A stretch of DNA of 64,000 nucleotides from assembly GCF_029760935.1 (NCBI RefSeq), contig NZ_CP121684.1:1984001-2048000 (forward strand), in the 5' to 3' direction. How positions within the stretch are numbered: position 1 is the stretch's first letter; every line of letters starts with the position of its first letter. The stretch comes from Lysinibacter sp. HNR. Lineage in GTDB: Bacteria > Actinomycetota > Actinomycetes > Actinomycetales > Microbacteriaceae. Under the pieces are notes generated by a model. That model searched no databases, was not told the DNA's origin, and worked only from the letters and a program-made list of their open reading frames with translations. The position numbers were made by a program, and so were the translations under genes. Below are positions 1-64,000 of the stretch, one piece after another.

Positions 1-2
1 TT

Positions 3-1157
3 CCCATGCTGCTCGCGGGCCGCATCGTTCAAGCCGGCGGAACCGCGATCATGATGCCCCTACTCATGACAACCGTCATGACCCTGGTTCCCCCAGCATC
101 TCGTGGAAAGCTCATGGGAAGCATCACAATTGTCATCTCAGTGGCGCCCGCGCTCGGCCCCACCGTATCGGGAATTATCCTGAACTATCTCGGGTGGCGA
201 TGGCTCTTTTGGCTTGTTCTTCCCATCGCACTCGCAGCTCTCATTTTTGGTTCCCTGCGCATACTCAACGTGACACAAACAGAAAAAGTACCCGTCGATA
301 TCCTCTCAATCGTCCTCTCTGCGGTCGCGTTTGGCGGTCTGGTTTACGGCCTTAGCTCCTTTGGCGAATCCGCTACTGGAACATCACTGGTTGCCCCCTG
401 GATACCGCTATCGATCGGCGCCCTCACCATGGTGGTCTTCATCATGCGGCAGCTCTCCCTGCAAAAAAAGGACAGCGCCCTGCTTGACCTACGCACGTTC
501 AGTTCCCGTATGTTCAGCCTCTCAATTATCATGATGGCAATCAGTATGATCGCGCTGTTCGGGACGGTTATCCTTCTTCCCATCTACATGCAGAATGTGC
601 TCGGCCTTGAACCCGTAGCCGCCGGAGCGCTCCTCCTCCCCGGTGGTCTCATCATGGGGCTACTCGGCCCCATAGTTGGGCGCATCTACGATAAAAAAGG
701 CCCCCGAGTGTTACTGATTCCCGGTGCAAGCATCGTGAGTGCTGTGTTGTGGGGAATGACCACGCTGAACGAAACTACTCCAATCTGGTGGGTTCTCACA
801 CTGCACATAAGCCTCAGTATTGGACTCGCCCTCATGTTCACCCCGCTTTTTACCACGGGCCTCGGATCGGTAAAGCCAGCTCTCTACTCATATGGCAGTG
901 CGATCTTTGGCACTGTACAGCAGGTTGCGGGTGCTGCAGGAACCGCGCTCTTTATCACCGTCATGACCCTACAGGCGGCAAACCTCCATGCCTCAGGATC
1001 CGAAACGGTGCACGCAACGGCCGGCGGCATTCACGCCGCCTTCATGTACGGTGGCGTACTATCACTTTTTGCTCTCGCTACAGCATTCTTTATCAGAAAA
1101 CCCGATACCGTTGAAACAGAGGGAAAAGACTTAGCTGAGGAAGTACTTCCCAGCTAA
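3..1157 (+). CDS. MFS drug exporter, DHA2-like (5'-truncated by window edge)
   Basis: The visible 384 codons are very hydrophobic and hold about ten membrane segments. Near the start lies APALGPTVSG, which matches motif C of proton-drug antiporters (fifth helix of the DHA2, 14-helix group), so roughly the first four helices lie outside the window. The reading frame runs to the left edge without a convincing start, and the Met at position 6 is internal. The C-terminus is a short charged tail. Known for the family: proton-driven export of drugs or other small amphiphiles from the cytoplasm. The substrate cannot be told. The Lrp/AsnC gene 127 bases downstream on the same strand could regulate it, but that is inference from position. 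Confidence 0.85.
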   Translation, partial: PMLLAGRIVQAGGTAIMMPLLMTTVMTLVPPASRGKLMGSITIVISVAPALGPTVSGIILNYLGWRWLFWLVLPIALAALIFGSLRILNVTQTEKVPVDILSIVLSAVAFGGLVYGLSSFGESATGTSLVAPWIPLSIGALTMVVFIMRQLSLQKKDSALLDLRTFSSRMFSLSIIMMAISMIALFGTVILLPIYMQNVLGLEPVAAGALLLPGGLIMGLLGPIVGRIYDKKGPRVLLIPGASIVSAVLWGMTTLNETTPIWWVLTLHISLSIGLALMFTPLFTTGLGSVKPALYSYGSAIFGTVQQVAGAAGTALFITVMTLQAANLHASGSETVHATAGGIHAAFMYGGVLSLFALATAFFIRKPDTVETEGKDLAEEVLPS

Positions 1158-1284
1158 AGAAAACGCCTCAACAGACGATCACGCAAATTCTATATACAAT
1201 TACGGAATCTGCGATAAAAAGGGCACACACATTCCCTTGCCACAATATATACTGACCGCAACGATAAGAAAGAAACGGACCACT

Positions 1285-1737
1285 ATGGATAACGTCGATC
1301 GCAAAATCATTTCCCTCCTTGAAAAAGACGGCCGACTGTCGAATGTAGATCTGGCCGCTCAAGTAGGTCTCACTCCAGCCCCGTGCCTGCGTCGAGTTAA
1401 AAAACTTGAGACCGACGGGGTCATCATGGGATATCACGCACAGATTAATCCCCAGGCTTCACAGCGAGGATTCGACGCCAGCGTAAACGTTACTCTCAGC
1501 ACCCAAGACCGCAAAAACATGGACAAGTTCGAAGAGGCAGTTCTTGCGTTTAATGAAATCGTAGAGATTCGACGAATGTTTGGCACGCCCGACTACATCC
1601 TTCGAGTCGCGGTGGCCGATCAACAAGCATTTGAGGATTTCCTCACAAGCGACCTCATGGCGCTGCCGGGCATTGCCACTGTGGAGTCACACTTTACAAT
1701 GAAAGTTATCACCCGCGGTGAAGAACGCCTCTCATAG
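1285..1737 (+). CDS. Lrp/AsnC family transcriptional regulator
   Basis: 150 residues, the usual length. Residues 1-55 form the typical N-terminal helix-turn-helix (MDNVDRKIISLL, then LSNVDLAAQVGLTPAPCLRRVKKLETDGVI). The remainder is the RAM/ligand-binding alpha-beta domain ending in HFTMKVI. Members bind DNA as octamers or dimers and sense amino acids or other small molecules; the effector is unknown here. The frame stays open 48 bases further upstream, but the start at 1285 matches the family N-terminus and has an AAGAAAG purine stretch in front. It follows the MFS exporter on the same strand, so it may control that gene or itself. Confidence 0.9.
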   Translation: MDNVDRKIISLLEKDGRLSNVDLAAQVGLTPAPCLRRVKKLETDGVIMGYHAQINPQASQRGFDASVNVTLSTQDRKNMDKFEEAVLAFNEIVEIRRMFGTPDYILRVAVADQQAFEDFLTSDLMALPGIATVESHFTMKVITRGEERLS

Positions 1738-2060
1738 GCTGCTCCAGGTAACAGAGTAATTATTGTGGCCGCCGAACCGATACTCTCGGACAATCTGGTA
1801 GTAAGCGTTAGGCCGTAGTGCACAAAAACGTTGATAAGGATGGGCGGGTTATTCCCACCTCTCGAACCCTTACAGGCCACAAAATTGGCATCGTGCATCC
1901 CGGACTTCAAACGGTGAACATCCCTATCACAGCGGTTCAGGAGCACAGCCTCTCTGGGAAAATCACCTGGAGCCTGCTGTGTGGAGAGCAATTCGGTAGG
2001 TCATAACCGCATCACCATCGAGACTTTGATGTCTCATTGGCCCCCGCATGGATAGAACCT
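1738..2060. other. Gene-free stretch, possible gene relic
   Basis: About 320 bases between the end of the Lrp gene and the hairpin at 2061. Short frames are open on both strands (for example 1818-2006 on plus), but none resembles a protein I know, none has a good ribosome binding site, and the longest minus-strand frame runs back into the Lrp gene. The base composition does not differ visibly from coding DNA, so a decayed gene is possible. No tRNA-like fold was recognised. Confidence 0.3.
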
Positions 2061-2091
2061 GAGGGGAGAGACGCTGAGCGTCTCTCCCCTC
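2061..2091. terminator. Perfect 14-bp hairpin between convergent genes
   Basis: Arms 2061-2074 and 2078-2091 are perfectly complementary (GAGGGGAGAGACGC pairs with its complement) around a TGA loop. It lies downstream of both the Lrp gene (+) and der (-). There is no T-run on either side, so it would act as a bidirectional L-shaped terminator or an RNA 3'-end stabiliser; the role is inferred from position. Confidence 0.6.
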
Positions 2092-2175
2092 CAACAAGAT
2101 TTGACCGGGCGGGGAGGGCGGGCAAGCGAGGAGCTAAATAGGTCAACTATTGAACCCTTGTCCCGGGGCTCCGCT

Positions 2176-3711
2176 CTATTTTCGGATGCGCTTCTCCCTC
2201 ACCCGCATGTTGAGCACAATGGGTGAACCCTCAAAACCGTAAACCTCACGCAAGCGCCGAATTATGTATCGACGATAACCGGGATCAAGAAAACCCGTGG
2301 TGAAGAGCACAAAGGTGGGTGGTCTGGATGCGGCCTGGGTGCCAAAAAGAATGCGGGGCTGCTTACCACCGCGCACGGGGTGTGGGTGGGCCTGTACAAG
2401 CTCGGCAAGAAAAGCGTTGATCTTTCCCGTGGGGATGCGTTTATCCCACGATTCCAGGGCTGTTTCCAGCGCCGGCACAAGCTTCTCTATGTGTCGGCCG
2501 GTGCGGGCCGAAATATTCACACGAGGAGCCCACGAGACATGAGCGAGATCCTGCTCAATTTCACGTTCCAGATACCTGCGACGCTCATCATCCAGCATGT
2601 CCCACTTGTTAAAAGCAAGAACAAGCGCGCGGCCAGACTCCAAAACCAAATCGATAATACGCACGTCCTGCTCGCTGATCGGCTGGGACACATCAATCAG
2701 TACAACCGCAACCTCGGCCTTTTCAAGGGCCGTACTGGTTCGAAGTGAAGCGTAGAAATCTGCACCCTGCGCCATATGGACACGGCGGCGAATTCCAGCG
2801 GTATCCACAAAGGTCCACACCTTACCCGCCAGCTCAACCTGCTCATCGACCGGGTCACGAGTGGTACCCGCCAGGTCGTTAACAACCACACGCTCCTCAC
2901 CGGCGGCCTTATTCAAAAGACTTGACTTACCCACGTTGGGACGTCCCAGAATTGCTACGCGCCTCGGGCCGCCCACCTGTTGTTTGGCAACTGCGGATTG
3001 CTCAGGGAGCTTTGCCATCACCAGATCAAGAAGATCGGCAACTCCGCGTCCGTGAAGAGCTGACACCGGATGGGGCTCGCCCAGGCCAAGCGACCAGAGC
3101 GTCGCAATCTCAAGCTCCTGTTGCGCATTGTCGACCTTATTGGCGACCAAAAAAACGGGTTTGTCCGTTTTGCGTAGCATCCGCACAACGTGCTCATCCG
3201 TTGCGGTAGCCCCAACCCTCGAGTCAACAATAAAGAGCACCACGTCACACAGATCGATAGCAACCTCTGCCTGCGCGGCAACAGATGCGTCGATGCCCTT
3301 TGCGCCGGGTTCCCAACCGCCCGTGTCCACCAGGCTAAACTTACGTTCGTTCCACTGCGCCTGATACGTAACCCGATCACGGGTTACCCCGGGTACATCC
3401 TCCACAACGGCCTCACGACGGCCAAGGATACGGTTCACCAACGCCGACTTACCCACGTTGGGACGCCCCACAATCGCCACCACAGGAAGTGCGGGGAGGT
3501 AAGTGACCGTATCAACGTCCTCGTCTGCGACCGCGAGAATACTGATATCTGCGTCATCCAGATCATACTCTTGAAGCCCCGTACGCAGTGCTTCCGAGCG
3601 CTGCTCAGCTAATTCTGCGTCCAGCGCTGCGAGACGCTCATTCGCTTCACTATCCGGGTCAAGAGGATCTACAAAGCCCTCCGAATCGGGCACGGTATTA
3701 TCGTTTGTCAT
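2176..3711 (-). CDS. der: Ribosome biogenesis GTPase Der (EngA)
   Basis: 511 residues with two successive GTPase domains: P-loops GRPNVGKS at residues 82-89 and 256-263, NKVD at 191-194 and NKWD at 368-371, then a KH-like C-terminal domain ending in the basic [10 protein letters not shown]. The first 75 or so residues are an acidic, variable extension, common in actinobacteria. Der acts in assembly of the 50S ribosomal subunit. Its ATG overlaps the stop of cmk in an ATGA, so the two are translationally coupled; tyrA precedes cmk in the same way. It is the last gene of the run, followed by the hairpin at 2061. Confidence 0.97.
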
Positions 3712-4433
3712 GCTTTCTCCTTTACCGTTTGCTCCCGGATCACAGCGATCACAGCATCCACAGTCTCGTCAAAGTTGAGGGTTGTCGAATCAATCAGCAC
3801 CACACCCTCAGCGGCATTCATAAAATCAACAACTCGAGAGTCCGCCCTGTCTCGAGCGTGTAGCTGCTCCGCGGTTTTCTTTGCGGAATGAGAGCCAGGG
3901 CTCTGCTCCGCAAGCTCTGCGTTGCGGCGGAGTGCGCGCACCGTCTCGTCCGCGGTCAGGAGAATACGCACCGATGCGTCGGGAAACACCACGGTTGTGA
4001 TGTCCCTGCCTTCAACAATAACCCCGGGCATCCCCGAGTCGGCAACAATAACGCGAAACATTGAGTTAAAATGCTCTCGAACACGGGCAATACGAGCCAC
4101 GGCGCTGACGTCCGAACTCACCTCGGGACGTCGGATCGCCATCGTTGCATCCGTGCCGTTCACCACGACGCTCGGCGTTTCAGGATCGAGCGTTGAGGCG
4201 TAATGAAAATCTTCAACCAGGGCGCAGACCGCATCCGAATCATCTTTATTGATGCCCCGCTCACCTACCAACCAGGCCAGGGCGCGATAGGCGGCTCCCG
4301 TATCAAGATAGCCGTACCCTAATTGCTGAGCAATCTTGCGGCTCACGCTCGACTTTCCGCTTCCCGCTGGACCATCAACGGCCACAACAATGGGTTCGGT
4401 CCCCGAATCAGCACTCTTATTTGTACCCGTCAT
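3708..4433 (-). CDS. cmk: Cytidylate kinase
   Basis: 241 residues from the ATG at 4433. Walker A GPAGSGKS lies at residues 21-28, followed by the [13 protein letters not shown] substrate region and the EGRDITT motif. It phosphorylates CMP and dCMP to the diphosphates in the cytoplasm. A start 18 bases upstream (4451) is also open, but the 4433 ATG forms an ATGA with the tyrA stop, and the gene ends in another ATGA with der, so I prefer it. The tyrA-cmk-der order is typical of this family of actinobacteria. Confidence 0.95.
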
Positions 4434-5542
4434 AGTCCGGCTATCCTCCATCCACGAGCCACAAGATCTGTGATAGCGCGTTGCTTCACCTCTGGGACAA
4501 TCGATATCTCCGCAAAACCAATCTGCGCCCCCGGCGAGTGCTCCAAGCGTAAGTCCTCCATGTTAACACCGATCTCGCCTAGGTCGGTGAGTAGGTGTCC
4601 CAGCGTACCGGGCTTATCATCCACCATCACGGTAATACTTTCAAAGCGATGATTCTGGCCGTGCTTACCGGGCAACCTCGACACACCAATATTTCCCGCA
4701 GCAATGGTGTCGGCGATCACGCGTCGCGCACCGGGAGCCGGATCAGACTCGACATCCTCGGCCTCAAGGGCCTCTATCACGGTGCCCAAATCTTCTTTGA
4801 AACTGCGTAGGATGGCCACCACCGGTTCGGAATTTGCCCTCAAAATTTGTAGCCACAGAGCGGGGTCACTCGATGCAATCCGCGTTGTGTCACGCACCCC
4901 CTGACCCGCTAACATGACGGCGGTGTCGGGAGCATCAATCAAGCGAGTCGCCAGCAGACTGGCAATAACCTGAGGAACGTGTGAGACAAGCGCCACCGAT
5001 CGATCGTGCTCCTGCGGGGTCATTTCAATGGGTGTGCTCCCGAGATCAAGTGCTAGATCCTCCACCAGGCTTAAGGCCCACGCGGGTGTTTCTTCGTCGC
5101 GGCAGATGACCCACGGTCTTCCATAGAAGATATCGGCGCGGGCCGAGGTGGCCCCACCGCGCTCACGCCCGGCCAGCGGATGCGAACCAATATAGTGAGT
5201 GAGATCAACCCCTCGCGATACCAATTCGTGAAAAGGTTGTAGTTTAACACTGGCAACATCAGTCACCACCGCCCTTGGGAAGTGCTGAAGCTCTCTCTCA
5301 ATGATGTCGGCAGTCACATCGGGAGGGACACACACCACAATAAGCGCGGGAACATCCGTGTCACGGTGCTTGCGACCCGCCCCGTAGTCAACCGCCAGCG
5401 CCAGCGCTGAAGGGGAGGCATCTGCAAGCGTCACGTCGATTCCTCGCCCCCTCAGGGCCAATCCGACACTCGTGCCCAAAAGTCCCGTCCCCACGATGCG
5501 CACAGGTCCGCGAAGTCGCGTTGATAGCTCTGAATCTTTCAT
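4430..5542 (-). CDS. tyrA: Prephenate dehydrogenase with ACT domain
   Basis: 370 residues. The N-terminus carries a nucleotide-binding G-x-G-x-x-G (residues 18-23), the central part the HPLAGRE motif (121-127) of the prephenate dehydrogenase family, and the last 70 residues an ACT regulatory domain ([30 protein letters not shown] is its core, residues about 303-332 region). It oxidatively decarboxylates prephenate towards tyrosine; the ACT domain suggests feedback by an aromatic amino acid. An AAGGAG Shine-Dalgarno stands six bases before the ATG. Placement with cmk and der points to conserved co-transcription, not a shared pathway. Confidence 0.93.
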
Positions 5543-5599
5543 CGCTTCTCCTTTACATACTGGTTGTGAGTGGGATCTGGGCGTGACATAAGCCAGGAA

Positions 5600-6427
5600 C
5601 TATTGCGCGGCAGACTGCGCAGCCTGACGAACAAGAGTGAGTAGTTCTCCCTGCTCTACCTTAGTCAATTCACGCATCTGTCCCACACGTAGTGTGCCCA
5701 GGTGAAGAGGCCCAAATTGTCGCCGCACTAATTCTTCTACCGGGTGACCAACACTGTCAAGCATACGACGCACAATCCTGTTGCGCCCGGAATGAAGGGT
5801 AATCTCGATAAGGGAAAACTCTCTACTAGTACCCTTCTCGATCAACCGCGCCTTATCGGCCCGAATAGGCCCGTCTTCAAGGTCGATACCGCTTTTCAAA
5901 AGATTCACAGTCTGCGGGGTCATAACCCCCCGAACCTTAGCCACATAGGTTTTGGACACCCCAAAGGAGGGGTGCGACATCACGTGTGTTACCTCACCAT
6001 CATTGGTGAGAACAAGCAGTCCTGAGGTGTCGTAATCAAGACGCCCCACGTTATGGAGGCGCTGTTCATACTGTACGGTAAACTCACGCAGGTCGCGACG
6101 CCCCGCCTCGTCTCGCAGGGTACTCACGACGCCACGTGGCTTGTTCAACATAAAGTAGCGTTTAGAAACGTCAAGCTGCACCGCCTTGCCGTCCACGGTA
6201 ACACGGTCGTTCTCGAGGTTTACACGACGCCCCATCTCCTCCACGACCCTGCCGTTAACCCTGACCCGGCGCTCGGAGATCAGGATTTCTGAGGCTCGCC
6301 GCGAAGCCACACCCGCGGCAGCCAACGCTTTCTGCAGCCTTACCCCGTCGGCACGACCCTCTGCCGCGCCCCCTTCGGAAGCGCCAGACACACCTTGATC
6401 CTGATCGTTATTATCGTAGGTCACCAT
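5600..6427 (-). CDS. rluB: RluB-type 23S rRNA pseudouridine synthase
   Basis: 275 residues from the ATG at 6427, which has AAAGGA six bases in front; a longer frame starts at 6481 but lies deeper inside scpB. Residues 29-75 form an S4 RNA-binding domain (RLQKALAAAGVASRRASE), and GRLDYDTSGLL at 128 onwards is the catalytic motif, Asp131 being the expected nucleophile. Family members turn uridines of 23S rRNA helix regions into pseudouridine. The start overlaps the scpB end by 17 bases. The scpA-scpB-rluB order is conserved across many Gram-positives. RluB, RluE and RluF cannot be separated with certainty from motifs alone. Confidence 0.92.
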   Translation of the reverse strand: MVTYDNNDQDQGVSGASEGGAAEGRADGVRLQKALAAAGVASRRASEILISERRVRVNGRVVEEMGRRVNLENDRVTVDGKAVQLDVSKRYFMLNKPRGVVSTLRDEAGRRDLREFTVQYEQRLHNVGRLDYDTSGLLVLTNDGEVTHVMSHPSFGVSKTYVAKVRGVMTPQTVNLLKSGIDLEDGPIRADKARLIEKGTSREFSLIEITLHSGRNRIVRRMLDSVGHPVEELVRRQFGPLHLGTLRVGQMRELTKVEQGELLTLVRQAAQSAAQ

Positions 6428-6971
6428 CAAATCCTTTTGCGCCGTCGTCGAGTAGCGGTGATATGGGAGGGAGTTCATCAAGAGAGTTAATTCCCAGGTG
6501 ACTCAGAAGCAGATCCGTCGTACCGTACAGAATAGCGCCAGTCTCGCCGTCTGTGGTGACCTCTGTTATGAGACCACGCCCCAGCAGGGTTCGCACAACA
6601 GAGTCGACGTTCACCGCACGAATTGAGGCGATCATGCCCCGACTGATCGGCTGCTTATACGCAATTACGGAAAGAGTTTCCAGAGCGGCCTGGGACAGTT
6701 TGCTCGGATTATTGGTGTGGACAAACTCGTTAACCAGATCGTCATAGGCTGCCCGCACGTAAACGCGCCACCCCCCGCCAATCTCACGCAGCTCAAACCC
6801 GCGTTCAATCGCCCCCTCAGACACGCCGTCGTAATCGGCCACCAAACGCTCAATAGCTTTACGAACCGTTGCAACGGGTGTGTCCAGGGCCGTCGCAATG
6901 CTCACCGGACTCTGTGGTTCGTCCGCGACCATCAAGATGGCCTCCACGGCCCGATCGAGATCAACCGTCAT
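6411..6971 (-). CDS. scpB: Segregation and condensation protein B
   Basis: 186 residues, usual for ScpB: two winged-helix domains, including the LSQAALETLSVIAYKQPISRGMI signature region in the second (cut here to its middle part) and VVRTLLGRGLITEV. ScpB dimers bind ScpA and the SMC ATPase to form the bacterial condensin that compacts and segregates the chromosome. The start overlaps the end of scpA by 11 bases. SMC itself is not in the window. Confidence 0.94.
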   Translation of the reverse strand: MTVDLDRAVEAILMVADEPQSPVSIATALDTPVATVRKAIERLVADYDGVSEGAIERGFELREIGGGWRVYVRAAYDDLVNEFVHTNNPSKLSQAALETLSVIAYKQPISRGMIASIRAVNVDSVVRTLLGRGLITEVTTDGETGAILYGTTDLLLSHLGINSLDELPPISPLLDDGAKGFDGDLR

Positions 6972-7800
6972 AGTCTGCTCCCAGATTGGCTAGGTCATCA
7001 TCCGACCAATCATTATCTGTCCAACGGAGAATGAGCTCTCCGAGCGGTTCAAGCTGTTCAAAGGTTAGGGAGGCCACTCGATAGAGTTCCAGAACCGCAA
7101 GGAAACGCGCAACAATAATACCCCGCTCCCCCACGCCCCCAATAATCTGACGAAAACTCACCGGCTCGCCCCCGCGAAGCTGACTCACAACGTATGCTGC
7201 TTGTTCCCGAATACTCACCAGGGGTGCGTGCAGGTGAGTGAGCCCTACAGTGGGAACCTCTCGCGGGGTGAATGCAAGAACAGCAAGAGCGGCAAAATCA
7301 TCTGTTGTCAGTGTCCAGACAAGCTGGGGCGTGCTCTGACGGTATTTCTCTTCGAGGCGCACCGTGCGGGAGTGACGGGCAGACTCAGCAGCCAGCCTCT
7401 CCGCAAACCATTCGGCAGAAATTTTAAATGCACGATACTGAAGCAGCCGGGCAAAAAGCAGGTCTCTGGCCTCGAGAAGCGCAACCTCCTCTGCATCAAC
7501 AACCTCTCCTCGCGGAAGCAGACTCGCAATTTTAAGATCAAGCAGGGTCGCAGCAACCACCAAAAACTCTGAGGCTCGATCTAATTCGTCGGGAGCGTTA
7601 AGACCTCGCAGATAGGAAATAAATTCATCTGTCACCCGGCTTAGAGCTACCTCGGTAATGTCGAGTTCGTGTTTACCGATGAGACTCAGAAGCAGATCAA
7701 AAGGTCCTTCAAAGTTACTCAAAGACACACGAAAGTTATCATCACCCGTTACGGACTCTTCGGGCACATGGAGGGTCTGCACGGGAGCGCTATCCGCCAT
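6961..7800 (-). CDS. scpA: Segregation and condensation protein A (kleisin)
   Basis: 279 residues. The N-terminal FEGPFDLLLSLIGKHELDI is the hallmark ScpA start of the kleisin fold that contacts the SMC neck; the C-terminal winged helix (near VSFRQIIGGVGERGIIVARFLAVLEL) binds the SMC head. It forms the SMC-ScpAB complex with the next gene, scpB. parA lies 23 bases upstream on the same strand, consistent with one operon for chromosome segregation. Confidence 0.95.
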   Translation of the reverse strand: MADSAPVQTLHVPEESVTGDDNFRVSLSNFEGPFDLLLSLIGKHELDITEVALSRVTDEFISYLRGLNAPDELDRASEFLVVAATLLDLKIASLLPRGEVVDAEEVALLEARDLLFARLLQYRAFKISAEWFAERLAAESARHSRTVRLEEKYRQSTPQLVWTLTTDDFAALAVLAFTPREVPTVGLTHLHAPLVSIREQAAYVVSQLRGGEPVSFRQIIGGVGERGIIVARFLAVLELYRVASLTFEQLEPLGELILRWTDNDWSDDDLANLGADYDG

Positions 7801-7823
7801 GGCACCCCCGCAGCAATCGTTTT

Positions 7824-8693
7824 CTACGCAACCGAACCACGAGCGACAAGCTCCCGCGCGAGTTGAAGATAGGCCTGGGCCGCGGCGTGCTCCGGTGCAA
7901 ACGTGGTGATGGGTTGAGCGGCAACACTCGCGTCGGGGAATTTCACGGTTCGCCCAATGACCGTTTCAAGAACCTGATCACCAAAGACCTCCACAACGCG
8001 CTCAAGAACCTCACGCGAGTGCAGGGTACGCGCATCGTACATCGTAGCGATGATACCGTCCATGGTGATAACAGGGTTGAGTCGATCACGAACCTTCTCT
8101 ATCGTCTCGATGAGCAGGGCAACACCACGAAGCGCAAAAAATTCGCAGGCCAGCGGAATAACAACGCCGTGACTTGCGGTGAGAGCGTTCACCGTGAGAA
8201 GACCGAGCGAGGGTTGACAATCAATCAGTATGACATCGTAGTCATTACTGACCTTGCGCAGGACACCCGCCAAGATTTGTTCACGAGCAACCTCATTAAT
8301 GAGGTGAACCTCTGCCGCAGAAAGATCAATATTCGCCGGAATGACATGGAGATCATTGATAGCGGTGGTCTGGATCACCTCGCGGGGGTCTTTGACGCTG
8401 CCCAGGAGCAGATCATAGATAGTGGGAACATCGTGGCTCGCAACACCAAGGCCGGCAGACAGGGCTCCCTGCGGATCAAAGTCAACCGCAAGCACCCGAC
8501 GCCCATACTGAGCCAGCGCGGCCGCAAGGTTGATCGAGGTGGTAGTTTTCCCCACTCCCCCCTTCTGGTTACACAGCGAGATAATACGTGCGGGTCCGTG
8601 GCTTTGCAACGGTGCGGGAACGGGGAACTCTACTACCGGTCGGCCGGTCGGTCCCAGGGCCGTCCCCGCAACGGTGCTCTTGCTGTGTGCCAC
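7824..8693 (-). CDS. ParA/Soj-family ATPase
   Basis: 289 residues with a GTG start preceded by GGAG. The deviant Walker A KGGVGKT (residues 44-50), the VDFDPQG switch and IDCQPSLG place it in the Walker-type ParA/MinD superfamily, ParA branch. Such ATPases position DNA or protein cargo on the nucleoid. No parB gene or parS-like site is seen nearby; in actinobacteria this second, orphan ParA sits between xerD and scpA, separate from the parAB pair near the origin. A role with SMC-ScpAB is inferred from this context. The complementary strand is open through the whole gene, which is a shadow frame. Confidence 0.93.
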   Translation of the reverse strand: MAHSKSTVAGTALGPTGRPVVEFPVPAPLQSHGPARIISLCNQKGGVGKTTTSINLAAALAQYGRRVLAVDFDPQGALSAGLGVASHDVPTIYDLLLGSVKDPREVIQTTAINDLHVIPANIDLSAAEVHLINEVAREQILAGVLRKVSNDYDVILIDCQPSLGLLTVNALTASHGVVIPLACEFFALRGVALLIETIEKVRDRLNPVITMDGIIATMYDARTLHSREVLERVVEVFGDQVLETVIGRTVKFPDASVAAQPITTFAPEHAAAQAYLQLARELVARGSVA

Positions 8694-8855
8694 AGGCCAC
8701 CCACTCCTTCATCTCGCAACCCAAAAACTTTCTTCCCTATCTTATCGTCTCACCACATTCGTCCCCTGTGCGGAGGCGTACCCCTTCGTTTAATGCTGAC
8801 CGTCGTGCCCTCAAAAAGTGGTTTTAGTATCGATAGACCTGCTAGCGTTCATCGT

Positions 8856-9803
8856 ATGGGCAGCAATTCTGAGAGGTCTTCAAGAAACCGTTCGGAGCGG
8901 GAGACAAGCCCAGCCGTCGAACGTCGGGTTCTTATTATTTCGCTCCTTGCTTCCCTGGCGATCTCCATCCTCGCCATTGTGTGGGGAATTCTTGCGGGGG
9001 CTCGCATCATTCTCTTTGATGGCGTCTACCTTCTGCTCGGACTCCTACTCACCTGGATTTCGCTGCGGGTGTCACAAGCGGTTGAAGACGGCCCCACGGC
9101 TCGTCACCCTTTTGGACGAGCAAGTCTCACCCCGTTTGCAATCTCGCTCCAAGGGTTGGCCCTTCTTGGCACACTCATCTACGCTGCGGGCGATGCCATA
9201 GTCATCGTTCTCGGGGGCGGCAGCGACGTTGCACCGCTATCTGTTGCTGTCTACGGAACGGTAACCGCGGTGATTGGCTATGCAGTCGCTTATAGGCTGC
9301 CTCGCCTTGCGGGCAGCTCCGAACTGGTGGTGGTCGAAGCCGCCCAGTGGAAAGCCGGGGCCGTTCTGAGCACCGTCATGGCTGCGGGAGCGGGCGCCGC
9401 CCTCCTCTTCTCAACCATGCCCAACCTCTCCGGGGTGGTTCTCTATCTTGACCCGGCTCTTGTTCTTATCGCGGTTGCTATTCTGCTCCCCATTCCCATC
9501 AAGCTTCTGCGCTCAGGGTTTAACGAGTTACTGGAGGGCGCACCCGCAAAAGCGGTGCAGAACTCTGTCCACGCCATCGTGCGTGAGGTTCAGCAAGAGT
9601 TCTCACTGGGAGAGCCCATTGTTCGTATGCACAAGATCGGGCGACGCCTGTACCTGGAGATTGATTTTATCGTTCTGGCGGGCGAGTGGGATGTTTCGGA
9701 CGAGGATCAGGTGCGACGTGCCATCATCTCCCGGGTAGAACCGCTCGGCTACGACCTGTGGGCGAACGTTGAACTCACCACCGACCGACGCCTAGTCGAG
9801 TAG
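8856..9803 (+). CDS. Cation diffusion facilitator-type transporter
   Basis: 315 residues from the ATG at 8856. About six hydrophobic segments are followed by a soluble C-terminal domain (from about residue 225, with VRMHKIGRRLYLEIDFIV). The loop HPFGRAS after the second segment matches the HPFG/YPYG loop of the cation efflux family. These proteins export divalent metals such as zinc, iron or manganese in exchange for protons. The usual HxxxD metal site is not evident in the second helix (FDGVY is there), so substrate is open. The frame stays open about 990 bases further upstream, antisense to parA; I reject that extension. It is the only plus-strand gene inside a long minus-strand run. Confidence 0.82.
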   Translation: MGSNSERSSRNRSERETSPAVERRVLIISLLASLAISILAIVWGILAGARIILFDGVYLLLGLLLTWISLRVSQAVEDGPTARHPFGRASLTPFAISLQGLALLGTLIYAAGDAIVIVLGGGSDVAPLSVAVYGTVTAVIGYAVAYRLPRLAGSSELVVVEAAQWKAGAVLSTVMAAGAGAALLFSTMPNLSGVVLYLDPALVLIAVAILLPIPIKLLRSGFNELLEGAPAKAVQNSVHAIVREVQQEFSLGEPIVRMHKIGRRLYLEIDFIVLAGEWDVSDEDQVRRAIISRVEPLGYDLWANVELTTDRRLVE

Positions 9804-9823
9804 CCGTCGTCATCTATACGGCT

Positions 9824-10789
9824 CTAGTGAGGCTTTCCGCCACCGGCTGATCGGGCACGAGGGTGGGCGGTGACATACATATCTCGCAGGGTGTCCACCG
9901 TGACTAGGGTATAGATCTGCGTTGTTGCCACAGAAGAGTGTCCTAGCAGTTCCTGCACCGAGCGCACGTCGGCACCGCCCTGAAGCAGGTGGGTTGCAAA
10001 AGAGTGCCGAAAGGTATGCGGAGACACGGGGACGCCGATCTGAGATTTTTCAGCGGCATCCTGAATAATCAACCACACGCTCTGCCTGCTGAGGGGGGCT
10101 CCTCGAGAGCCCAAAAACAGCGAGGGCGTCCCCCTGCCTCTCGCAGCCAAGACAGGCCGCGAGCGCACAAGATAGGCACTCAGCGCATCATGTGCAAAAC
10201 TTCCGTAGGGCACAATCCGCTGTTTATTACCCTTACCTGTCACCCGTATGAGGTTGTCTTCTCCCGCCAAATCGTCCACGGTGAGTCCGGTGATCTCTGA
10301 CACCCTCGCACCGGTTGCATACAGCAACTCAAGCAGAGCCTTGTCACGCAGAGCAATCGGTTCATCACCCGTTATCGCCCCCAAAACGCTTGCCATCTGG
10401 TCAATGGAAATCGCTTTGGGCAGCTTTCGACCGCGTTTGGGAGGGGAAAGCTCCAGGGTCACATCCTCCTCCGCGAGCCCTTCCGCGTGCAAATAGCGAT
10501 GTAATCCCCTCACGGTCGAGAGGACTCGGGCGATCGAAGAGGCGCTCAAAGGGTCCTGCCGTGTCACCAAGTGCCCTAAAAAGTCAGACACCTCGCGTTC
10601 TGTGATTTGTCCAAAGTCGGTAATACTATGCTCTGTACACCACAGAGCGTATACCTCGAGGTCACGCCTGTACGCCTCAACAGTATTGTGAGATAAACCC
10701 CGTTCGAAAGAAACATAGCGCAGAAAATTACGGATGGCCCGATCAAGGAGCTGCCCTACGTCACCCTTTCCCCGCGCCATGTCGGTCAC
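9824..10789 (-). CDS. xerD: Tyrosine recombinase XerD
   Basis: 321 residues. An N-terminal SAM-like core-binding domain (residues 14-110) is followed by the catalytic domain with all expected residues: Arg162 (ATGARVSEI), Lys186, His258 and Arg261 (HTFRHSFATHLL), His284 (LGHSS) and the nucleophile Tyr293. With XerC it resolves chromosome dimers at dif near the terminus. The GTG at 10789 forms a GTGA with the stop of the Nudix gene; an ATG at 10780 is the alternative. Its neighbours parA and scpAB also serve chromosome segregation. XerC versus XerD is decided mainly by this context and by the Nudix-pyrG neighbours. Confidence 0.93.
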   Translation of the reverse strand: MTDMARGKGDVGQLLDRAIRNFLRYVSFERGLSHNTVEAYRRDLEVYALWCTEHSITDFGQITEREVSDFLGHLVTRQDPLSASSIARVLSTVRGLHRYLHAEGLAEEDVTLELSPPKRGRKLPKAISIDQMASVLGAITGDEPIALRDKALLELLYATGARVSEITGLTVDDLAGEDNLIRVTGKGNKQRIVPYGSFAHDALSAYLVRSRPVLAARGRGTPSLFLGSRGAPLSRQSVWLIIQDAAEKSQIGVPVSPHTFRHSFATHLLQGGADVRSVQELLGHSSVATTQIYTLVTVDTLRDMYVTAHPRARSAGGGKPH

Positions 10790-11481
10790 GAGCGGTCACC
10801 CCTCACCCACTCACGCCGCTCCCAATTCTCTGACGCGTCTCCCAGCGTCAACCAGTTCTCTTCCCGCGCTGCGTGGGCCGCAAGAATACTCACGACTAAG
10901 CAGGGGTTTTGAAGGTCACGTCGCAGAACCGCGTGAAAAACATCTGTGAGTGGAAACCAGGCGTGTTCTAGGTGGGCTTCCTCGGCCACCCGCACAAACT
11001 TCTCCGCAACCGGGGCAAGACCGCGCGCCAGAAACACCCGGATGTTTTCAGTGCTACCACCGGGTGTGGTATAAAAATCGGTCAGTAACGCCCACTCGGA
11101 GGCTTGAAAGTCGGCCTCCTCCATCAACTCACGCTGAGCGGCGGCGAGAGGACTCTCTCCCACAACATCCATCAGACCGGCGGGTATTTCCCACTCATGG
11201 GCCCCCACGGGGTGCCGATACTGCTTGATGAGTAAGACCCGTTCCCCCTCATCAAGCGCAAGCACCGCAACCGCTCCCGTGTGATCCGTGTACTCACGGG
11301 TAAGGGATTCCCCTCCAAGCACAAATGTGTCGCGACGAATATCCCAGACCGCACCGTGAAAAACAACCTCGCTCTTCACAATTTGCACATCATCCGCGGG
11401 AGTATCAACAAGTTCTACTCCACCGATCTGCTCATTGATCCAACGCTCACCGGGAGCATCTTTTTCACGGTGGTTAGACAT
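10786..11481 (-). CDS. Nudix hydrolase, ADP-ribose pyrophosphatase type
   Basis: 231 residues. The Nudix box is complete: [20 protein letters not shown] followed by EA, preceded by [19 protein letters not shown], the pattern of ADP-ribose pyrophosphatases. These split ADP-ribose into AMP and ribose 5-phosphate with magnesium. The start overlaps the pyrG stop by eight bases and the stop overlaps xerD, so it sits within a coupled pyrG-nudix-xerD unit, a conserved actinobacterial order. Specificity for ADP-ribose is from family resemblance. Confidence 0.9.
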
Positions 11482-13168
11482 CCTCGGTTTTCACCTCGAA
11501 GAGACGGGTCGCCTGCTGACGTGTGAGCGATGCCTTGATTAAACCGGCAAAAAGCGGGTGGGGTCGTCCGGGACGCGAACGTAATTCGGGGTGGGCCTGA
11601 GTGGCAACATAAAACGGGTGTGTGCCCCGGGGAAGCTCCACAAACTCCACCAGATTGCCGTCGGGACTCAGACCGGAGAATTGGAGTCCCGCACGTTCAA
11701 TATCCCCACGATAGGCGTTGTTAACCTCATAGCGGTGACGGTGGCGTTCCTGACAGGAATCAGCCTGGTAGAGCTCGGCCACGATTGAGCCGGGAGACAG
11801 TTTGGCCTCGTAGAGACCAAGGCGCATGGTACCGCCCAGGTCGCCCCCCTCGATGATGCTCACCTGCTCCGCCATGGTTGCAATAACGGGTTGTGTGGTC
11901 TCGGGGTCAAATTCGGTCGATGATGCCTCCCCCAGACCCGCCATGTTGCGAGCGTATTCAATAACCATGCACTGCAGCCCCAGGCAAATCCCCAATACGG
12001 GGATACCATTTTCTCTCGCAAACCGCAGGGCATTCAGCTTTCCTTCAATTCCACGGATACCAAAACCGCCGGGAACGCAGATACCGTCAACACCGGCGAA
12101 TGCCTCCCTGACGCCCTCTTCGGTTTCGCAATCGTCCGAGGGAATCCAACAAATCGTGACCTTTGCTCCGTGAGCAAATCCTCCAGCTTTAAGAGCCTCA
12201 GTGACCGAGATGTACGCGTCAGGAAGATCAACGTATTTTCCTACCAGACCGATTGTGAGCTCGTGTTTAGGGTGATGCACGGCGTCGAGGACGGGCTGCC
12301 ACTCGGACCAGTCCACCTCGTTCACACGAAGACCCAGGCGTTCGGTGATGTAGGCATCAAGTCGTTGGGAGTTCAACATCGCAGGAATATCATAGATACT
12401 CGGCACATCAACAGCGTTTACCACCGCGTCAGCATCAACATCGCACATCAGGGCAATCTTACGTTTGTTGGAATCCGTCACGGGACGGTCACTACGCAGA
12501 ACGATGGCGTCCGGCTGAATCCCGATGGAGCGGAGAGCCGCTACGGAGTGCTGAGTAGGTTTTGTCTTCTGCTCTCCCGAAGCCCCCATAAAAGGTACGA
12601 GGGAAACGTGCACAAAAAACACGTTTTTACGCCCGAGTTCGTGGCGCAATTGGCGTGCAGACTCTAAAAACGGCTGCGATTCAATATCGCCCACGGTTCC
12701 ACCGACCTCGGTGATAATCACGTCGGGGCGAGGATCAAGGGATGCCTGCTGGCGCATACGATACTTGATCTCATCGGTAATGTGTGGAATGACCTGCACG
12801 GTGTCGCCCAGATACTCTCCGCGACGCTCCTTTGCGATCACGCTCGAATAAATCTGGCCGGTGGTTACGTTTGCCGAGCGATCCAGGTTGATGTCGAGAA
12901 AACGTTCGTAGTGACCGATATCGAGGTCTGCCTCGCTACCGTCATCGGTGACAAAAACCTCACCGTGTTGGAACGGGTTCATCGTCCCCGGATCAACATT
13001 GAGGTAGGGGTCAAGTTTCTGCATGACAACACGCAGACCGCGTGCGGTAAGAAGGTTTCCCAGGCTGGCCGCGGTGAGTCCCTTGCCTAAAGAAGAAACG
13101 ACACCACCGGTCACAAAAATATGCTTGGTGATGTCGCCCGAAGTACCCGTTTTATTGTTATCCGTCAC
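11474..13168 (-). CDS. pyrG: CTP synthase
   Basis: 564 residues from the GTG at 13168, which has AGGA ten bases upstream; an in-frame GTG at 13186 would add six residues. The N-terminal synthetase domain starts with [20 protein letters not shown] and holds the ATP/UTP sites; the C-terminal class I glutamine amidotransferase domain has the nucleophile Cys in GICLGLQC and a His-Pro-Glu close to the end (THPEL-like [10 protein letters not shown]). It aminates UTP to CTP with ATP and glutamine and is regulated by GTP and CTP in the family. First gene of the pyrG-nudix-xerD unit. Confidence 0.97.
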
Positions 13169-13260
13169 GGGCTTCAATCCTAACACCTATTCAATTTGAG
13201 TTGTCCCCATACCCCGCAAAAACCGCAAAATTCACAGCCTCCGTGTGGGGAGTTCCCCTC

Positions 13261-14490
13261 TCAGCGCAAGTTCTGAGCCGGAACAACAACCTGCTTCACG
13301 ATCATAAGCAACGCCGCTGTGACGGGGATTGCGATGAGGGCACCTAAAAGACCCAGAAGTGTCCCTCCCGCCAGCGCACCAATCACCACGAGTGAGCCGG
13401 GAACCGACACCACCCGATTCATGATGCGGGGTGTGAGCAGGTATGACTCCACCTGCATAAAAATTATGTAGTAGATGCCGATACCCAGAGCCGTAGCGGG
13501 AGAGTTGAAGAGGGCCACAATCACCACCAAAACGGTTGCGATAACAGAACCGATGAGGGGAATAAGCGCCAGGCAAAAGACAACAACCGCGAGTACCTCG
13601 GCGAAGGGAACCCCAAAAATTTTCATGGCGATAAAGCCCAAAATGGCATTTATGAGGGCAAGAACCACCATGCCGTTTACATAGCCACCCACCGACTTTG
13701 ATACCTGCTCCGTGATATCAATCACTTTGGCTCGTTTTGAGCGGGGAATAAGAGAGTAAGCGCCCTGCTTCATCCTGCTCAGCGACGCCAAAAAATAGAG
13801 GCTCAAGATGAGCACAATGATCGTCGCGGTCACCCCGTTTGCCACGCCTATTCCAGCCTGCCAGATACCACCCGCAAGGTTGGTCCAGTTTTGCGGATTG
13901 CCGATAAAATCGGTACCCATCTGCAAGAGTCGTGACAGATCAATCGCGCTGTCAAACCGCGACGAAAGATCCCGAAACCACTCTTGATTCTGAACATCGG
14001 TGAGATAGTGAGGGTACAACCGCATCATATCCCCCACCTGCCGAGCGAGGACCGGGACGATCAGAGCAATGAGTCCAAAAACGACGAGGGCAAAGCCTCC
14101 AAAGACAACCCCGATAGACAACCCCCGACTCATGCGGCGCCTTTCGAACCAGCGCACGATGGGGTCGAGACCCAGCGCTATAAAAAGCGCCGCAACAATA
14201 TAGATGATAATGGTTGAAAGTCGCTGAAGGGCAAAGCCCATGACGATTGCCGCTAAACCACCGAGGGTGACGATAAATCCGAGCGCAAACGGTGATCGCA
14301 CAGACACCGTCCTCGTCCGACCACGCTCCTTTCGGGGACTAGTTTTATCTTTGGAGACGGAGTCGACCGGGGTCACCGCATCCGCATCCGCGACAGGTTC
14401 TCCCACAAGCGCGCCCGTGTCGTCCTCCCGCTCGGAAGTGCGTGTGCGATCTTCTGCCGCACCCTTATCTTTTTTACCACCAAAGATCAT
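13261..14490 (-). CDS. AI-2E family transporter-like membrane protein
   Basis: 409 residues. A charged cytoplasmic N-terminus of about 70 residues is followed by roughly eight membrane helices with the family pattern: VLARQVGDMMRLYP in the loop, NGMVVLALINAILGFIAMKIFGVPFA split across helices, and the conserved end EPLGAL-like ALAGGTLLGLLGALIAIP. The family (UPF0118, PerM-like) includes exporters of autoinducer-2 but most members have no proven substrate, so function is uncertain. The gene lies between recN and pyrG on the same strand with about 75-90 base gaps on either side, so its own promoter is possible. Confidence 0.88.
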   Translation of the reverse strand: MIFGGKKDKGAAEDRTRTSEREDDTGALVGEPVADADAVTPVDSVSKDKTSPRKERGRTRTVSVRSPFALGFIVTLGGLAAIVMGFALQRLSTIIIYIVAALFIALGLDPIVRWFERRRMSRGLSIGVVFGGFALVVFGLIALIVPVLARQVGDMMRLYPHYLTDVQNQEWFRDLSSRFDSAIDLSRLLQMGTDFIGNPQNWTNLAGGIWQAGIGVANGVTATIIVLILSLYFLASLSRMKQGAYSLIPRSKRAKVIDITEQVSKSVGGYVNGMVVLALINAILGFIAMKIFGVPFAEVLAVVVFCLALIPLIGSVIATVLVVIVALFNSPATALGIGIYYIIFMQVESYLLTPRIMNRVVSVPGSLVVIGALAGGTLLGLLGALIAIPVTAALLMIVKQVVVPAQNLR

Positions 14491-14577
14491 GGCCCGACCC
14501 TAGCGCGATTTTAATCGTTTGGGCTGGAGGCACGCTCTAGCGGGTGACGTTTCTCAAACAAATAATTTTGAACTACT

Positions 14578-16272
14578 TTACCGGGGCAAAGCCATGTCGA
14601 GCAGTTCTCGCGCATGACTCAATGCACTTTCGGAGTCGCTCAGCCCAGAGAGCAACCGAGCAATCTCAGCGGCTCTCTCTGGCCCCCGTAGCACCCGCAC
14701 ACTGCTCTCGGTATAACCACCGGAGCTGTCTTTAACAATCTGTAGGTGGTTATTGGCAAACGCCGCCACCTGAGCCAGGTGAGTGACCACGATCACTTGA
14801 GATTGCTGCGCGAGGCGCGCAAGGCGCTTGCCGATCTCAATTGCGGAGGATCCTCCCACCCCCGAGTCCACCTCGTCAAACACAAAAGTGGGGACAGGGT
14901 CCGCCCCGGCGACCACAACCTCGATGGCGAGCATTATTCTGGAGAGTTCTCCACCGGAGGCCCCCTTTGAGAGCGCACGTGGCTCGCTACCCGGATGGGG
15001 CTGGAGTAGAAGCATGACCTCGTCGTTACCGTGAAGCGCGGGTTCTGCGAGGGGCTGTATGCTCACCACAAGTTTTGCGTCGGGCATCGCCAAAGCCGTA
15101 AGTTCCTGAGATACGGCATCGGCAAGCTGGGCTCCCGCCGAGGCGCGGCGCTCCGAGAGAACGCCTGCCAGCTGTGCAAGAAGAATTTTATCCTCCTCAA
15201 TAAGCTGGGAGAGTTCTTCGACCCGCTCATCGTCGCTATCAAGCTCGAAGAGGCGCTTCCCCGCGCTCTGCTCCAGGGCAATAACATCGCTCATTTCCGG
15301 CCCGTACTTGCGGATTAGTGAGGCAATCGCAGACCGTCGTTCCTGCACCTGCTCAAGCTCACGCGCACTTTCTATATCAAGTCCGGCAAGATATCCTGAG
15401 AGCTCAGTAACAACGTCGTCAAGCAAAAATCCTACGCTCGAAACGGTCTCCACGATGGGAGCTAGAGCGGGATCAAATCCGACAACCTTTTCCAGGTCTC
15501 GCCTCGCTCGGTCAACCAGTGCACGCGCGTCAAAGGCGGTGGCGTCTAAAGAGTCGCTCGAGAGGGCTTCAAGAGCACCGCCCGTTGCCTCCCGAAGAGC
15601 TTCAGCGTGTGTGAGTCGCTCAGCCTTTTCGGTGAGTTCGATGTCTTCGCCCTCCTGCGGTGCCACCGCCGCGATCTCTTCAACCGCGAGCCGCAGCTCC
15701 ATTGCCTCGCGCTGTCGCTGATCTCGCTCAGCGCGAATAGTGTCATATTCGTTTTGACGTGCGGCCAAGCGCCGATACACTTCCTGATAGTCTTTCAGCG
15801 CGGAGAGTCCCGGTTCACCCGCAAAACGATCAACAACTTCTCGCTGTGCAGACGCGGAGCGAAGTCTCTGCTGATCTGACTGCCCGTGAAGCACAACAAG
15901 TTCACCAGCTAGCTCAGCAAGAACACCGGCGGGCGCTGCACCCCCGCCAACAGCGGCTCTGCTGCGCCCCTCGCTCGAAACCGTGCGACCCAGAATAAGT
16001 TCGCCGTCTTCGACACGACCTCCCGCATCGCGAACGCGTTCAGCCACCGGGCCGTCATCATCCACGGACCATACACCCTGTACCCGAGCCTGATTCGCAC
16101 CCGAACGAACCGAACCCGCATCGGCTCGCGCGCCCAACAAAAGCCCCAGCGCTGTGACCACCATGGTCTTTCCCGCACCTGTTTCACCCGTGATGGCGGT
16201 AAACCCCGCTCCCAGAGGCAGGGAGGCGTTTCGGATCACGCCAAGGTCGCTAATAGAGAGTTCATCAATCAC
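14578..16272 (-). CDS. recN: DNA repair protein RecN
   Basis: 564 residues, the usual length. SMC-like layout: Walker A GETGAGKT at residues 29-36, coiled-coil arms in the middle (residues about 150-370), ABC signature GGELSRIMLAIE and Walker B TFVFDEVDSGVGG near residue 460. It works in recombinational repair of double-strand breaks. It overlaps the end of nadK by eight bases and follows tlyA-nadK, a conserved actinobacterial order. No LexA box was seen in front of this group. Confidence 0.96.
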   Translation of the reverse strand: MIDELSISDLGVIRNASLPLGAGFTAITGETGAGKTMVVTALGLLLGARADAGSVRSGANQARVQGVWSVDDDGPVAERVRDAGGRVEDGELILGRTVSSEGRSRAAVGGGAAPAGVLAELAGELVVLHGQSDQQRLRSASAQREVVDRFAGEPGLSALKDYQEVYRRLAARQNEYDTIRAERDQRQREAMELRLAVEEIAAVAPQEGEDIELTEKAERLTHAEALREATGGALEALSSDSLDATAFDARALVDRARRDLEKVVGFDPALAPIVETVSSVGFLLDDVVTELSGYLAGLDIESARELEQVQERRSAIASLIRKYGPEMSDVIALEQSAGKRLFELDSDDERVEELSQLIEEDKILLAQLAGVLSERRASAGAQLADAVSQELTALAMPDAKLVVSIQPLAEPALHGNDEVMLLLQPHPGSEPRALSKGASGGELSRIMLAIEVVVAGADPVPTFVFDEVDSGVGGSSAIEIGKRLARLAQQSQVIVVTHLAQVAAFANNHLQIVKDSSGGYTESSVRVLRGPERAAEIARLLSGLSDSESALSHARELLDMALPR

Positions 16273-17206
16273 CGCGTTTTAGTCCTCTCCAGCCCTCTAC
16301 CGGCAAATGAAATTTGTTAACGAGCCTATCGGTGAATGGCGCGTCCGCGATCCGAGCCAGCCGCACCGGGATCTCGGATCTCTTAACGATAACCCGAGCT
16401 CCCTGGGGAAGATCCCAGGCCCGTCGACCGTCGCACCACAGAACACCGTCTCCCTGATTTCGGTCAAGGACCTCAACAACAATTGAGGAACCAGGATCAA
16501 CAACCAGGGGACGGTTAAACAGCGAGTGTGGACTCAGGGATACCACGAGTAGAGCCTCCACACTGGGCCAGACGATCGGCCCACCAGCGGAGAAAGAATA
16601 CGCCGTAGAACCGGTGGGAGTTGAGATAATCACTCCGTCGCAGCCAAAGCTGGATAGTGGACGTTCATCCACTTCAATCATGACCTCAAGCATGCGCTCA
16701 CGCGCGGCTTTCTCAAGGGTTGCCTCATTAAGCGCCCAGGTTTCGTAGACAATCTCATCGCGATGTTTCACCCAGACCTGCAACGACAACCGTTCTTCAA
16801 CCGTGTACTCGCCCCTGAGCAGGTGAGTGGTTGCCTTGGCTAAATCGTGTTTTTCGCTCTCAGCAAGAAAACCAACGTGCCCCAGGTTCACACCGAGGAT
16901 AGGCGCTGCAGCCCCCCGCAGGACCTCTGCCGCGCGCAAGATAGTGCCGTCACCACCCAACACTATGGCGCTATCAATCTCGGAAACAGAAACATCGTCA
17001 TATAGTAAGGCAATGTCTAACGCGGATCCTGCAAATTCAAGTACACGCTGACGCTCCTCGGCAGCCATCACGGGAATCACTCCCGCCTCAATAAGCTGCT
17101 GGCAAACTGTGAGTGCAGCCTCCAACGCCTCAGCCCTTGCGGTGTGAGAGACAAGCAGCATATACCTCACAGACCCGTCACCTATGCCTGAAATAAGCTG
17201 TGTCAC
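16265..17206 (-). CDS. nadK: NAD kinase
   Basis: 313 residues. GGDGTILRAAE (GGDGT at 84-88) is the diagnostic ATP/NAD kinase motif, with NLGHVGFLAE and DGVIISTPTGSTAYSFSAGGPI further on. It phosphorylates NAD to NADP in the cytoplasm. The GTG at 17206 is favoured by a strong AGGAG nine bases upstream, overlapping the end of tlyA's region (4-base gap). The next gene, recN, overlaps its end. Another GTG at 17170 would give a start nearer to some homologues but lacks a good ribosome binding site. Confidence 0.96.
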   Translation of the reverse strand: MTQLISGIGDGSVRYMLLVSHTARAEALEAALTVCQQLIEAGVIPVMAAEERQRVLEFAGSALDIALLYDDVSVSEIDSAIVLGGDGTILRAAEVLRGAAAPILGVNLGHVGFLAESEKHDLAKATTHLLRGEYTVEERLSLQVWVKHRDEIVYETWALNEATLEKAARERMLEVMIEVDERPLSSFGCDGVIISTPTGSTAYSFSAGGPIVWPSVEALLVVSLSPHSLFNRPLVVDPGSSIVVEVLDRNQGDGVLWCDGRRAWDLPQGARVIVKRSEIPVRLARIADAPFTDRLVNKFHLPVEGWRGLKRGD

Positions 17207-17210
17207 GAGG

Positions 17211-18026
17211 TTATTCTCCTGTCAATTGCACGATGGTCTGCTCCCATTCTCCAGGACTCTTGCCTATCTCGGCGCTCAACCACACAATATATTCATGATT
17301 ACCTGAAACACCGACAATGGGAGAAGCGATAAGACCTCCGACCCCAAGCCCCAAAGAGTAAGCATTCTCTAGAACCAAGCGTATCGCCCGGGCACGGTCC
17401 GCCGGTCGCGTGACAATCCCCCCTTTCACACCACCCCGCCCCACCTCAAATTGAGGCTTCACAAGAAGCACAAAATCTGCGTGTGGGGCGCTGCTTTCGC
17501 GAAGTGCGGGCAGAACGGTGGTCAGGGAGATAAAAGACAGATCGGCAACAACCAGTTCCGGTGTTTCTGGGCTACCGGTAGCCTCACGCAACAGGGCAGG
17601 CGTCATATAGCGGGCATTAAATCCCTCCGCCAGGATGAGTCCTTCGGCCTCATGGAGGGCAGGAGCAAGCTGACCGTGACCAACCTCTATGGCAAATACA
17701 CTGCGAGCACCTCGTTCCAGCAGCACCTGACTAAAACCACCGGTTGACGCCCCCACGTCCATGGCGGTGCGCCCGGCTACCGATACCCGGGGAAAGGCAT
17801 CTAACCCAGCAACCAGCTTGTGAGCGGCACGGCTGACAAAACGATCTTCGGTTACGACCGCAAGAGCGTTGTCCGGGGAGACCCGGTGAGATGATTTCCT
17901 CACCACCACCCCGTCAACCTTTACATCACCGGCGGCGATGAGAGTGTTAGCGTGGCTGCGGGAACGTACCAAACCTCGAGAAGTAAGAGCAGCGTCTAGC
18001 CGCTGAACGGTCACTGCTGCGTCCAC
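17211..18026 (-). CDS. tlyA: TlyA family rRNA 2'-O-methyltransferase
   Basis: 271 residues from the GTG at 18026, close to the 268 of the mycobacterial protein. An N-terminal S4 domain (RLDAALTSRGLVRSRSHANTL is its core) precedes an FtsJ-like Rossmann methyltransferase (AMDVGASTGGFSQVLLERGA as SAM motif I, VADLSFISL as motif IV). Characterised homologues 2'-O-methylate 16S and 23S rRNA, which affects capreomycin sensitivity. The frame is open 93 bases further upstream, but that part overlaps the small upstream gene and does not look like an S4 start. A GGAGA lies 11 bases before the chosen GTG. Confidence 0.92.
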   Translation of the reverse strand: MDAAVTVQRLDAALTSRGLVRSRSHANTLIAAGDVKVDGVVVRKSSHRVSPDNALAVVTEDRFVSRAAHKLVAGLDAFPRVSVAGRTAMDVGASTGGFSQVLLERGARSVFAIEVGHGQLAPALHEAEGLILAEGFNARYMTPALLREATGSPETPELVVADLSFISLTTVLPALRESSAPHADFVLLVKPQFEVGRGGVKGGIVTRPADRARAIRLVLENAYSLGLGVGGLIASPIVGVSGNHEYIVWLSAEIGKSPGEWEQTIVQLTGE

Positions 18027-18027
18027 T

Positions 18028-18210
18028 TCAATGAGAGTCTCCGCGTTCAAGCCGATTTTGCAGCTCAGCATAAACCTGCTGGTAGGCTTCTGCGCGCCGC
18101 TCGAGAGGCTGCTCCTCAATTATGTTTAAACGCGGCAACAGTCCGTCGTCATCTCTCAAGAAGGTCTCAACCTCATCGCTTTTTTGAGTGTTGTCATCAC
18201 TACTGGCCAT
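18028..18210 (-). CDS. Small acidic conserved protein upstream of tlyA
   Basis: 60 residues, charged, soluble; its C-terminal half (PLERRAEAYQQVYAELQNRL) is predicted helical. Similar very short proteins of the form PLxxRAxAxxxxHxxL stand directly before tlyA in many actinobacteria; that is recalled from general knowledge, not tested here. The stop is one base before the tlyA start, so translation is probably coupled. No function is known to me. The 102 bases upstream carry an inverted repeat (18244-18267) and probably its promoter. Confidence 0.75.
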   Translation of the reverse strand: MASSDDNTQKSDEVETFLRDDDGLLPRLNIIEEQPLERRAEAYQQVYAELQNRLERGDSH

Positions 18211-18243
18211 ACATCTAGGTTATCCCCGAAATAAATGTTTTAT

Positions 18244-18267
18244 TTGAGAAAGATCAGGAATTCTCAA
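18244..18267. promoter_or_regulatory. Inverted repeat upstream of the small gene-tlyA unit
   Basis: TTGAGAA (18244-18250) and TTCTCAA (18261-18267) are perfect inverted copies, ten bases apart, about 35 bases before the start of the small gene. On the minus strand TTGAGA could also be a -35 box with an AT-rich AATAAA 17 bases on. A protein-binding dyad or promoter is inferred; there is no direct proof. Confidence 0.3.
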
Positions 18268-18312
18268 TAAAGATGATAGTCAGGTTGGATACTCTCCAGG
18301 GTTATAGCTTTC

Positions 18313-19356
18313 CTAAGAAAAGGGGTCAGAATAAAGTTCTGACGGGACTCGCAACCCATAGATCGCAAGCCCAGAATTCCAGATTGCTGCACATCCCGCG
18401 CGTAACAGGTTCAGTTTGCTGCTCCCCGAACGGACAATTTCGACCAGATTATCGCGCATGCGGACTTCGGCATCGCCAACCCTAACCGAGCCGGTTTTGG
18501 GGTCAACAACGGTTTGAGGGTAGGGCTCATGTAACTGTCGCAGATCTTCGATAATGTAGTCCGGACGCATCGTCTTATCCGCTGCCACAAGTTGTTTGGG
18601 CCTATCAACACCGGTAAGCACCAGCACAGATTTAATACCGGCACGGCGCGCCCCCAAAATATCGGTGTCTAGCCGATCGCCAATCATGAGGGCGTTTCGC
18701 GACGAAAACCGCAAAAAGGCCTCTTCAAAGATCGCTGTTTCGGGTTTTCCTGCAAAAACGGGTAACCGGCTTACGGCGGTGTGCACGGCTGAGACAAGGG
18801 TTCCGTTGCCGGGGGCAAGCCCTCGAGCAACGGGGATAGTCCAGTCCGTGTTGGTTGCAACCCAGGGGATTCCCGTCTCTCCTTCGGGGGCGGCCAACGC
18901 AAAAGCGGCCTCGGCAAGAGCGGTCCATCCCACTTCGGGAGCAAACCCTTGAACAACCGCCGCCGGTCCATCATCCGCGGAACGGGTCACAACAAATCCC
19001 GCGCGTTCCACCTCTACAACTAGGCCTTCACCGCCCACAACCAGAACGGTTGAGCCCTCAGGAACTAGCTCAGATAAGAGCGTTACCGCAGCCTGTGGAG
19101 AAGTTACCACGTCGCTCGGAGCCACCGACAATCCGAGTTCCGTGAGATGTGTGGCAACCGAGGCATCGGTTCGTGAGGCGTTATTGGTTATATAGGCTAT
19201 TCGAGCGGATTCGGAAGCCCGGTTAAGCGCGTGCACCGCGTGAGGAATCGGGCGAGGGCCTTTATAGACAACCCCGTCGAGGTCGGCCAGAAGCAGGTCG
19301 ATACCGGTGATCGGGGCAGGCTCCTCAGGCGTGGTTTTCTGGCGAAAGAGTGCCAT
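18313..19356 (-). CDS. HAD-superfamily sugar/nitrophenyl phosphatase-like hydrolase
   Basis: 347 residues from the ATG at 19356, which has GGAGG eight bases upstream; a longer frame from 19398 overlaps the preceding gene further. The HAD motifs are present: DLDGVVYKG (nucleophile Asp), ITNNASRTD (motif II) and ALMIGDRLDTDILGARRAGI (motif IV). This is the NagD/4-nitrophenylphosphatase branch with a large cap. The C-terminal 70 residues, with a Cys, look unlike the HAD core. It overlaps the end of the TPR gene by 32 bases. The substrate is not known. Confidence 0.87.
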   Translation of the reverse strand: MALFRQKTTPEEPAPITGIDLLLADLDGVVYKGPRPIPHAVHALNRASESARIAYITNNASRTDASVATHLTELGLSVAPSDVVTSPQAAVTLLSELVPEGSTVLVVGGEGLVVEVERAGFVVTRSADDGPAAVVQGFAPEVGWTALAEAAFALAAPEGETGIPWVATNTDWTIPVARGLAPGNGTLVSAVHTAVSRLPVFAGKPETAIFEEAFLRFSSRNALMIGDRLDTDILGARRAGIKSVLVLTGVDRPKQLVAADKTMRPDYIIEDLRQLHEPYPQTVVDPKTGSVRVGDAEVRMRDNLVEIVRSGSSKLNLLRAGCAAIWNSGLAIYGLRVPSELYSDPFS

Positions 19357-21211
19357 CCGTATCCGCCTCCTCGTCAAGCTTATTGAGGATATCAGCACCG
19401 GGTGTCTCTACATCAACCGTCCGATCCGCAACTGTATCAGCATCCGTGCTCATAGCGTCATCGGTGTTCATATCCACAACAGCATCGACACCAGCACCGC
19501 TCACAGCATCGGCGCCAGCACCCGTATCTGCATCCACCTGTACAGCAGCCTCCGTTTCCGCCCTCAGAGCGGCATCAGCGGCATCAACTTCTCGAGCTAG
19601 CTCATCATCCATCACATCGAAAATGTCGATAATCTCAGGATTACCAAATTTTTCTTGGAGGGCTTCTTCCGCTATCTTTGCTCTCTTACGCCACCCGGCG
19701 GCCTCTTCTCCACGCCCCAGGTCCTGAAGCACCTCCGCATACGCCAGGTAAAGGTCGGGGCTATAGCTAAACGCTCGGTTAGGGTCAAGCTGAGGGATTT
19801 CTAGTTCCTCGAGAGCCCGTTCCGTCTGTCCTAGGTCTAACCGCGCTCCAGAAAGTGCGATCGCTATTGAAACCTGCTCCTCGGCAGGAAATTTTTTACG
19901 GTCGACGCTTGCACCCAACTCAAGCGCACGATCTGGACGCCCCATCCCCCGCTCACAATCGATCATCATTGCGAGGTGAGTGTCAGAACCAGAGATGCGT
20001 CGATAGGTTCGAAGTTCTCGAAGGGCAAGCGCAAAGTCCCCTATCCGGTAGGCCGTGATGGCAAGGGTCTCCCGCACAATTGCGATTCGACCCGCGCGAC
20101 GCGACGCTGAAATAGCGTGTTGATGCGCAAGCTCTGGGTCGCTGTCGATGAGACGCACCACCATGGCAAGATGTTTCGCGACCAGATCTGCGTTTTCCGA
20201 GGCAAGGGTTTTCAACTCGAAACGAGCCCCCTTGTTCAGTTCGTTAGGTTGCAGATCGGATGGAAGCTCAGGATCGTTGTGACGGACACGCACGCTTCTG
20301 AGGCCACGCGCAAGAATCTCTTCCTCAGTCAGCTCACGACGTTCTCCGCTAAATTGCGATCTGTTGTCATTATCTCCGTAGAGCTTACGCCCCTGCCCAC
20401 CGCGCCGTGGACGGCCAGGACGATCAATCCGACCTCCCCGTTCCCGGTGATACTTCTTACGGTTTTCATCAAAACTTTCTTGGGGGTTGGAGCTATCACG
20501 AAAGTTTCGTTTCTCTCCTTGCGCACCGTCATGCGCGCTATCATTATTCCACCGTGCCCCACCTTTATCCCGAAAATCCCTATTCGGCTTACCGCGATCA
20601 CGAGAATCCCTATTCGGCTTACCGCGATCACGAGAATCCCTATTCGGCTTACCGCGATCACGAGAATCCCTATTCGGCTTACCGCGATCACGAGAATCCC
20701 TATTCGGCTTACCGCGATCACGAGAATCCCTATTCGGCTTACCGCGATCACGAGAATCCCCGCCCCATCGAGGCTCACCTGCACCGCGAAATTCCTTATT
20801 CGATTTACCGCCATCATGCGCAGAGCCATCACGATCATAGGGTCTCCGGGCATTTTGCTGTGTCCCCTCGCCGTATCGTGGCCGTCCAGAACGCGCTGGT
20901 CTGCCACCCAGATAGGAGCCCTCACCCCGCGACGACCGCTCACCACGATAAGAACCCTCACCCCGCGACGACCGCTCACCACGATAGGAACCCTTGTTCC
21001 CTCGATGACTCGCATTATCAGTTTGGGAACCATACGAGCGATCTGAAGAAGAATACTTACGTGTGGTTCCGTCTCCTGATCTTTCAGCAAAGGGCTTCTT
21101 GTTACCGTTCGGGCGCTTTAACTGTCCGTACTTTTTATCAGTAGAAGAATCACGAGAGTTGCGTGAACGCTCAACTCTACCGTCCGGATCGTTCTGATCT
21201 TTTTCAGACAT
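19325..21211 (-). CDS. TPR-like protein with Arg/Gly-rich disordered N-terminus
   Basis: 628 residues from the ATG at 21211 (GAGGAG seven bases before). Residues 1 to about 310 are disordered and rich in Arg, Gly, Asp, Ser and Asn, including 12-residue GSYRGERSSRGE copies and six copies of DRGKPNRDSR. Residues about 325-520 are helical and TPR-like (GDFALALRELRTYRRISG; YSPDLYLAYAEVLQDLGRGEEAA). The C-terminal 110 residues are acidic, Asp/Ala-rich. TPR proteins with such basic tails occur before the HAD-tlyA block in related actinobacteria; the RG/RD repeats suggest RNA binding, perhaps at ribosomes, which is inference. The strand opposite the repeats is open in several frames because each unit is 30 bases. 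Confidence 0.8.
   Translation of the reverse strand: MSEKDQNDPDGRVERSRNSRDSSTDKKYGQLKRPNGNKKPFAERSGDGTTRKYSSSDRSYGSQTDNASHRGNKGSYRGERSSRGEGSYRGERSSRGEGSYLGGRPARSGRPRYGEGTQQNARRPYDRDGSAHDGGKSNKEFRGAGEPRWGGDSRDRGKPNRDSRDRGKPNRDSRDRGKPNRDSRDRGKPNRDSRDRGKPNRDSRDRGKPNRDFRDKGGARWNNDSAHDGAQGEKRNFRDSSNPQESFDENRKKYHRERGGRIDRPGRPRRGGQGRKLYGDNDNRSQFSGERRELTEEEILARGLRSVRVRHNDPELPSDLQPNELNKGARFELKTLASENADLVAKHLAMVVRLIDSDPELAHQHAISASRRAGRIAIVRETLAITAYRIGDFALALRELRTYRRISGSDTHLAMMIDCERGMGRPDRALELGASVDRKKFPAEEQVSIAIALSGARLDLGQTERALEELEIPQLDPNRAFSYSPDLYLAYAEVLQDLGRGEEAAGWRKRAKIAEEALQEKFGNPEIIDIFDVMDDELAREVDAADAALRAETEAAVQVDADTGAGADAVSGAGVDAVVDMNTDDAMSTDADTVADRTVDVETPGADILNKLDEEADTDGTLSPENHA
20581..20760 (-). 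repeat. Six perfect 30-bp tandem repeats (coding)
   Basis: Six identical head-to-tail 30-bp units fill 20581-20760 with no mismatch. Read on the minus strand in frame they encode DRGKPNRDSR repeated, the last unit passing into a DFR variant just outside. Since 30 is a multiple of three, unit gain or loss keeps the frame. Sequence identity down to synonymous positions shows recent expansion or ongoing homogenisation. Confidence 0.97.
20911..20982 (-). repeat. Two 36-bp tandem repeats (coding)
   Basis: Units 20911-20946 and 20947-20982 differ at two positions; a third partial unit starts at 20983. On the minus strand they encode the GSYRGERSSRGE motif of the TPR-like protein's disordered region. 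Confidence 0.9.
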
Positions 21212-21376
21212 TATTTCTCCTCGTGCTTCTGGCACATCGCTAGCTGATACGCACCTACAATACGATGTGCAACAGTGTCATTCTTCTACTATGGACTTAT
21301 AAGCGTTCAATATACACACGCCTCCTGAACGCAACATTTCAAACATGGTACTTCAGAACACTGTGGTTAAAGCAGA

Positions 21377-21422
21377 AGAGGGAAGATAAAGAAAAATAGC
21401 TGTCTTTCTTTATCTTCCCTCT
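21377..21422 (-). terminator. rRNA operon terminator hairpin
   Basis: Arms 21377-21394 and 21405-21422 form a perfect 18-bp stem (AGAGGGAAGATAAAGAAA with its complement) with a 10-base loop, about 15 bases beyond the 5S gene in the direction of rRNA transcription. The minus-strand T-tract after it is weak (TTCTGCTTT). It can also stop plus-strand transcription, where a TTTTA follows. Confidence 0.8.
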
Positions 21423-21436
21423 TTTATATAGTTTTT

Positions 21437-21554
21437 GTTCGGCGGTGTCCTACTCTCCCACACGGTCCCCCGTGCAGTACCATCGGCGCTGTGAGCCTTA
21501 GCTTCCGGGTTCGGAATGTCACCGGGCGTTTCCCTCACGCTATAACCACCGAAA
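21437..21554 (-). rRNA. rrf: 5S ribosomal RNA
   Basis: About 118 bases. Read on the minus strand it begins GTTTCGGTGGTTATAGCG and ends GGACACCGCCGAAC, the complementary ends of the 5S helix I, with CCCGGTGACATTCCG and the GAAGCTAAG loop region in between. It is the last gene of the 16S-23S-5S operon. Ends are placed by the helix and may shift by one or two bases. Confidence 0.95.
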
Positions 21555-21774
21555 CACTCGTGATACAACCAACCACCCACACCCCCACACACAAGGAAGA
21601 GGGGCGGGTTCTGGAGTAATCAACAACATGTTCCAATCACACATTATTTACTTACATCAGTTCTTGATCGTCTATCAAGAACCACAAAGTGGACGCACAC
21701 AACACACAACAATAACTGTCTTACACAACCCCACCACCACCATAAAATACAGGCGGGGTGAGTAAAGAATTTTT
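21555..21774 (-). other. 23S-5S internal transcribed spacer
   Basis: About 220 bases without a tRNA. It holds a perfect hairpin at 21660-21682 (GTTCTTGAT, loop CGTCT, ATCAAGAAC), which could be a processing or pausing structure. The rest is A/C-rich on the plus strand like the other rRNA spacers of this operon. Confidence 0.75.
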
Positions 21775-26996
<5,222 letters not shown>

Positions 26997-27425
26997 ATAA
27001 AAAGCAACAACCCCACCACCCACACAAGTGAACAGCACAGCTGCGCTAAACATAAAACAACACCACACACCCCCACAACAGCGAAAGCATGCAGCATCAC
27101 GAGTTCAAAACTGACACACAAATCAAAAACTGACTTGCATAATCAAATAAATAAACCAAAAAGTCCCCACAACACACACCACAACCAACCACAACGATCA
27201 GCCACAGCACATGCCACAGAAACCAAAAAATTGGCATATAACATTAGTGCACACTATTGAGTTCTCAAAGACCAGACACACCACAACCAACAAGCCACCA
27301 CACAAGCAACCCACCAGAAACGGCACACACCCACCAACAAAACAACCCCCACACAAGAGAGCATCCCACTAGCAAGCAAGAACCCCGTACAAGCCACAAC
27401 ACAACATCACGACCCCGGGGTACTT
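26997..27425 (-). other. rRNA leader region
   Basis: About 430 bases between the candidate promoter and 16S. The plus strand is strongly A/C-rich, so the transcript is G/U-rich. At 27249-27270 lies the conserved element (on minus CTTTGAGAACTCAATAGTGTGC) known from actinobacterial rRNA leaders, where it belongs to the antitermination/processing region. No gene is seen. Confidence 0.7.
27249..27270 (-). promoter_or_regulatory. Conserved rRNA leader element (boxA-like/processing)
   Basis: On the minus strand CTTTGAGAACTCAATAGTGTGC, about 255 bases before 16S. A close variant lies in the 16S-23S spacer (25155-25175). Pairs of this element are typical of actinobacterial rRNA operons and are thought to support antitermination or form processing stems. 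Confidence 0.6.
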
Positions 27426-27454
27426 CGAATACACTACGCCCAAACCCCACCCAA
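27426..27454 (-). promoter_or_regulatory. Candidate rRNA promoter
   Basis: On the minus strand TTGGGT (27449-27454) and TATTCG (27426-27431) are 17 bases apart, a weak but plausible -35/-10 pair. A GTACCCCGGGGT palindrome follows the -10. Other AT-rich sites further upstream (27700-27780) could serve instead, so this is a proposal. Confidence 0.25.
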
Positions 27455-27461
27455 CACAAAT

Positions 27462-27502
27462 CCCCACCACCCACCCACCCACCACACACCCCAAAAACCC
27501 CC
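27462..27502 (-). other. G-quadruplex motif upstream of rRNA promoter region
   Basis: The minus (non-template) strand reads GGGGG-T5-GGGG-TGTGTGGT-GGG-T-GGG-T-GGG-TGGT-GGGG. The last four runs have loops of one, one and four bases, the pattern expected for a very stable quadruplex. It lies in front of the candidate -35 box at 27449. Seen directly; the role is inferred. Confidence 0.75.
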
Positions 27503-27867
27503 AAAAAACAACACAAAACCCACCACAAACACCACCACCACAAACACACCCCGGGCGTGTCGCACACCACCACACCACCAACAACACAACACCCCAAAAC
27601 ACCCCAAAACACGAACGGCAAGGACCAGCACCCAATCTCTCCTGAGACCCGGCCCACCGACGAAAGAGCGCCACACAAAACGCTAGGAAACTCGTGTGAA
27701 TAAGGAACAATCACCCCGATATTACCTTGTCCAATTTTCACAAAATTGATATTTTTAATTTAGTTCAATAAACATATTGACATCCCCTCTCCCCCTGAAA
27801 GTCAATAAAAATCAACTAAATCCACACACTGGGTCTCAAAAATCAACTAACGAAAGAAACGAAATTA
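27503..27867. other. Divergent intergenic region, rRNA operon / carbonic anhydrase
   Basis: About 365 bases. 27503-27640 is extremely A/C-rich on plus with further C4 runs. From 27660 it becomes AT-rich; TTGACA at 27777-27782 on plus is a likely -35 box for the carbonic anhydrase gene, although the -10 is not clear. An upstream rRNA promoter could also lie here on the minus strand. Frames open in the C/A tract encode only low-complexity His/Pro/Thr peptides and are not genes. Confidence 0.55.
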
Positions 27868-28674
27868 ATGAGATTAAAACTAACCCCGTTGATCGCGATT
27901 ACTGCACTTTCTCTGGTCGTCAGCGGATGCACGGGCACCCCCGATTCACCGGACAGCACCCCTTCTGCAACAGACCACGCAGATGAGTGGTCCTATGTCG
28001 GAGCCACCGGACCCGATCACTGGGGGAATATCCACGGCGAATGTGCAATCACACACGACAGCACCCAATCTCCCATTGATATAACAGAAGAAAACCTTGT
28101 TGCCGGCGACTCCCTCTCCGCTCCAATATTTAACTATTCACCCAGTTCTTTTCGTGTCGAAAACAACGGACACACTATTCAAGCTGCACCTCATGATCTG
28201 AAGCAAAACTCCATCACGCTAGACGGCGACACGTTTTACCTCCAGCAATTTCACCTGCACAATCCCGGAGAGCACACACTAGACGGTGTCCAACCGGATA
28301 TGGAGCTACACCTGGTGCACACAAACGCTCAAAACAAAATAGCCGTTGTTGGAGTGATGCTCAACGGGGGTGCAGAAAATGCAGCTTTGGAAGAGTTGTT
28401 TACCACTATGCCCACAAGCACAACTTCCAAGGGTGACGAAATAGAGCTTGTTCACCCGATCGATCCCAACGATCTGCTCCCCAGCGACAGACGCATCGCC
28501 CGCTACACAGGGTCACTCACCACCCCTCCGTGCACCGAGGGAATCCTGTGGAACGTCTTTAAGGCCGCTGGCGAGGTATCAGCAGAACAAATCGATGCTT
28601 TTGCAGCGATTTTCCCCGATAACCATCGCCCGGTACAGCCACTCAACGACCGTCAGGTAACCAAAGTTGAGTAG
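27868..28674 (+). CDS. Alpha-class carbonic anhydrase, lipoprotein
   Basis: 268 residues. The N-terminus is a lipoprotein signal: a short basic start, a hydrophobic stretch, and the lipobox VVSGC with Cys21. The mature part is an alpha-carbonic anhydrase: QSPIDI at 67-72, QFHLHNPGEHT with zinc ligands His129 and His131, ELHLVH with His148, and GSLTTPPCTEG with the gatekeeper Thr. It hydrates CO2 to bicarbonate on the outer face of the membrane, perhaps helping CO2 capture or pH control. It stands alone, between the rRNA operon and a PP2C gene, and shares a bidirectional hairpin terminator with the latter. Confidence 0.95.
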   Translation: MRLKLTPLIAITALSLVVSGCTGTPDSPDSTPSATDHADEWSYVGATGPDHWGNIHGECAITHDSTQSPIDITEENLVAGDSLSAPIFNYSPSSFRVENNGHTIQAAPHDLKQNSITLDGDTFYLQQFHLHNPGEHTLDGVQPDMELHLVHTNAQNKIAVVGVMLNGGAENAALEELFTTMPTSTTSKGDEIELVHPIDPNDLLPSDRRIARYTGSLTTPPCTEGILWNVFKAAGEVSAEQIDAFAAIFPDNHRPVQPLNDRQVTKVE

Positions 28675-28739
28675 GGAATAGAAGCCAGCACCAAAAGAGC
28701 CTTAGCGCTCATAGCCGGTACGGTAAGAACTCCCCGAAA

Positions 28740-28780
28740 AAGGCTCCTGCCCTGGTACGCAATAACAGGGCAGGAGCCTT
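28740..28780. terminator. Bidirectional hairpin terminator
   Basis: Perfect 15-bp stem: AAGGCTCCTGCCCTG at 28740-28754 pairs with 28766-28780 across an 11-base loop. It lies between the convergent carbonic anhydrase and PP2C genes. A short A-run at 28737-28741 gives a U-tract in the minus-strand direction. Confidence 0.85.
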
Positions 28781-28781
28781 G

Positions 28782-29606
28782 CTATAGAATTATCGGTTGC
28801 GTGTAAACATCATCGTTAACATACTCAGCAGATACCACATCAATCACAACAATCGATATGTTATCGCGTCCGCTATTAGCGAGTGCCTGGTCGAGAAGGG
28901 TATTTGCTACCTCTTCGGGAGACTGATCAGCACCGAGAAAGTGTTCAATTCCGTGATCGGTAAGTTCCTTGGTAAGTCCATCCGAACAAATCAAAAGGCG
29001 CTGCCCGGCAACAAGAGCAAGCTTTATGTAATCAGGAATGGGCGCTTCGTTAAATCCAACCGCTCTCGTAATCACGTTGCTGTGCGGATGGGTTTCAGCT
29101 TCATGTAGGCTGATTGCACCCGTGTCTATCAGGTGCTGCACAACCGAGTGGTCAGTAGTGATTTGACTGAGGGCACCCTCGAAGTACTGATAAACGCGAG
29201 AGTCACCAATATTAAAACAGTCCCAGACAAGCGAATTCTCGTGCGTGGCAAGCACTACCCCGGTAACGGTGGTACCCGTTCCGAGATCGCTGTCTCCCGC
29301 GTTTATCTCGATGTCTTCCACCGCCTGTTCCAAAGCGGAATTAATCTCGTCCCGTGTAACCGTGGTTGAACCAGAGAATTCGCCCAGCCGCCGCACAACC
29401 GCTGCACTAGCGATATCACCCGCCGAGTGTCCCCCCATGCCATCCGCAACAGCAAAAACCGGGGGTACAGTGACGTAGCTATCCTCGTTGATCTCACGTC
29501 GGTGTCCCACATCAGTCACCGCGCACCAACTGAGGGTTACCTCTCGGGGGTTAAGATCGGGCGCGTCTACCTGAAAGTTAGTCTGGCCGATGCCTACCTC
29601 GGTCAT
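28782..29606 (-). CDS. PP2C-type serine/threonine protein phosphatase
   Basis: 274 residues with the complete PP2C metal-binding set: DVGHRREINEDS, VADGMGGHSAGDIAS, GDSRVYQY, LICSDGLTKEL and GRDNISIVVID (the last Asp being a metal ligand). It removes phosphate from Ser/Thr of target proteins in the cytoplasm; no membrane segment follows, unlike PstP of many actinobacteria. Genes usual for the phosphosignalling cluster (FHA proteins, PknA/B, RodA) are not adjacent, so its partner kinase is elsewhere. It ends at the shared hairpin. Confidence 0.93.
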   Translation of the reverse strand: MTEVGIGQTNFQVDAPDLNPREVTLSWCAVTDVGHRREINEDSYVTVPPVFAVADGMGGHSAGDIASAAVVRRLGEFSGSTTVTRDEINSALEQAVEDIEINAGDSDLGTGTTVTGVVLATHENSLVWDCFNIGDSRVYQYFEGALSQITTDHSVVQHLIDTGAISLHEAETHPHSNVITRAVGFNEAPIPDYIKLALVAGQRLLICSDGLTKELTDHGIEHFLGADQSPEEVANTLLDQALANSGRDNISIVVIDVVSAEYVNDDVYTQPIIL

Positions 29607-29726
29607 AGGGTTGTCTTTCGCACATCACGAGCTTAGTCGCTTATTGTACCTAAAATCACTTTTTCGCAGGGTGTTGTCCACAAGTTGCCTGCCAGAAGGG
29701 AGAAATCACCTCTGTGAAAAGGACTC

Positions 29727-30239
29727 TTATCGGAACGCTAAATATCCCTGATTAGGAACCCCCGTGAATCGCACCCGATCCGCGAGTATAGAGTGAGACC
29801 AACCTGGAGCGGGCACCGCTGCTGCGTTCCAGCGGGATTTATCAACAGAAATAATAATCAGCCAAATGAAAGGTAGCAAAGCGGCCAAAATGGTAAAACC
29901 CACCGGAGACTTCCCAAGTTTAAGATTGATCCGATAGTAGCTCATGACGACGAAGACGGCCAGCACCAGGCTTCCTCCAAACGGCACAAAGCCGATAAAC
30001 CACCACCACGGATTAATATCACCCAACTTGAGCATGATCATGGTGTTATAGATAGGCACCCAGGCACGCCACTTTCCATCTACACCGGCCTTGGTGAAGA
30101 GAAGCGCCGTAAAGATCGCGGTGATTATGTAGAAGGCAAAAGCCAAAATCAGGATTACCAAGAAGAAGCTTGCAAATAATGCAAATATCCCCCAGGTTTC
30201 TGCTCTTGAGAACGTTGGAGAGTCGTAGAGAGTAAACAC
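29727..30239 (-). CDS. DUF5684-like membrane protein
   Basis: 170 residues from the GTG at 30239 (AAAGG seven bases before). About four membrane helices; the signature AGVDGKWRAWVPIYN followed by KLGDINPWWW matches the DUF5684 family, for which I know no function. The frame is open further upstream to 30314, but that part has no ribosome binding site. 120 bases upstream on the same strand of the PP2C gene; the C-terminal tail after the last helix is polar. Confidence 0.75.
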   Translation of the reverse strand: MFTLYDSPTFSRAETWGIFALFASFFLVILILAFAFYIITAIFTALLFTKAGVDGKWRAWVPIYNTMIMLKLGDINPWWWFIGFVPFGGSLVLAVFVVMSYYRINLKLGKSPVGFTILAALLPFIWLIIISVDKSRWNAAAVPAPGWSHSILADRVRFTGVPNQGYLAFR

Positions 30240-30399
30240 GGCATACCTTTCGTAAACATCACAGCGATAATAAAACAGATAGGTTAATAGAGTAGCCCGA
30301 AATATTCTAACCACGAAAAGAAAAAATCAACTTTACGCGCGACCAGAAAGCCAGAATCTCACTGTTCTCCGCTGGCCACAGAATTTTCGGAAGTATCTA

Positions 30400-31158
30400 C
30401 TACTGTCGATGAGTAATGAATTGCAGGGTATAGGGGTCGAGCAGGGACACCTCATGTCCTACACCGTTCAAGCCCGCAATCAGATCCTGCGGCTGAGAAA
30501 AAACCTCACCTAATTGGACAATAGACCGAACGATTTCGCCCTTACCCCTCTTATTAAAGTGATTAAGCGCCCGGAGTGAGCCATCAGAACCCCGCGTAAC
30601 CACTGTCAGGGACAACACACCATCCCGCCGTGGGAGGGGAGCTAAAGTAGTGTAACCTCCCGAACGCAGATCCAAAATCATGCCCTCCATATCATCAAAA
30701 ACTTTGGCACTTTCAGCACGCCAAAGGTTTTTTAACGGGCGTCCACGCCCGAATACGGAAGAGTTATGGGATAGACGATAAGCGGGAATATGGTCATTTG
30801 CAGTGATGATTCCAAAAAGGGCGGATTGAATAAGCACGTGAGAGTCTAGAAATTGACGCTGTTGTGGACTCAGAGTAGAGACACCGATAGCGTCAAACAG
30901 AACACCCGTATAACGCTCAATGGCTGGCATCGTGGGAGAGGTCAGCAGGTCACGATTACGCTGCACCTCACTCCCCTGTTTGGGGCCAAGCTTGAGCACC
31001 CTCAAGCTTTCAGGATGGTCTTCTGCAAGAACAGTTACAGCTTCAAGAACCTGTTTTCGGAGGTGGGTTAGGCGGGGGAAGGAAAGCTCCTCAATAGAGA
31101 GCGAACTCGCCGTCCCCCCGCTCACCTTCGTTTCAGAGGGTGGCAGAATTATTTTCAT
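30400..31158 (-). CDS. yaaA: YaaA/DUF328 family peroxide stress protein
   Basis: 252 residues starting MKIILPPSETK, the family hallmark, with LFDAIG and SALFGIITANDHIPAYRLS in the middle. The E. coli protein lowers intracellular iron during peroxide stress and binds DNA; activity in this organism is untested. In actinobacteria it often lies next to the ATP synthase operon, as here (61 bases after atpC on the same strand), but shared transcription is unclear. Confidence 0.88.
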   Translation of the reverse strand: MKIILPPSETKVSGGTASSLSIEELSFPRLTHLRKQVLEAVTVLAEDHPESLRVLKLGPKQGSEVQRNRDLLTSPTMPAIERYTGVLFDAIGVSTLSPQQRQFLDSHVLIQSALFGIITANDHIPAYRLSHNSSVFGRGRPLKNLWRAESAKVFDDMEGMILDLRSGGYTTLAPLPRRDGVLSLTVVTRGSDGSLRALNHFNKRGKGEIVRSIVQLGEVFSQPQDLIAGLNGVGHEVSLLDPYTLQFITHRQ

Positions 31159-31219
31159 TGATTACTCAAGACAGAATAAGAATTCAGCCGGTCATACAAT
31201 ATGTATAGGGATAGTTGCA

Positions 31220-31486
31220 CTAGGCGCTAATCACGGCGCGCCCCGCAACAACCTGCACAATATTGCTATCAACAGACAGAAACCCGTCAGCCGCATCGAC
31301 GGTCACCAGACTTCCGTCGGCAGCTGTCACCCGAACCTCTCCACTCGCCAAGATCGCAAGTATCGGTTCGTGACCGACAAGAATGCCGATCTCTCCCTCG
31401 ACTGTCTTTGCAATGATCTGACGCGCTTCACCGGTCCATACCTCACGGTCTGCCGAGACAACGCTCACGGTCAGGAGCGATGACAT
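31220..31486 (-). CDS. atpC: ATP synthase F1 epsilon subunit
   Basis: 88 residues from the ATG at 31486 (two bases after the atpD stop). The beta-sandwich domain is seen (LTVSVVSADREVWTGEARQI, then VGHEPILAILASGEVRV), but the C-terminal helical hairpin of the longer E. coli subunit is missing, as usual for short actinobacterial epsilons. It links the rotor to F1 and can limit ATP hydrolysis. Last gene of the atp operon. Confidence 0.96.
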   Translation of the reverse strand: MSSLLTVSVVSADREVWTGEARQIIAKTVEGEIGILVGHEPILAILASGEVRVTAADGSLVTVDAADGFLSVDSNIVQVVAGRAVISA

Positions 31487-31488
31487 GT

Positions 31489-33877
<2,389 letters not shown>

Positions 33878-33980
33878 ATCTCTCCTGTAGTTCTTATCTA
33901 TTCACTTCTCACGCCCGTTGTGTGTTTGTTTGAGGCTCTGCTGCCCAACCCTACGGAGGACCACCAGAACCCTCACACAG

Positions 33981-35609
33981 TTAGCGCTTTTTGACGACGA
34001 TCTTTTCCTGGTTAATGATTTCGGCCTCGTCCTCATCCTCGTTGGCATCCATGAGTGGCTTGCCGTCAAAAGTAGTGAACTCAAGCTTAAATTTGTCAAT
34101 CGCTTCGTCCAGGGCGGCGACGGTATCATCGTCGAGAACGTTTGTCTCACGCAGCGTCGAGAGGATGCTGGTGTGGCGACCCAGGTGGTCAAGCAGCTCA
34201 CGTTCGAAACGCAGGATGTCCTCAACCGGAACCTCGTCAAGCTTGCCGTTTGTTCCAGCCCAGATGGATACAACCTGATCTTCAACAGGATACGGGGAAT
34301 ATTGCGGCTGCTTCAGCAACTCGGTCAGACGAGCACCCCGAGCGAGCTGACGTCGGCTAGCGGCGTCAAGGTCGGAGGCAAACATCGCAAATGCTTCGAG
34401 TGAGCGGTACTGTGCCAGTTCAAGCTTCAGCGTTCCAGAAACCTTCTTGATCGATTTCACCTGAGCGTCTCCACCCACACGGGAAACCGAGATACCCACG
34501 TCAACAGCGGGACGCTGATTGGCGTTAAAGAGGTCGGATTGGAGGAAAATCTGGCCATCAGTGATCGAGATCACGTTGGTGGGAATATAGGCCGACACGT
34601 CGTTGGCTTTAGTCTCAATGATGGGAAGACCCGTCATCGATCCGGCACCTAGCTCATCGGAAAGCTTTGCACAGCGCTCCAGCAAGCGCGAGTGTAGGTA
34701 GAAAACATCGCCGGGGTATGCTTCACGGCCCGGCGGACGACGAAGAAGAAGCGATACCGCACGGTATGCCTCGGCCTGCTTCGAGAGGTCATCAAAGATG
34801 ATAAGAACGTGTTTACCGTCGTACATCCAGTGCTGTCCAATAGCTGATCCGGTGTAGGGGGCGAGGTATTTAAAGCCGGCAGGATCAGATGCGGGCGATG
34901 CCACAATGGTGGTGTACTCCATCGCGCCAGCGTCCTCAAGGGCACCCTTCACCGCGGCGATTGTGGAACCCTTTTGACCGATTGCGACATAGATGCATCG
35001 AACCTGCTTGGTGGTGTCTCCCGACTCCCAGTTCGCCTTCTGGTTGATGATGGTGTCGATCGCGATTGCGGTTTTACCGGTCTGACGGTCACCAATAATA
35101 AGCTGACGCTGCCCACGGCCAACCGGGATCATAGCGTCAATAGCTTTGATACCGGTTTGCATGGGTTCGTGCACCGATTTACGAGCCATCACACCGGGAG
35201 CCTGAAGCTCCAGGGCACGACGACCGGTGGCGGCGATTTCTCCGAGCCCATCAATCGGGTTTCCGAGCGGATCAACAACGCGACCGAGGTACCCCTCGCC
35301 CACGGGAACGGAAAGAACCTCACCCGTGCGGGTGACCTCTTGTCCCTCTTCGATGCCGGTGAACTCACCCAGAATAACAACACCGATTTGGGTCTCATCC
35401 AGGTTCTGTGCAAGCCCGAGGGTACCGTCGGCAAAACGAACCAGCTCATTCGCCATAACGCCGGGGAGCCCTTCAACGTGGGCGATGCCATCGGCGGCGT
35501 CAACAACGTACCCGATCTCGGTCGTGGATGCTTTGCCGGGCTCGTAGGATGCCGCAAAGTCTTTCAGCGCGTCGCGGATCTCATCCGGGCTGATCGATAG
35601 TTCTGCCAT
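33981..35609 (-). CDS. atpA: ATP synthase F1 alpha subunit
   Basis: 542 residues. GDRQTGKT Walker [21 protein letters not shown] (first part), and [20 protein letters not shown] are all conserved. The C-terminal acidic tail ([11 protein letters not shown]) is longer than in E. coli, as often in actinobacteria. Non-catalytic nucleotide-binding subunit of F1. Strong GAGGAA in front of the ATG. Confidence 0.98.
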
Positions 35610-35696
35610 TTGGTTTCCTCTTGTTTGATTCTTAAACCCTGCGGTTCAAAAGCCGTGTAAATTCGGATGTGGTTGGGGGTGGTTTTATACGCTGCG

Positions 35697-36494
35697 CTAA
35701 CCGACTAGCTGGCGGCGTAGCTCGCTCAGGCGGCTCGACACGCTCGCATCGATGACGTCGTCGCCAATTTGAATGTGTAGACCACCAATGATGGTGGGGT
35801 CAATGATCAGGTTGATTTTAACGGGACCGCCGTATGATCTGCTCAGTGATTTTTGTAACCGCTCAGAACGGGCTGCGTCCAGGCTCTGCGCCGCTCTGAC
35901 GGTTGCCAGAGCAAAGCCCATCTGCTCGGCCACTATTTTGGCCGCTCCCGTCAGAAGCTCTCCGATACGGCGCCCCCGGGGCATGCTCACCAGGTGGGTA
36001 ACAATCGAAAGAGTCGCGCTAGAGGCCTTGCCAGAGAGAAGACGATTGGCCAGTGCGACCTTGGCATCGGAGATACTGAGGGTACTGCCCAGCGCCAATT
36101 CCAACTCTGAGTTGGAAGAGACGGCAACGTTAATCGCAAGAATTTCTTCGTCAATAGATAATCCCGCAGGTGCGGTCACAGCAAAAACCCGAATTCCCAG
36201 GTCTTCAAGGCCGCCAACAACGTCTTCCGGGGAAGACCAGCGGCTACTCGCAACTGTTTGCAGGAGAGTGAGAGCGGGTTCTGACAGCAGATCGGAAAAA
36301 AGACGGTTAACAACCGTGATTTTCGCCTCGTCATCAGCCACCGGGTCGCCGATCACTGAACGCAGCGCAGAATTTTCGTTGAGAGAGCGAGCAACAAGAA
36401 GCAGCTGCTCCCCTGCCTCAGCGGTTAACTTCGTTGCCAGGGAGTTCAACACTCCCTGGGCCTCTACAAGAGCTTCTCTGGATGCGCTACCCAT
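35697..36494 (-). CDS. atpH: ATP synthase delta subunit
   Basis: 265 residues. An OSCP-type delta subunit that joins the peripheral stalk to the top of F1; the C-terminal half has the expected VRAAQSLDAARSERLQKSL and the closing NLIIDPTIIGGLHIQIGDDV. Its ATG directly abuts the atpF stop, so the pair is coupled. Length is above the 177 of E. coli but normal for Gram-positive actinobacteria. Confidence 0.95.
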   Translation of the reverse strand: MGSASREALVEAQGVLNSLATKLTAEAGEQLLLVARSLNENSALRSVIGDPVADDEAKITVVNRLFSDLLSEPALTLLQTVASSRWSSPEDVVGGLEDLGIRVFAVTAPAGLSIDEEILAINVAVSSNSELELALGSTLSISDAKVALANRLLSGKASSATLSIVTHLVSMPRGRRIGELLTGAAKIVAEQMGFALATVRAAQSLDAARSERLQKSLSRSYGGPVKINLIIDPTIIGGLHIQIGDDVIDASVSSRLSELRRQLVG

Positions 36495-37052
36495 TTATTT
36501 AGCGGCCTTAGCTGATTCGGAAGTTTCGAGGTCTGCGAGGAAACGATCAACCAGCGCACCAGCCTTCTTATCGTCGCTGAGGCTTTCGCCGACCACGCCA
36601 GAGGCGAGATCAATCGCAAGCGACCCGACCTCTTTGCGCAGAGTAGTGACAGCTGTTTGGCGTTCGGCTTCGATCTGAGCCTTAGCACTGGCCGTCACAC
36701 GAGCGGCCTCGGTGACTGCGTTTTCTTTTGCTTCCGCAATAATATTGGCACCGTCTGCACGGGCACTTTCGCGAATCTCTCCGGCCTCTTTACGAGCTCC
36801 AGCGAGCTGCGCAGTGTACTTCTGCAGCGCGGCTTCCGCCTGCTCCTGTGCCTCGTCGGCTTTTGCAATATTGCCTTCGATAGCAGCAGAACGCTCATCC
36901 AGCATCGTCTGCATCTTGGGAAGAATCATCTTCCAGAAGAAAAACAGAATGATTACAAAGCACACCGCAGACCAAACAATGTCGTATGTCAGGGGGAGAA
37001 TTGGGTTAACCGTTTCTTCCTTAGCAGTAGCGACAAAAACTGCGTTGAGCAT
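36495..37052 (-). CDS. atpF: ATP synthase Fo subunit b
   Basis: 185 residues: one N-terminal membrane helix (about residues 22-42, IVWSAVCFVIILFFFWKM) and a long charged helix (residues 50-165) that dimerises as the peripheral stalk. Directly upstream of atpH with no gap. Here b is not fused to delta, unlike in mycobacteria. Confidence 0.96.
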   Translation of the reverse strand: MLNAVFVATAKEETVNPILPLTYDIVWSAVCFVIILFFFWKMILPKMQTMLDERSAAIEGNIAKADEAQEQAEAALQKYTAQLAGARKEAGEIRESARADGANIIAEAKENAVTEAARVTASAKAQIEAERQTAVTTLRKEVGSLAIDLASGVVGESLSDDKKAGALVDRFLADLETSESAKAAK

Positions 37053-37082
37053 GTTGCCTCCTATCGAGACGGTAGAGATAAT

Positions 37083-37355
<273 letters not shown>

Positions 37356-37359
37356 TCAT

Positions 37360-38139
37360 TTAGTGCTCTTCAGCCAGCGCAAGCTGGATGTAAACAGCGG
37401 TGAGCAGGGTGAATACGTATGCCTGGAGAACCGCGACAAGAATCTCGAAAAGTGTAAACGCCAGGGAGAAGGCAAAGGTTCCCACGCCAAACAGCTTAAA
37501 AATTCCGTCGCTGTAGAGAATGAAGAAGTTAGTCGCACCGAATAGGAGCACCAGGAGCAGGTGGCCAACCAGCATATTCATCAAAAGACGAAGGGTGAGC
37601 GTGACGGGTCGGATGATGAACGTCGAGATAATCTCGATCGGAGTAACAATTATGTAGACTCCAAGCGGTACGCCCGAGGGGAAGAGCGAGTTCTTAAAGA
37701 AGTTTTTGGGACTCTTCTTGATTCCCGCGTAGATGAAGGTGACATATGAAACCACCGCAAGAACCAGCGGGAGGCCGATTGTTGAGGATGCCGCAATGTT
37801 CAACCCGGGGATAACTCCGGTGATATTAAACGCGAGAATGAGGAAAAACAGCGACGTGAGAATCGGCAAAAAGCGACGACCGTCTACCTTACCTAGGAGG
37901 TCTTCTGCGATGTTGACCCGAACAAAGTCGAGACCCATCTCAATGAGGCTCTGGCCGCGACCTGGAACCAGCCTCATCTTGCGCGTACCAAGCCAGAAAA
38001 GAAGAATGAGAACTATAACCATGAGAAAACGAATCAGAACGATCCGATTGATCTCAAAGTTTGTGCCCTCGAAGAAGATTACCGGTGGGAAGAACTCGTT
38101 AATAGTGGGCGGATGAAACTCGCCATCACTGGCGGCCAC
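37360..38139 (-). CDS. atpB: ATP synthase Fo subunit a
   Basis: 259 residues from the GTG at 38139. Five or more membrane helices; LLMNMLVGHLLLVLL carries the essential Arg just before it (VTLRLLMN), and the C-terminal helices hold the half-channels. The chosen GTG has no ribosome binding site, while the frame is open upstream and a good AGGAG (38182-38186) stands six bases before an in-frame CTG (38175), giving 12 more residues (start LLANVLSSSVSF). The true start may therefore be that CTG. The gene is the first of the BEFHAGDC run. Confidence 0.95.
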   Translation of the reverse strand: MAASDGEFHPPTINEFFPPVIFFEGTNFEINRIVLIRFLMVIVLILLFWLGTRKMRLVPGRGQSLIEMGLDFVRVNIAEDLLGKVDGRRFLPILTSLFFLILAFNITGVIPGLNIAASSTIGLPLVLAVVSYVTFIYAGIKKSPKNFFKNSLFPSGVPLGVYIIVTPIEIISTFIIRPVTLTLRLLMNMLVGHLLLVLLFGATNFFILYSDGIFKLFGVGTFAFSLAFTLFEILVAVLQAYVFTLLTAVYIQLALAEEH

Positions 38140-38281
38140 AAACGAAACTGACGAGCTCAGAACGTTAGCTAACAGCGCTATCTCCTGAATCGGGGTGTAA
38201 AAACAAGCTCACACGACGACGAACGGCGGACATCCCAACGGTGAACACAGAGATTCACATCCATAACGGGAACTGCTCTAG

Positions 38282-38310
38282 CTTATCAAGTTTTTCACTG
38301 CGGAACGCAA
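38282..38310 (-). promoter_or_regulatory. Candidate promoter before atpB
   Basis: TTGCGT (38305-38310) and GATAAG (38282-38287) on the minus strand, 17 bases apart, about 110-140 bases ahead of atpB. Weak match to sigma-70 type boxes; suggested because the 250-base gap after atpI is otherwise empty. Confidence 0.2.
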
Positions 38311-38395
38311 GCTGAGGCCTAAATTAGTTGACTTTTTTTGATGTGCTGGATATAGAATGTTGCGCCCGCACCCTGATCCCGTGGCAGTCGCTATC

Positions 38396-38929
38396 CTAAA
38401 CGGCCCTCTTCCCAGAGAGATCTCCCACGTAGGGAAGGCGAGATTTTGTCACGATGATCACGTCGAGAACGAGTGAGCACACCACTCCCACAAGAAGACT
38501 TACAAAAAATAACTTCGGGTTAAGCCAGGGCTGATCTCGGAGCAGAAGAACGGCAACAATAAAAAGACCAAACTTAACTATCCAAGACCCAAGAACCGAG
38601 ATAAAAAACCACACCACATACAAATCGCTCTTCACAAAGAAGTTTGAAACAAAAATACTTAAAACAGTGATACCCATAAAGACAAAGGCGCTGGCCGCTC
38701 CGAGCCCACCGCTTAACGCACCCCGACCGCCGTCAACGCCCACCCCTATGAGGGACATCACTGTGATTACCACAACCGCGACGATTCCACCGACGATAAG
38801 CGCCTTCTTCAGAACCGGCTGCGATGAGGGGGTGCCCCTCTCCACGGTAGAGGCTCCCTCATTCGGCTCTTTCTGTTTCCCCGGGGAGACGGATTTAGTC
38901 GGCGGTTGCTCGGAGTTGTGATCTATCAT
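38396..38929 (-). CDS. atpI: AtpI-like membrane protein
   Basis: 177 residues. A polar N-terminus of about 42 residues is followed by four membrane helices and a short basic tail. Position directly in front of atpB and the four-helix layout match the ATP synthase protein I family, which assists assembly of the c ring or magnesium supply. The sequence itself is poorly conserved, so the name rests on context. The 250 bases up to atpB hold a candidate promoter. Confidence 0.7.
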   Translation of the reverse strand: MIDHNSEQPPTKSVSPGKQKEPNEGASTVERGTPSSQPVLKKALIVGGIVAVVVITVMSLIGVGVDGGRGALSGGLGAASAFVFMGITVLSIFVSNFFVKSDLYVVWFFISVLGSWIVKFGLFIVAVLLLRDQPWLNPKLFFVSLLVGVVCSLVLDVIIVTKSRLPYVGDLSGKRAV

Positions 38930-38991
38930 GGCTACTTTTCTGTTTACGATACGCGTGATCTGTCTGACAAAGTGGTTTCTATGAATTTAGG

Positions 38992-40215
38992 TTAGTCGTT
39001 AAGCCTGATTCGCCCCTCGGACGCTTCATCAAGCGGGTCGTATGAAGCAAGCACCTCCGAGGCCGCCGAATCGATATCGGCAGCCTGCACATCTACCTCT
39101 GTGCGTTTACGAGGGTCCAGTGGAACGAGTGTTATCACGACACACACAATAAACCCAAGGCCCATAAAAATTAGAGGAGTCAAAAAAGATTGCATCACAA
39201 AAATCAGCAGGAACCCAACCGCTATCACAGCGGTCCACGAATAAAAGATGAGAACCGCCTGCAATTGACTGTGCCCCATGTCGAGTAGACGGTGATGGAG
39301 GTGCTTGCGGTCTGCACTAAAGGGGCTCTTACCCGCGCGCACACGCCGAATAACGGCAAGCGAAAAGTCGAGAAGAGGCACCAGCATGACTGCAAACGGC
39401 AGAATTATGGGAATATATGCTGCAAGAAGCACCTTGCGGTCGTCAAGTATTCCAGGGTTCAACTGGCCCGTTACCGAAATGGTCGACACCGCCATGAGCA
39501 GCCCTATCAATAGGGCACCAGAGTCCCCCATAAACATTCGAGCCCTGTGCCAGTTAAAGGGCAAAAAGCCCACACAAACCCCAACGATGACCACCGCAAT
39601 AAAGCTAGAAAGGTTAAAATAATTACTCGGGCTGGTCTGCTGAACCAGCAGATACGAGTAGACAAAGAAAACACCATTGGCAATAATCGCCACGCCCGCA
39701 ACGAGACCATCAAGTCCGTCAATAAAGTTGATGGCGTTCATCACCAGGACGATCAAGAAAACGGTGAGCGCAAAATTGACAAGGGGCGAGGCAACCAACA
39801 GACTATTTCCCAGGGGAAGCGATACAATCTGAACGCTCTGCCACGCAAGAAGACCGGCGGCTAGCAACTGGGCCCCAAGCTTGATCATCCAGTCAAGATC
39901 CCACAGATCGTCGGCCACACCAACCAGCACGATGAGCAAACAAGCACCCAGAATAGCCCAGATAGGCCCTGGATTCGCAAAGACTAGCGCAAAATAAGTT
40001 ACCCCAAACCTACCAAGTTGCGAGGCAATACCAAACGCAACAAGTACCCCGCAAAACATTGCTATCCCACCCAGGCGAGGAGTGGGCGTTATGTGAACGT
40101 CACGAGCACGGATAGCAGGGGCAAGTCGGTATTTTTTGCTCAGAATCAACACACCGGCTGAGACCGCAAAAGACACCAGCGCGGCGAGTAAACCGATCAG
40201 AGCGTAAGCGCGCAC
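38992..40215 (-). CDS. Undecaprenyl-phosphate sugar-1-phosphate transferase (WecA/TagO/MraY family)
   Basis: 407 residues, about eleven membrane helices. VGVADDLWDLDW is the family Asp-Asp motif, NAINFIDGLDGLVAG the second Asp-rich loop, and HLHHRLLDMGHS the histidine loop typical for the WecA/TagO/Rv1302 branch rather than MraY. It puts GlcNAc-1-phosphate (or a related sugar) on the lipid carrier for cell-wall glycan linkage. Its GTG shares one base with the stop of the preceding Sua5 gene. Position before the atp operon is typical of actinobacteria. Confidence 0.92.
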   Translation of the reverse strand: MRAYALIGLLAALVSFAVSAGVLILSKKYRLAPAIRARDVHITPTPRLGGIAMFCGVLVAFGIASQLGRFGVTYFALVFANPGPIWAILGACLLIVLVGVADDLWDLDWMIKLGAQLLAAGLLAWQSVQIVSLPLGNSLLVASPLVNFALTVFLIVLVMNAINFIDGLDGLVAGVAIIANGVFFVYSYLLVQQTSPSNYFNLSSFIAVVIVGVCVGFLPFNWHRARMFMGDSGALLIGLLMAVSTISVTGQLNPGILDDRKVLLAAYIPIILPFAVMLVPLLDFSLAVIRRVRAGKSPFSADRKHLHHRLLDMGHSQLQAVLIFYSWTAVIAVGFLLIFVMQSFLTPLIFMGLGFIVCVVITLVPLDPRKRTEVDVQAADIDSAASEVLASYDPLDEASEGRIRLND

Positions 40216-40877
40216 TAACTCACCGTCACAGTCGGGATCGCCGCCGCTAATTGCTCAGGAGTAATCCCCCCCTGGCGAAGCACCACAAGCTCGCCCCCGT
40301 CATCGGTTATCGCGCGGGCATCAATAATCGTGGAGGCGATTCCTGAAGACTCTCGTTCCCCAGCGTCCAGGTAGACGGCGACGGCGTCGGCAAGCATTCT
40401 TTCAGCCTCTGCTGCACTTGTTGCGGCTTCCTGTCCGGTGAGGTTTGCGGAAGACACCGCGAGCGGACCTGTTTCAGCAAGCAGCTCAAGAGCAATGGGA
40501 TTATCCGGCATCCGAACCGCAACACTACCGTTGGTGTCGCCAAGATCCCAGCGAAGCGAAGCTTGCGCCTGAAGGATGATTGTGAGGGGCCCCGGCCAAA
40601 ATGTCTCCACCAGAGTACGAACGGGCGCAGGTACAGAGTCGGTAAGGGCGGCAAGCATATCGGTGTTTGCGATGAGGACGGGGGGCGGTGATTGACGGGT
40701 GCGGCCCTTAGCGTCAAGAAGACGCTGCACCGCCACCGGTGAAAAGGCATCCGCAGCAATCCCGTAAACCGTGTCAGTGGGCAGCACAACAAGCTCGCCC
40801 CGTCCTATCGCGCCGCGCGCGTGGCGCATACCAGCCAAAAGCTCAGCACTCACTGAACAATCAAATACCGTAGCCAT
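40215..40877 (-). CDS. Threonylcarbamoyl-AMP synthase (Sua5/YrdC/YwlC)
   Basis: 220 residues from the ATG at 40877 (an ATG six bases upstream is equally possible; the frame is open to 40922). Signature: LPTDTVYGIAADAF, the K-x-R of KGRTRQSPPP, and SSANLTGQEAA. It makes threonylcarbamoyl-AMP for the t6A modification of ANN-decoding tRNAs. The gene lies between prmC and the WecA-like gene in the conserved order prfA-prmC-sua5, although here prfA is separated by cysKE and a DUF4870-like gene. Confidence 0.93.
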   Translation of the reverse strand: MATVFDCSVSAELLAGMRHARGAIGRGELVVLPTDTVYGIAADAFSPVAVQRLLDAKGRTRQSPPPVLIANTDMLAALTDSVPAPVRTLVETFWPGPLTIILQAQASLRWDLGDTNGSVAVRMPDNPIALELLAETGPLAVSSANLTGQEAATSAAEAERMLADAVAVYLDAGERESSGIASTIIDARAITDDGGELVVLRQGGITPEQLAAAIPTVTVS

Positions 40878-40951
40878 AACCATCCCATGATAGTTAGTAA
40901 CAGTGTGAGAAAGCCCAACCACACTCAGAGCGAGCGCAAATAGTTACCTAA

Positions 40952-41842
40952 TCAGCGTCTAGCAACCGTGGCCCGATCCCTGTCGGTAAAGTCTTTGTGC
41001 GTTGTCGGGTTCTGCCATCCGTCCGCACGAAGAATATCTCGAATATTCTCACCCTGCTGCTCCGCGTGCTCAAGGACAAGGGTTCCTCCGACAACAAGCA
41101 ACCTCTGAGCGACTATGCTCACAGTACGCACGACATCAAGCCCATCTTCTCCGCCGTAAAGAGCTATCTCTGGATCAAATATTCGCACCTCGGGGTCCCG
41201 CGGAACAGCGGCAACCGGAATATAGGGCGGGTTAGAAATCACAACGCTCACCCGACCCGCAAGGTGGGGGACGGCTTCCGCGAGGTCTCCACGAATAAGC
41301 TGCGCGTTCTTGGCATCCACACTGTAAAAGTTTTTTTGGGCCCAGGAAAACGCGTCACTGCTCTTTTCTATGCCGTACACATCCGAATGGGGAACTTCGG
41401 TTGCCATGGCCAGGGCGATGGCTCCGCTCCCCGTTCCCAGATCGACTGCAATCGGTCGCTCCAGTGATGATTCTCGAAGCGCGTCAATCGCAAACTGAAC
41501 CACAAACTCGGTTTCGGGGCGCGGCACAAACACCCCCGGGCCAACCGCAAGGCTCAGCCCCCGAAAGGGCGCAATCCCTGTGATGTGCTGCAGGGGAACA
41601 CGGGCTGCGCGCCTCAACGCCAGTTCCTCACCCAGCTCACGCTGATCCGGAGTGAGCGTTTCTCCCAGAATCGCAAGCGACTGCACACGACCCCGTCCCT
41701 CCCCCAAGATATGACCCAGCAAGAGCTCAGCATCCACACGAGGATCCGGTACTCCAGCCTCCTCTAGCTGTGCTGTTACCCGGGCTAAAAACGTTGCAAT
41801 TGACAACGGAGCTTTGCCGGACGAAGAAGAGGTAAAAACCAC
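40952..41842 (-). CDS. prmC: Release factor glutamine methyltransferase PrmC
   Basis: 296 residues. SAM motif I is [16 protein letters not shown], and [12 protein letters not shown] holds the NPPY substrate motif of N5-glutamine methyltransferases. It methylates the GGQ glutamine of RF1/RF2, matching prfA 2.6 kb away. GTG start. In most relatives prfA lies directly before it; in this genome cysK-cysE and a DUF4870-like gene stand between. Confidence 0.95.
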
Positions 41843-41881
41843 GGTGAACCGCTTTCAATAAGAAAGATGATGAGTATTTCA

Positions 41882-41902
41882 TATTACAAAACATCCGTAA
41901 TA
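41882..41902. promoter_or_regulatory. Inverted repeat between prmC and cysK
   Basis: TATTAC (41882-41887) and GTAATA (41897-41902), perfect inverted copies nine bases apart, about 100 bases ahead of cysK and 40 before prmC. Dyads with this spacing often bind dimeric regulators, which would suit cysteine control of cysK-cysE. No known motif is matched. Confidence 0.3.
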
Positions 41903-41998
41903 CTTGCGCACACGAGCTCCCCGACGCATAACATGGGGAGCAGCGGAGTAGATGCACAGTGCGCTATAACCCCGCAAGGCATACTAAAAGGAGTTCTC

Positions 41999-42937
41999 GT
42001 GTCACAACGTATCCACTCAAATATAACCGAAGCTTTTGGTCATACTCCCCTGGTGCAACTCAACCGGGTCACCGATAACGCGGGGGCCCGCGTACTTGCA
42101 AAACTCGAGTTCTACAACCCCGCTGCCAGCGTAAAGGACCGGCTAGGCATCGCAATTGTTGATGCCGCGGAAAAAGCGGGACAGCTTGCACCCGGCGGTA
42201 CAATCGTTGAGGGGACCAGTGGCAACACCGGAATTGCACTCGCACTGGTGGGAGCGGCTCGAGGTTATCGGGTGGTTCTTACCATGCCGGAGACCATGAG
42301 CGTAGAGCGCCGAGTACTCCTGCGAGCCTATGGAGCCGAAATTGTGCTTACTCCAGGAGCGGAGGGGATGAGGGGGGCCGTTGCTCGGGCAAAAGAAATA
42401 GCCGAAAACACCCCCAACGCCATCTGGGCACAGCAGTTTTCTAACCCGGCCAATCCCGCTATTCATCGAAACACAACAGCCGAGGAAATATGGAACGATA
42501 CCGCGGGTAACGTGGATATTTTTGTCGCGGGCATTGGAACCGGTGGGACAATCACCGGGGTTGGGCAGCTGTTGAAAGAGCGTAAGCCCGACACCCGGGT
42601 GGTTGCGGTAGAACCAATTGATTCACCGCTCCTGAGTGAGGGTAAGGCCGGACCCCATAAAATTCAGGGCATCGGGGCCAACTTCGTGCCCGAGGTGCTA
42701 GACACCACCGTGTACGACGAGGTTTTTGACGTGACCCTGGACGACTCTATAAGGATGGCCCGTGCACTCGCGACGGAGGAGGGAATTCTCGCAGGAATCT
42801 CTTCCGGATCCGCGGTGCACGCAGCGATCGAAGTGGCAAAAAGACCAGAAAATAAGGGTAAAACAGTGGTTGTAATCGTCCCCGATTACGGAGAGCGATA
42901 CATTTCTACCGTTCTCTATGAGGATCTTCGTGACTAA
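41999..42937 (+). CDS. cysK: Cysteine synthase A (O-acetylserine sulfhydrylase)
   Basis: 312 residues from the GTG at 41999, backed by AAAAGGAG seven bases upstream; the frame is open 132 bases further but the extra peptide does not resemble the family. The PLP lysine lies in [13 protein letters not shown], the substrate loop is [10 protein letters not shown], and GTGGTITG binds phosphate. It joins O-acetylserine and sulfide to cysteine. Overlaps cysE by eight bases. Confidence 0.97.
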
Positions 42938-43568
42938 AAAACGCACCCCCCGGGCACTCTTTCCACGGTTACACGAGGATATTCTCGCTGCGAAGGCCCA
43001 CGACCCCGCTGCGCGTAGTTCCATCGAAGTGTTTTTTACATATTCGGGTGTTCACGCCGTATTTTGGCACCGGATTAGTCATCGCCTGTGGCGCATCGGC
43101 TTTAAATTTATAGCCCGTGTACTCGCGCAATTCACACGATGGATAACAGGTATTGAGATCCACCCCGGCGCCACCCTAGGGCACCGGGTGTTCATTGATC
43201 ATGGGATGGGTGTGGTGATCGGTGAAACCGCAATTGTGGGAAACGATGTCATGCTCTACCACGGTGTCACGCTCGGAGGTACCACAAGCGTTCACTCTAA
43301 ACGACACCCCACGGTGGGGAATCGTGTCATGATCGGCGCGGGAGCTAAGTTGCTGGGGAACATTACGATCGGAGAAGACAGCGTGGTGGGTGCCAACGCG
43401 GTTGTGGTGAAAGATGCCCCCGCCCGCTCTCTGCTCGTAGGCATTCCAGCCACCGTGCGTCCCCGTAAGATGTCGCCGTCACCGGCTTCTCACGGTTCCA
43501 GCGACGAAAGCAGTGACGCAAGCGCAATACCAGATCAGGACTATATCGATCCGGCGATCTTTATTTAG
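42930..43568 (+). CDS. cysE: Serine O-acetyltransferase
   Basis: 212 residues from the GTG at 42930, which overlaps the cysK end by eight bases and has GAGG before it; an ATG at 42918 is the alternative. The C-terminal left-handed beta helix is clear ([44 protein letters not shown]). Makes O-acetylserine for CysK; the C-terminal tail of CysE binds CysK in the family, although the usual closing Ile (here IFI) is present. Coupled cysK-cysE translation. Confidence 0.96.
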
Positions 43569-43628
43569 CCTCACGTCAAGAGGAGATACGGTAACAAGAA
43601 CCTTTAGCCTGGCAGCACACAAAATAAT

Positions 43629-43664
43629 GAGGGGCTGCTCCCGACCTCACGGAATCAGCCCCTC
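43629..43664. terminator. Hairpin between cysE and the DUF4870-like gene
   Basis: GAGGGGCTG (43629-43637) pairs with CAGCCCCTC (43656-43664) around 18 bases. It serves two convergent genes. No T-run follows, so it is a moderate terminator candidate. Confidence 0.55.
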
Positions 43665-43699
43665 GTAACGGATAGCAAAGACTACACCACCGCTTATTT

Positions 43700-44263
43700 C
43701 TAGTGCACCATATCTAGGTTAAAGATAAACTTGTATTCTTGACCGCGCCTGGCTGCCTCTGCACTCTGAACTGCTGCAATGATGTGGAAAACAAAAAGCA
43801 CAACAGCGGCTGCCCAGAGCAAAAAGATCAGAAGGCCACCGATAAAGGGCACAAACAGCAGGGGCTCACCCAAGATAAACGTGCACACAAACAAGATCAG
43901 ACGAACAAGCGAGAAGTTCAGATTGTTTCGCAGATAGCTATCGTAGAGCGGACTCTGACCTTTTTGCACCAGATAAAAGATCAGCGCAGGTATCCAGGTG
44001 AAAAAAACGCTGAGCCAATAGTTAAGCTGCAGGTTACTCATCTGTGCGGGGGTCAGTCCCACCGTGGGCTGCTGTGTGTATCCCGGTTGCTGGGAATACC
44101 CGGGCTGCTGTGAGTATCCCGGTTGCTGAGAGTATCCGGGCTGCTGCGTATAGTCCGGCTGTCCCATACCCGGCTGTCCCGTACCCGGCTGCTGCACATG
44201 CGGAGGTAAATTGTTTCCGGGTTGCTCTGGGACAGGTTGACCCGGGTTCATTTCGTTTGTCAT
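43700..44263 (-). CDS. DUF4870-like membrane protein with Gln/Pro/Gly/Tyr repeats
   Basis: 187 residues. Residues 1-70 are proline- and glutamine-rich, with four to five QQPGYS copies (18-base repeats at about 44087-44152). Then come three or four membrane helices; LQLNYWLSVFFTWIPALIFYLV and the C-terminal helix with a basic tail match the DUF4870 (TMEM-like) family, of unknown function. AGGAG stands nine bases before the ATG. A short leader ORF (44285-44320) precedes it, which is unusual. Confidence 0.8.
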   Translation of the reverse strand: MTNEMNPGQPVPEQPGNNLPPHVQQPGTGQPGMGQPDYTQQPGYSQQPGYSQQPGYSQQPGYTQQPTVGLTPAQMSNLQLNYWLSVFFTWIPALIFYLVQKGQSPLYDSYLRNNLNFSLVRLILFVCTFILGEPLLFVPFIGGLLIFLLWAAAVVLFVFHIIAAVQSAEAARRGQEYKFIFNLDMVH

Positions 44264-44284
44264 GAGAACACTCTCCTAAAATCG

Positions 44285-44320
44285 CTAAACGACTTGGGTG
44301 CGCAAAACATCACCGTACAT
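44285..44320 (-). CDS. Possible 11-residue leader peptide
   Basis: An ATG (44318-44320) followed by codons for MYGDVLRTQVV and TAG, with a perfect AGGAGG (44329-44334) eight bases upstream. It ends 21 bases before the start of the DUF4870-like gene. Such an ORF could act through translational coupling or attenuation; it may also be a chance ORF. Too short for composition tests. Confidence 0.35.
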   Translation of the reverse strand: MYGDVLRTQVV

Positions 44321-44455
44321 TTGAGTATCCTCCTATCGGAACAAAAAGTACATGGCACAGAATAGATTTACAAGAAATTATTCGTGTTTTACGCTGGTAC
44401 AGTAGTCAGTTCTTGGAGACGCAAAACATGAGTCCCAAACCCTGAATTTCACAAG

Positions 44456-45535
44456 CTAGCCGCTATCACCAAGCTCTGCCAACCGGGCCTCCTCATCAAA
44501 TGCAATGCATGACTCGATAACGGGTCCGAGAGCACCGTCCATCACCGCGTCGAGATTGTACGCTTTATACCCCGTACGGTGATCCGCAATACGATTTTCG
44601 GGGAAATTATAGGTGCGTATACGCTCTGAGCGGTCCATCGTGCGGATCTGAGTTTTACGGTGAGCACTTGCCTCTGCTGCAATCTCTTCTTGCTGCCGGG
44701 CAAGAATACGAGCACGAAGCACACGCATAGCAGCCTCGCGGTTTTGTAGCTGGCTCTTCTCGTTCTGCATTGCAACAACGATTCCCGTGGGAAGGTGCGT
44801 CAATCGAACCGCGGAGTCGGTTGTATTAACCGATTGGCCACCGGGACCGCTCGAGCGATAGACGTCCACCTTCAGATCGTTAGGGTGAATCTCCACCTCA
44901 CCGGGCTCGTCCACCTCGGGAAAAACAAGAACACCCGTTGTAGACGTGTGAATACGTCCCTGAGACTCGGTCGTGGGAACACGCTGAACGCGGTGAACCC
45001 CACCCTCATATTTGAGATGAGCCCACACCCCCTGCGAGGGGTCTGAGGCATTACCTTTAATAGCGAGCTGCACATCTTTATACCCGCCCAGGTCACTCTC
45101 GGTTCGCTCTAAGAGTTCCGTCTTCCAGCCGCGAGACTCGGCGTAGTGGATATACATGCGCAGAAGGTCAGCGGCAAAAAGCGCCGACTCTGCGCCGCCC
45201 TCGCCGCCTTTTATCTCCATAATGACATCCCGGCCATCATCCGGGTCGCGCGGGATCAGGAGGCGGCGCAGCTTCTCCTGCGCCACTACTAAGCCCTCCT
45301 CCAACTCCGGAATTTCCTCGGCGAAACTCTCATCCTCTTTTGCCAGTTCGCGAGCAGCTTCAAGATCTTGCTGCTGCTGCACCCAACTCTCATGAGCGGT
45401 CTTAATCTTGCTCAACTCAGCGTAGCGCCTGTTTACCTTTTTCGCTCGCACGGGATCGGAGTGCAGCGCGGGGTCGGCAAGTTGCTGCTGAAGGTCCTCG
45501 TGCTCCGCAAGCAGGGTGTGTACTGATTCAAACAC
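44456..45535 (-). CDS. prfA: Peptide chain release factor 1
   Basis: 359 residues. GGQ in [20 protein letters not shown], and the RF1 tripeptide region in [18 protein letters not shown] (PxT, here PTT, reads UAG/UAA). Standard length. GTG start, four bases after the rho stop; rho-prfA is a conserved order. Its PrmC modifying enzyme is encoded at 40952. Confidence 0.97.
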
Positions 45536-45539
45536 GTGA

Positions 45540-47819
45540 CTATTCTTTCGTTGAAGAAATTGCGCCCGACTTTTGCATCAGCATCAGGAATTCCACGTTT
45601 GACGAGGTCTCTTTCAGCTTACTCAAGACAGCCTCAAGCGCCTGCTGCTGGTCAAGGCCGCTCAGCGCTCGGCGAAGCTTCCAAGTAACTTTCACCTCGT
45701 CAGGCCCCATCAGCATTTCCTCACGGCGAGTACTTGAGGCCGTGACGTCAACGGCGGGGAAGATACGCTTATCAGCCAGGTGACGCGACAGGCGGAGTTC
45801 CATATTGCCGGTTCCCTTAAACTCTTCGAAGATAACCTCATCCATCTTGGAACCAGTTTCGACAAGAGCGGTTGCAAGAATAGTAAGTGAACCTCCGTTC
45901 TCAATATTGCGGGCGGCACCAAAAAAACGCTTGGGCGGGTAGAGCGCGGCAGCATCCACACCACCGGAGAGCACTCGACCAGAAGCCGGAGTAGACAGGT
46001 TATAGGCACGCCCCAAGCGGGTAATCGAATCGAGCAACACAACAACGTCGTGACCAAGCTCGACCAGACGCTTAGCCCGTTCAATAGCAAGCTCGGCAAC
46101 CGTGGTGTGGTCTTCGGCGGGACGATCAAAGGTTGAAGCGATCACTTCGCCCTTCACGGTGCGCTGCATATCGGTGACCTCTTCAGGCCTCTCGTCAACC
46201 AGTACAACCATAAGGTGCACCTCGGGATTATTGGTTGCAATGGCGTTTGCAATCTGCTGCATCACAATGGTCTTACCCGCCTTGGGCGGCGCAACCACAA
46301 GTCCGCGCTGACCCTTACCGATGGGCGAAACCAGGTCGATGATGCGCTGTGTTAGCTTTTCAGCTGATGTTTCTAGACGCAAACGCTCCTGGGGATACAG
46401 GGGAGTGAGATCGTTAAAATCAACGCGTTTTTCGTTTTCTTCGACGCTAAGACCATTAATGGTGTCAATTTTAACGATGGCGTTGTATTTTTGTCGGCTA
46501 CTGTGGTCACCCTCTTTGGGCTGACGAATAGCGCCAACAACCGCGTCTCCCTTACGCAGATTGTATTTCTTAACCTGTCCCAGAGAAACGTATACATCGT
46601 TCACTCCCGGGAGATAACCGCTCGTGCGAACAAACGCGTAGTTATCAAGCACATCGAGGATACCCGCGATCGGCAGTAATACGTCATCTTCACCGATCTC
46701 GGGCTCAAAGTCATCGTTATTTCCGCCACGACGTTTGCGATCACGCTGGCGATTCCGCGAGTTACGCGAGGTATCCTCACTTGAGTCGTTGCCACCGCGG
46801 CCGCCGTTACGACTTCCTCTGGAATTATCGTCTTGCGAGTCATCACCCTGAGTGTTTCGATTACGATTACGCCCACGATTTTGCCGCGGCTCATTATTTG
46901 AGCCGTTATCGGATGTCTCCGGAACGGCCTGGCCGGCTGCGGAGACTCCCCCGGCATCGGCACTAGCCTCCGCTGTAGTGGATGCGCCACTTTTGCTACG
47001 ACTATTACGCGCACCACGACCCACGCGGGAATCAGCATCATTCGAAGTGGATTGGTTCTCATCGGAACTCGCGTCGCTTGGAGCTGCAACCGTGCCACTG
47101 GGGGATACGGACTCCTGGACGGCGCTGTCAGATGCGGCTTCAGGCAGAGCGATGGCTTCCGAGGAATCGGCTTCAGCCGCCGCAGCCTCGGCCGTCTTAC
47201 GTCCACGTTTTGCACGCGTTACTTTTTTCTCCGATTTTTTCTCTGTATCAATCTCGCTCTTTTCAGCGGGAGCCGTTTGATCATTTGAGGACAAGCCGCT
47301 ATCTGCAACAGTATCCGGTTCCGCTGACTCATCACTTCGGGCGGTGGAAGCGGTCTTAGAGGTGGCCCGTGTTGCACGCTTGGTCGGGAGGGCTTCGGCG
47401 GCACCATCCTCAGCAATCGTCGCCTCTTTTGCATCGCTAGCGGTAGCTTTTTTAGCACGGCTCGCACGTTTTTTAGGGGCGGCGGGCTCAGGAGCATCCG
47501 CGGCGACATCATCCGCTGGGGTTGCCGCATCGTTCTTCTTACTGGAGGCGGCAGTAGCACGGCTACGAGTAGCGCGAGTAGTTTTTTTAGCGGGAGTTTC
47601 GGAGAGGTCCGCTGATGTTTCGGCGGCTGTGACCTCCGCGGCTTCGGTGGAAGCGGTTGTTTCAGCAATCGTTGCCGATGATGCCCGACGAGGGGCACGT
47701 TTCTTGGGAGCTTCTTTGGTCTCCTCTGCAGCTGCACTAACTGTTTCTGCAGGATTGGTTGCGGCGTCAGACGGAGTGGTCAAATCGCCAGTATGAGGAC
47801 CGTTGGAGGCATTCTCCAC
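45540..47819 (-). CDS. rho: Transcription termination factor Rho, with a very long N-terminal extension
   Basis: 759 residues. The C-terminal 385 residues are a normal Rho: cold-shock-like RNA-binding part ([19 protein letters not shown]), Walker [10 protein letters not shown] near residue 510, Walker B and Q/R loops ([17 protein letters not shown]). In front stands a roughly 375-residue extension: Ala/Glu/Lys/Thr-rich, then Arg/Asn/Gly/Asp-rich ([20 protein letters not shown]). I do not see the helical Rho_N domain that other actinobacterial Rhos carry before the extension. The GTG start has AAAGGAA seven bases upstream. ATP-driven hexameric helicase releasing nascent RNA. Confidence 0.95.
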
Positions 47820-47955
47820 GATATGTTCCTTTCAATAAGGGGTTTGATGGCGTACCGCCCGCTAGTACGTAAGCCCGGTGAGTATCACTCGTTCTGCTCC
47901 CGTATAAATAAAGCGAGGGTGCCTCACACTCTGAAATTTTATCTAATAAAAAACT

Positions 47956-47980
47956 CTTTTTGCTAACTTTTAGCAAAAAG
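47956..47980. terminator. AT-rich hairpin between thrB and rho
   Basis: CTTTTTGCTAA (47956-47966) and TTAGCAAAAAG (47970-47980) form a perfect 11-bp stem with a three-base loop. On the minus strand, which runs from thrB to rho, it is followed by GAGTTTTTTATT. It may stop the thr operon or act as part of an attenuator in the rho leader; the 270-base gap otherwise holds no gene. Confidence 0.5.
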
Positions 47981-48089
47981 GTTTCGTATAAAATCTCCGG
48001 TGTGCATGGAATCAATCAGGCTCCTATAAGAACCGATTAAGAGTAAAAGTGCACTCAACCTCAAAGATCGCATACGCGTCTTAAATTTG

Positions 48090-49010
48090 TTAAGGCACAG
48101 AAACTACTGTAGCACCTTTAAAGTCAACCGCCAGTGACAGAGCCTTCCACGGGTTATCTGACACGCTATTGGCCAGTCTCACGGCAGCGGCTCGCTGAGC
48201 AGGATCACTGCATAAAACAAGGATTGAAGGCCCCGCGCCGGAAACAACCGCGGGATATCCGGCACCGCGAAGGGCCGTAATCAAATCGCGGGTCTGCGGC
48301 ATAGCCTCCCCCCGATAGTTCTGGTGCAGGCGATCCTCAGTCGCTTCGAGAAGAAGCTCCGGGCTCTGAGTGAGAGCTGTTACCAGCAGAGCCGAACGTG
48401 ACACGTTAAAAACAGCGTCTTCATGAGGAACAGTTTCTGGCTGAAGGCTACGGGCAACCTCCGTAGACAGCACAAATTCGGGAACAAGCACCAGCGGGTA
48501 AACACCGCGATGCACCGTGAGTTTCTTGTGTCTGGGTCCGTCAATTCCAGCCCACGCAATAGTCAGACCGCCAAAAAGAGCGGGAGCAACGTTATCCGGG
48601 TGCCCCTCCTGCTCGGTTGCAAGAGCGAGAAGCAGATTCTCGTCAAACTCAACACGCCCCTCAAGCAAACCAGACGCCGCCATAATCCCCGAGACAATGG
48701 CGGTCCCCGAAGAACCAAGACCCCTCCCCTGCGGTATAACGTTGTGGGCTACGAGATTGAGCCCGGGAAGAGGCTGTCCCACCCGTTCAAAGGTGTGGGC
48801 AAGAGAACGAAACACCAGGTTATTTTCGTCCGTCGGAATATCCCCCTCTCCCATTCCTCTCACCTCAACGGTCACACCTGGCTCGTTACGAACGGTAACC
48901 TCAAGTTCGTCGTAGAGAGCGAGGGAGAGCCCCAGAGTATCAAACCCGGGACCCAGATTTGCCGTAGTTGCGGGTACCCGGACTCGAACGCTACGTCCGG
49001 CGAGACTCAT
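48090..49010 (-). CDS. thrB: Homoserine kinase
   Basis: 306 residues, GHMP kinase family: VPATTANLGPGFDTLGLSLA at the start and the ATP loop PQGRGLGSSGTAIVSG. It phosphorylates homoserine. Its ATG forms an ATGA with the thrC stop, as thrC does with hom, so hom-thrC-thrB is one coupled operon. Confidence 0.97.
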   Translation of the reverse strand: MSLAGRSVRVRVPATTANLGPGFDTLGLSLALYDELEVTVRNEPGVTVEVRGMGEGDIPTDENNLVFRSLAHTFERVGQPLPGLNLVAHNVIPQGRGLGSSGTAIVSGIMAASGLLEGRVEFDENLLLALATEQEGHPDNVAPALFGGLTIAWAGIDGPRHKKLTVHRGVYPLVLVPEFVLSTEVARSLQPETVPHEDAVFNVSRSALLVTALTQSPELLLEATEDRLHQNYRGEAMPQTRDLITALRGAGYPAVVSGAGPSILVLCSDPAQRAAAVRLANSVSDNPWKALSLAVDFKGATVVSVP

Positions 49011-50095
49011 TCGGCACCTTGCGTCGGCACAAGCTTCAGCGCAGCGGCAACCTCGGCAACGTCAACCGCGACGACAGTGGGCTGCGCCTCGCCGCCCTCT
49101 TCGTTCCGAAGCGCCCACTGCGGGTCTTTGAGACCGTGCCCTGTTACTGTAATTACCACCGTAGCCCCGTTGGGAATTTCCCCCGCAGCCGCCCTCTCTA
49201 AAAGACCCGCAACACCAGCGGCAGACGCCAGCTCCGCAAAAACCCCCACCTCAGCGGAGAGCACTCGATGAGCCTCCAGAATCTTGGCGTCGCTTATCGC
49301 TCCAAAGTATCCCTTGCTATCGTCGCGCGCACTGAGTGCTAACTCCCACGATGCAGGGTTTCCAATACGAATCGCACTAGCAATAGTCTCAGGATCCTTC
49401 ACCGGATACCCCAACACCATGGGAGCGCTACCCTCGGCCTGAAATCCAAACATGCGGGGAACTCGATCCGAAATACCAGATTCTGCAAACTCTTTATAAC
49501 CGCGGTGATACGCCGTATAGTTACCGGCATTGCCCACGGGAATAAAGTGAAAGTCGGGGGCCTTGCCCAGCTGCTCCACAACCTCAAACGCGCCGGTTTT
49601 CTGGCCTTCAATGCGGTCGGGATTCACCGAGTTGACCAGATGAACCGGGTAGTTCGCCGAAAGCTCGCGCGCAATATCAAGGCAATCATCAAAATTTCCC
49701 TGCACCTGAAGCAGGGATGCATTGTGTGCGAGCGCCTGGCTCAATTTGCCCAGAGCAATCTTACCCTCCGGAACAAGTACAGCAGCGGTGACCCCTGCCT
49801 GAACCGCGTAGGCCGCGGCCGAGGCGGAAGTGTTTCCCGTTGAGGCACAGATCACCGCTTGGGCGCCGTGCTCCACTGCCTTGCTAATAGCCATTGTCAT
49901 CCCGCGATCTTTAAAAGATCCGGTGGGGTTCATCCCCTCGTACTTAATAAAAACATTAGCCCCCGTACGCCGTGACAGCGCGGGCGCGGCGATGAGTGGC
50001 GTACCTCCCTCACCCAGGGTGACAACGGGGGTTGCATCGGTGACGTTCAAACGATCAGAATATTCGCGGATAACACCGCGCCAAAGATGGGTCAT
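49007..50095 (-). CDS. thrC: Threonine synthase
   Basis: 362 residues. PLP lysine in MNPTGSFKDRGMTMAIS, with the phosphate loop VICASTGNTSASAAAYA. Converts phosphohomoserine to threonine. Compact (class II-type short) form, in the coupled hom-thrC-thrB operon. Confidence 0.97.
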   Translation of the reverse strand: MTHLWRGVIREYSDRLNVTDATPVVTLGEGGTPLIAAPALSRRTGANVFIKYEGMNPTGSFKDRGMTMAISKAVEHGAQAVICASTGNTSASAAAYAVQAGVTAAVLVPEGKIALGKLSQALAHNASLLQVQGNFDDCLDIARELSANYPVHLVNSVNPDRIEGQKTGAFEVVEQLGKAPDFHFIPVGNAGNYTAYHRGYKEFAESGISDRVPRMFGFQAEGSAPMVLGYPVKDPETIASAIRIGNPASWELALSARDDSKGYFGAISDAKILEAHRVLSAEVGVFAELASAAGVAGLLERAAAGEIPNGATVVITVTGHGLKDPQWALRNEEGGEAQPTVVAVDVAEVAAALKLVPTQGAE

Positions 50096-51411
50096 GAGAT
50101 TCCTTCGATTCGTAAAACACTTTTCACGGCTGTAACAACGCTGAGAGCGGCTAGTTTCTTAACCGTGGCAGAAAGAGCAGACTCTTGTGCACTGTGGGTC
50201 CCTATGACAAGCGTAGCGGTGCGAACCCCGTTTGTGACAACAGATGCAGATTGCACCACCGTCTCTACAGACACACCGTGGGTTGCAAGCACACTCGCTA
50301 CCCGGGCTAGTACACCGGGCTCATCACTCACCTCAAGAGTAAATTGATACCGGGTTTCTATGGCCCCCACGGGAACAACAGGAAGATCAGCACGGGCTTT
50401 TAAAGCGACTCCCGGTCCCCCTGCGAGGTGCCGCCGCGCCGCGGAGACAACATCTCCCAGCACTGCGGAGGCGGTCTCTACCCCTCCAGCACCCGCGCCG
50501 TAAAACATGAGACTTCCAGCCGCCTCTGCCTCCACAAAAACCGCATTTTTGCCCTCGTGAACGGTGGCAAGAGGATGGTCTCGGCTGATCAACGCCGGAT
50601 ACACACGCGCGGAAACGGACTCTACACCGGTTTCTGGGTCCGGTAGGCGCTCCGCAATAGCAAGGAGCTTGATTGCGTAACCGGCCTCGCGAGCCGCGTT
50701 CACCTGGTCGGCCGTCACCTCCGTTATCCCCTCACGATAAACCTGCTCCACCGGCACTGAGGTGTGAAAAGCGAGGTTTGCCAGAATAGTTACCTTCTGG
50801 GCAGCATCGTATCCCTCAACATCGAGAGTGGGGTCGGCTTCCAGAAACCCAAGCTCTAAAGCAACCCGAGCCGCATCCTCAGCACTGTCACCAAAACGAT
50901 CCATGCGATCAAGAATGTAGTTGGTGCTTCCGTTCACAATGCCCATCACCCGATTAATCCGGTCACCAGCAAGGCTGTCGCGTAGCGGACGCAGGATGGG
51001 GATTGCTGCAGCAACCGAAGCCTCGTAGTAAAGTTGCGCCCCCACCTGATCAGCAATATCAAACAGTTCGTCGCCGTGCTCCGCCAGCAAGGCCTTATTC
51101 GCCGTGATAACGTCGGCACCCGAGGTTAACGCCTGAATAATATAGCTTCGTGCGGGTTCAATGCCGCCCATGAGTTCAACAACAATGTCAGCACCGTCAA
51201 TCAGGGCCGCGGCATCCGTTGTGTACAGCTCGGCGGGGAGATCAGCATCACGTTTTGCGTCGAGATTACGCACCGCGATCCCCGCAAGCTCAAGGCGAGC
51301 ACCCACTCGAAGCGCAAGCTCATCGGCATGGTCAAGCAGCAGGCGGGCCGTTTGAGAACCCACGGAACCGGCGCCCAGGAGGGCGACGCGCAGGTTTCGA
51401 TACTCGATCAT
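50092..51411 (-). CDS. hom: Homoserine dehydrogenase with ACT domain
   Basis: 439 residues. NAD(P)-binding GAGSVGSQTARLL near residue 13-25, catalytic domain with ASVAAAIPILRPLRDSL, and a C-terminal ACT domain (residues about 350-420; FTLEVSDEPGVLARVASVLA). Reduces aspartate semialdehyde to homoserine; threonine is the expected inhibitor through ACT. 60 bases separate it from lysA upstream. Confidence 0.97.
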   Translation of the reverse strand: MIEYRNLRVALLGAGSVGSQTARLLLDHADELALRVGARLELAGIAVRNLDAKRDADLPAELYTTDAAALIDGADIVVELMGGIEPARSYIIQALTSGADVITANKALLAEHGDELFDIADQVGAQLYYEASVAAAIPILRPLRDSLAGDRINRVMGIVNGSTNYILDRMDRFGDSAEDAARVALELGFLEADPTLDVEGYDAAQKVTILANLAFHTSVPVEQVYREGITEVTADQVNAAREAGYAIKLLAIAERLPDPETGVESVSARVYPALISRDHPLATVHEGKNAVFVEAEAAGSLMFYGAGAGGVETASAVLGDVVSAARRHLAGGPGVALKARADLPVVPVGAIETRYQFTLEVSDEPGVLARVASVLATHGVSVETVVQSASVVTNGVRTATLVIGTHSAQESALSATVKKLAALSVVTAVKSVLRIEGIS

Positions 51412-51471
51412 ATTTCTCCTTGTGTACGCGGGGAGTATGGTGTGAAGATAGTGCCTAATTATCGGGAAAAG

Positions 51472-52827
51472 CTAACCGACGATCCCGCAGTCCCGCGATA
51501 GCAGTTCAGTCAGTCCCTCGCCACGGACGATCATCCGTGCTTGACCCCCGCGCACCGCAACAACGGGGGGTCGCCCCAAATAGTTATAGTTGCTTGAGAG
51601 TGACCAGCAATAGGCACCCGTTGCGGGAACCGCCACAAGATCATCCGGTGAGATGTCCGCAGGCAGGTAATCACTGTGCACAATGATATCGCCACTCTCG
51701 CAGTGTTTCCCCGCAAGACGAATCAGAATAGGATCCGCGTCGGATACCCGACTCGCTAAACGCACCGAGTAGTCAGCACCGTAGAGAGCGGGACGCGCAT
51801 TGTCGCTCATACCCCCGTCAACGCTCACATAGGTGCGCACCGCACCGCCCTCAAGCGCCACCGGCTTCACAGTCCCCACTGTGTACAGGGTGAGGGTGGA
51901 ACGACCTATCACAGCCCGGCCAGGCTCAAAGAGCACAATCGGCATGGGAATGGCCAGGTCATCCACGGCGCTTCGAACCGCACCCGCAATTTGATTGGCA
52001 AGCTCCGTAATTTTTGGTGGCTCATCCTCTTCCGTATAGGCAATCCCAAAACCACCGCCGAGGTTGAGCTCGGGAACGGGGCCGTCAACCAGGAGGTCGC
52101 GGTGCACCTCTAAAAGACGGCGTGCAGACTCAGCAAAGCCCTCCGACGCAAAGATCTGCGATCCAATATGACAGTGCAGGCCCAAAAATTTGAGGCTCTC
52201 CCGGGAACGAATACGTGCTACGGCATCCGGCGCCGCTGAAAGAGGAAGCCCAAACTTCTGATCTTCGTGTGATGTCGCCAAATACTCGTGTGTGTTTGCG
52301 TGAACCCCGCTGTTCACCCGCAATCGCACGTTCTGCACGACTCCGGCAGCCGCAGCGATACTCGCTATCCGCTCAATCTCGATCAGGCTGTCGATGATGA
52401 TGCTTCCCACACCCGCCTCAACGGCCATGCTGATCTCGGCTACGGACTTGTTATTTCCGTGCAGACCAATTCGAGCCGGAGGAACGTCTGCGGCGAGCGC
52501 AACCGCCAATTCTCCCCCGCTGCACACGTCCACTCCCATTCCCGCCTCATCGACCCAACGGGCAACCTCCGTGCATAAGAAAGCTTTACCCGCATAGTAG
52601 GTTTTTGCCGTGGCACCAACCCGAGCAAAAGCCCCCTCAAATGCCTCACGAATCTCTACTGCCGTCTCCCGGGCATCCACCTCATCAACCACGTACAGCG
52701 GAGTGCCAAACTGCTGTGCTAGATCCGTAACGCGCACACCGGAAACCGTCACGATTCCCGAGCTATCGCGAGCTACACTGCGGGAAAAAATCGCGGGATT
52801 CAAGAGGTTGTTATCGGGTTGAGTCAC
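51472..52827 (-). CDS. lysA: Diaminopimelate decarboxylase
   Basis: 451 residues. PLP lysine in AKTYYAGKAFLC, HCHIGSQIFASE, and GGGFGIAYTEEDEP; C-terminal DNARPALYGADY and the CESGD pair complete the fold-type III site. Makes lysine from meso-diaminopimelate. GTG start. argS, usual before lysA in relatives, is absent here; instead an unrelated membrane protein gene starts divergently 78 bases away. Confidence 0.96.
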   Translation of the reverse strand: MTQPDNNLLNPAIFSRSVARDSSGIVTVSGVRVTDLAQQFGTPLYVVDEVDARETAVEIREAFEGAFARVGATAKTYYAGKAFLCTEVARWVDEAGMGVDVCSGGELAVALAADVPPARIGLHGNNKSVAEISMAVEAGVGSIIIDSLIEIERIASIAAAAGVVQNVRLRVNSGVHANTHEYLATSHEDQKFGLPLSAAPDAVARIRSRESLKFLGLHCHIGSQIFASEGFAESARRLLEVHRDLLVDGPVPELNLGGGFGIAYTEEDEPPKITELANQIAGAVRSAVDDLAIPMPIVLFEPGRAVIGRSTLTLYTVGTVKPVALEGGAVRTYVSVDGGMSDNARPALYGADYSVRLASRVSDADPILIRLAGKHCESGDIIVHSDYLPADISPDDLVAVPATGAYCWSLSSNYNYLGRPPVVAVRGGQARMIVRGEGLTELLSRDCGIVG

Positions 52828-52905
52828 CTAAACATCCTATACTCGCAGCCGCTAAACCCGCATAATAGTAACGGTTTACTACAACACGCTGGTAACGTAA
52901 GGGCC

Positions 52906-53460
52906 GTGAACACACCCGCGCTTCAACCGTCACCCAAGACTCCCCTGAGCGTTTCGGCCTCAATTACCGGCTGGTATTTTTTCTTTTACACAATTGTACT
53001 GGCGATGTCGTTTACACTCGCGGACGCGGGCACTCCCGGCGTTATCGCCTATTGTATTGCCGTCATCACCTCGGCACTCCTCGCCGCCGGTATGTTTATG
53101 CTCGCACGCAACCTACGTCGGGAAGCCCTGACACGCGATTACCCCGCTCGCGCCGCAACACTGTGGCGGCGACTCCTAGCGGTCATTTTTCTTACGCTCG
53201 GGATACTCGGCTCCGTCACGGGGGCACCCTATATTTTTGCCACCTTTATACTCGCCACATCTGTCACCTCGGGCGACGGCGGAATTACCGCGCTGGTCAA
53301 CTACACCCTGTTTTCCCTGATCATGGTAACGGTTCTCTCGCTAGGAGCAATGTTGTGGAGGGCTGGCGGCGCCTATCCTGGGCACGGCGCAAACGGGACT
53401 ACAACCGGCAACGGAAGCTCACCAGAGAATAAAACCGCACCGAGGCATAATTCCCTATAG
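52906..53460 (+). CDS. Uncharacterised membrane protein
   Basis: 184 residues from the GTG at 52906 (the frame is open to 52819, but that overlaps lysA's start). About four membrane helices after a short polar N-terminus, and a polar Gly/Thr/Asn-rich tail. I do not recognise a family. Transcribed divergently from lysA; its last bases overlap the end of the aldo/keto reductase gene on the other strand. The ribosome binding site is poor. Confidence 0.6.
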   Translation: MNTPALQPSPKTPLSVSASITGWYFFFYTIVLAMSFTLADAGTPGVIAYCIAVITSALLAAGMFMLARNLRREALTRDYPARAATLWRRLLAVIFLTLGILGSVTGAPYIFATFILATSVTSGDGGITALVNYTLFSLIMVTVLSLGAMLWRAGGAYPGHGANGTTTGNGSSPENKTAPRHNSL

Positions 53461-54294
53461 CTCCTCGTGTCTATCGGGGTCTCCGTCAAAGAGCCGCCCG
53501 TCCGCCTTACCGAGGGCGGTAATGGCAGCAACCTCCACATCCGTCAGTTCAAAACTAAAAATATCGATGTTCTGCCCCTGCCGCTGGGGGTTCGCCGACT
53601 TGGGGATAGGAATAGTTCCAAGCTGCACGTGCCAACGGAGGATAATCTGGGCGGGGGCAACCCCGTGAGCACGCGCCGCGGCCTCGATAACAGGTTCTCC
53701 ATAGGGTGCGTTTCGTTTCCCCAACGGGCTCCACGACTCCGTCTGAATACCGAGCTCCGCGTGAACCGTCCGCAGTTCTTCCTGAGGAAAGTAGGGGTGA
53801 AGCTCCACCTGATTGACGGCGGGAACCACTCCAGAATCACCGATAATCACGCGCAGGTGCTGCTCAGTAAAGTTGCTCACGCCTATGGATCGCGCCAGAC
53901 CGTCTTTCTGCAGCTGAACCAGCGCCTGCCAGGCATCCGTGTACTTATTGATGCCTGGATTGGGCCAGTGGATTAGATAGAGGTCGATGTAGTCGACCCT
54001 CAGGCGCCAGAGAGTCTCGCGCGCCGAATCCACAGCGTCGTCATAGTCGTGAAACCGTCCCGGGAGCTTGGAGGCGATAAACACCTCGTTACGGTGGATA
54101 CCCGAGCGTCTGATCCCCTCTCCTACGGCGGCCTCGTTATCGTAGTTCACCGCGGTATCGATCAAACGGTACCCCGCCGAAATAGCGGTCTGTACCGCGT
54201 GCGCCCCTTCATTCCCACGCAGGGGATAGGTTCCGAATCCGATCTGGGGCAGCTCAGTGTTGTCGTTGAGACGACGTGTGGGAATTGCAGTCAT
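53455..54294 (-). CDS. Aldo/keto reductase
   Basis: 279 residues of the AKR5-like branch. Catalytic residues: Asp in DTAVNYDNE, Tyr of the same motif, Lys in FIASKLPG, and His in YLIHWPNPG; NADPH site with SVSNFTEQHL near the centre (GVSNFTEQHL) and IPKSANPQRQGQNI near the end. Reduces carbonyl compounds such as 2,5-diketo-gluconate or methylglyoxal; substrate unknown. Its end overlaps that of the plus-strand membrane protein by six bases. Confidence 0.93.
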   Translation of the reverse strand: MTAIPTRRLNDNTELPQIGFGTYPLRGNEGAHAVQTAISAGYRLIDTAVNYDNEAAVGEGIRRSGIHRNEVFIASKLPGRFHDYDDAVDSARETLWRLRVDYIDLYLIHWPNPGINKYTDAWQALVQLQKDGLARSIGVSNFTEQHLRVIIGDSGVVPAVNQVELHPYFPQEELRTVHAELGIQTESWSPLGKRNAPYGEPVIEAAARAHGVAPAQIILRWHVQLGTIPIPKSANPQRQGQNIDIFSFELTDVEVAAITALGKADGRLFDGDPDRHEEL

Positions 54295-54298
54295 ACGC

Positions 54299-54778
54299 CT
54301 AGCGTACGTCGATTGTGGCCACCGTGCTCAGGTCTTCGGCAAACGTAAAGGCTGCGCTGACACTCCCCCCTCGAAGAACCTTGGGAAGCCAGTATTGGGC
54401 ATCGTCCCACATTGCGCTGTAGTCGATCTGGTCAAGAGGGTACCAGTCGAGCTCTAACTCGTCAGAGTTCACGGGGGTGCCCACCCAACTGTGTAAAACA
54501 AAAACGGTTGACTTCTGATCCCACTGAGGGTGAGAAGGAAAACTATAGTCAATTTTCCCTGCCTCACGAAGATCCTGAGGATTAACCCTCAACCCTGTTT
54601 CTTCGGCGATCTCACGAACTATTGCCTGTGCGGGGGTTTCTCCCACCTCCAGCTTGCCGCCGGGTCCCACAAGCTTTCCCACACCGATTCCGCGCTTCTT
54701 CACTCCCAAGAGCACCTCCCGAGTGTCGTCCTCTGCCGTGCGAATCAGATAACACACCGATACCTGTGAATTTGCCAT
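54299..54778 (-). CDS. Nudix hydrolase, MutT/MTH1-like
   Basis: 159 residues from the ATG at 54778; a longer frame to 54889 would overlap the divergent peptidase. The Nudix box is complete (GPGGKLEVGETPAQAIVREI followed by AEETGL). The GKLVGPGGK form before the box matches the MTH1-like group that cleans oxidised purine nucleotides (8-oxo-dGTP), though other substrates are possible. Five bases upstream of the aldo/keto reductase on the same strand. Confidence 0.88.
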   Translation of the reverse strand: MANSQVSVCYLIRTAEDDTREVLLGVKKRGIGVGKLVGPGGKLEVGETPAQAIVREIAEETGLRVNPQDLREAGKIDYSFPSHPQWDQKSTVFVLHSWVGTPVNSDELELDWYPLDQIDYSAMWDDAQYWLPKVLRGGSVSAAFTFAEDLSTVATIDVR

Positions 54779-54832
54779 GCATCCGAGCCTAGCTGAGAGG
54801 TCCACTTTTATCTGGCCATTAGTGTAGAAACT

Positions 54833-56956
54833 ATGCCTATGTCCAAATTTCCCACAGCAAAACGTGTTCCTTTTTCTCGAACGCACCACGGTGACACTTT
54901 CGCTGATAACTATGAGTGGTTACGCGACAAGGGCTCTCCCGAAGTATCCGCCTACCTGAACGCCCAAAATGCCCACACCGATGCGCAGACAAAGCACCTC
55001 TCAAGCCTCCAGGAATCAATTTTTAACGAGATTAAAAACCGCACAAGCGAGACCGATCTTTCTGTTCCCTCCCGCCAGGGACAGTTCTGGTATTATACTC
55101 GCACAGTAGAGGGCAAGCAATACGGGATTCACTGCCGGGTCCCTGTCCTCGGGCAAGACGATTGGGCACCACCAACCTTAAAACCTCAAGAACCGGTCCC
55201 GGGCGAGCAGGTCCTCCTGGACGGCAATAAGGAGGCCGAAGGACACGAATTTTTTGATCTGGGAAACCTCGCAATAAGCGCAGACGGACTCTTCCTCGCC
55301 TACCTGGTGGATACCGTGGGCAATGAACGCTATACCTTACGTATCCGAGACCTCGCAACGGGCTCTGATACAGCAGATGTTATTGAGGATGTCGCAAGCG
55401 ACATCGTCTTTTCACCAGACGGAAAATTTGTGTATTACAGCACCTATGACGACGCCTGGAGAGTGGATACCGTATGGCGACACACGCTGGGTGCTACTTC
55501 CGCTCCCGTGCAGATCTTTCACGAGCCAGATGAAAAGTTCTGGCTTGAAGTGCGCCCAACCCACAGCCGCAGATACGTTCTTATCGAGGTGGGTTCGACC
55601 ACCACGAGTGAGTATCACCTACTCGATACTCACTCGACAGACCAGGAGTTTCAGGTTGTCTGGCCACGCAGGAGCGGAGTCGAATACAGCGTTGAGCACG
55701 CACTTATTCAGGGTGAAGACAGGCTTCTTGTTCTACATAACGACGAGGCCCCCGGGTTCGAGCTGGTGTCCGTTGATCCCAAAAACCCCGGTGTAGATAA
55801 GACTTCGGCTCGGGTCCTCGTGAAAAGTTCGCCCGATGTCCGTCTCACCTATGCCCTTGCGTTTGAAACCTTTCTCGCCCTGGGTTATCGTCGCAAGGGA
55901 CTCACCCAGGTGGCGGTCATACCCGCCCAGAAAATCGAAGAATCTCTTGATATTCATCAGTGGGAACTCACGTTTGAGGAGCCTTTCTACACCGTACTTC
56001 CGGGCACAAATCGTGATTGGAAACAGCCCATTTTAGTATTGGAGTACTCCTCCCTTATCACGCCACGAACAATACTCTCGGTGGACAGCGTTACCGGTAT
56101 ACGCACCGTTCTCAAACAGCAGCAAGTTCTGGGAGGCTACGACCCATCACGCTACGAGCAACGACGCGAGTGGGCCACCGCTCCGGACGGTGCCCTAGTG
56201 CCGGTCTCGCTGGTCTATGCCAAGACGGATACCACGGACCCTCGCCCCCTGCACCTGGAGGGCTACGGTTCGTATGAGGCAAGTTTTGATCCAGAGTTTT
56301 CAACGCTGCTTCTCCCCCTTCTTGATCGCGGTGTTGTCTATGCCATTGCGCATGTTCGTGGAGGCGGTGAAATGGGCCGCCACTGGTACGACCAGGGCAA
56401 GTTATCCCACAAGAAAAATACCTTCACAGACTTTATCGCAGTGGCGGAGCACCTCGTTTCAACCGGGCAAACAACCGCAAAAAACCTTACCGCCGAAGGC
56501 GCTAGTGCCGGCGGACTGCTCATGGGAGCTATCACCAATATGGCCCCAGAGCTCTTTGCAGGTGTGTTTGCAAACGTGCCTTTTGTTGACCCGCTCACGA
56601 GTGTTCTTGACCCGTCGCTCCCCCTGACCATAAACGAGTGGGACGAGTGGGGAAACCCCCTACACAGCGCAGAGGCATACACCTACATAAAAAGTTACTC
56701 CCCATACGAAAACGTGCGCGAAGGGGTGCAGTATCCAAAGATACTAGCCGTTACCAGCCTTAACGACACCCGCGTGCTCTATGTGGAACCGGCAAAGTGG
56801 GTGGCTCGCCTGCAAGAGGTGGGTGCCCCCGCCCTCCTCAAAACCGAGATGCACGCGGGGCACGCCGGCGTAAGCGGTCGCTACAACGTGTGGCGTGAGC
56901 GCGCGTTTGAACTCGCCTGGCTCCTTGATACCCTCGGCCTCGGTGACCCCTCGTAG
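54833..56956 (+). CDS. ptrB: Oligopeptidase B (S9 prolyl oligopeptidase family)
   Basis: 707 residues. N-terminal beta-propeller (residues about 70-420) and a C-terminal alpha/beta hydrolase domain. Catalytic triad: Ser558 in GASAGG, Asp645 in LNDTRV, His677 in HAGHAGVSGRY; RGGGEMGRHW lies before them. Cuts short peptides after basic residues (Arg/Lys) in the cytoplasm; the specificity is from the family. Two start ATGs, at 54833 and 54839, are possible. No signal peptide. Confidence 0.94.
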   Translation: MPMSKFPTAKRVPFSRTHHGDTFADNYEWLRDKGSPEVSAYLNAQNAHTDAQTKHLSSLQESIFNEIKNRTSETDLSVPSRQGQFWYYTRTVEGKQYGIHCRVPVLGQDDWAPPTLKPQEPVPGEQVLLDGNKEAEGHEFFDLGNLAISADGLFLAYLVDTVGNERYTLRIRDLATGSDTADVIEDVASDIVFSPDGKFVYYSTYDDAWRVDTVWRHTLGATSAPVQIFHEPDEKFWLEVRPTHSRRYVLIEVGSTTTSEYHLLDTHSTDQEFQVVWPRRSGVEYSVEHALIQGEDRLLVLHNDEAPGFELVSVDPKNPGVDKTSARVLVKSSPDVRLTYALAFETFLALGYRRKGLTQVAVIPAQKIEESLDIHQWELTFEEPFYTVLPGTNRDWKQPILVLEYSSLITPRTILSVDSVTGIRTVLKQQQVLGGYDPSRYEQRREWATAPDGALVPVSLVYAKTDTTDPRPLHLEGYGSYEASFDPEFSTLLLPLLDRGVVYAIAHVRGGGEMGRHWYDQGKLSHKKNTFTDFIAVAEHLVSTGQTTAKNLTAEGASAGGLLMGAITNMAPELFAGVFANVPFVDPLTSVLDPSLPLTINEWDEWGNPLHSAEAYTYIKSYSPYENVREGVQYPKILAVTSLNDTRVLYVEPAKWVARLQEVGAPALLKTEMHAGHAGVSGRYNVWRERAFELAWLLDTLGLGDPS

Positions 56957-57012
56957 CGGTGCCCAGCTGTAACTATCAGCAACATTTACACCGCCAACAG
57001 TAGGATGTACCC

Positions 57013-57273
57013 ATGAGTAACTACATCCCCGAAGAGGGCAGCGTAACCATGTTTTCTACCACGTGGTGCGGTTATTGTCAGCGCCTCAAGAAGCAACTGG
57101 ACAGCGTTGGAATCGGCTACACCGAGATCAACATTGAGGAGGTTCCCGGCACCGCAGAGCTAGTAGAGTCTCTCAACGGTGGGAACCAGACGGTCCCCAC
57201 CGTGCTGTACCCCGACGGATCAAGCGCCACCAACCCCTCCCTCAACGATGTTAAGGCTGTCTTGGGAGTCTAG
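57013..57273 (+). CDS. Mycoredoxin
   Basis: 86 residues, glutaredoxin fold: active site TTWCGYCQRL (CGYC) and cis-Pro loop QTVPTVL. The length and motif match mycoredoxin 1, which reduces S-mycothiolated proteins through mycothiol/mycothiol disulfide, supporting a mycothiol-producing actinobacterium. AGGATG seven bases before the ATG. Alone between ptrB (+) and the convergent pfkA. Confidence 0.88.
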   Translation: MSNYIPEEGSVTMFSTTWCGYCQRLKKQLDSVGIGYTEINIEEVPGTAELVESLNGGNQTVPTVLYPDGSSATNPSLNDVKAVLGV

Positions 57274-57276
57274 GTT

Positions 57277-57299
57277 GGGGACGAGACCTGTCTCTCCCC
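57277..57299. terminator. Hairpin between mycoredoxin and pfkA
   Basis: GGGGA-C-GAGAC (57277-57287) and GTCTCTCCCC (57290-57299) form a stem with one bulged base and a two-base loop. It lies at the joint end of the two convergent genes, overlapping the last base of the pfkA stop. No T-run. Confidence 0.55.
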
Positions 57300-58327
57300 T
57301 AGCCGAAGAGAATTGCAGCCTCATCGTAGCGGTGCTGCGGCACCGTCTTCAGCTCTCCCAGAGCTTCTTCTAGGCCGACCACCTCGACCTCGGTTCCCCG
57401 GAGAGCAACCATGTTACCCCAGCGCTCCTCCAGCACAGTATCGATGGCTGCGAGGCCCAGGCGTGTAGCGAGCACACGATCGTAAGCCGTTGGTACGCCC
57501 CCGCGCTGGATATGCCCCAGGACGGTCGCACGAGACTCAATTCCCGTTCGTTCCTCAATCATGGGGGCTAAAATCTCGGCTATTCCTCCCAACCGTGGCC
57601 GGTTAAACCCGTCGAGCCCCTTGTGCGAATGAGCGTCCTCCATGGTGGTGAGTTTAAAGCCCTCCGCAACGACCAGCAGCGGTGCCCGCCCCCGATCACG
57701 CACGCTCTCCACCCAGGTAACAATTTGTTCGATACTTACCGGCTGTTCCGGAATCAGAATCGCGTGTGCGCCGCCGGCCATCCCGGAGTGCAGGGCGATC
57801 CATCCCACATGACGACCCATGACCTCAAGCACCATGCAACGCTTGTGCGAGTCGCCGGTTGTGCGGAGACGGTCAATAGCTTCGGTCGCGATTTCTACCG
57901 CAGTGTCAAAACCGAAGGTGTAGTCGGTGGCTCCCAGATCATTATCGATGGTTTTGGGCACCCCAATGATCTTTATACCGGCATCTGCCAATCGTTTTGA
58001 AGCGGCCTGAGTACCTTCTCCACCGATAGCAACAACCGCATCAATTCCGAGACGATCGAGCGTCTTTTGAATATTCTCGGGTCCCCCGTTTGGCCCCTCA
58101 TACGGGCCAAATCTGCTGGTTCCCAGAATGGTTCCGCCCTGTTTTGCGATACCCCGAACGCGGTGCCTATCGAGAGGGATAATATCCCCTTCGACCAGCC
58201 CACGCCACCCATCGCGAAAACCAACGAAATGTTGCGAGTAGACACTTGTCCCTTTGAGAACAATTGCGCGGATAACCGCGTTGAGTCCCGGGCAATCGCC
58301 ACCACTCGTCAAGATTCCGATCTTCAT
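57299..58327 (-). CDS. pfkA: ATP-dependent 6-phosphofructokinase
   Basis: 342 residues. Starts MKIGILTSGGDCPGLNAVIRA; KTIDNDL follows PKT, and the nucleotide-type motif is GGEGTQ. The glycine in that motif is the ATP-type residue (Asp there marks PPi-dependent enzymes); the assignment follows actinobacterial group III PFKs. Phosphorylates fructose 6-phosphate in glycolysis. ATG start; 93 bases separate it from the helicase gene upstream on the same strand. Confidence 0.93.
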   Translation of the reverse strand: MKIGILTSGGDCPGLNAVIRAIVLKGTSVYSQHFVGFRDGWRGLVEGDIIPLDRHRVRGIAKQGGTILGTSRFGPYEGPNGGPENIQKTLDRLGIDAVVAIGGEGTQAASKRLADAGIKIIGVPKTIDNDLGATDYTFGFDTAVEIATEAIDRLRTTGDSHKRCMVLEVMGRHVGWIALHSGMAGGAHAILIPEQPVSIEQIVTWVESVRDRGRAPLLVVAEGFKLTTMEDAHSHKGLDGFNRPRLGGIAEILAPMIEERTGIESRATVLGHIQRGGVPTAYDRVLATRLGLAAIDTVLEERWGNMVALRGTEVEVVGLEEALGELKTVPQHRYDEAAILFG

Positions 58328-58398
58328 TACACACTCCCTAATAGTTCCTGTTTCAGTGGAGGATGCGTCAGTGCATCGGTCGAGTCACTGTGACCCGC

Positions 58399-58422
58399 AG
58401 AGCAGACAGTGAAGTCTGCTCT
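58399..58422 (-). terminator. Hairpin at the end of the helicase gene
   Basis: AGAGCAGAC (58399-58407) pairs with GTCTGCTCT (58414-58422) over a six-base loop, overlapping the helicase stop codon. It lies about 70 bases before the pfkA start; no U-tract, so moderate strength. Confidence 0.45.
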
Positions 58423-60580
58423 AAGACGATGCTATCGCTCTTTTCAAGAGGTGGATGAGCGCTTCCAGCTGAACCGAGTCCCCATCGTTGATCGCGGCGT
58501 CGTTGCCGTCAAGGGCACGAGCTGCGAGACCCGCTTTTCCATCGATAAGTTCAGCAATTTTACTGTCGACAGTGTTTGCCGCAACGATACGCCAGGCGGT
58601 AACGGGTTCTTCCTGACCAATTCGGTGAACACGATCAATAGCTTGAGTCTGTTCCGCGTCAGTCCAGCTGAGCTCGGCCAAAACAACGTTTGATGAGGCT
58701 TGCAGGTTGACCCCCACGCCGGCCGCGGTAAGCGAGCAGACCACAACGGAAACGTCGGGATCGTTATTAAACGCGTCAATTTGTGATTGACGTAGCTCCG
58801 AGGTTTGATCCCCACGGATCGACACGGTACGAAGCCCCCGCTCTGCCAGCAGATTCTCCGCCGTGTCCATCACGTCGATATGCTTAGCGAAAAACACCAC
58901 TTTACCCACGGAGCGGGCAAGCTGTGCTGCGTAGTCCGCCGCGAGTCCGGCCTTTGCCTGACCAATCTTACGAACCATGGTAAAGACGTTGGTTCCGGTC
59001 TTTGCCGGTCCTGACTCTTCGAGTTCTTGATGCGCAACCATACGAATCAACGCATCGGTAGACATCTCGGCACCCAGACGTCCGGCAAGGGCACGGTTAT
59101 AGCGCGCAAGCATTTTACGCCCCAGCTCCTCCTCTGCCTCACGAATACTGCGTCCCAGATCGTCGTCAAGCTCAACGGGAAGGTCAACAACACGCTTGTC
59201 CGGAAGGTCGGCGGCAACATCAATCTTCTTGCGTCGCACAATTCCCATATCAATTACTGACTCGCGTGCTGCCGCGTAAAATCCGGGGTCGGCCGGGGTC
59301 AGACCGGTGTCTTCCAGGCGGTCCATGAGCTGGGCGGTCGGCTTAGTCTCGTCTGTCCAACCAAGAAATCGCCAGATAGCACGGAAATCATCCACATCGT
59401 TTATCAGCGGGGTTCCCGTGAGAGCTATCAAAAGGGGCCGGCCACCCGGCGTATCCTTACGAATACGATTTGCAATGGTAAGAACGTTCTTGGAGCGCTG
59501 CGATTGCAAGTTTTTAATCATATGAGCCTCGTCGACAACCATGCCGCGGAAACCCATCTTGCTAATCCAGCTGAGATGCCTATCAAGAATTTCATAGTTC
59601 ACGATAAAAACATCGGCAAACGCATCGAGGTTTTCGCCGTCTCCCTGGATAACAGTTGGGCGTCGCTGAGGTGTCCAGCGCTGAACCTCACGGGCCCAGT
59701 TCATCTTTACCACGTTGGGAACAACAACAAGCAGGGGGTAGGCGTCGGCCACGGAGGCGGCTATAACCGATTGTGCGGTCTTTCCTAAGCCGGGCTCATC
59801 AGCGAGCAAAAAACTGCGGTGCCCTCGCTTAACAGACTCGACAAATCGGGCCTGATGAGGCATGAGTTCTTGATCTTTGGGAGCAAAACGGTCGATAGGT
59901 GCCGCCTCGGGAAGGGACATGCTTGCCGCTTTGCCTCCGGCACCCTGTTCAAACGATTTAAACAGAGGCCCAAGAAGCTCCCAGTTAGAGAGGCGTACAA
60001 CCGGGCGTGGAGGGGCAACCGGGGTCAGATCTGGCGCGAGGAAGGGATTTGATCGCTGACGAGCGATGACGGTGGGTGGAACGACCTGCCGCTCTGCAAG
60101 TTCGGGTGGAACGATAACCTCAACCACGGGAGCCATCGGCTCCTCTTCGGGGACGTCGTGTCCAGCGGTTTCTAGAAGTTTGCGACGAAATTTACGCGCG
60201 GCCTCATTCACCGGAGCGTCTGGTTCAAGCAGCGTGATGAGGGAGGTATCCCTCGCGGCGGTTTTTGCCAAAATAGAAGCTATACCGTCAAGGCGCTTAA
60301 GCGTTTCCGCCCGATCCGCATCACTGAGTTCGGGATCCGTCTTGGCCCGTGAACGCTCATCACGCATAAGAAGCGCAATCACCTGGAACTTGGTACGGTT
60401 AAGCGGAGTTGTCTTGCCTCTCTGCGCGGAGGCCTCAACCTCGCGAACCGCGCGAGCAAGAAGAGGGATGAGTCCCTCGTTGTTGGGTTGCTTAGAGGAC
60501 GCCTTGCGGCTCTGTTGCCCAGACTTTTGAGCTGCCTGCGGAAGCTCTAAGTCTATCTTTTTTATTTCTGGCTGCGCCAT
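58421..60580 (-). CDS. SNF2-family DEAD/DEAH helicase (SMARCAL1-like)
   Basis: 719 residues. Residues 1-230 are a variable, helical/disordered region; then a SNF2 ATPase: DEPGLGKT at 261-268, DEAH at 350-353, LTGTPLINDVDDF, and the C-terminal RecA domain with ...AELSWTDAEQTQAIDRVHRIGQ. The GLGKT form with E-P instead of the MGLGKT usual in chromatin remodelers is typical of prokaryotic SNF2 proteins. Acts as a DNA translocase, perhaps at forks or repair sites; the role is unknown. AGGAGA directly precedes the ATG. No methyltransferase or nuclease is adjacent, so this is not a typical restriction or DISARM system. Confidence 0.9.
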   Translation of the reverse strand: MAQPEIKKIDLELPQAAQKSGQQSRKASSKQPNNEGLIPLLARAVREVEASAQRGKTTPLNRTKFQVIALLMRDERSRAKTDPELSDADRAETLKRLDGIASILAKTAARDTSLITLLEPDAPVNEAARKFRRKLLETAGHDVPEEEPMAPVVEVIVPPELAERQVVPPTVIARQRSNPFLAPDLTPVAPPRPVVRLSNWELLGPLFKSFEQGAGGKAASMSLPEAAPIDRFAPKDQELMPHQARFVESVKRGHRSFLLADEPGLGKTAQSVIAASVADAYPLLVVVPNVVKMNWAREVQRWTPQRRPTVIQGDGENLDAFADVFIVNYEILDRHLSWISKMGFRGMVVDEAHMIKNLQSQRSKNVLTIANRIRKDTPGGRPLLIALTGTPLINDVDDFRAIWRFLGWTDETKPTAQLMDRLEDTGLTPADPGFYAAARESVIDMGIVRRKKIDVAADLPDKRVVDLPVELDDDLGRSIREAEEELGRKMLARYNRALAGRLGAEMSTDALIRMVAHQELEESGPAKTGTNVFTMVRKIGQAKAGLAADYAAQLARSVGKVVFFAKHIDVMDTAENLLAERGLRTVSIRGDQTSELRQSQIDAFNNDPDVSVVVCSLTAAGVGVNLQASSNVVLAELSWTDAEQTQAIDRVHRIGQEEPVTAWRIVAANTVDSKIAELIDGKAGLAARALDGNDAAINDGDSVQLEALIHLLKRAIASS

Positions 60581-60595
60581 ATCTCTCCTGATCAG

Positions 60596-60612
60596 AACCG
60601 GACTGGCCGGTT
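60596..60612. promoter_or_regulatory. Dyad upstream of the helicase gene
   Basis: AACCGG-ACTGG-CCGGTT, a perfect inverted repeat 16 bases before the helicase ATG. It could be an operator or a stem in the 5' leader masking translation. Confidence 0.3.
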
Positions 60613-61065
60613 AAAATGTTCGAAAACTCTATCCCCACAGAAGTAATTCTCCCTCACAGGGGTAAACGAAATCATGCAGTGTAATGAATTTCTATTCCTG
60701 AGCAACGTGTTGAACGGTCAGGAGGGTGATTGAAACAACTACGCTAGCAGTATTCTATACCTTCATCCTGTGACCACGCTATTCCCGAATTTTCACCCGA
60801 CCCATAGCCCGAGACAGATACCCTCCAAACAGACACACAAAACATCATCACTAAAAGACTTCCCCACTACTCAACCGATAAAATCTGTTATTGGGTTCCT
60901 AAACATCTTACCGATACCTTGACACTTATTTGTTACTCCACACACCGAGAGACTCACCCCTCTCGATAATCATCGGCTCTTAAAACAAGGGTTTTCCCCC
61001 TTCATCCTGGTGATGTATCAGCCTGTCTCATAATCTTTAGAGTCGCATAGTCCAGAATAGGAACC
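60613..61065. other. Gene-free stretch between helicase and histidine phosphatase
   Basis: About 450 bases between divergent genes. No gene, tRNA or repeat is recognised. A TTGACA at 60918-60923 on plus could be a -35 box for the phosphatase, but a well-spaced -10 was not found. Confidence 0.3.
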
Positions 61066-61680
61066 ATGACCCACCCCACAACAATCGCCCTCGTTCGCCA
61101 CGGCCAAACAGCCTGGAATGCGGAGTCCCGAATCCAGGGACGAACCGATATTCCGCTCAACCCGGTGGGAAGAAACCAAGCGCAAAGCGCAGCCGAGACT
61201 CTCACGAACGATTGGCAAGTGGTCTCGAGCTCTCCCCTCTCACGAGCCGCAGAAACCGCGGCCATCATTGCGTCTGAACTCGGACTTCGCGAACCGCTCC
61301 TCCTGGAACATCTCACCGAACGCCACTTCGGTGAGGCCGAAGGCCTTACCGCGAGCGCTGAACTTGAAAAGGTGAGAATTTCCCGCGGATTTATCGGAGC
61401 CGAGCCTGAAGATGTGGTGGCGCTGCGGGGGGTTCAGGCGATTGAGCATCTACGCAGCACCTACCCCGGACAAAAGATTATCGCGGTGAGTCACGGAGCC
61501 TTTATCCGCATCACACTGAGCAGTCTCTTCACGTTTGAGGCTCCGCGTGTCTCTAACCTGTCAATCAGTGTCATCAAGCATGATGGCACCGATTGGCTAC
61601 TCGAATCTATCGAGGGCATACCCGCTCGCAAGCTCATAAAGATGGATGAGCCGGCCCTGCGCCACAGTCACAGAACCTAA
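61066..61680 (+). CDS. Histidine phosphatase / phosphoglycerate mutase-like
   Basis: 204 residues. ALVRHGQTAWN (RHG with catalytic His) at the start, the second acid/base Glu region LTERHFGEAEG, and AVSHGAFIRI with the second His. Such enzymes include cofactor-dependent phosphoglycerate mutases and phosphatases such as CobC; the exact reaction is open. AGGAA before the ATG. Confidence 0.9.
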   Translation: MTHPTTIALVRHGQTAWNAESRIQGRTDIPLNPVGRNQAQSAAETLTNDWQVVSSSPLSRAAETAAIIASELGLREPLLLEHLTERHFGEAEGLTASAELEKVRISRGFIGAEPEDVVALRGVQAIEHLRSTYPGQKIIAVSHGAFIRITLSSLFTFEAPRVSNLSISVIKHDGTDWLLESIEGIPARKLIKMDEPALRHSHRT

Positions 61681-61685
61681 ATAGC

Positions 61686-62465
61686 TCACTCGCCCAGGTC
61701 TACCTCTGCCGGATTGAGCACACGACTCAAAAATGATTGGGTGCGAGGATTTTGAGGATTCCCGATCACCGCCGCGGCAGCTCCCTCCTCCACCACAACT
61801 CCCTCATCCATAAATACCACTTTGTCAGCCACCTCACGGGCAAAGCCCATTTCGTGAGTTACCACCAGCATGGTCATACCGGCATCAGCAAGCTCGCGCA
61901 TAACCGATAAAACATCCCCCACCGTTTCAGGGTCGAGAGCCGAGGTTGGCTCGTCAAACAGCATAAGTTCCGGCTCCATGCTGAGCGCCCGCGCGATGGC
62001 AACACGCTGCTGCTGCCCCCCGGACAGCGATGCAGGCTTGGCCATTGCTTTATCGGCCAGGCCCACCCTCTCCAGGTTATGCATCGATACCTCGTGTGCT
62101 GCAGCTTTGGAGCGCCCCAGCACCCGCTGCTGCGCGATTGAACAGTTTTCTATCACCGTCAGGTGCGGGAAAAGATTAAAGTGTTGAAATACCAGGCCGA
62201 CCCGACGCCGGAACTCATCAATATCACACTCCGAATCGGTCACCACGGTGTCTCCCACAACGATCTCACCCGAGTCGGGCGTCTCAAGAAGGTTGACACA
62301 TCGCAGTAACGTCGACTTTCCTGAGCCGCTGGGGCCAATGAGGCACACCACCTCGCCTGGCTCCACCGAGAGAGAAATTCCCTTGAGAACGCTGTTATCG
62401 CCAAAAGACTTGGTCACGTTACTCAGTCTGATTGTGCCTGAACTTTCGCCCCGGAAATCGTTCAC
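61686..62465 (-). CDS. ABC importer ATPase, polar amino acids
   Basis: 259 residues. Walker [10 protein letters not shown], signature [15 protein letters not shown], Walker [15 protein letters not shown]: complete, of the GlnQ/HisP group. It powers uptake with the permease and binding protein genes upstream on the same strand; the ATPase start overlaps the permease end by four bases. Confidence 0.96.
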
Positions 62466-63253
62466 TTTTTCATCCTCGCTGTCTTGGCTTCAAACCGCCG
62501 CGAAAGGTAGCTCAATGGAATCGTAATAATAAGGTAAAAAGCGCCCGCGAGCACCAGGGGCGTGAGTCCAGCATTGGCAGCGGTGAGCCCCACTCGGCCA
62601 AACCTCGTGAGATCGTACTGGCTCACTGTCAACCCCAGCACGTAAATAAGCGAGGAGTCTTTGGTCAAAAGAATAACCTCGTTTGTGAGGGGAGGCAGCA
62701 CGATTCTGAGCGCCTGGGGAATAATAATGGTCACCATCGCCCTCGGATGCGACATCCCCAGCGAACGTGCCGCTTCCATCTGACCCGGTGGAACCGCCTG
62801 CAGGCCAGCACGAATTGTTTCCGCAATATAGGCTGCTGACACGGTTCCCAAAGCCAGCATCGCCGTCAGATACGTATTAAGCGAAATGCTAAAGGCTGCC
62901 GGAACGCCGTAACCAAAAACGATAAAAACGAGCAGGGCGGGAAGACCCCGAAAAATCTCGATATATGTGGTGGCTATCCAGCGGTAGGGACCTACCGAAG
63001 ACAGCTTCATCAGGGCAAGTAGGATGCCGCCGCTCATACCGGCTACGAGGCCAAGAGCGGTAAAAAGCAGCGTGTTTGCAAAGGCCGTGGTAATGATGCC
63101 GGGAAATTGCTCTTTTGCAACCTCGAGATTGAAAAAGGAGTTTGTGATCTTTTCCCAGTCAGCTATCAAGGCGAGGAACCCCACCACAGCGATAAGGAGT
63201 GCATACTGAATTCCACGGGATACGCGTGCCCGTTTAGCTGCCGTCATTGCCAT
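62462..63253 (-). CDS. ABC importer permease, polar amino acids
   Basis: 263 residues, about five membrane helices, in the HisMQ family. The EAA-type cytoplasmic loop is [24 protein letters not shown] (in part), which docks on the ATPase. A single permease gene suggests a homodimer. Between the ATPase and binding protein genes. Confidence 0.94.
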
Positions 63254-63288
63254 TAAAATCTACCTTGTACGTAGTCTCGAGAAAAATT

Positions 63289-64000
63289 CTATTTGGTTGT
63301 GGGAACCCACTTCGTAAGTATTTCTGTCAGCGTGCCGTCCTCCTCGATACGCTGCAGGGTGCTGTTGACGCTGGTGAGCAATTCGGCGTTGCCCTTGCGT
63401 ACACCTGCTCCCAGGGGTTCGCTGGCAAATCTGTCCACAACGACCAGATCAGCATTATCCTTTGCGAAAAACGCGAGAGAGGCCACATTATTGATGACCG
63501 CGTCTGCCTGTCCCCCAATGAGCTGCTGCACAGCCAGCGTGCCGTCTTCCAGAGCGACCGGGTTTAACCCTTCGGATTGTGCAAACTTTTCTCCTGTAGT
63601 TGCCTGCTGAACGGCAACTGTCTTACCCGCCAGGTCGCTCAAACCAGTGATGCCTGAACCGGCTGTGACGAGAAGGGCCAAATTATCGTCGAAGTACGGT
63701 TCAGAGAAATCAAATTTTGTAGCCCGCTCTTCGTTGATTGATATGCCTGAAATAACAATGTCGCACTGGCTAGCCTCAAGCGCCTGCCCGGACTCAATAG
63801 CTTCAAAAGCTGTGCTGATGACTTCTGTTTTAGCGTCAAGATCTGCAGCGATCTCCTCGGCAATATCCATATCGAGCCCAACGATCTCACCGTTCTGCGT
63901 AAATTCGAAGGGAGGGTAGGCGGTCTCGCTGCAGACCTGAAGCACGCCCTCACGGAGGAGAGGTCCCGATGCAGCATTATCGGTACCGCTGCACCCGCTC
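63289..64000 (-). CDS. ABC importer substrate-binding lipoprotein (5'-truncated by window edge)
   Basis: The frame is open from 63289 to the window edge; the extreme left of the protein lacks only the signal peptide start. The edge reads SGCSGTDNAASGP, with the lipobox Cys near 63992, then PPFEFTQNGEIVGLDMDIAEEIA, the extracellular solute-binding family 3 signature. Binds a polar amino acid (glutamine, glutamate, cystine or similar) outside the membrane and hands it to the permease. The GTG at 63945 is internal and not the start. Confidence 0.94.
   Translation of the reverse strand, partial: SGCSGTDNAASGPLLREGVLQVCSETAYPPFEFTQNGEIVGLDMDIAEEIAADLDAKTEVISTAFEAIESGQALEASQCDIVISGISINEERATKFDFSEPYFDDNLALLVTAGSGITGLSDLAGKTVAVQQATTGEKFAQSEGLNPVALEDGTLAVQQLIGGQADAVINNVASLAFFAKDNADLVVVDRFASEPLGAGVRKGNAELLTSVNSTLQRIEEDGTLTEILTKWVPTTK

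Follow-up and report, generated by a model that had tools for sequence, protein, structure and literature searches.

A G-quadruplex motif at an rRNA promoter of Lysinibacter sp. HNR is probably an unselected part of a G/T-only linker between the promoter core and a conserved upstream element

The minus strand upstream of an rRNA operon of Lysinibacter sp. HNR carries a series of G-runs beside the promoter, and the locus raises the question of whether these form a quadruplex that regulates rRNA transcription or are a by-product of the way in which the surrounding DNA arose. To our knowledge, little is known about how actinobacteria control rRNA output through the DNA that precedes the promoter. 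The genome (2.918 Mb, a single contig) contains three rrn operons, and the window, that is, the whole stretch of 64,000 nucleotides analyzed here, includes operon 1 (Table 1). Beside this operon, positions 20400-20840 of the minus strand encode a predicted basic protein with repeated DSRDRGKPNR units, and positions 27868-28674 of the plus strand, divergent from the operon, encode a predicted lipoprotein that appears alpha-carbonic-anhydrase-like from its translation read by eye.

Table 1. Features of rrn operon 1 and its upstream region, in positions of the window.
Feature	Position	Strand	Basis or remark
16S rRNA, operon 1	25471..26993	minus	
Conserved leader box TTTGAGAACTCAATAGTGTGC	27249..27269	minus	
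GGGTTGC relic at the P2 site of operon 1	27301..27314	minus	Probably decayed
Start-site region ATTCGAAGTACCCCGGGG	27413..27430	minus	Homologous to ATTCCAAGTACCCC in relatives
P1 core promoter	27431..27460	minus	Homology to G003 and G019; family consensus
G-quadruplex motif	27462..27502	minus	Sequence read, G4Hunter-style score, shuffles
Pure G/T (keto) run, 91 nt	27462..27552	minus	Free of A and C
Upstream element CGACACGCCCGGG of P1	27550..27562	minus	13 bp, family conservation
Second G/T-only run, 50 nt	27563..27612	minus	Upstream of the element

The motif reads GGGGG-TTTTT-GGGG-TGTGTGGT-GGG-T-GGG-T-GGG-TGGT-GGGG, which agrees in full with the preliminary description of this DNA, as do its location on the non-template strand and its distance of about 470 bases from the 16S gene (469 bp from the end of the motif to the 16S start at 26993). 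Its strict core (27480-27462) contains four runs of at least three G with no loop above seven bases. Since the loops of this core have only 1, 1, and 4 bases and the G4Hunter-style score reaches 2.08 (maximal 25-nt value), folding in vitro is likely; ViennaRNA, with quadruplexes allowed and RNA parameters only, also placed a three-layer quadruplex at the motif. The two strands of the window together contain three strict motifs, this one included.

The promoter was analyzed on 103 rrn upstream regions gathered from the family and the order, the 16S genes of the family being found by a pattern of the 16S start; the relatives used look like members of the Microbacteriaceae. The common layout of the upstream promoter, P1, is CGACACGCCCGGG, 10-12 bp, a -35 box (often ATTTGcc), about 18 bp, a -10 box (TAATGT or TAAAGT) and, 3' of it, a conserved start region that ends in CTTGTCACCCCAAAGGTGCGG. 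Many regions also show a promoter P2, composed of GATTTGACA, about 17 bp, TAGGAT or TAAGCT, and AGAGAAGTTGCC; the leader box TTGAGAACTCAA comes next, and a TTGA(G/T)A(A/T)CTCAA box is found close to the 16S gene in nearly all family members. In operon 1, the -35 TTTGTG (27460-27455) and the -10 TAGTGT (27436-27431) are separated by 18 bp and followed by the conserved start region, where ATTCGAAGTACCCC, directly after P1, matches in the alignment ATTCCAAGTACCCC of G003. G003 and G019, whose P1 cores are homologous to that of Lysinibacter, represent two sister genera with 16S identities of 97.1 and 95.9%, respectively. On core homology, P1 of operons 1 and 2 is identified as the upstream rrn promoter of the family, in a form that we call a variant because its element lies farther from the -35 than the usual 10-12 bp. 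The rRNA promoter reported beside the motif is therefore genuine according to alignment with relatives; the candidate -35 given with it (27454-27449) lies a few bases away from the box that homology indicates, whose first base is separated by one base from the last G-run. A simple promoter scan gave no match, as expected for a non-enterobacterial promoter.

Because the motif lies upstream of the start placed by homology, it is predicted to be untranscribed DNA just upstream of the -35 and not leader RNA. Folding during transcription, as previously suggested, is excluded for the P1 transcript on the basis of this start, and an RNA quadruplex in the leader was ruled out on account of this position upstream of P1. 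The other effect suggested, that of supercoiling on polymerase loading, may occur. Operons 1 and 2 have the same sequence, including the motif, for 634 bp ahead of the 16S start; both show P1 plus a mere relic at the P2 position. The upstream region of operon 3 has only 304 bp in common with them; it contains an intact P2 and shows neither the motif, nor P1, nor the upstream element. The recurrence proposed for the motif thus holds for two of the three operons and fails in operon 3. Furthermore, the tandem promoters appear to be split between operons: P1 in operons 1 and 2 (L001 and L002), and P2 in operon 3 (L003).

A near-invariant 13-bp element defines the rrn P1 across most of the family. 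The element together with P1 was matched in 231 of 398 family genomes and 56 of 85 genera, a few hundred bp ahead of 16S genes in those genomes with listed 16S positions, while a reversed-pattern control gave no matches among the genomes listed. In about 80 rrn upstream loci (L007, L103, and L145 among them) it appears as CGACACGCCCGGG(ATGC). The literature search found no matching report of CGACACGCCCGGG. Most likely, some protein binds the element and P1 initiates downstream of it. WhiA recognises GACAC, and its Streptomyces targets include translation genes (PMC3781837). The whiA gene is present in the Lysinibacter genome; however, WhiA is also encoded in genomes where the element is absent from the rrn regions surveyed, and so it can be taken as a candidate binder only in the sense of a lead.

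The gap between the element and the -35 is 10-12 bp in 60 of the 72 mapped relatives, and the remaining long gaps correspond to tandem promoters or false element matches, with the exception of one clade of three genera: Lysinibacter (88 bp), G003 (67 bp), and G019 (67 bp). The Lysinibacter gap (27549-27462) takes up 88 nt of the 91-nt G/T run, which the genome repeats just once, at operon 2 (64 overlapping 60-mer matches, 2 x 32); a genome-wide pattern search (2.92 Mb) found pure G/T runs of at least 60 nt only at operons 1 and 2. G and T account for 88 of 88 gap positions (100%) in Lysinibacter, 61 of 67 (91%) in G003, and 65 of 67 (97%) in G019, in relation to 0.55-0.82 in the leaders of these genomes. 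This bias is focal in G019 and G003, with 0.97 and 0.91 in the gap against 0.47-0.61 in its flanks. Between Lysinibacter and G019, the gap shows nine G/T exchanges and no other substitution in an alignment that is uncertain, as are all gap alignments of this low-complexity DNA. Overall, substitutions within the gap are nearly always G/T exchanges, which is not the case in the flanks. In G003, extra GTTGTGGG-like copies beside the element distinguish one operon from the other, therefore repeat units come and go; these copies and the GGGT repetition in the Lysinibacter motif fit slippage. In G003 (L163 and L164, at about -650 to -610), the extra GTTGTGGG-like units give one operon a strict quadruplex motif. 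A tandem GTGTGTGGTTTT-type tract of G/T only, longer than 60 nt, was also seen in G005 (L165; contig 12, 153339-153414), and no rRNA gene adjoins it in the stretch read.

Shuffling of the 88-nt spacer generated a strict motif in 46% (mononucleotide) and 34% (dinucleotide) of the sequences, and shuffling of the 379-bp region in 56 and 40%, respectively. The motif is not commoner than composition predicts in either test and is unsurprising given the local composition, while the G/T composition itself is far from chance. Within the 103 rrn upstream regions, only three genomes have a strict motif on the sense strand: Lysinibacter, G159, and G003, where it occupies a different site and just one of the two operons. 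The spacers of G003 and G019 are G/T-rich and show no four-run motif. With operon 3, these nearest relatives, the 103 regions, and a 29-genus sample of P1 regions compared, conservation of the quadruplex in orthologous promoters is not borne out. The preliminary description had named absence from close relatives as the finding that would speak against its proposal, and this outcome weakens the quadruplex reading. In a sample of 25 genera, partly drawn with a G/T-rich query, nine genera have a four-run motif (loops of up to 12) on the sense strand at P1, and none has one on the opposite strand. We rejected a strand-specific recurrence of G-runs at P1 as a general rule, since it is gone in the broader 29-genus sample, where G-runs and C-runs are equally dense (1.21 and 1.28 per 50 nt; p=0.85). 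With a shuffle rate of 34-46%, rarity in the 103 regions and spacers of the nearest relatives without four-run motifs, the quadruplex is best regarded as plausible, but as a side effect of the expansion of a G/T linker that was not itself selected for.

The reading that we favor, with a probability of about 0.6, is the following. Operons 1 and 2 would be driven by the upstream promoter of the family, whose element is usually some 11 bp away from the -35. A G/T-only linker would have grown between element and core in the ancestor that Lysinibacter shares with the two sister genera, probably through slippage of short repeats of the GGGT/GTGG type on an rrn strand already biased toward G and T. 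The quadruplex motif would be the last part of this linker, the site of greatest GGGT-repeat expansion; it may fold for a short time where initiating polymerases leave negative supercoils behind them, and would not be selected as a quadruplex, initiation depending on the element and the P1 core. Two observations run counter to this. As the spacer exchanges are limited to G and T, the linker seems to be kept free of A and C, which points to a constraint or a local mutation process beyond slippage alone; slippage by itself leaves such exclusion across three genera unexplained, which gives room for selection on the linker. Moreover, G-run-rich P1 regions are present in some other genera too.

Among the other explanations, selection of the G/T-only linker itself, as a spacer free of hairpins, flexible or easy to melt, across which the displaced element could reach P1 with the quadruplex as an incidental feature, is rather unlikely, although it would account for an element unchanged in sequence while the gap became 67, 67, and 88 bp, for gap lengths that differ by 21 bp, or two helical turns, and for G/T purity retained over three genera at 96-97% 16S identity with hardly any gap substitutions other than G/T exchanges; 11 bp suffices in other genera, and only three genomes carry the linker. 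Mutational strand bias alone is another explanation. On the sense strand of the non-coding parts of the operon (21554-27640, minus strand), G/T reaches 0.71 in the ITS, 0.67 between 23S and 5S and 0.77-0.82 in the leader, with 0.54 in the 16S and 23S genes. Of the 14 longest G/T or A/C runs of the window, 13 are in operon 1, on the sense strand, and the bias of the P1 spacer weakly tracks that of the leader (rho 0.32, p 0.02). Deamination on the non-template or lagging-template strand of a heavily transcribed rrn operon is nevertheless unlikely to have given the G/T richness alone: the purest part is untranscribed from P1 and far purer than the leader, so that plain transcription-linked skew fails as a full account, the bias is focal in both sister genera, and 56-77 bp are not added by point mutation.

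Very doubtful is a G-strand quadruplex that folds in vivo and regulates P1, for example as a sink for negative supercoils or by holding the DNA accessible to RNA polymerase. Quadruplex folding can be favored by the negative supercoils that arise behind polymerases (review PMC13374982), and the single-base loops, the score, the position beside the -35 and the nine-to-none sense-strand count agree with such a role; against these stand the absence of the motif from operon 3 and the nearest spacers, its occurrence within shuffle expectation, the partly G/T-query-drawn origin of that count and the equal G- and C-run densities. A combined version, in which the rRNA promoter senses supercoiling because the G-strand of a selected linker without A or C folds and returns the conserved activator site to the P1 core, is the most speculative and highly improbable.

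The quadruplex proposal is mostly explained by composition, and the interest of this locus lies more in its linker and its conserved element. The three sister genera constitute a natural experiment in which the element has been shifted by 56-77 bp of G/T-only DNA.

No relevant work came up in the literature search, which covered quadruplexes at rRNA promoters of bacteria and the rrn promoters of Microbacterium. In general, promoter-proximal G-quadruplex motifs resemble the one described here in having four short-loop G-runs on one strand adjoining a core promoter; this motif differs in that it is not conserved, is expected from composition and sits inside a far longer G/T-only tract. In relation to WhiA binding sites (PMC3781837), the upstream element contains the GACAC core but is a longer, fixed 13-mer tied to the rrn P1. 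Finally, the operons share with actinobacterial tandem rrn promoters the sigma-A-like -35/-10 pairs, which precede a conserved leader box and the 16S gene, and P2 of operon 3 is like them in its TTGACA, TAAGCT, and downstream GTTGCC; here, however, P1 and P2 are divided between operons and the upstream element of P1 is displaced by a G/T linker.
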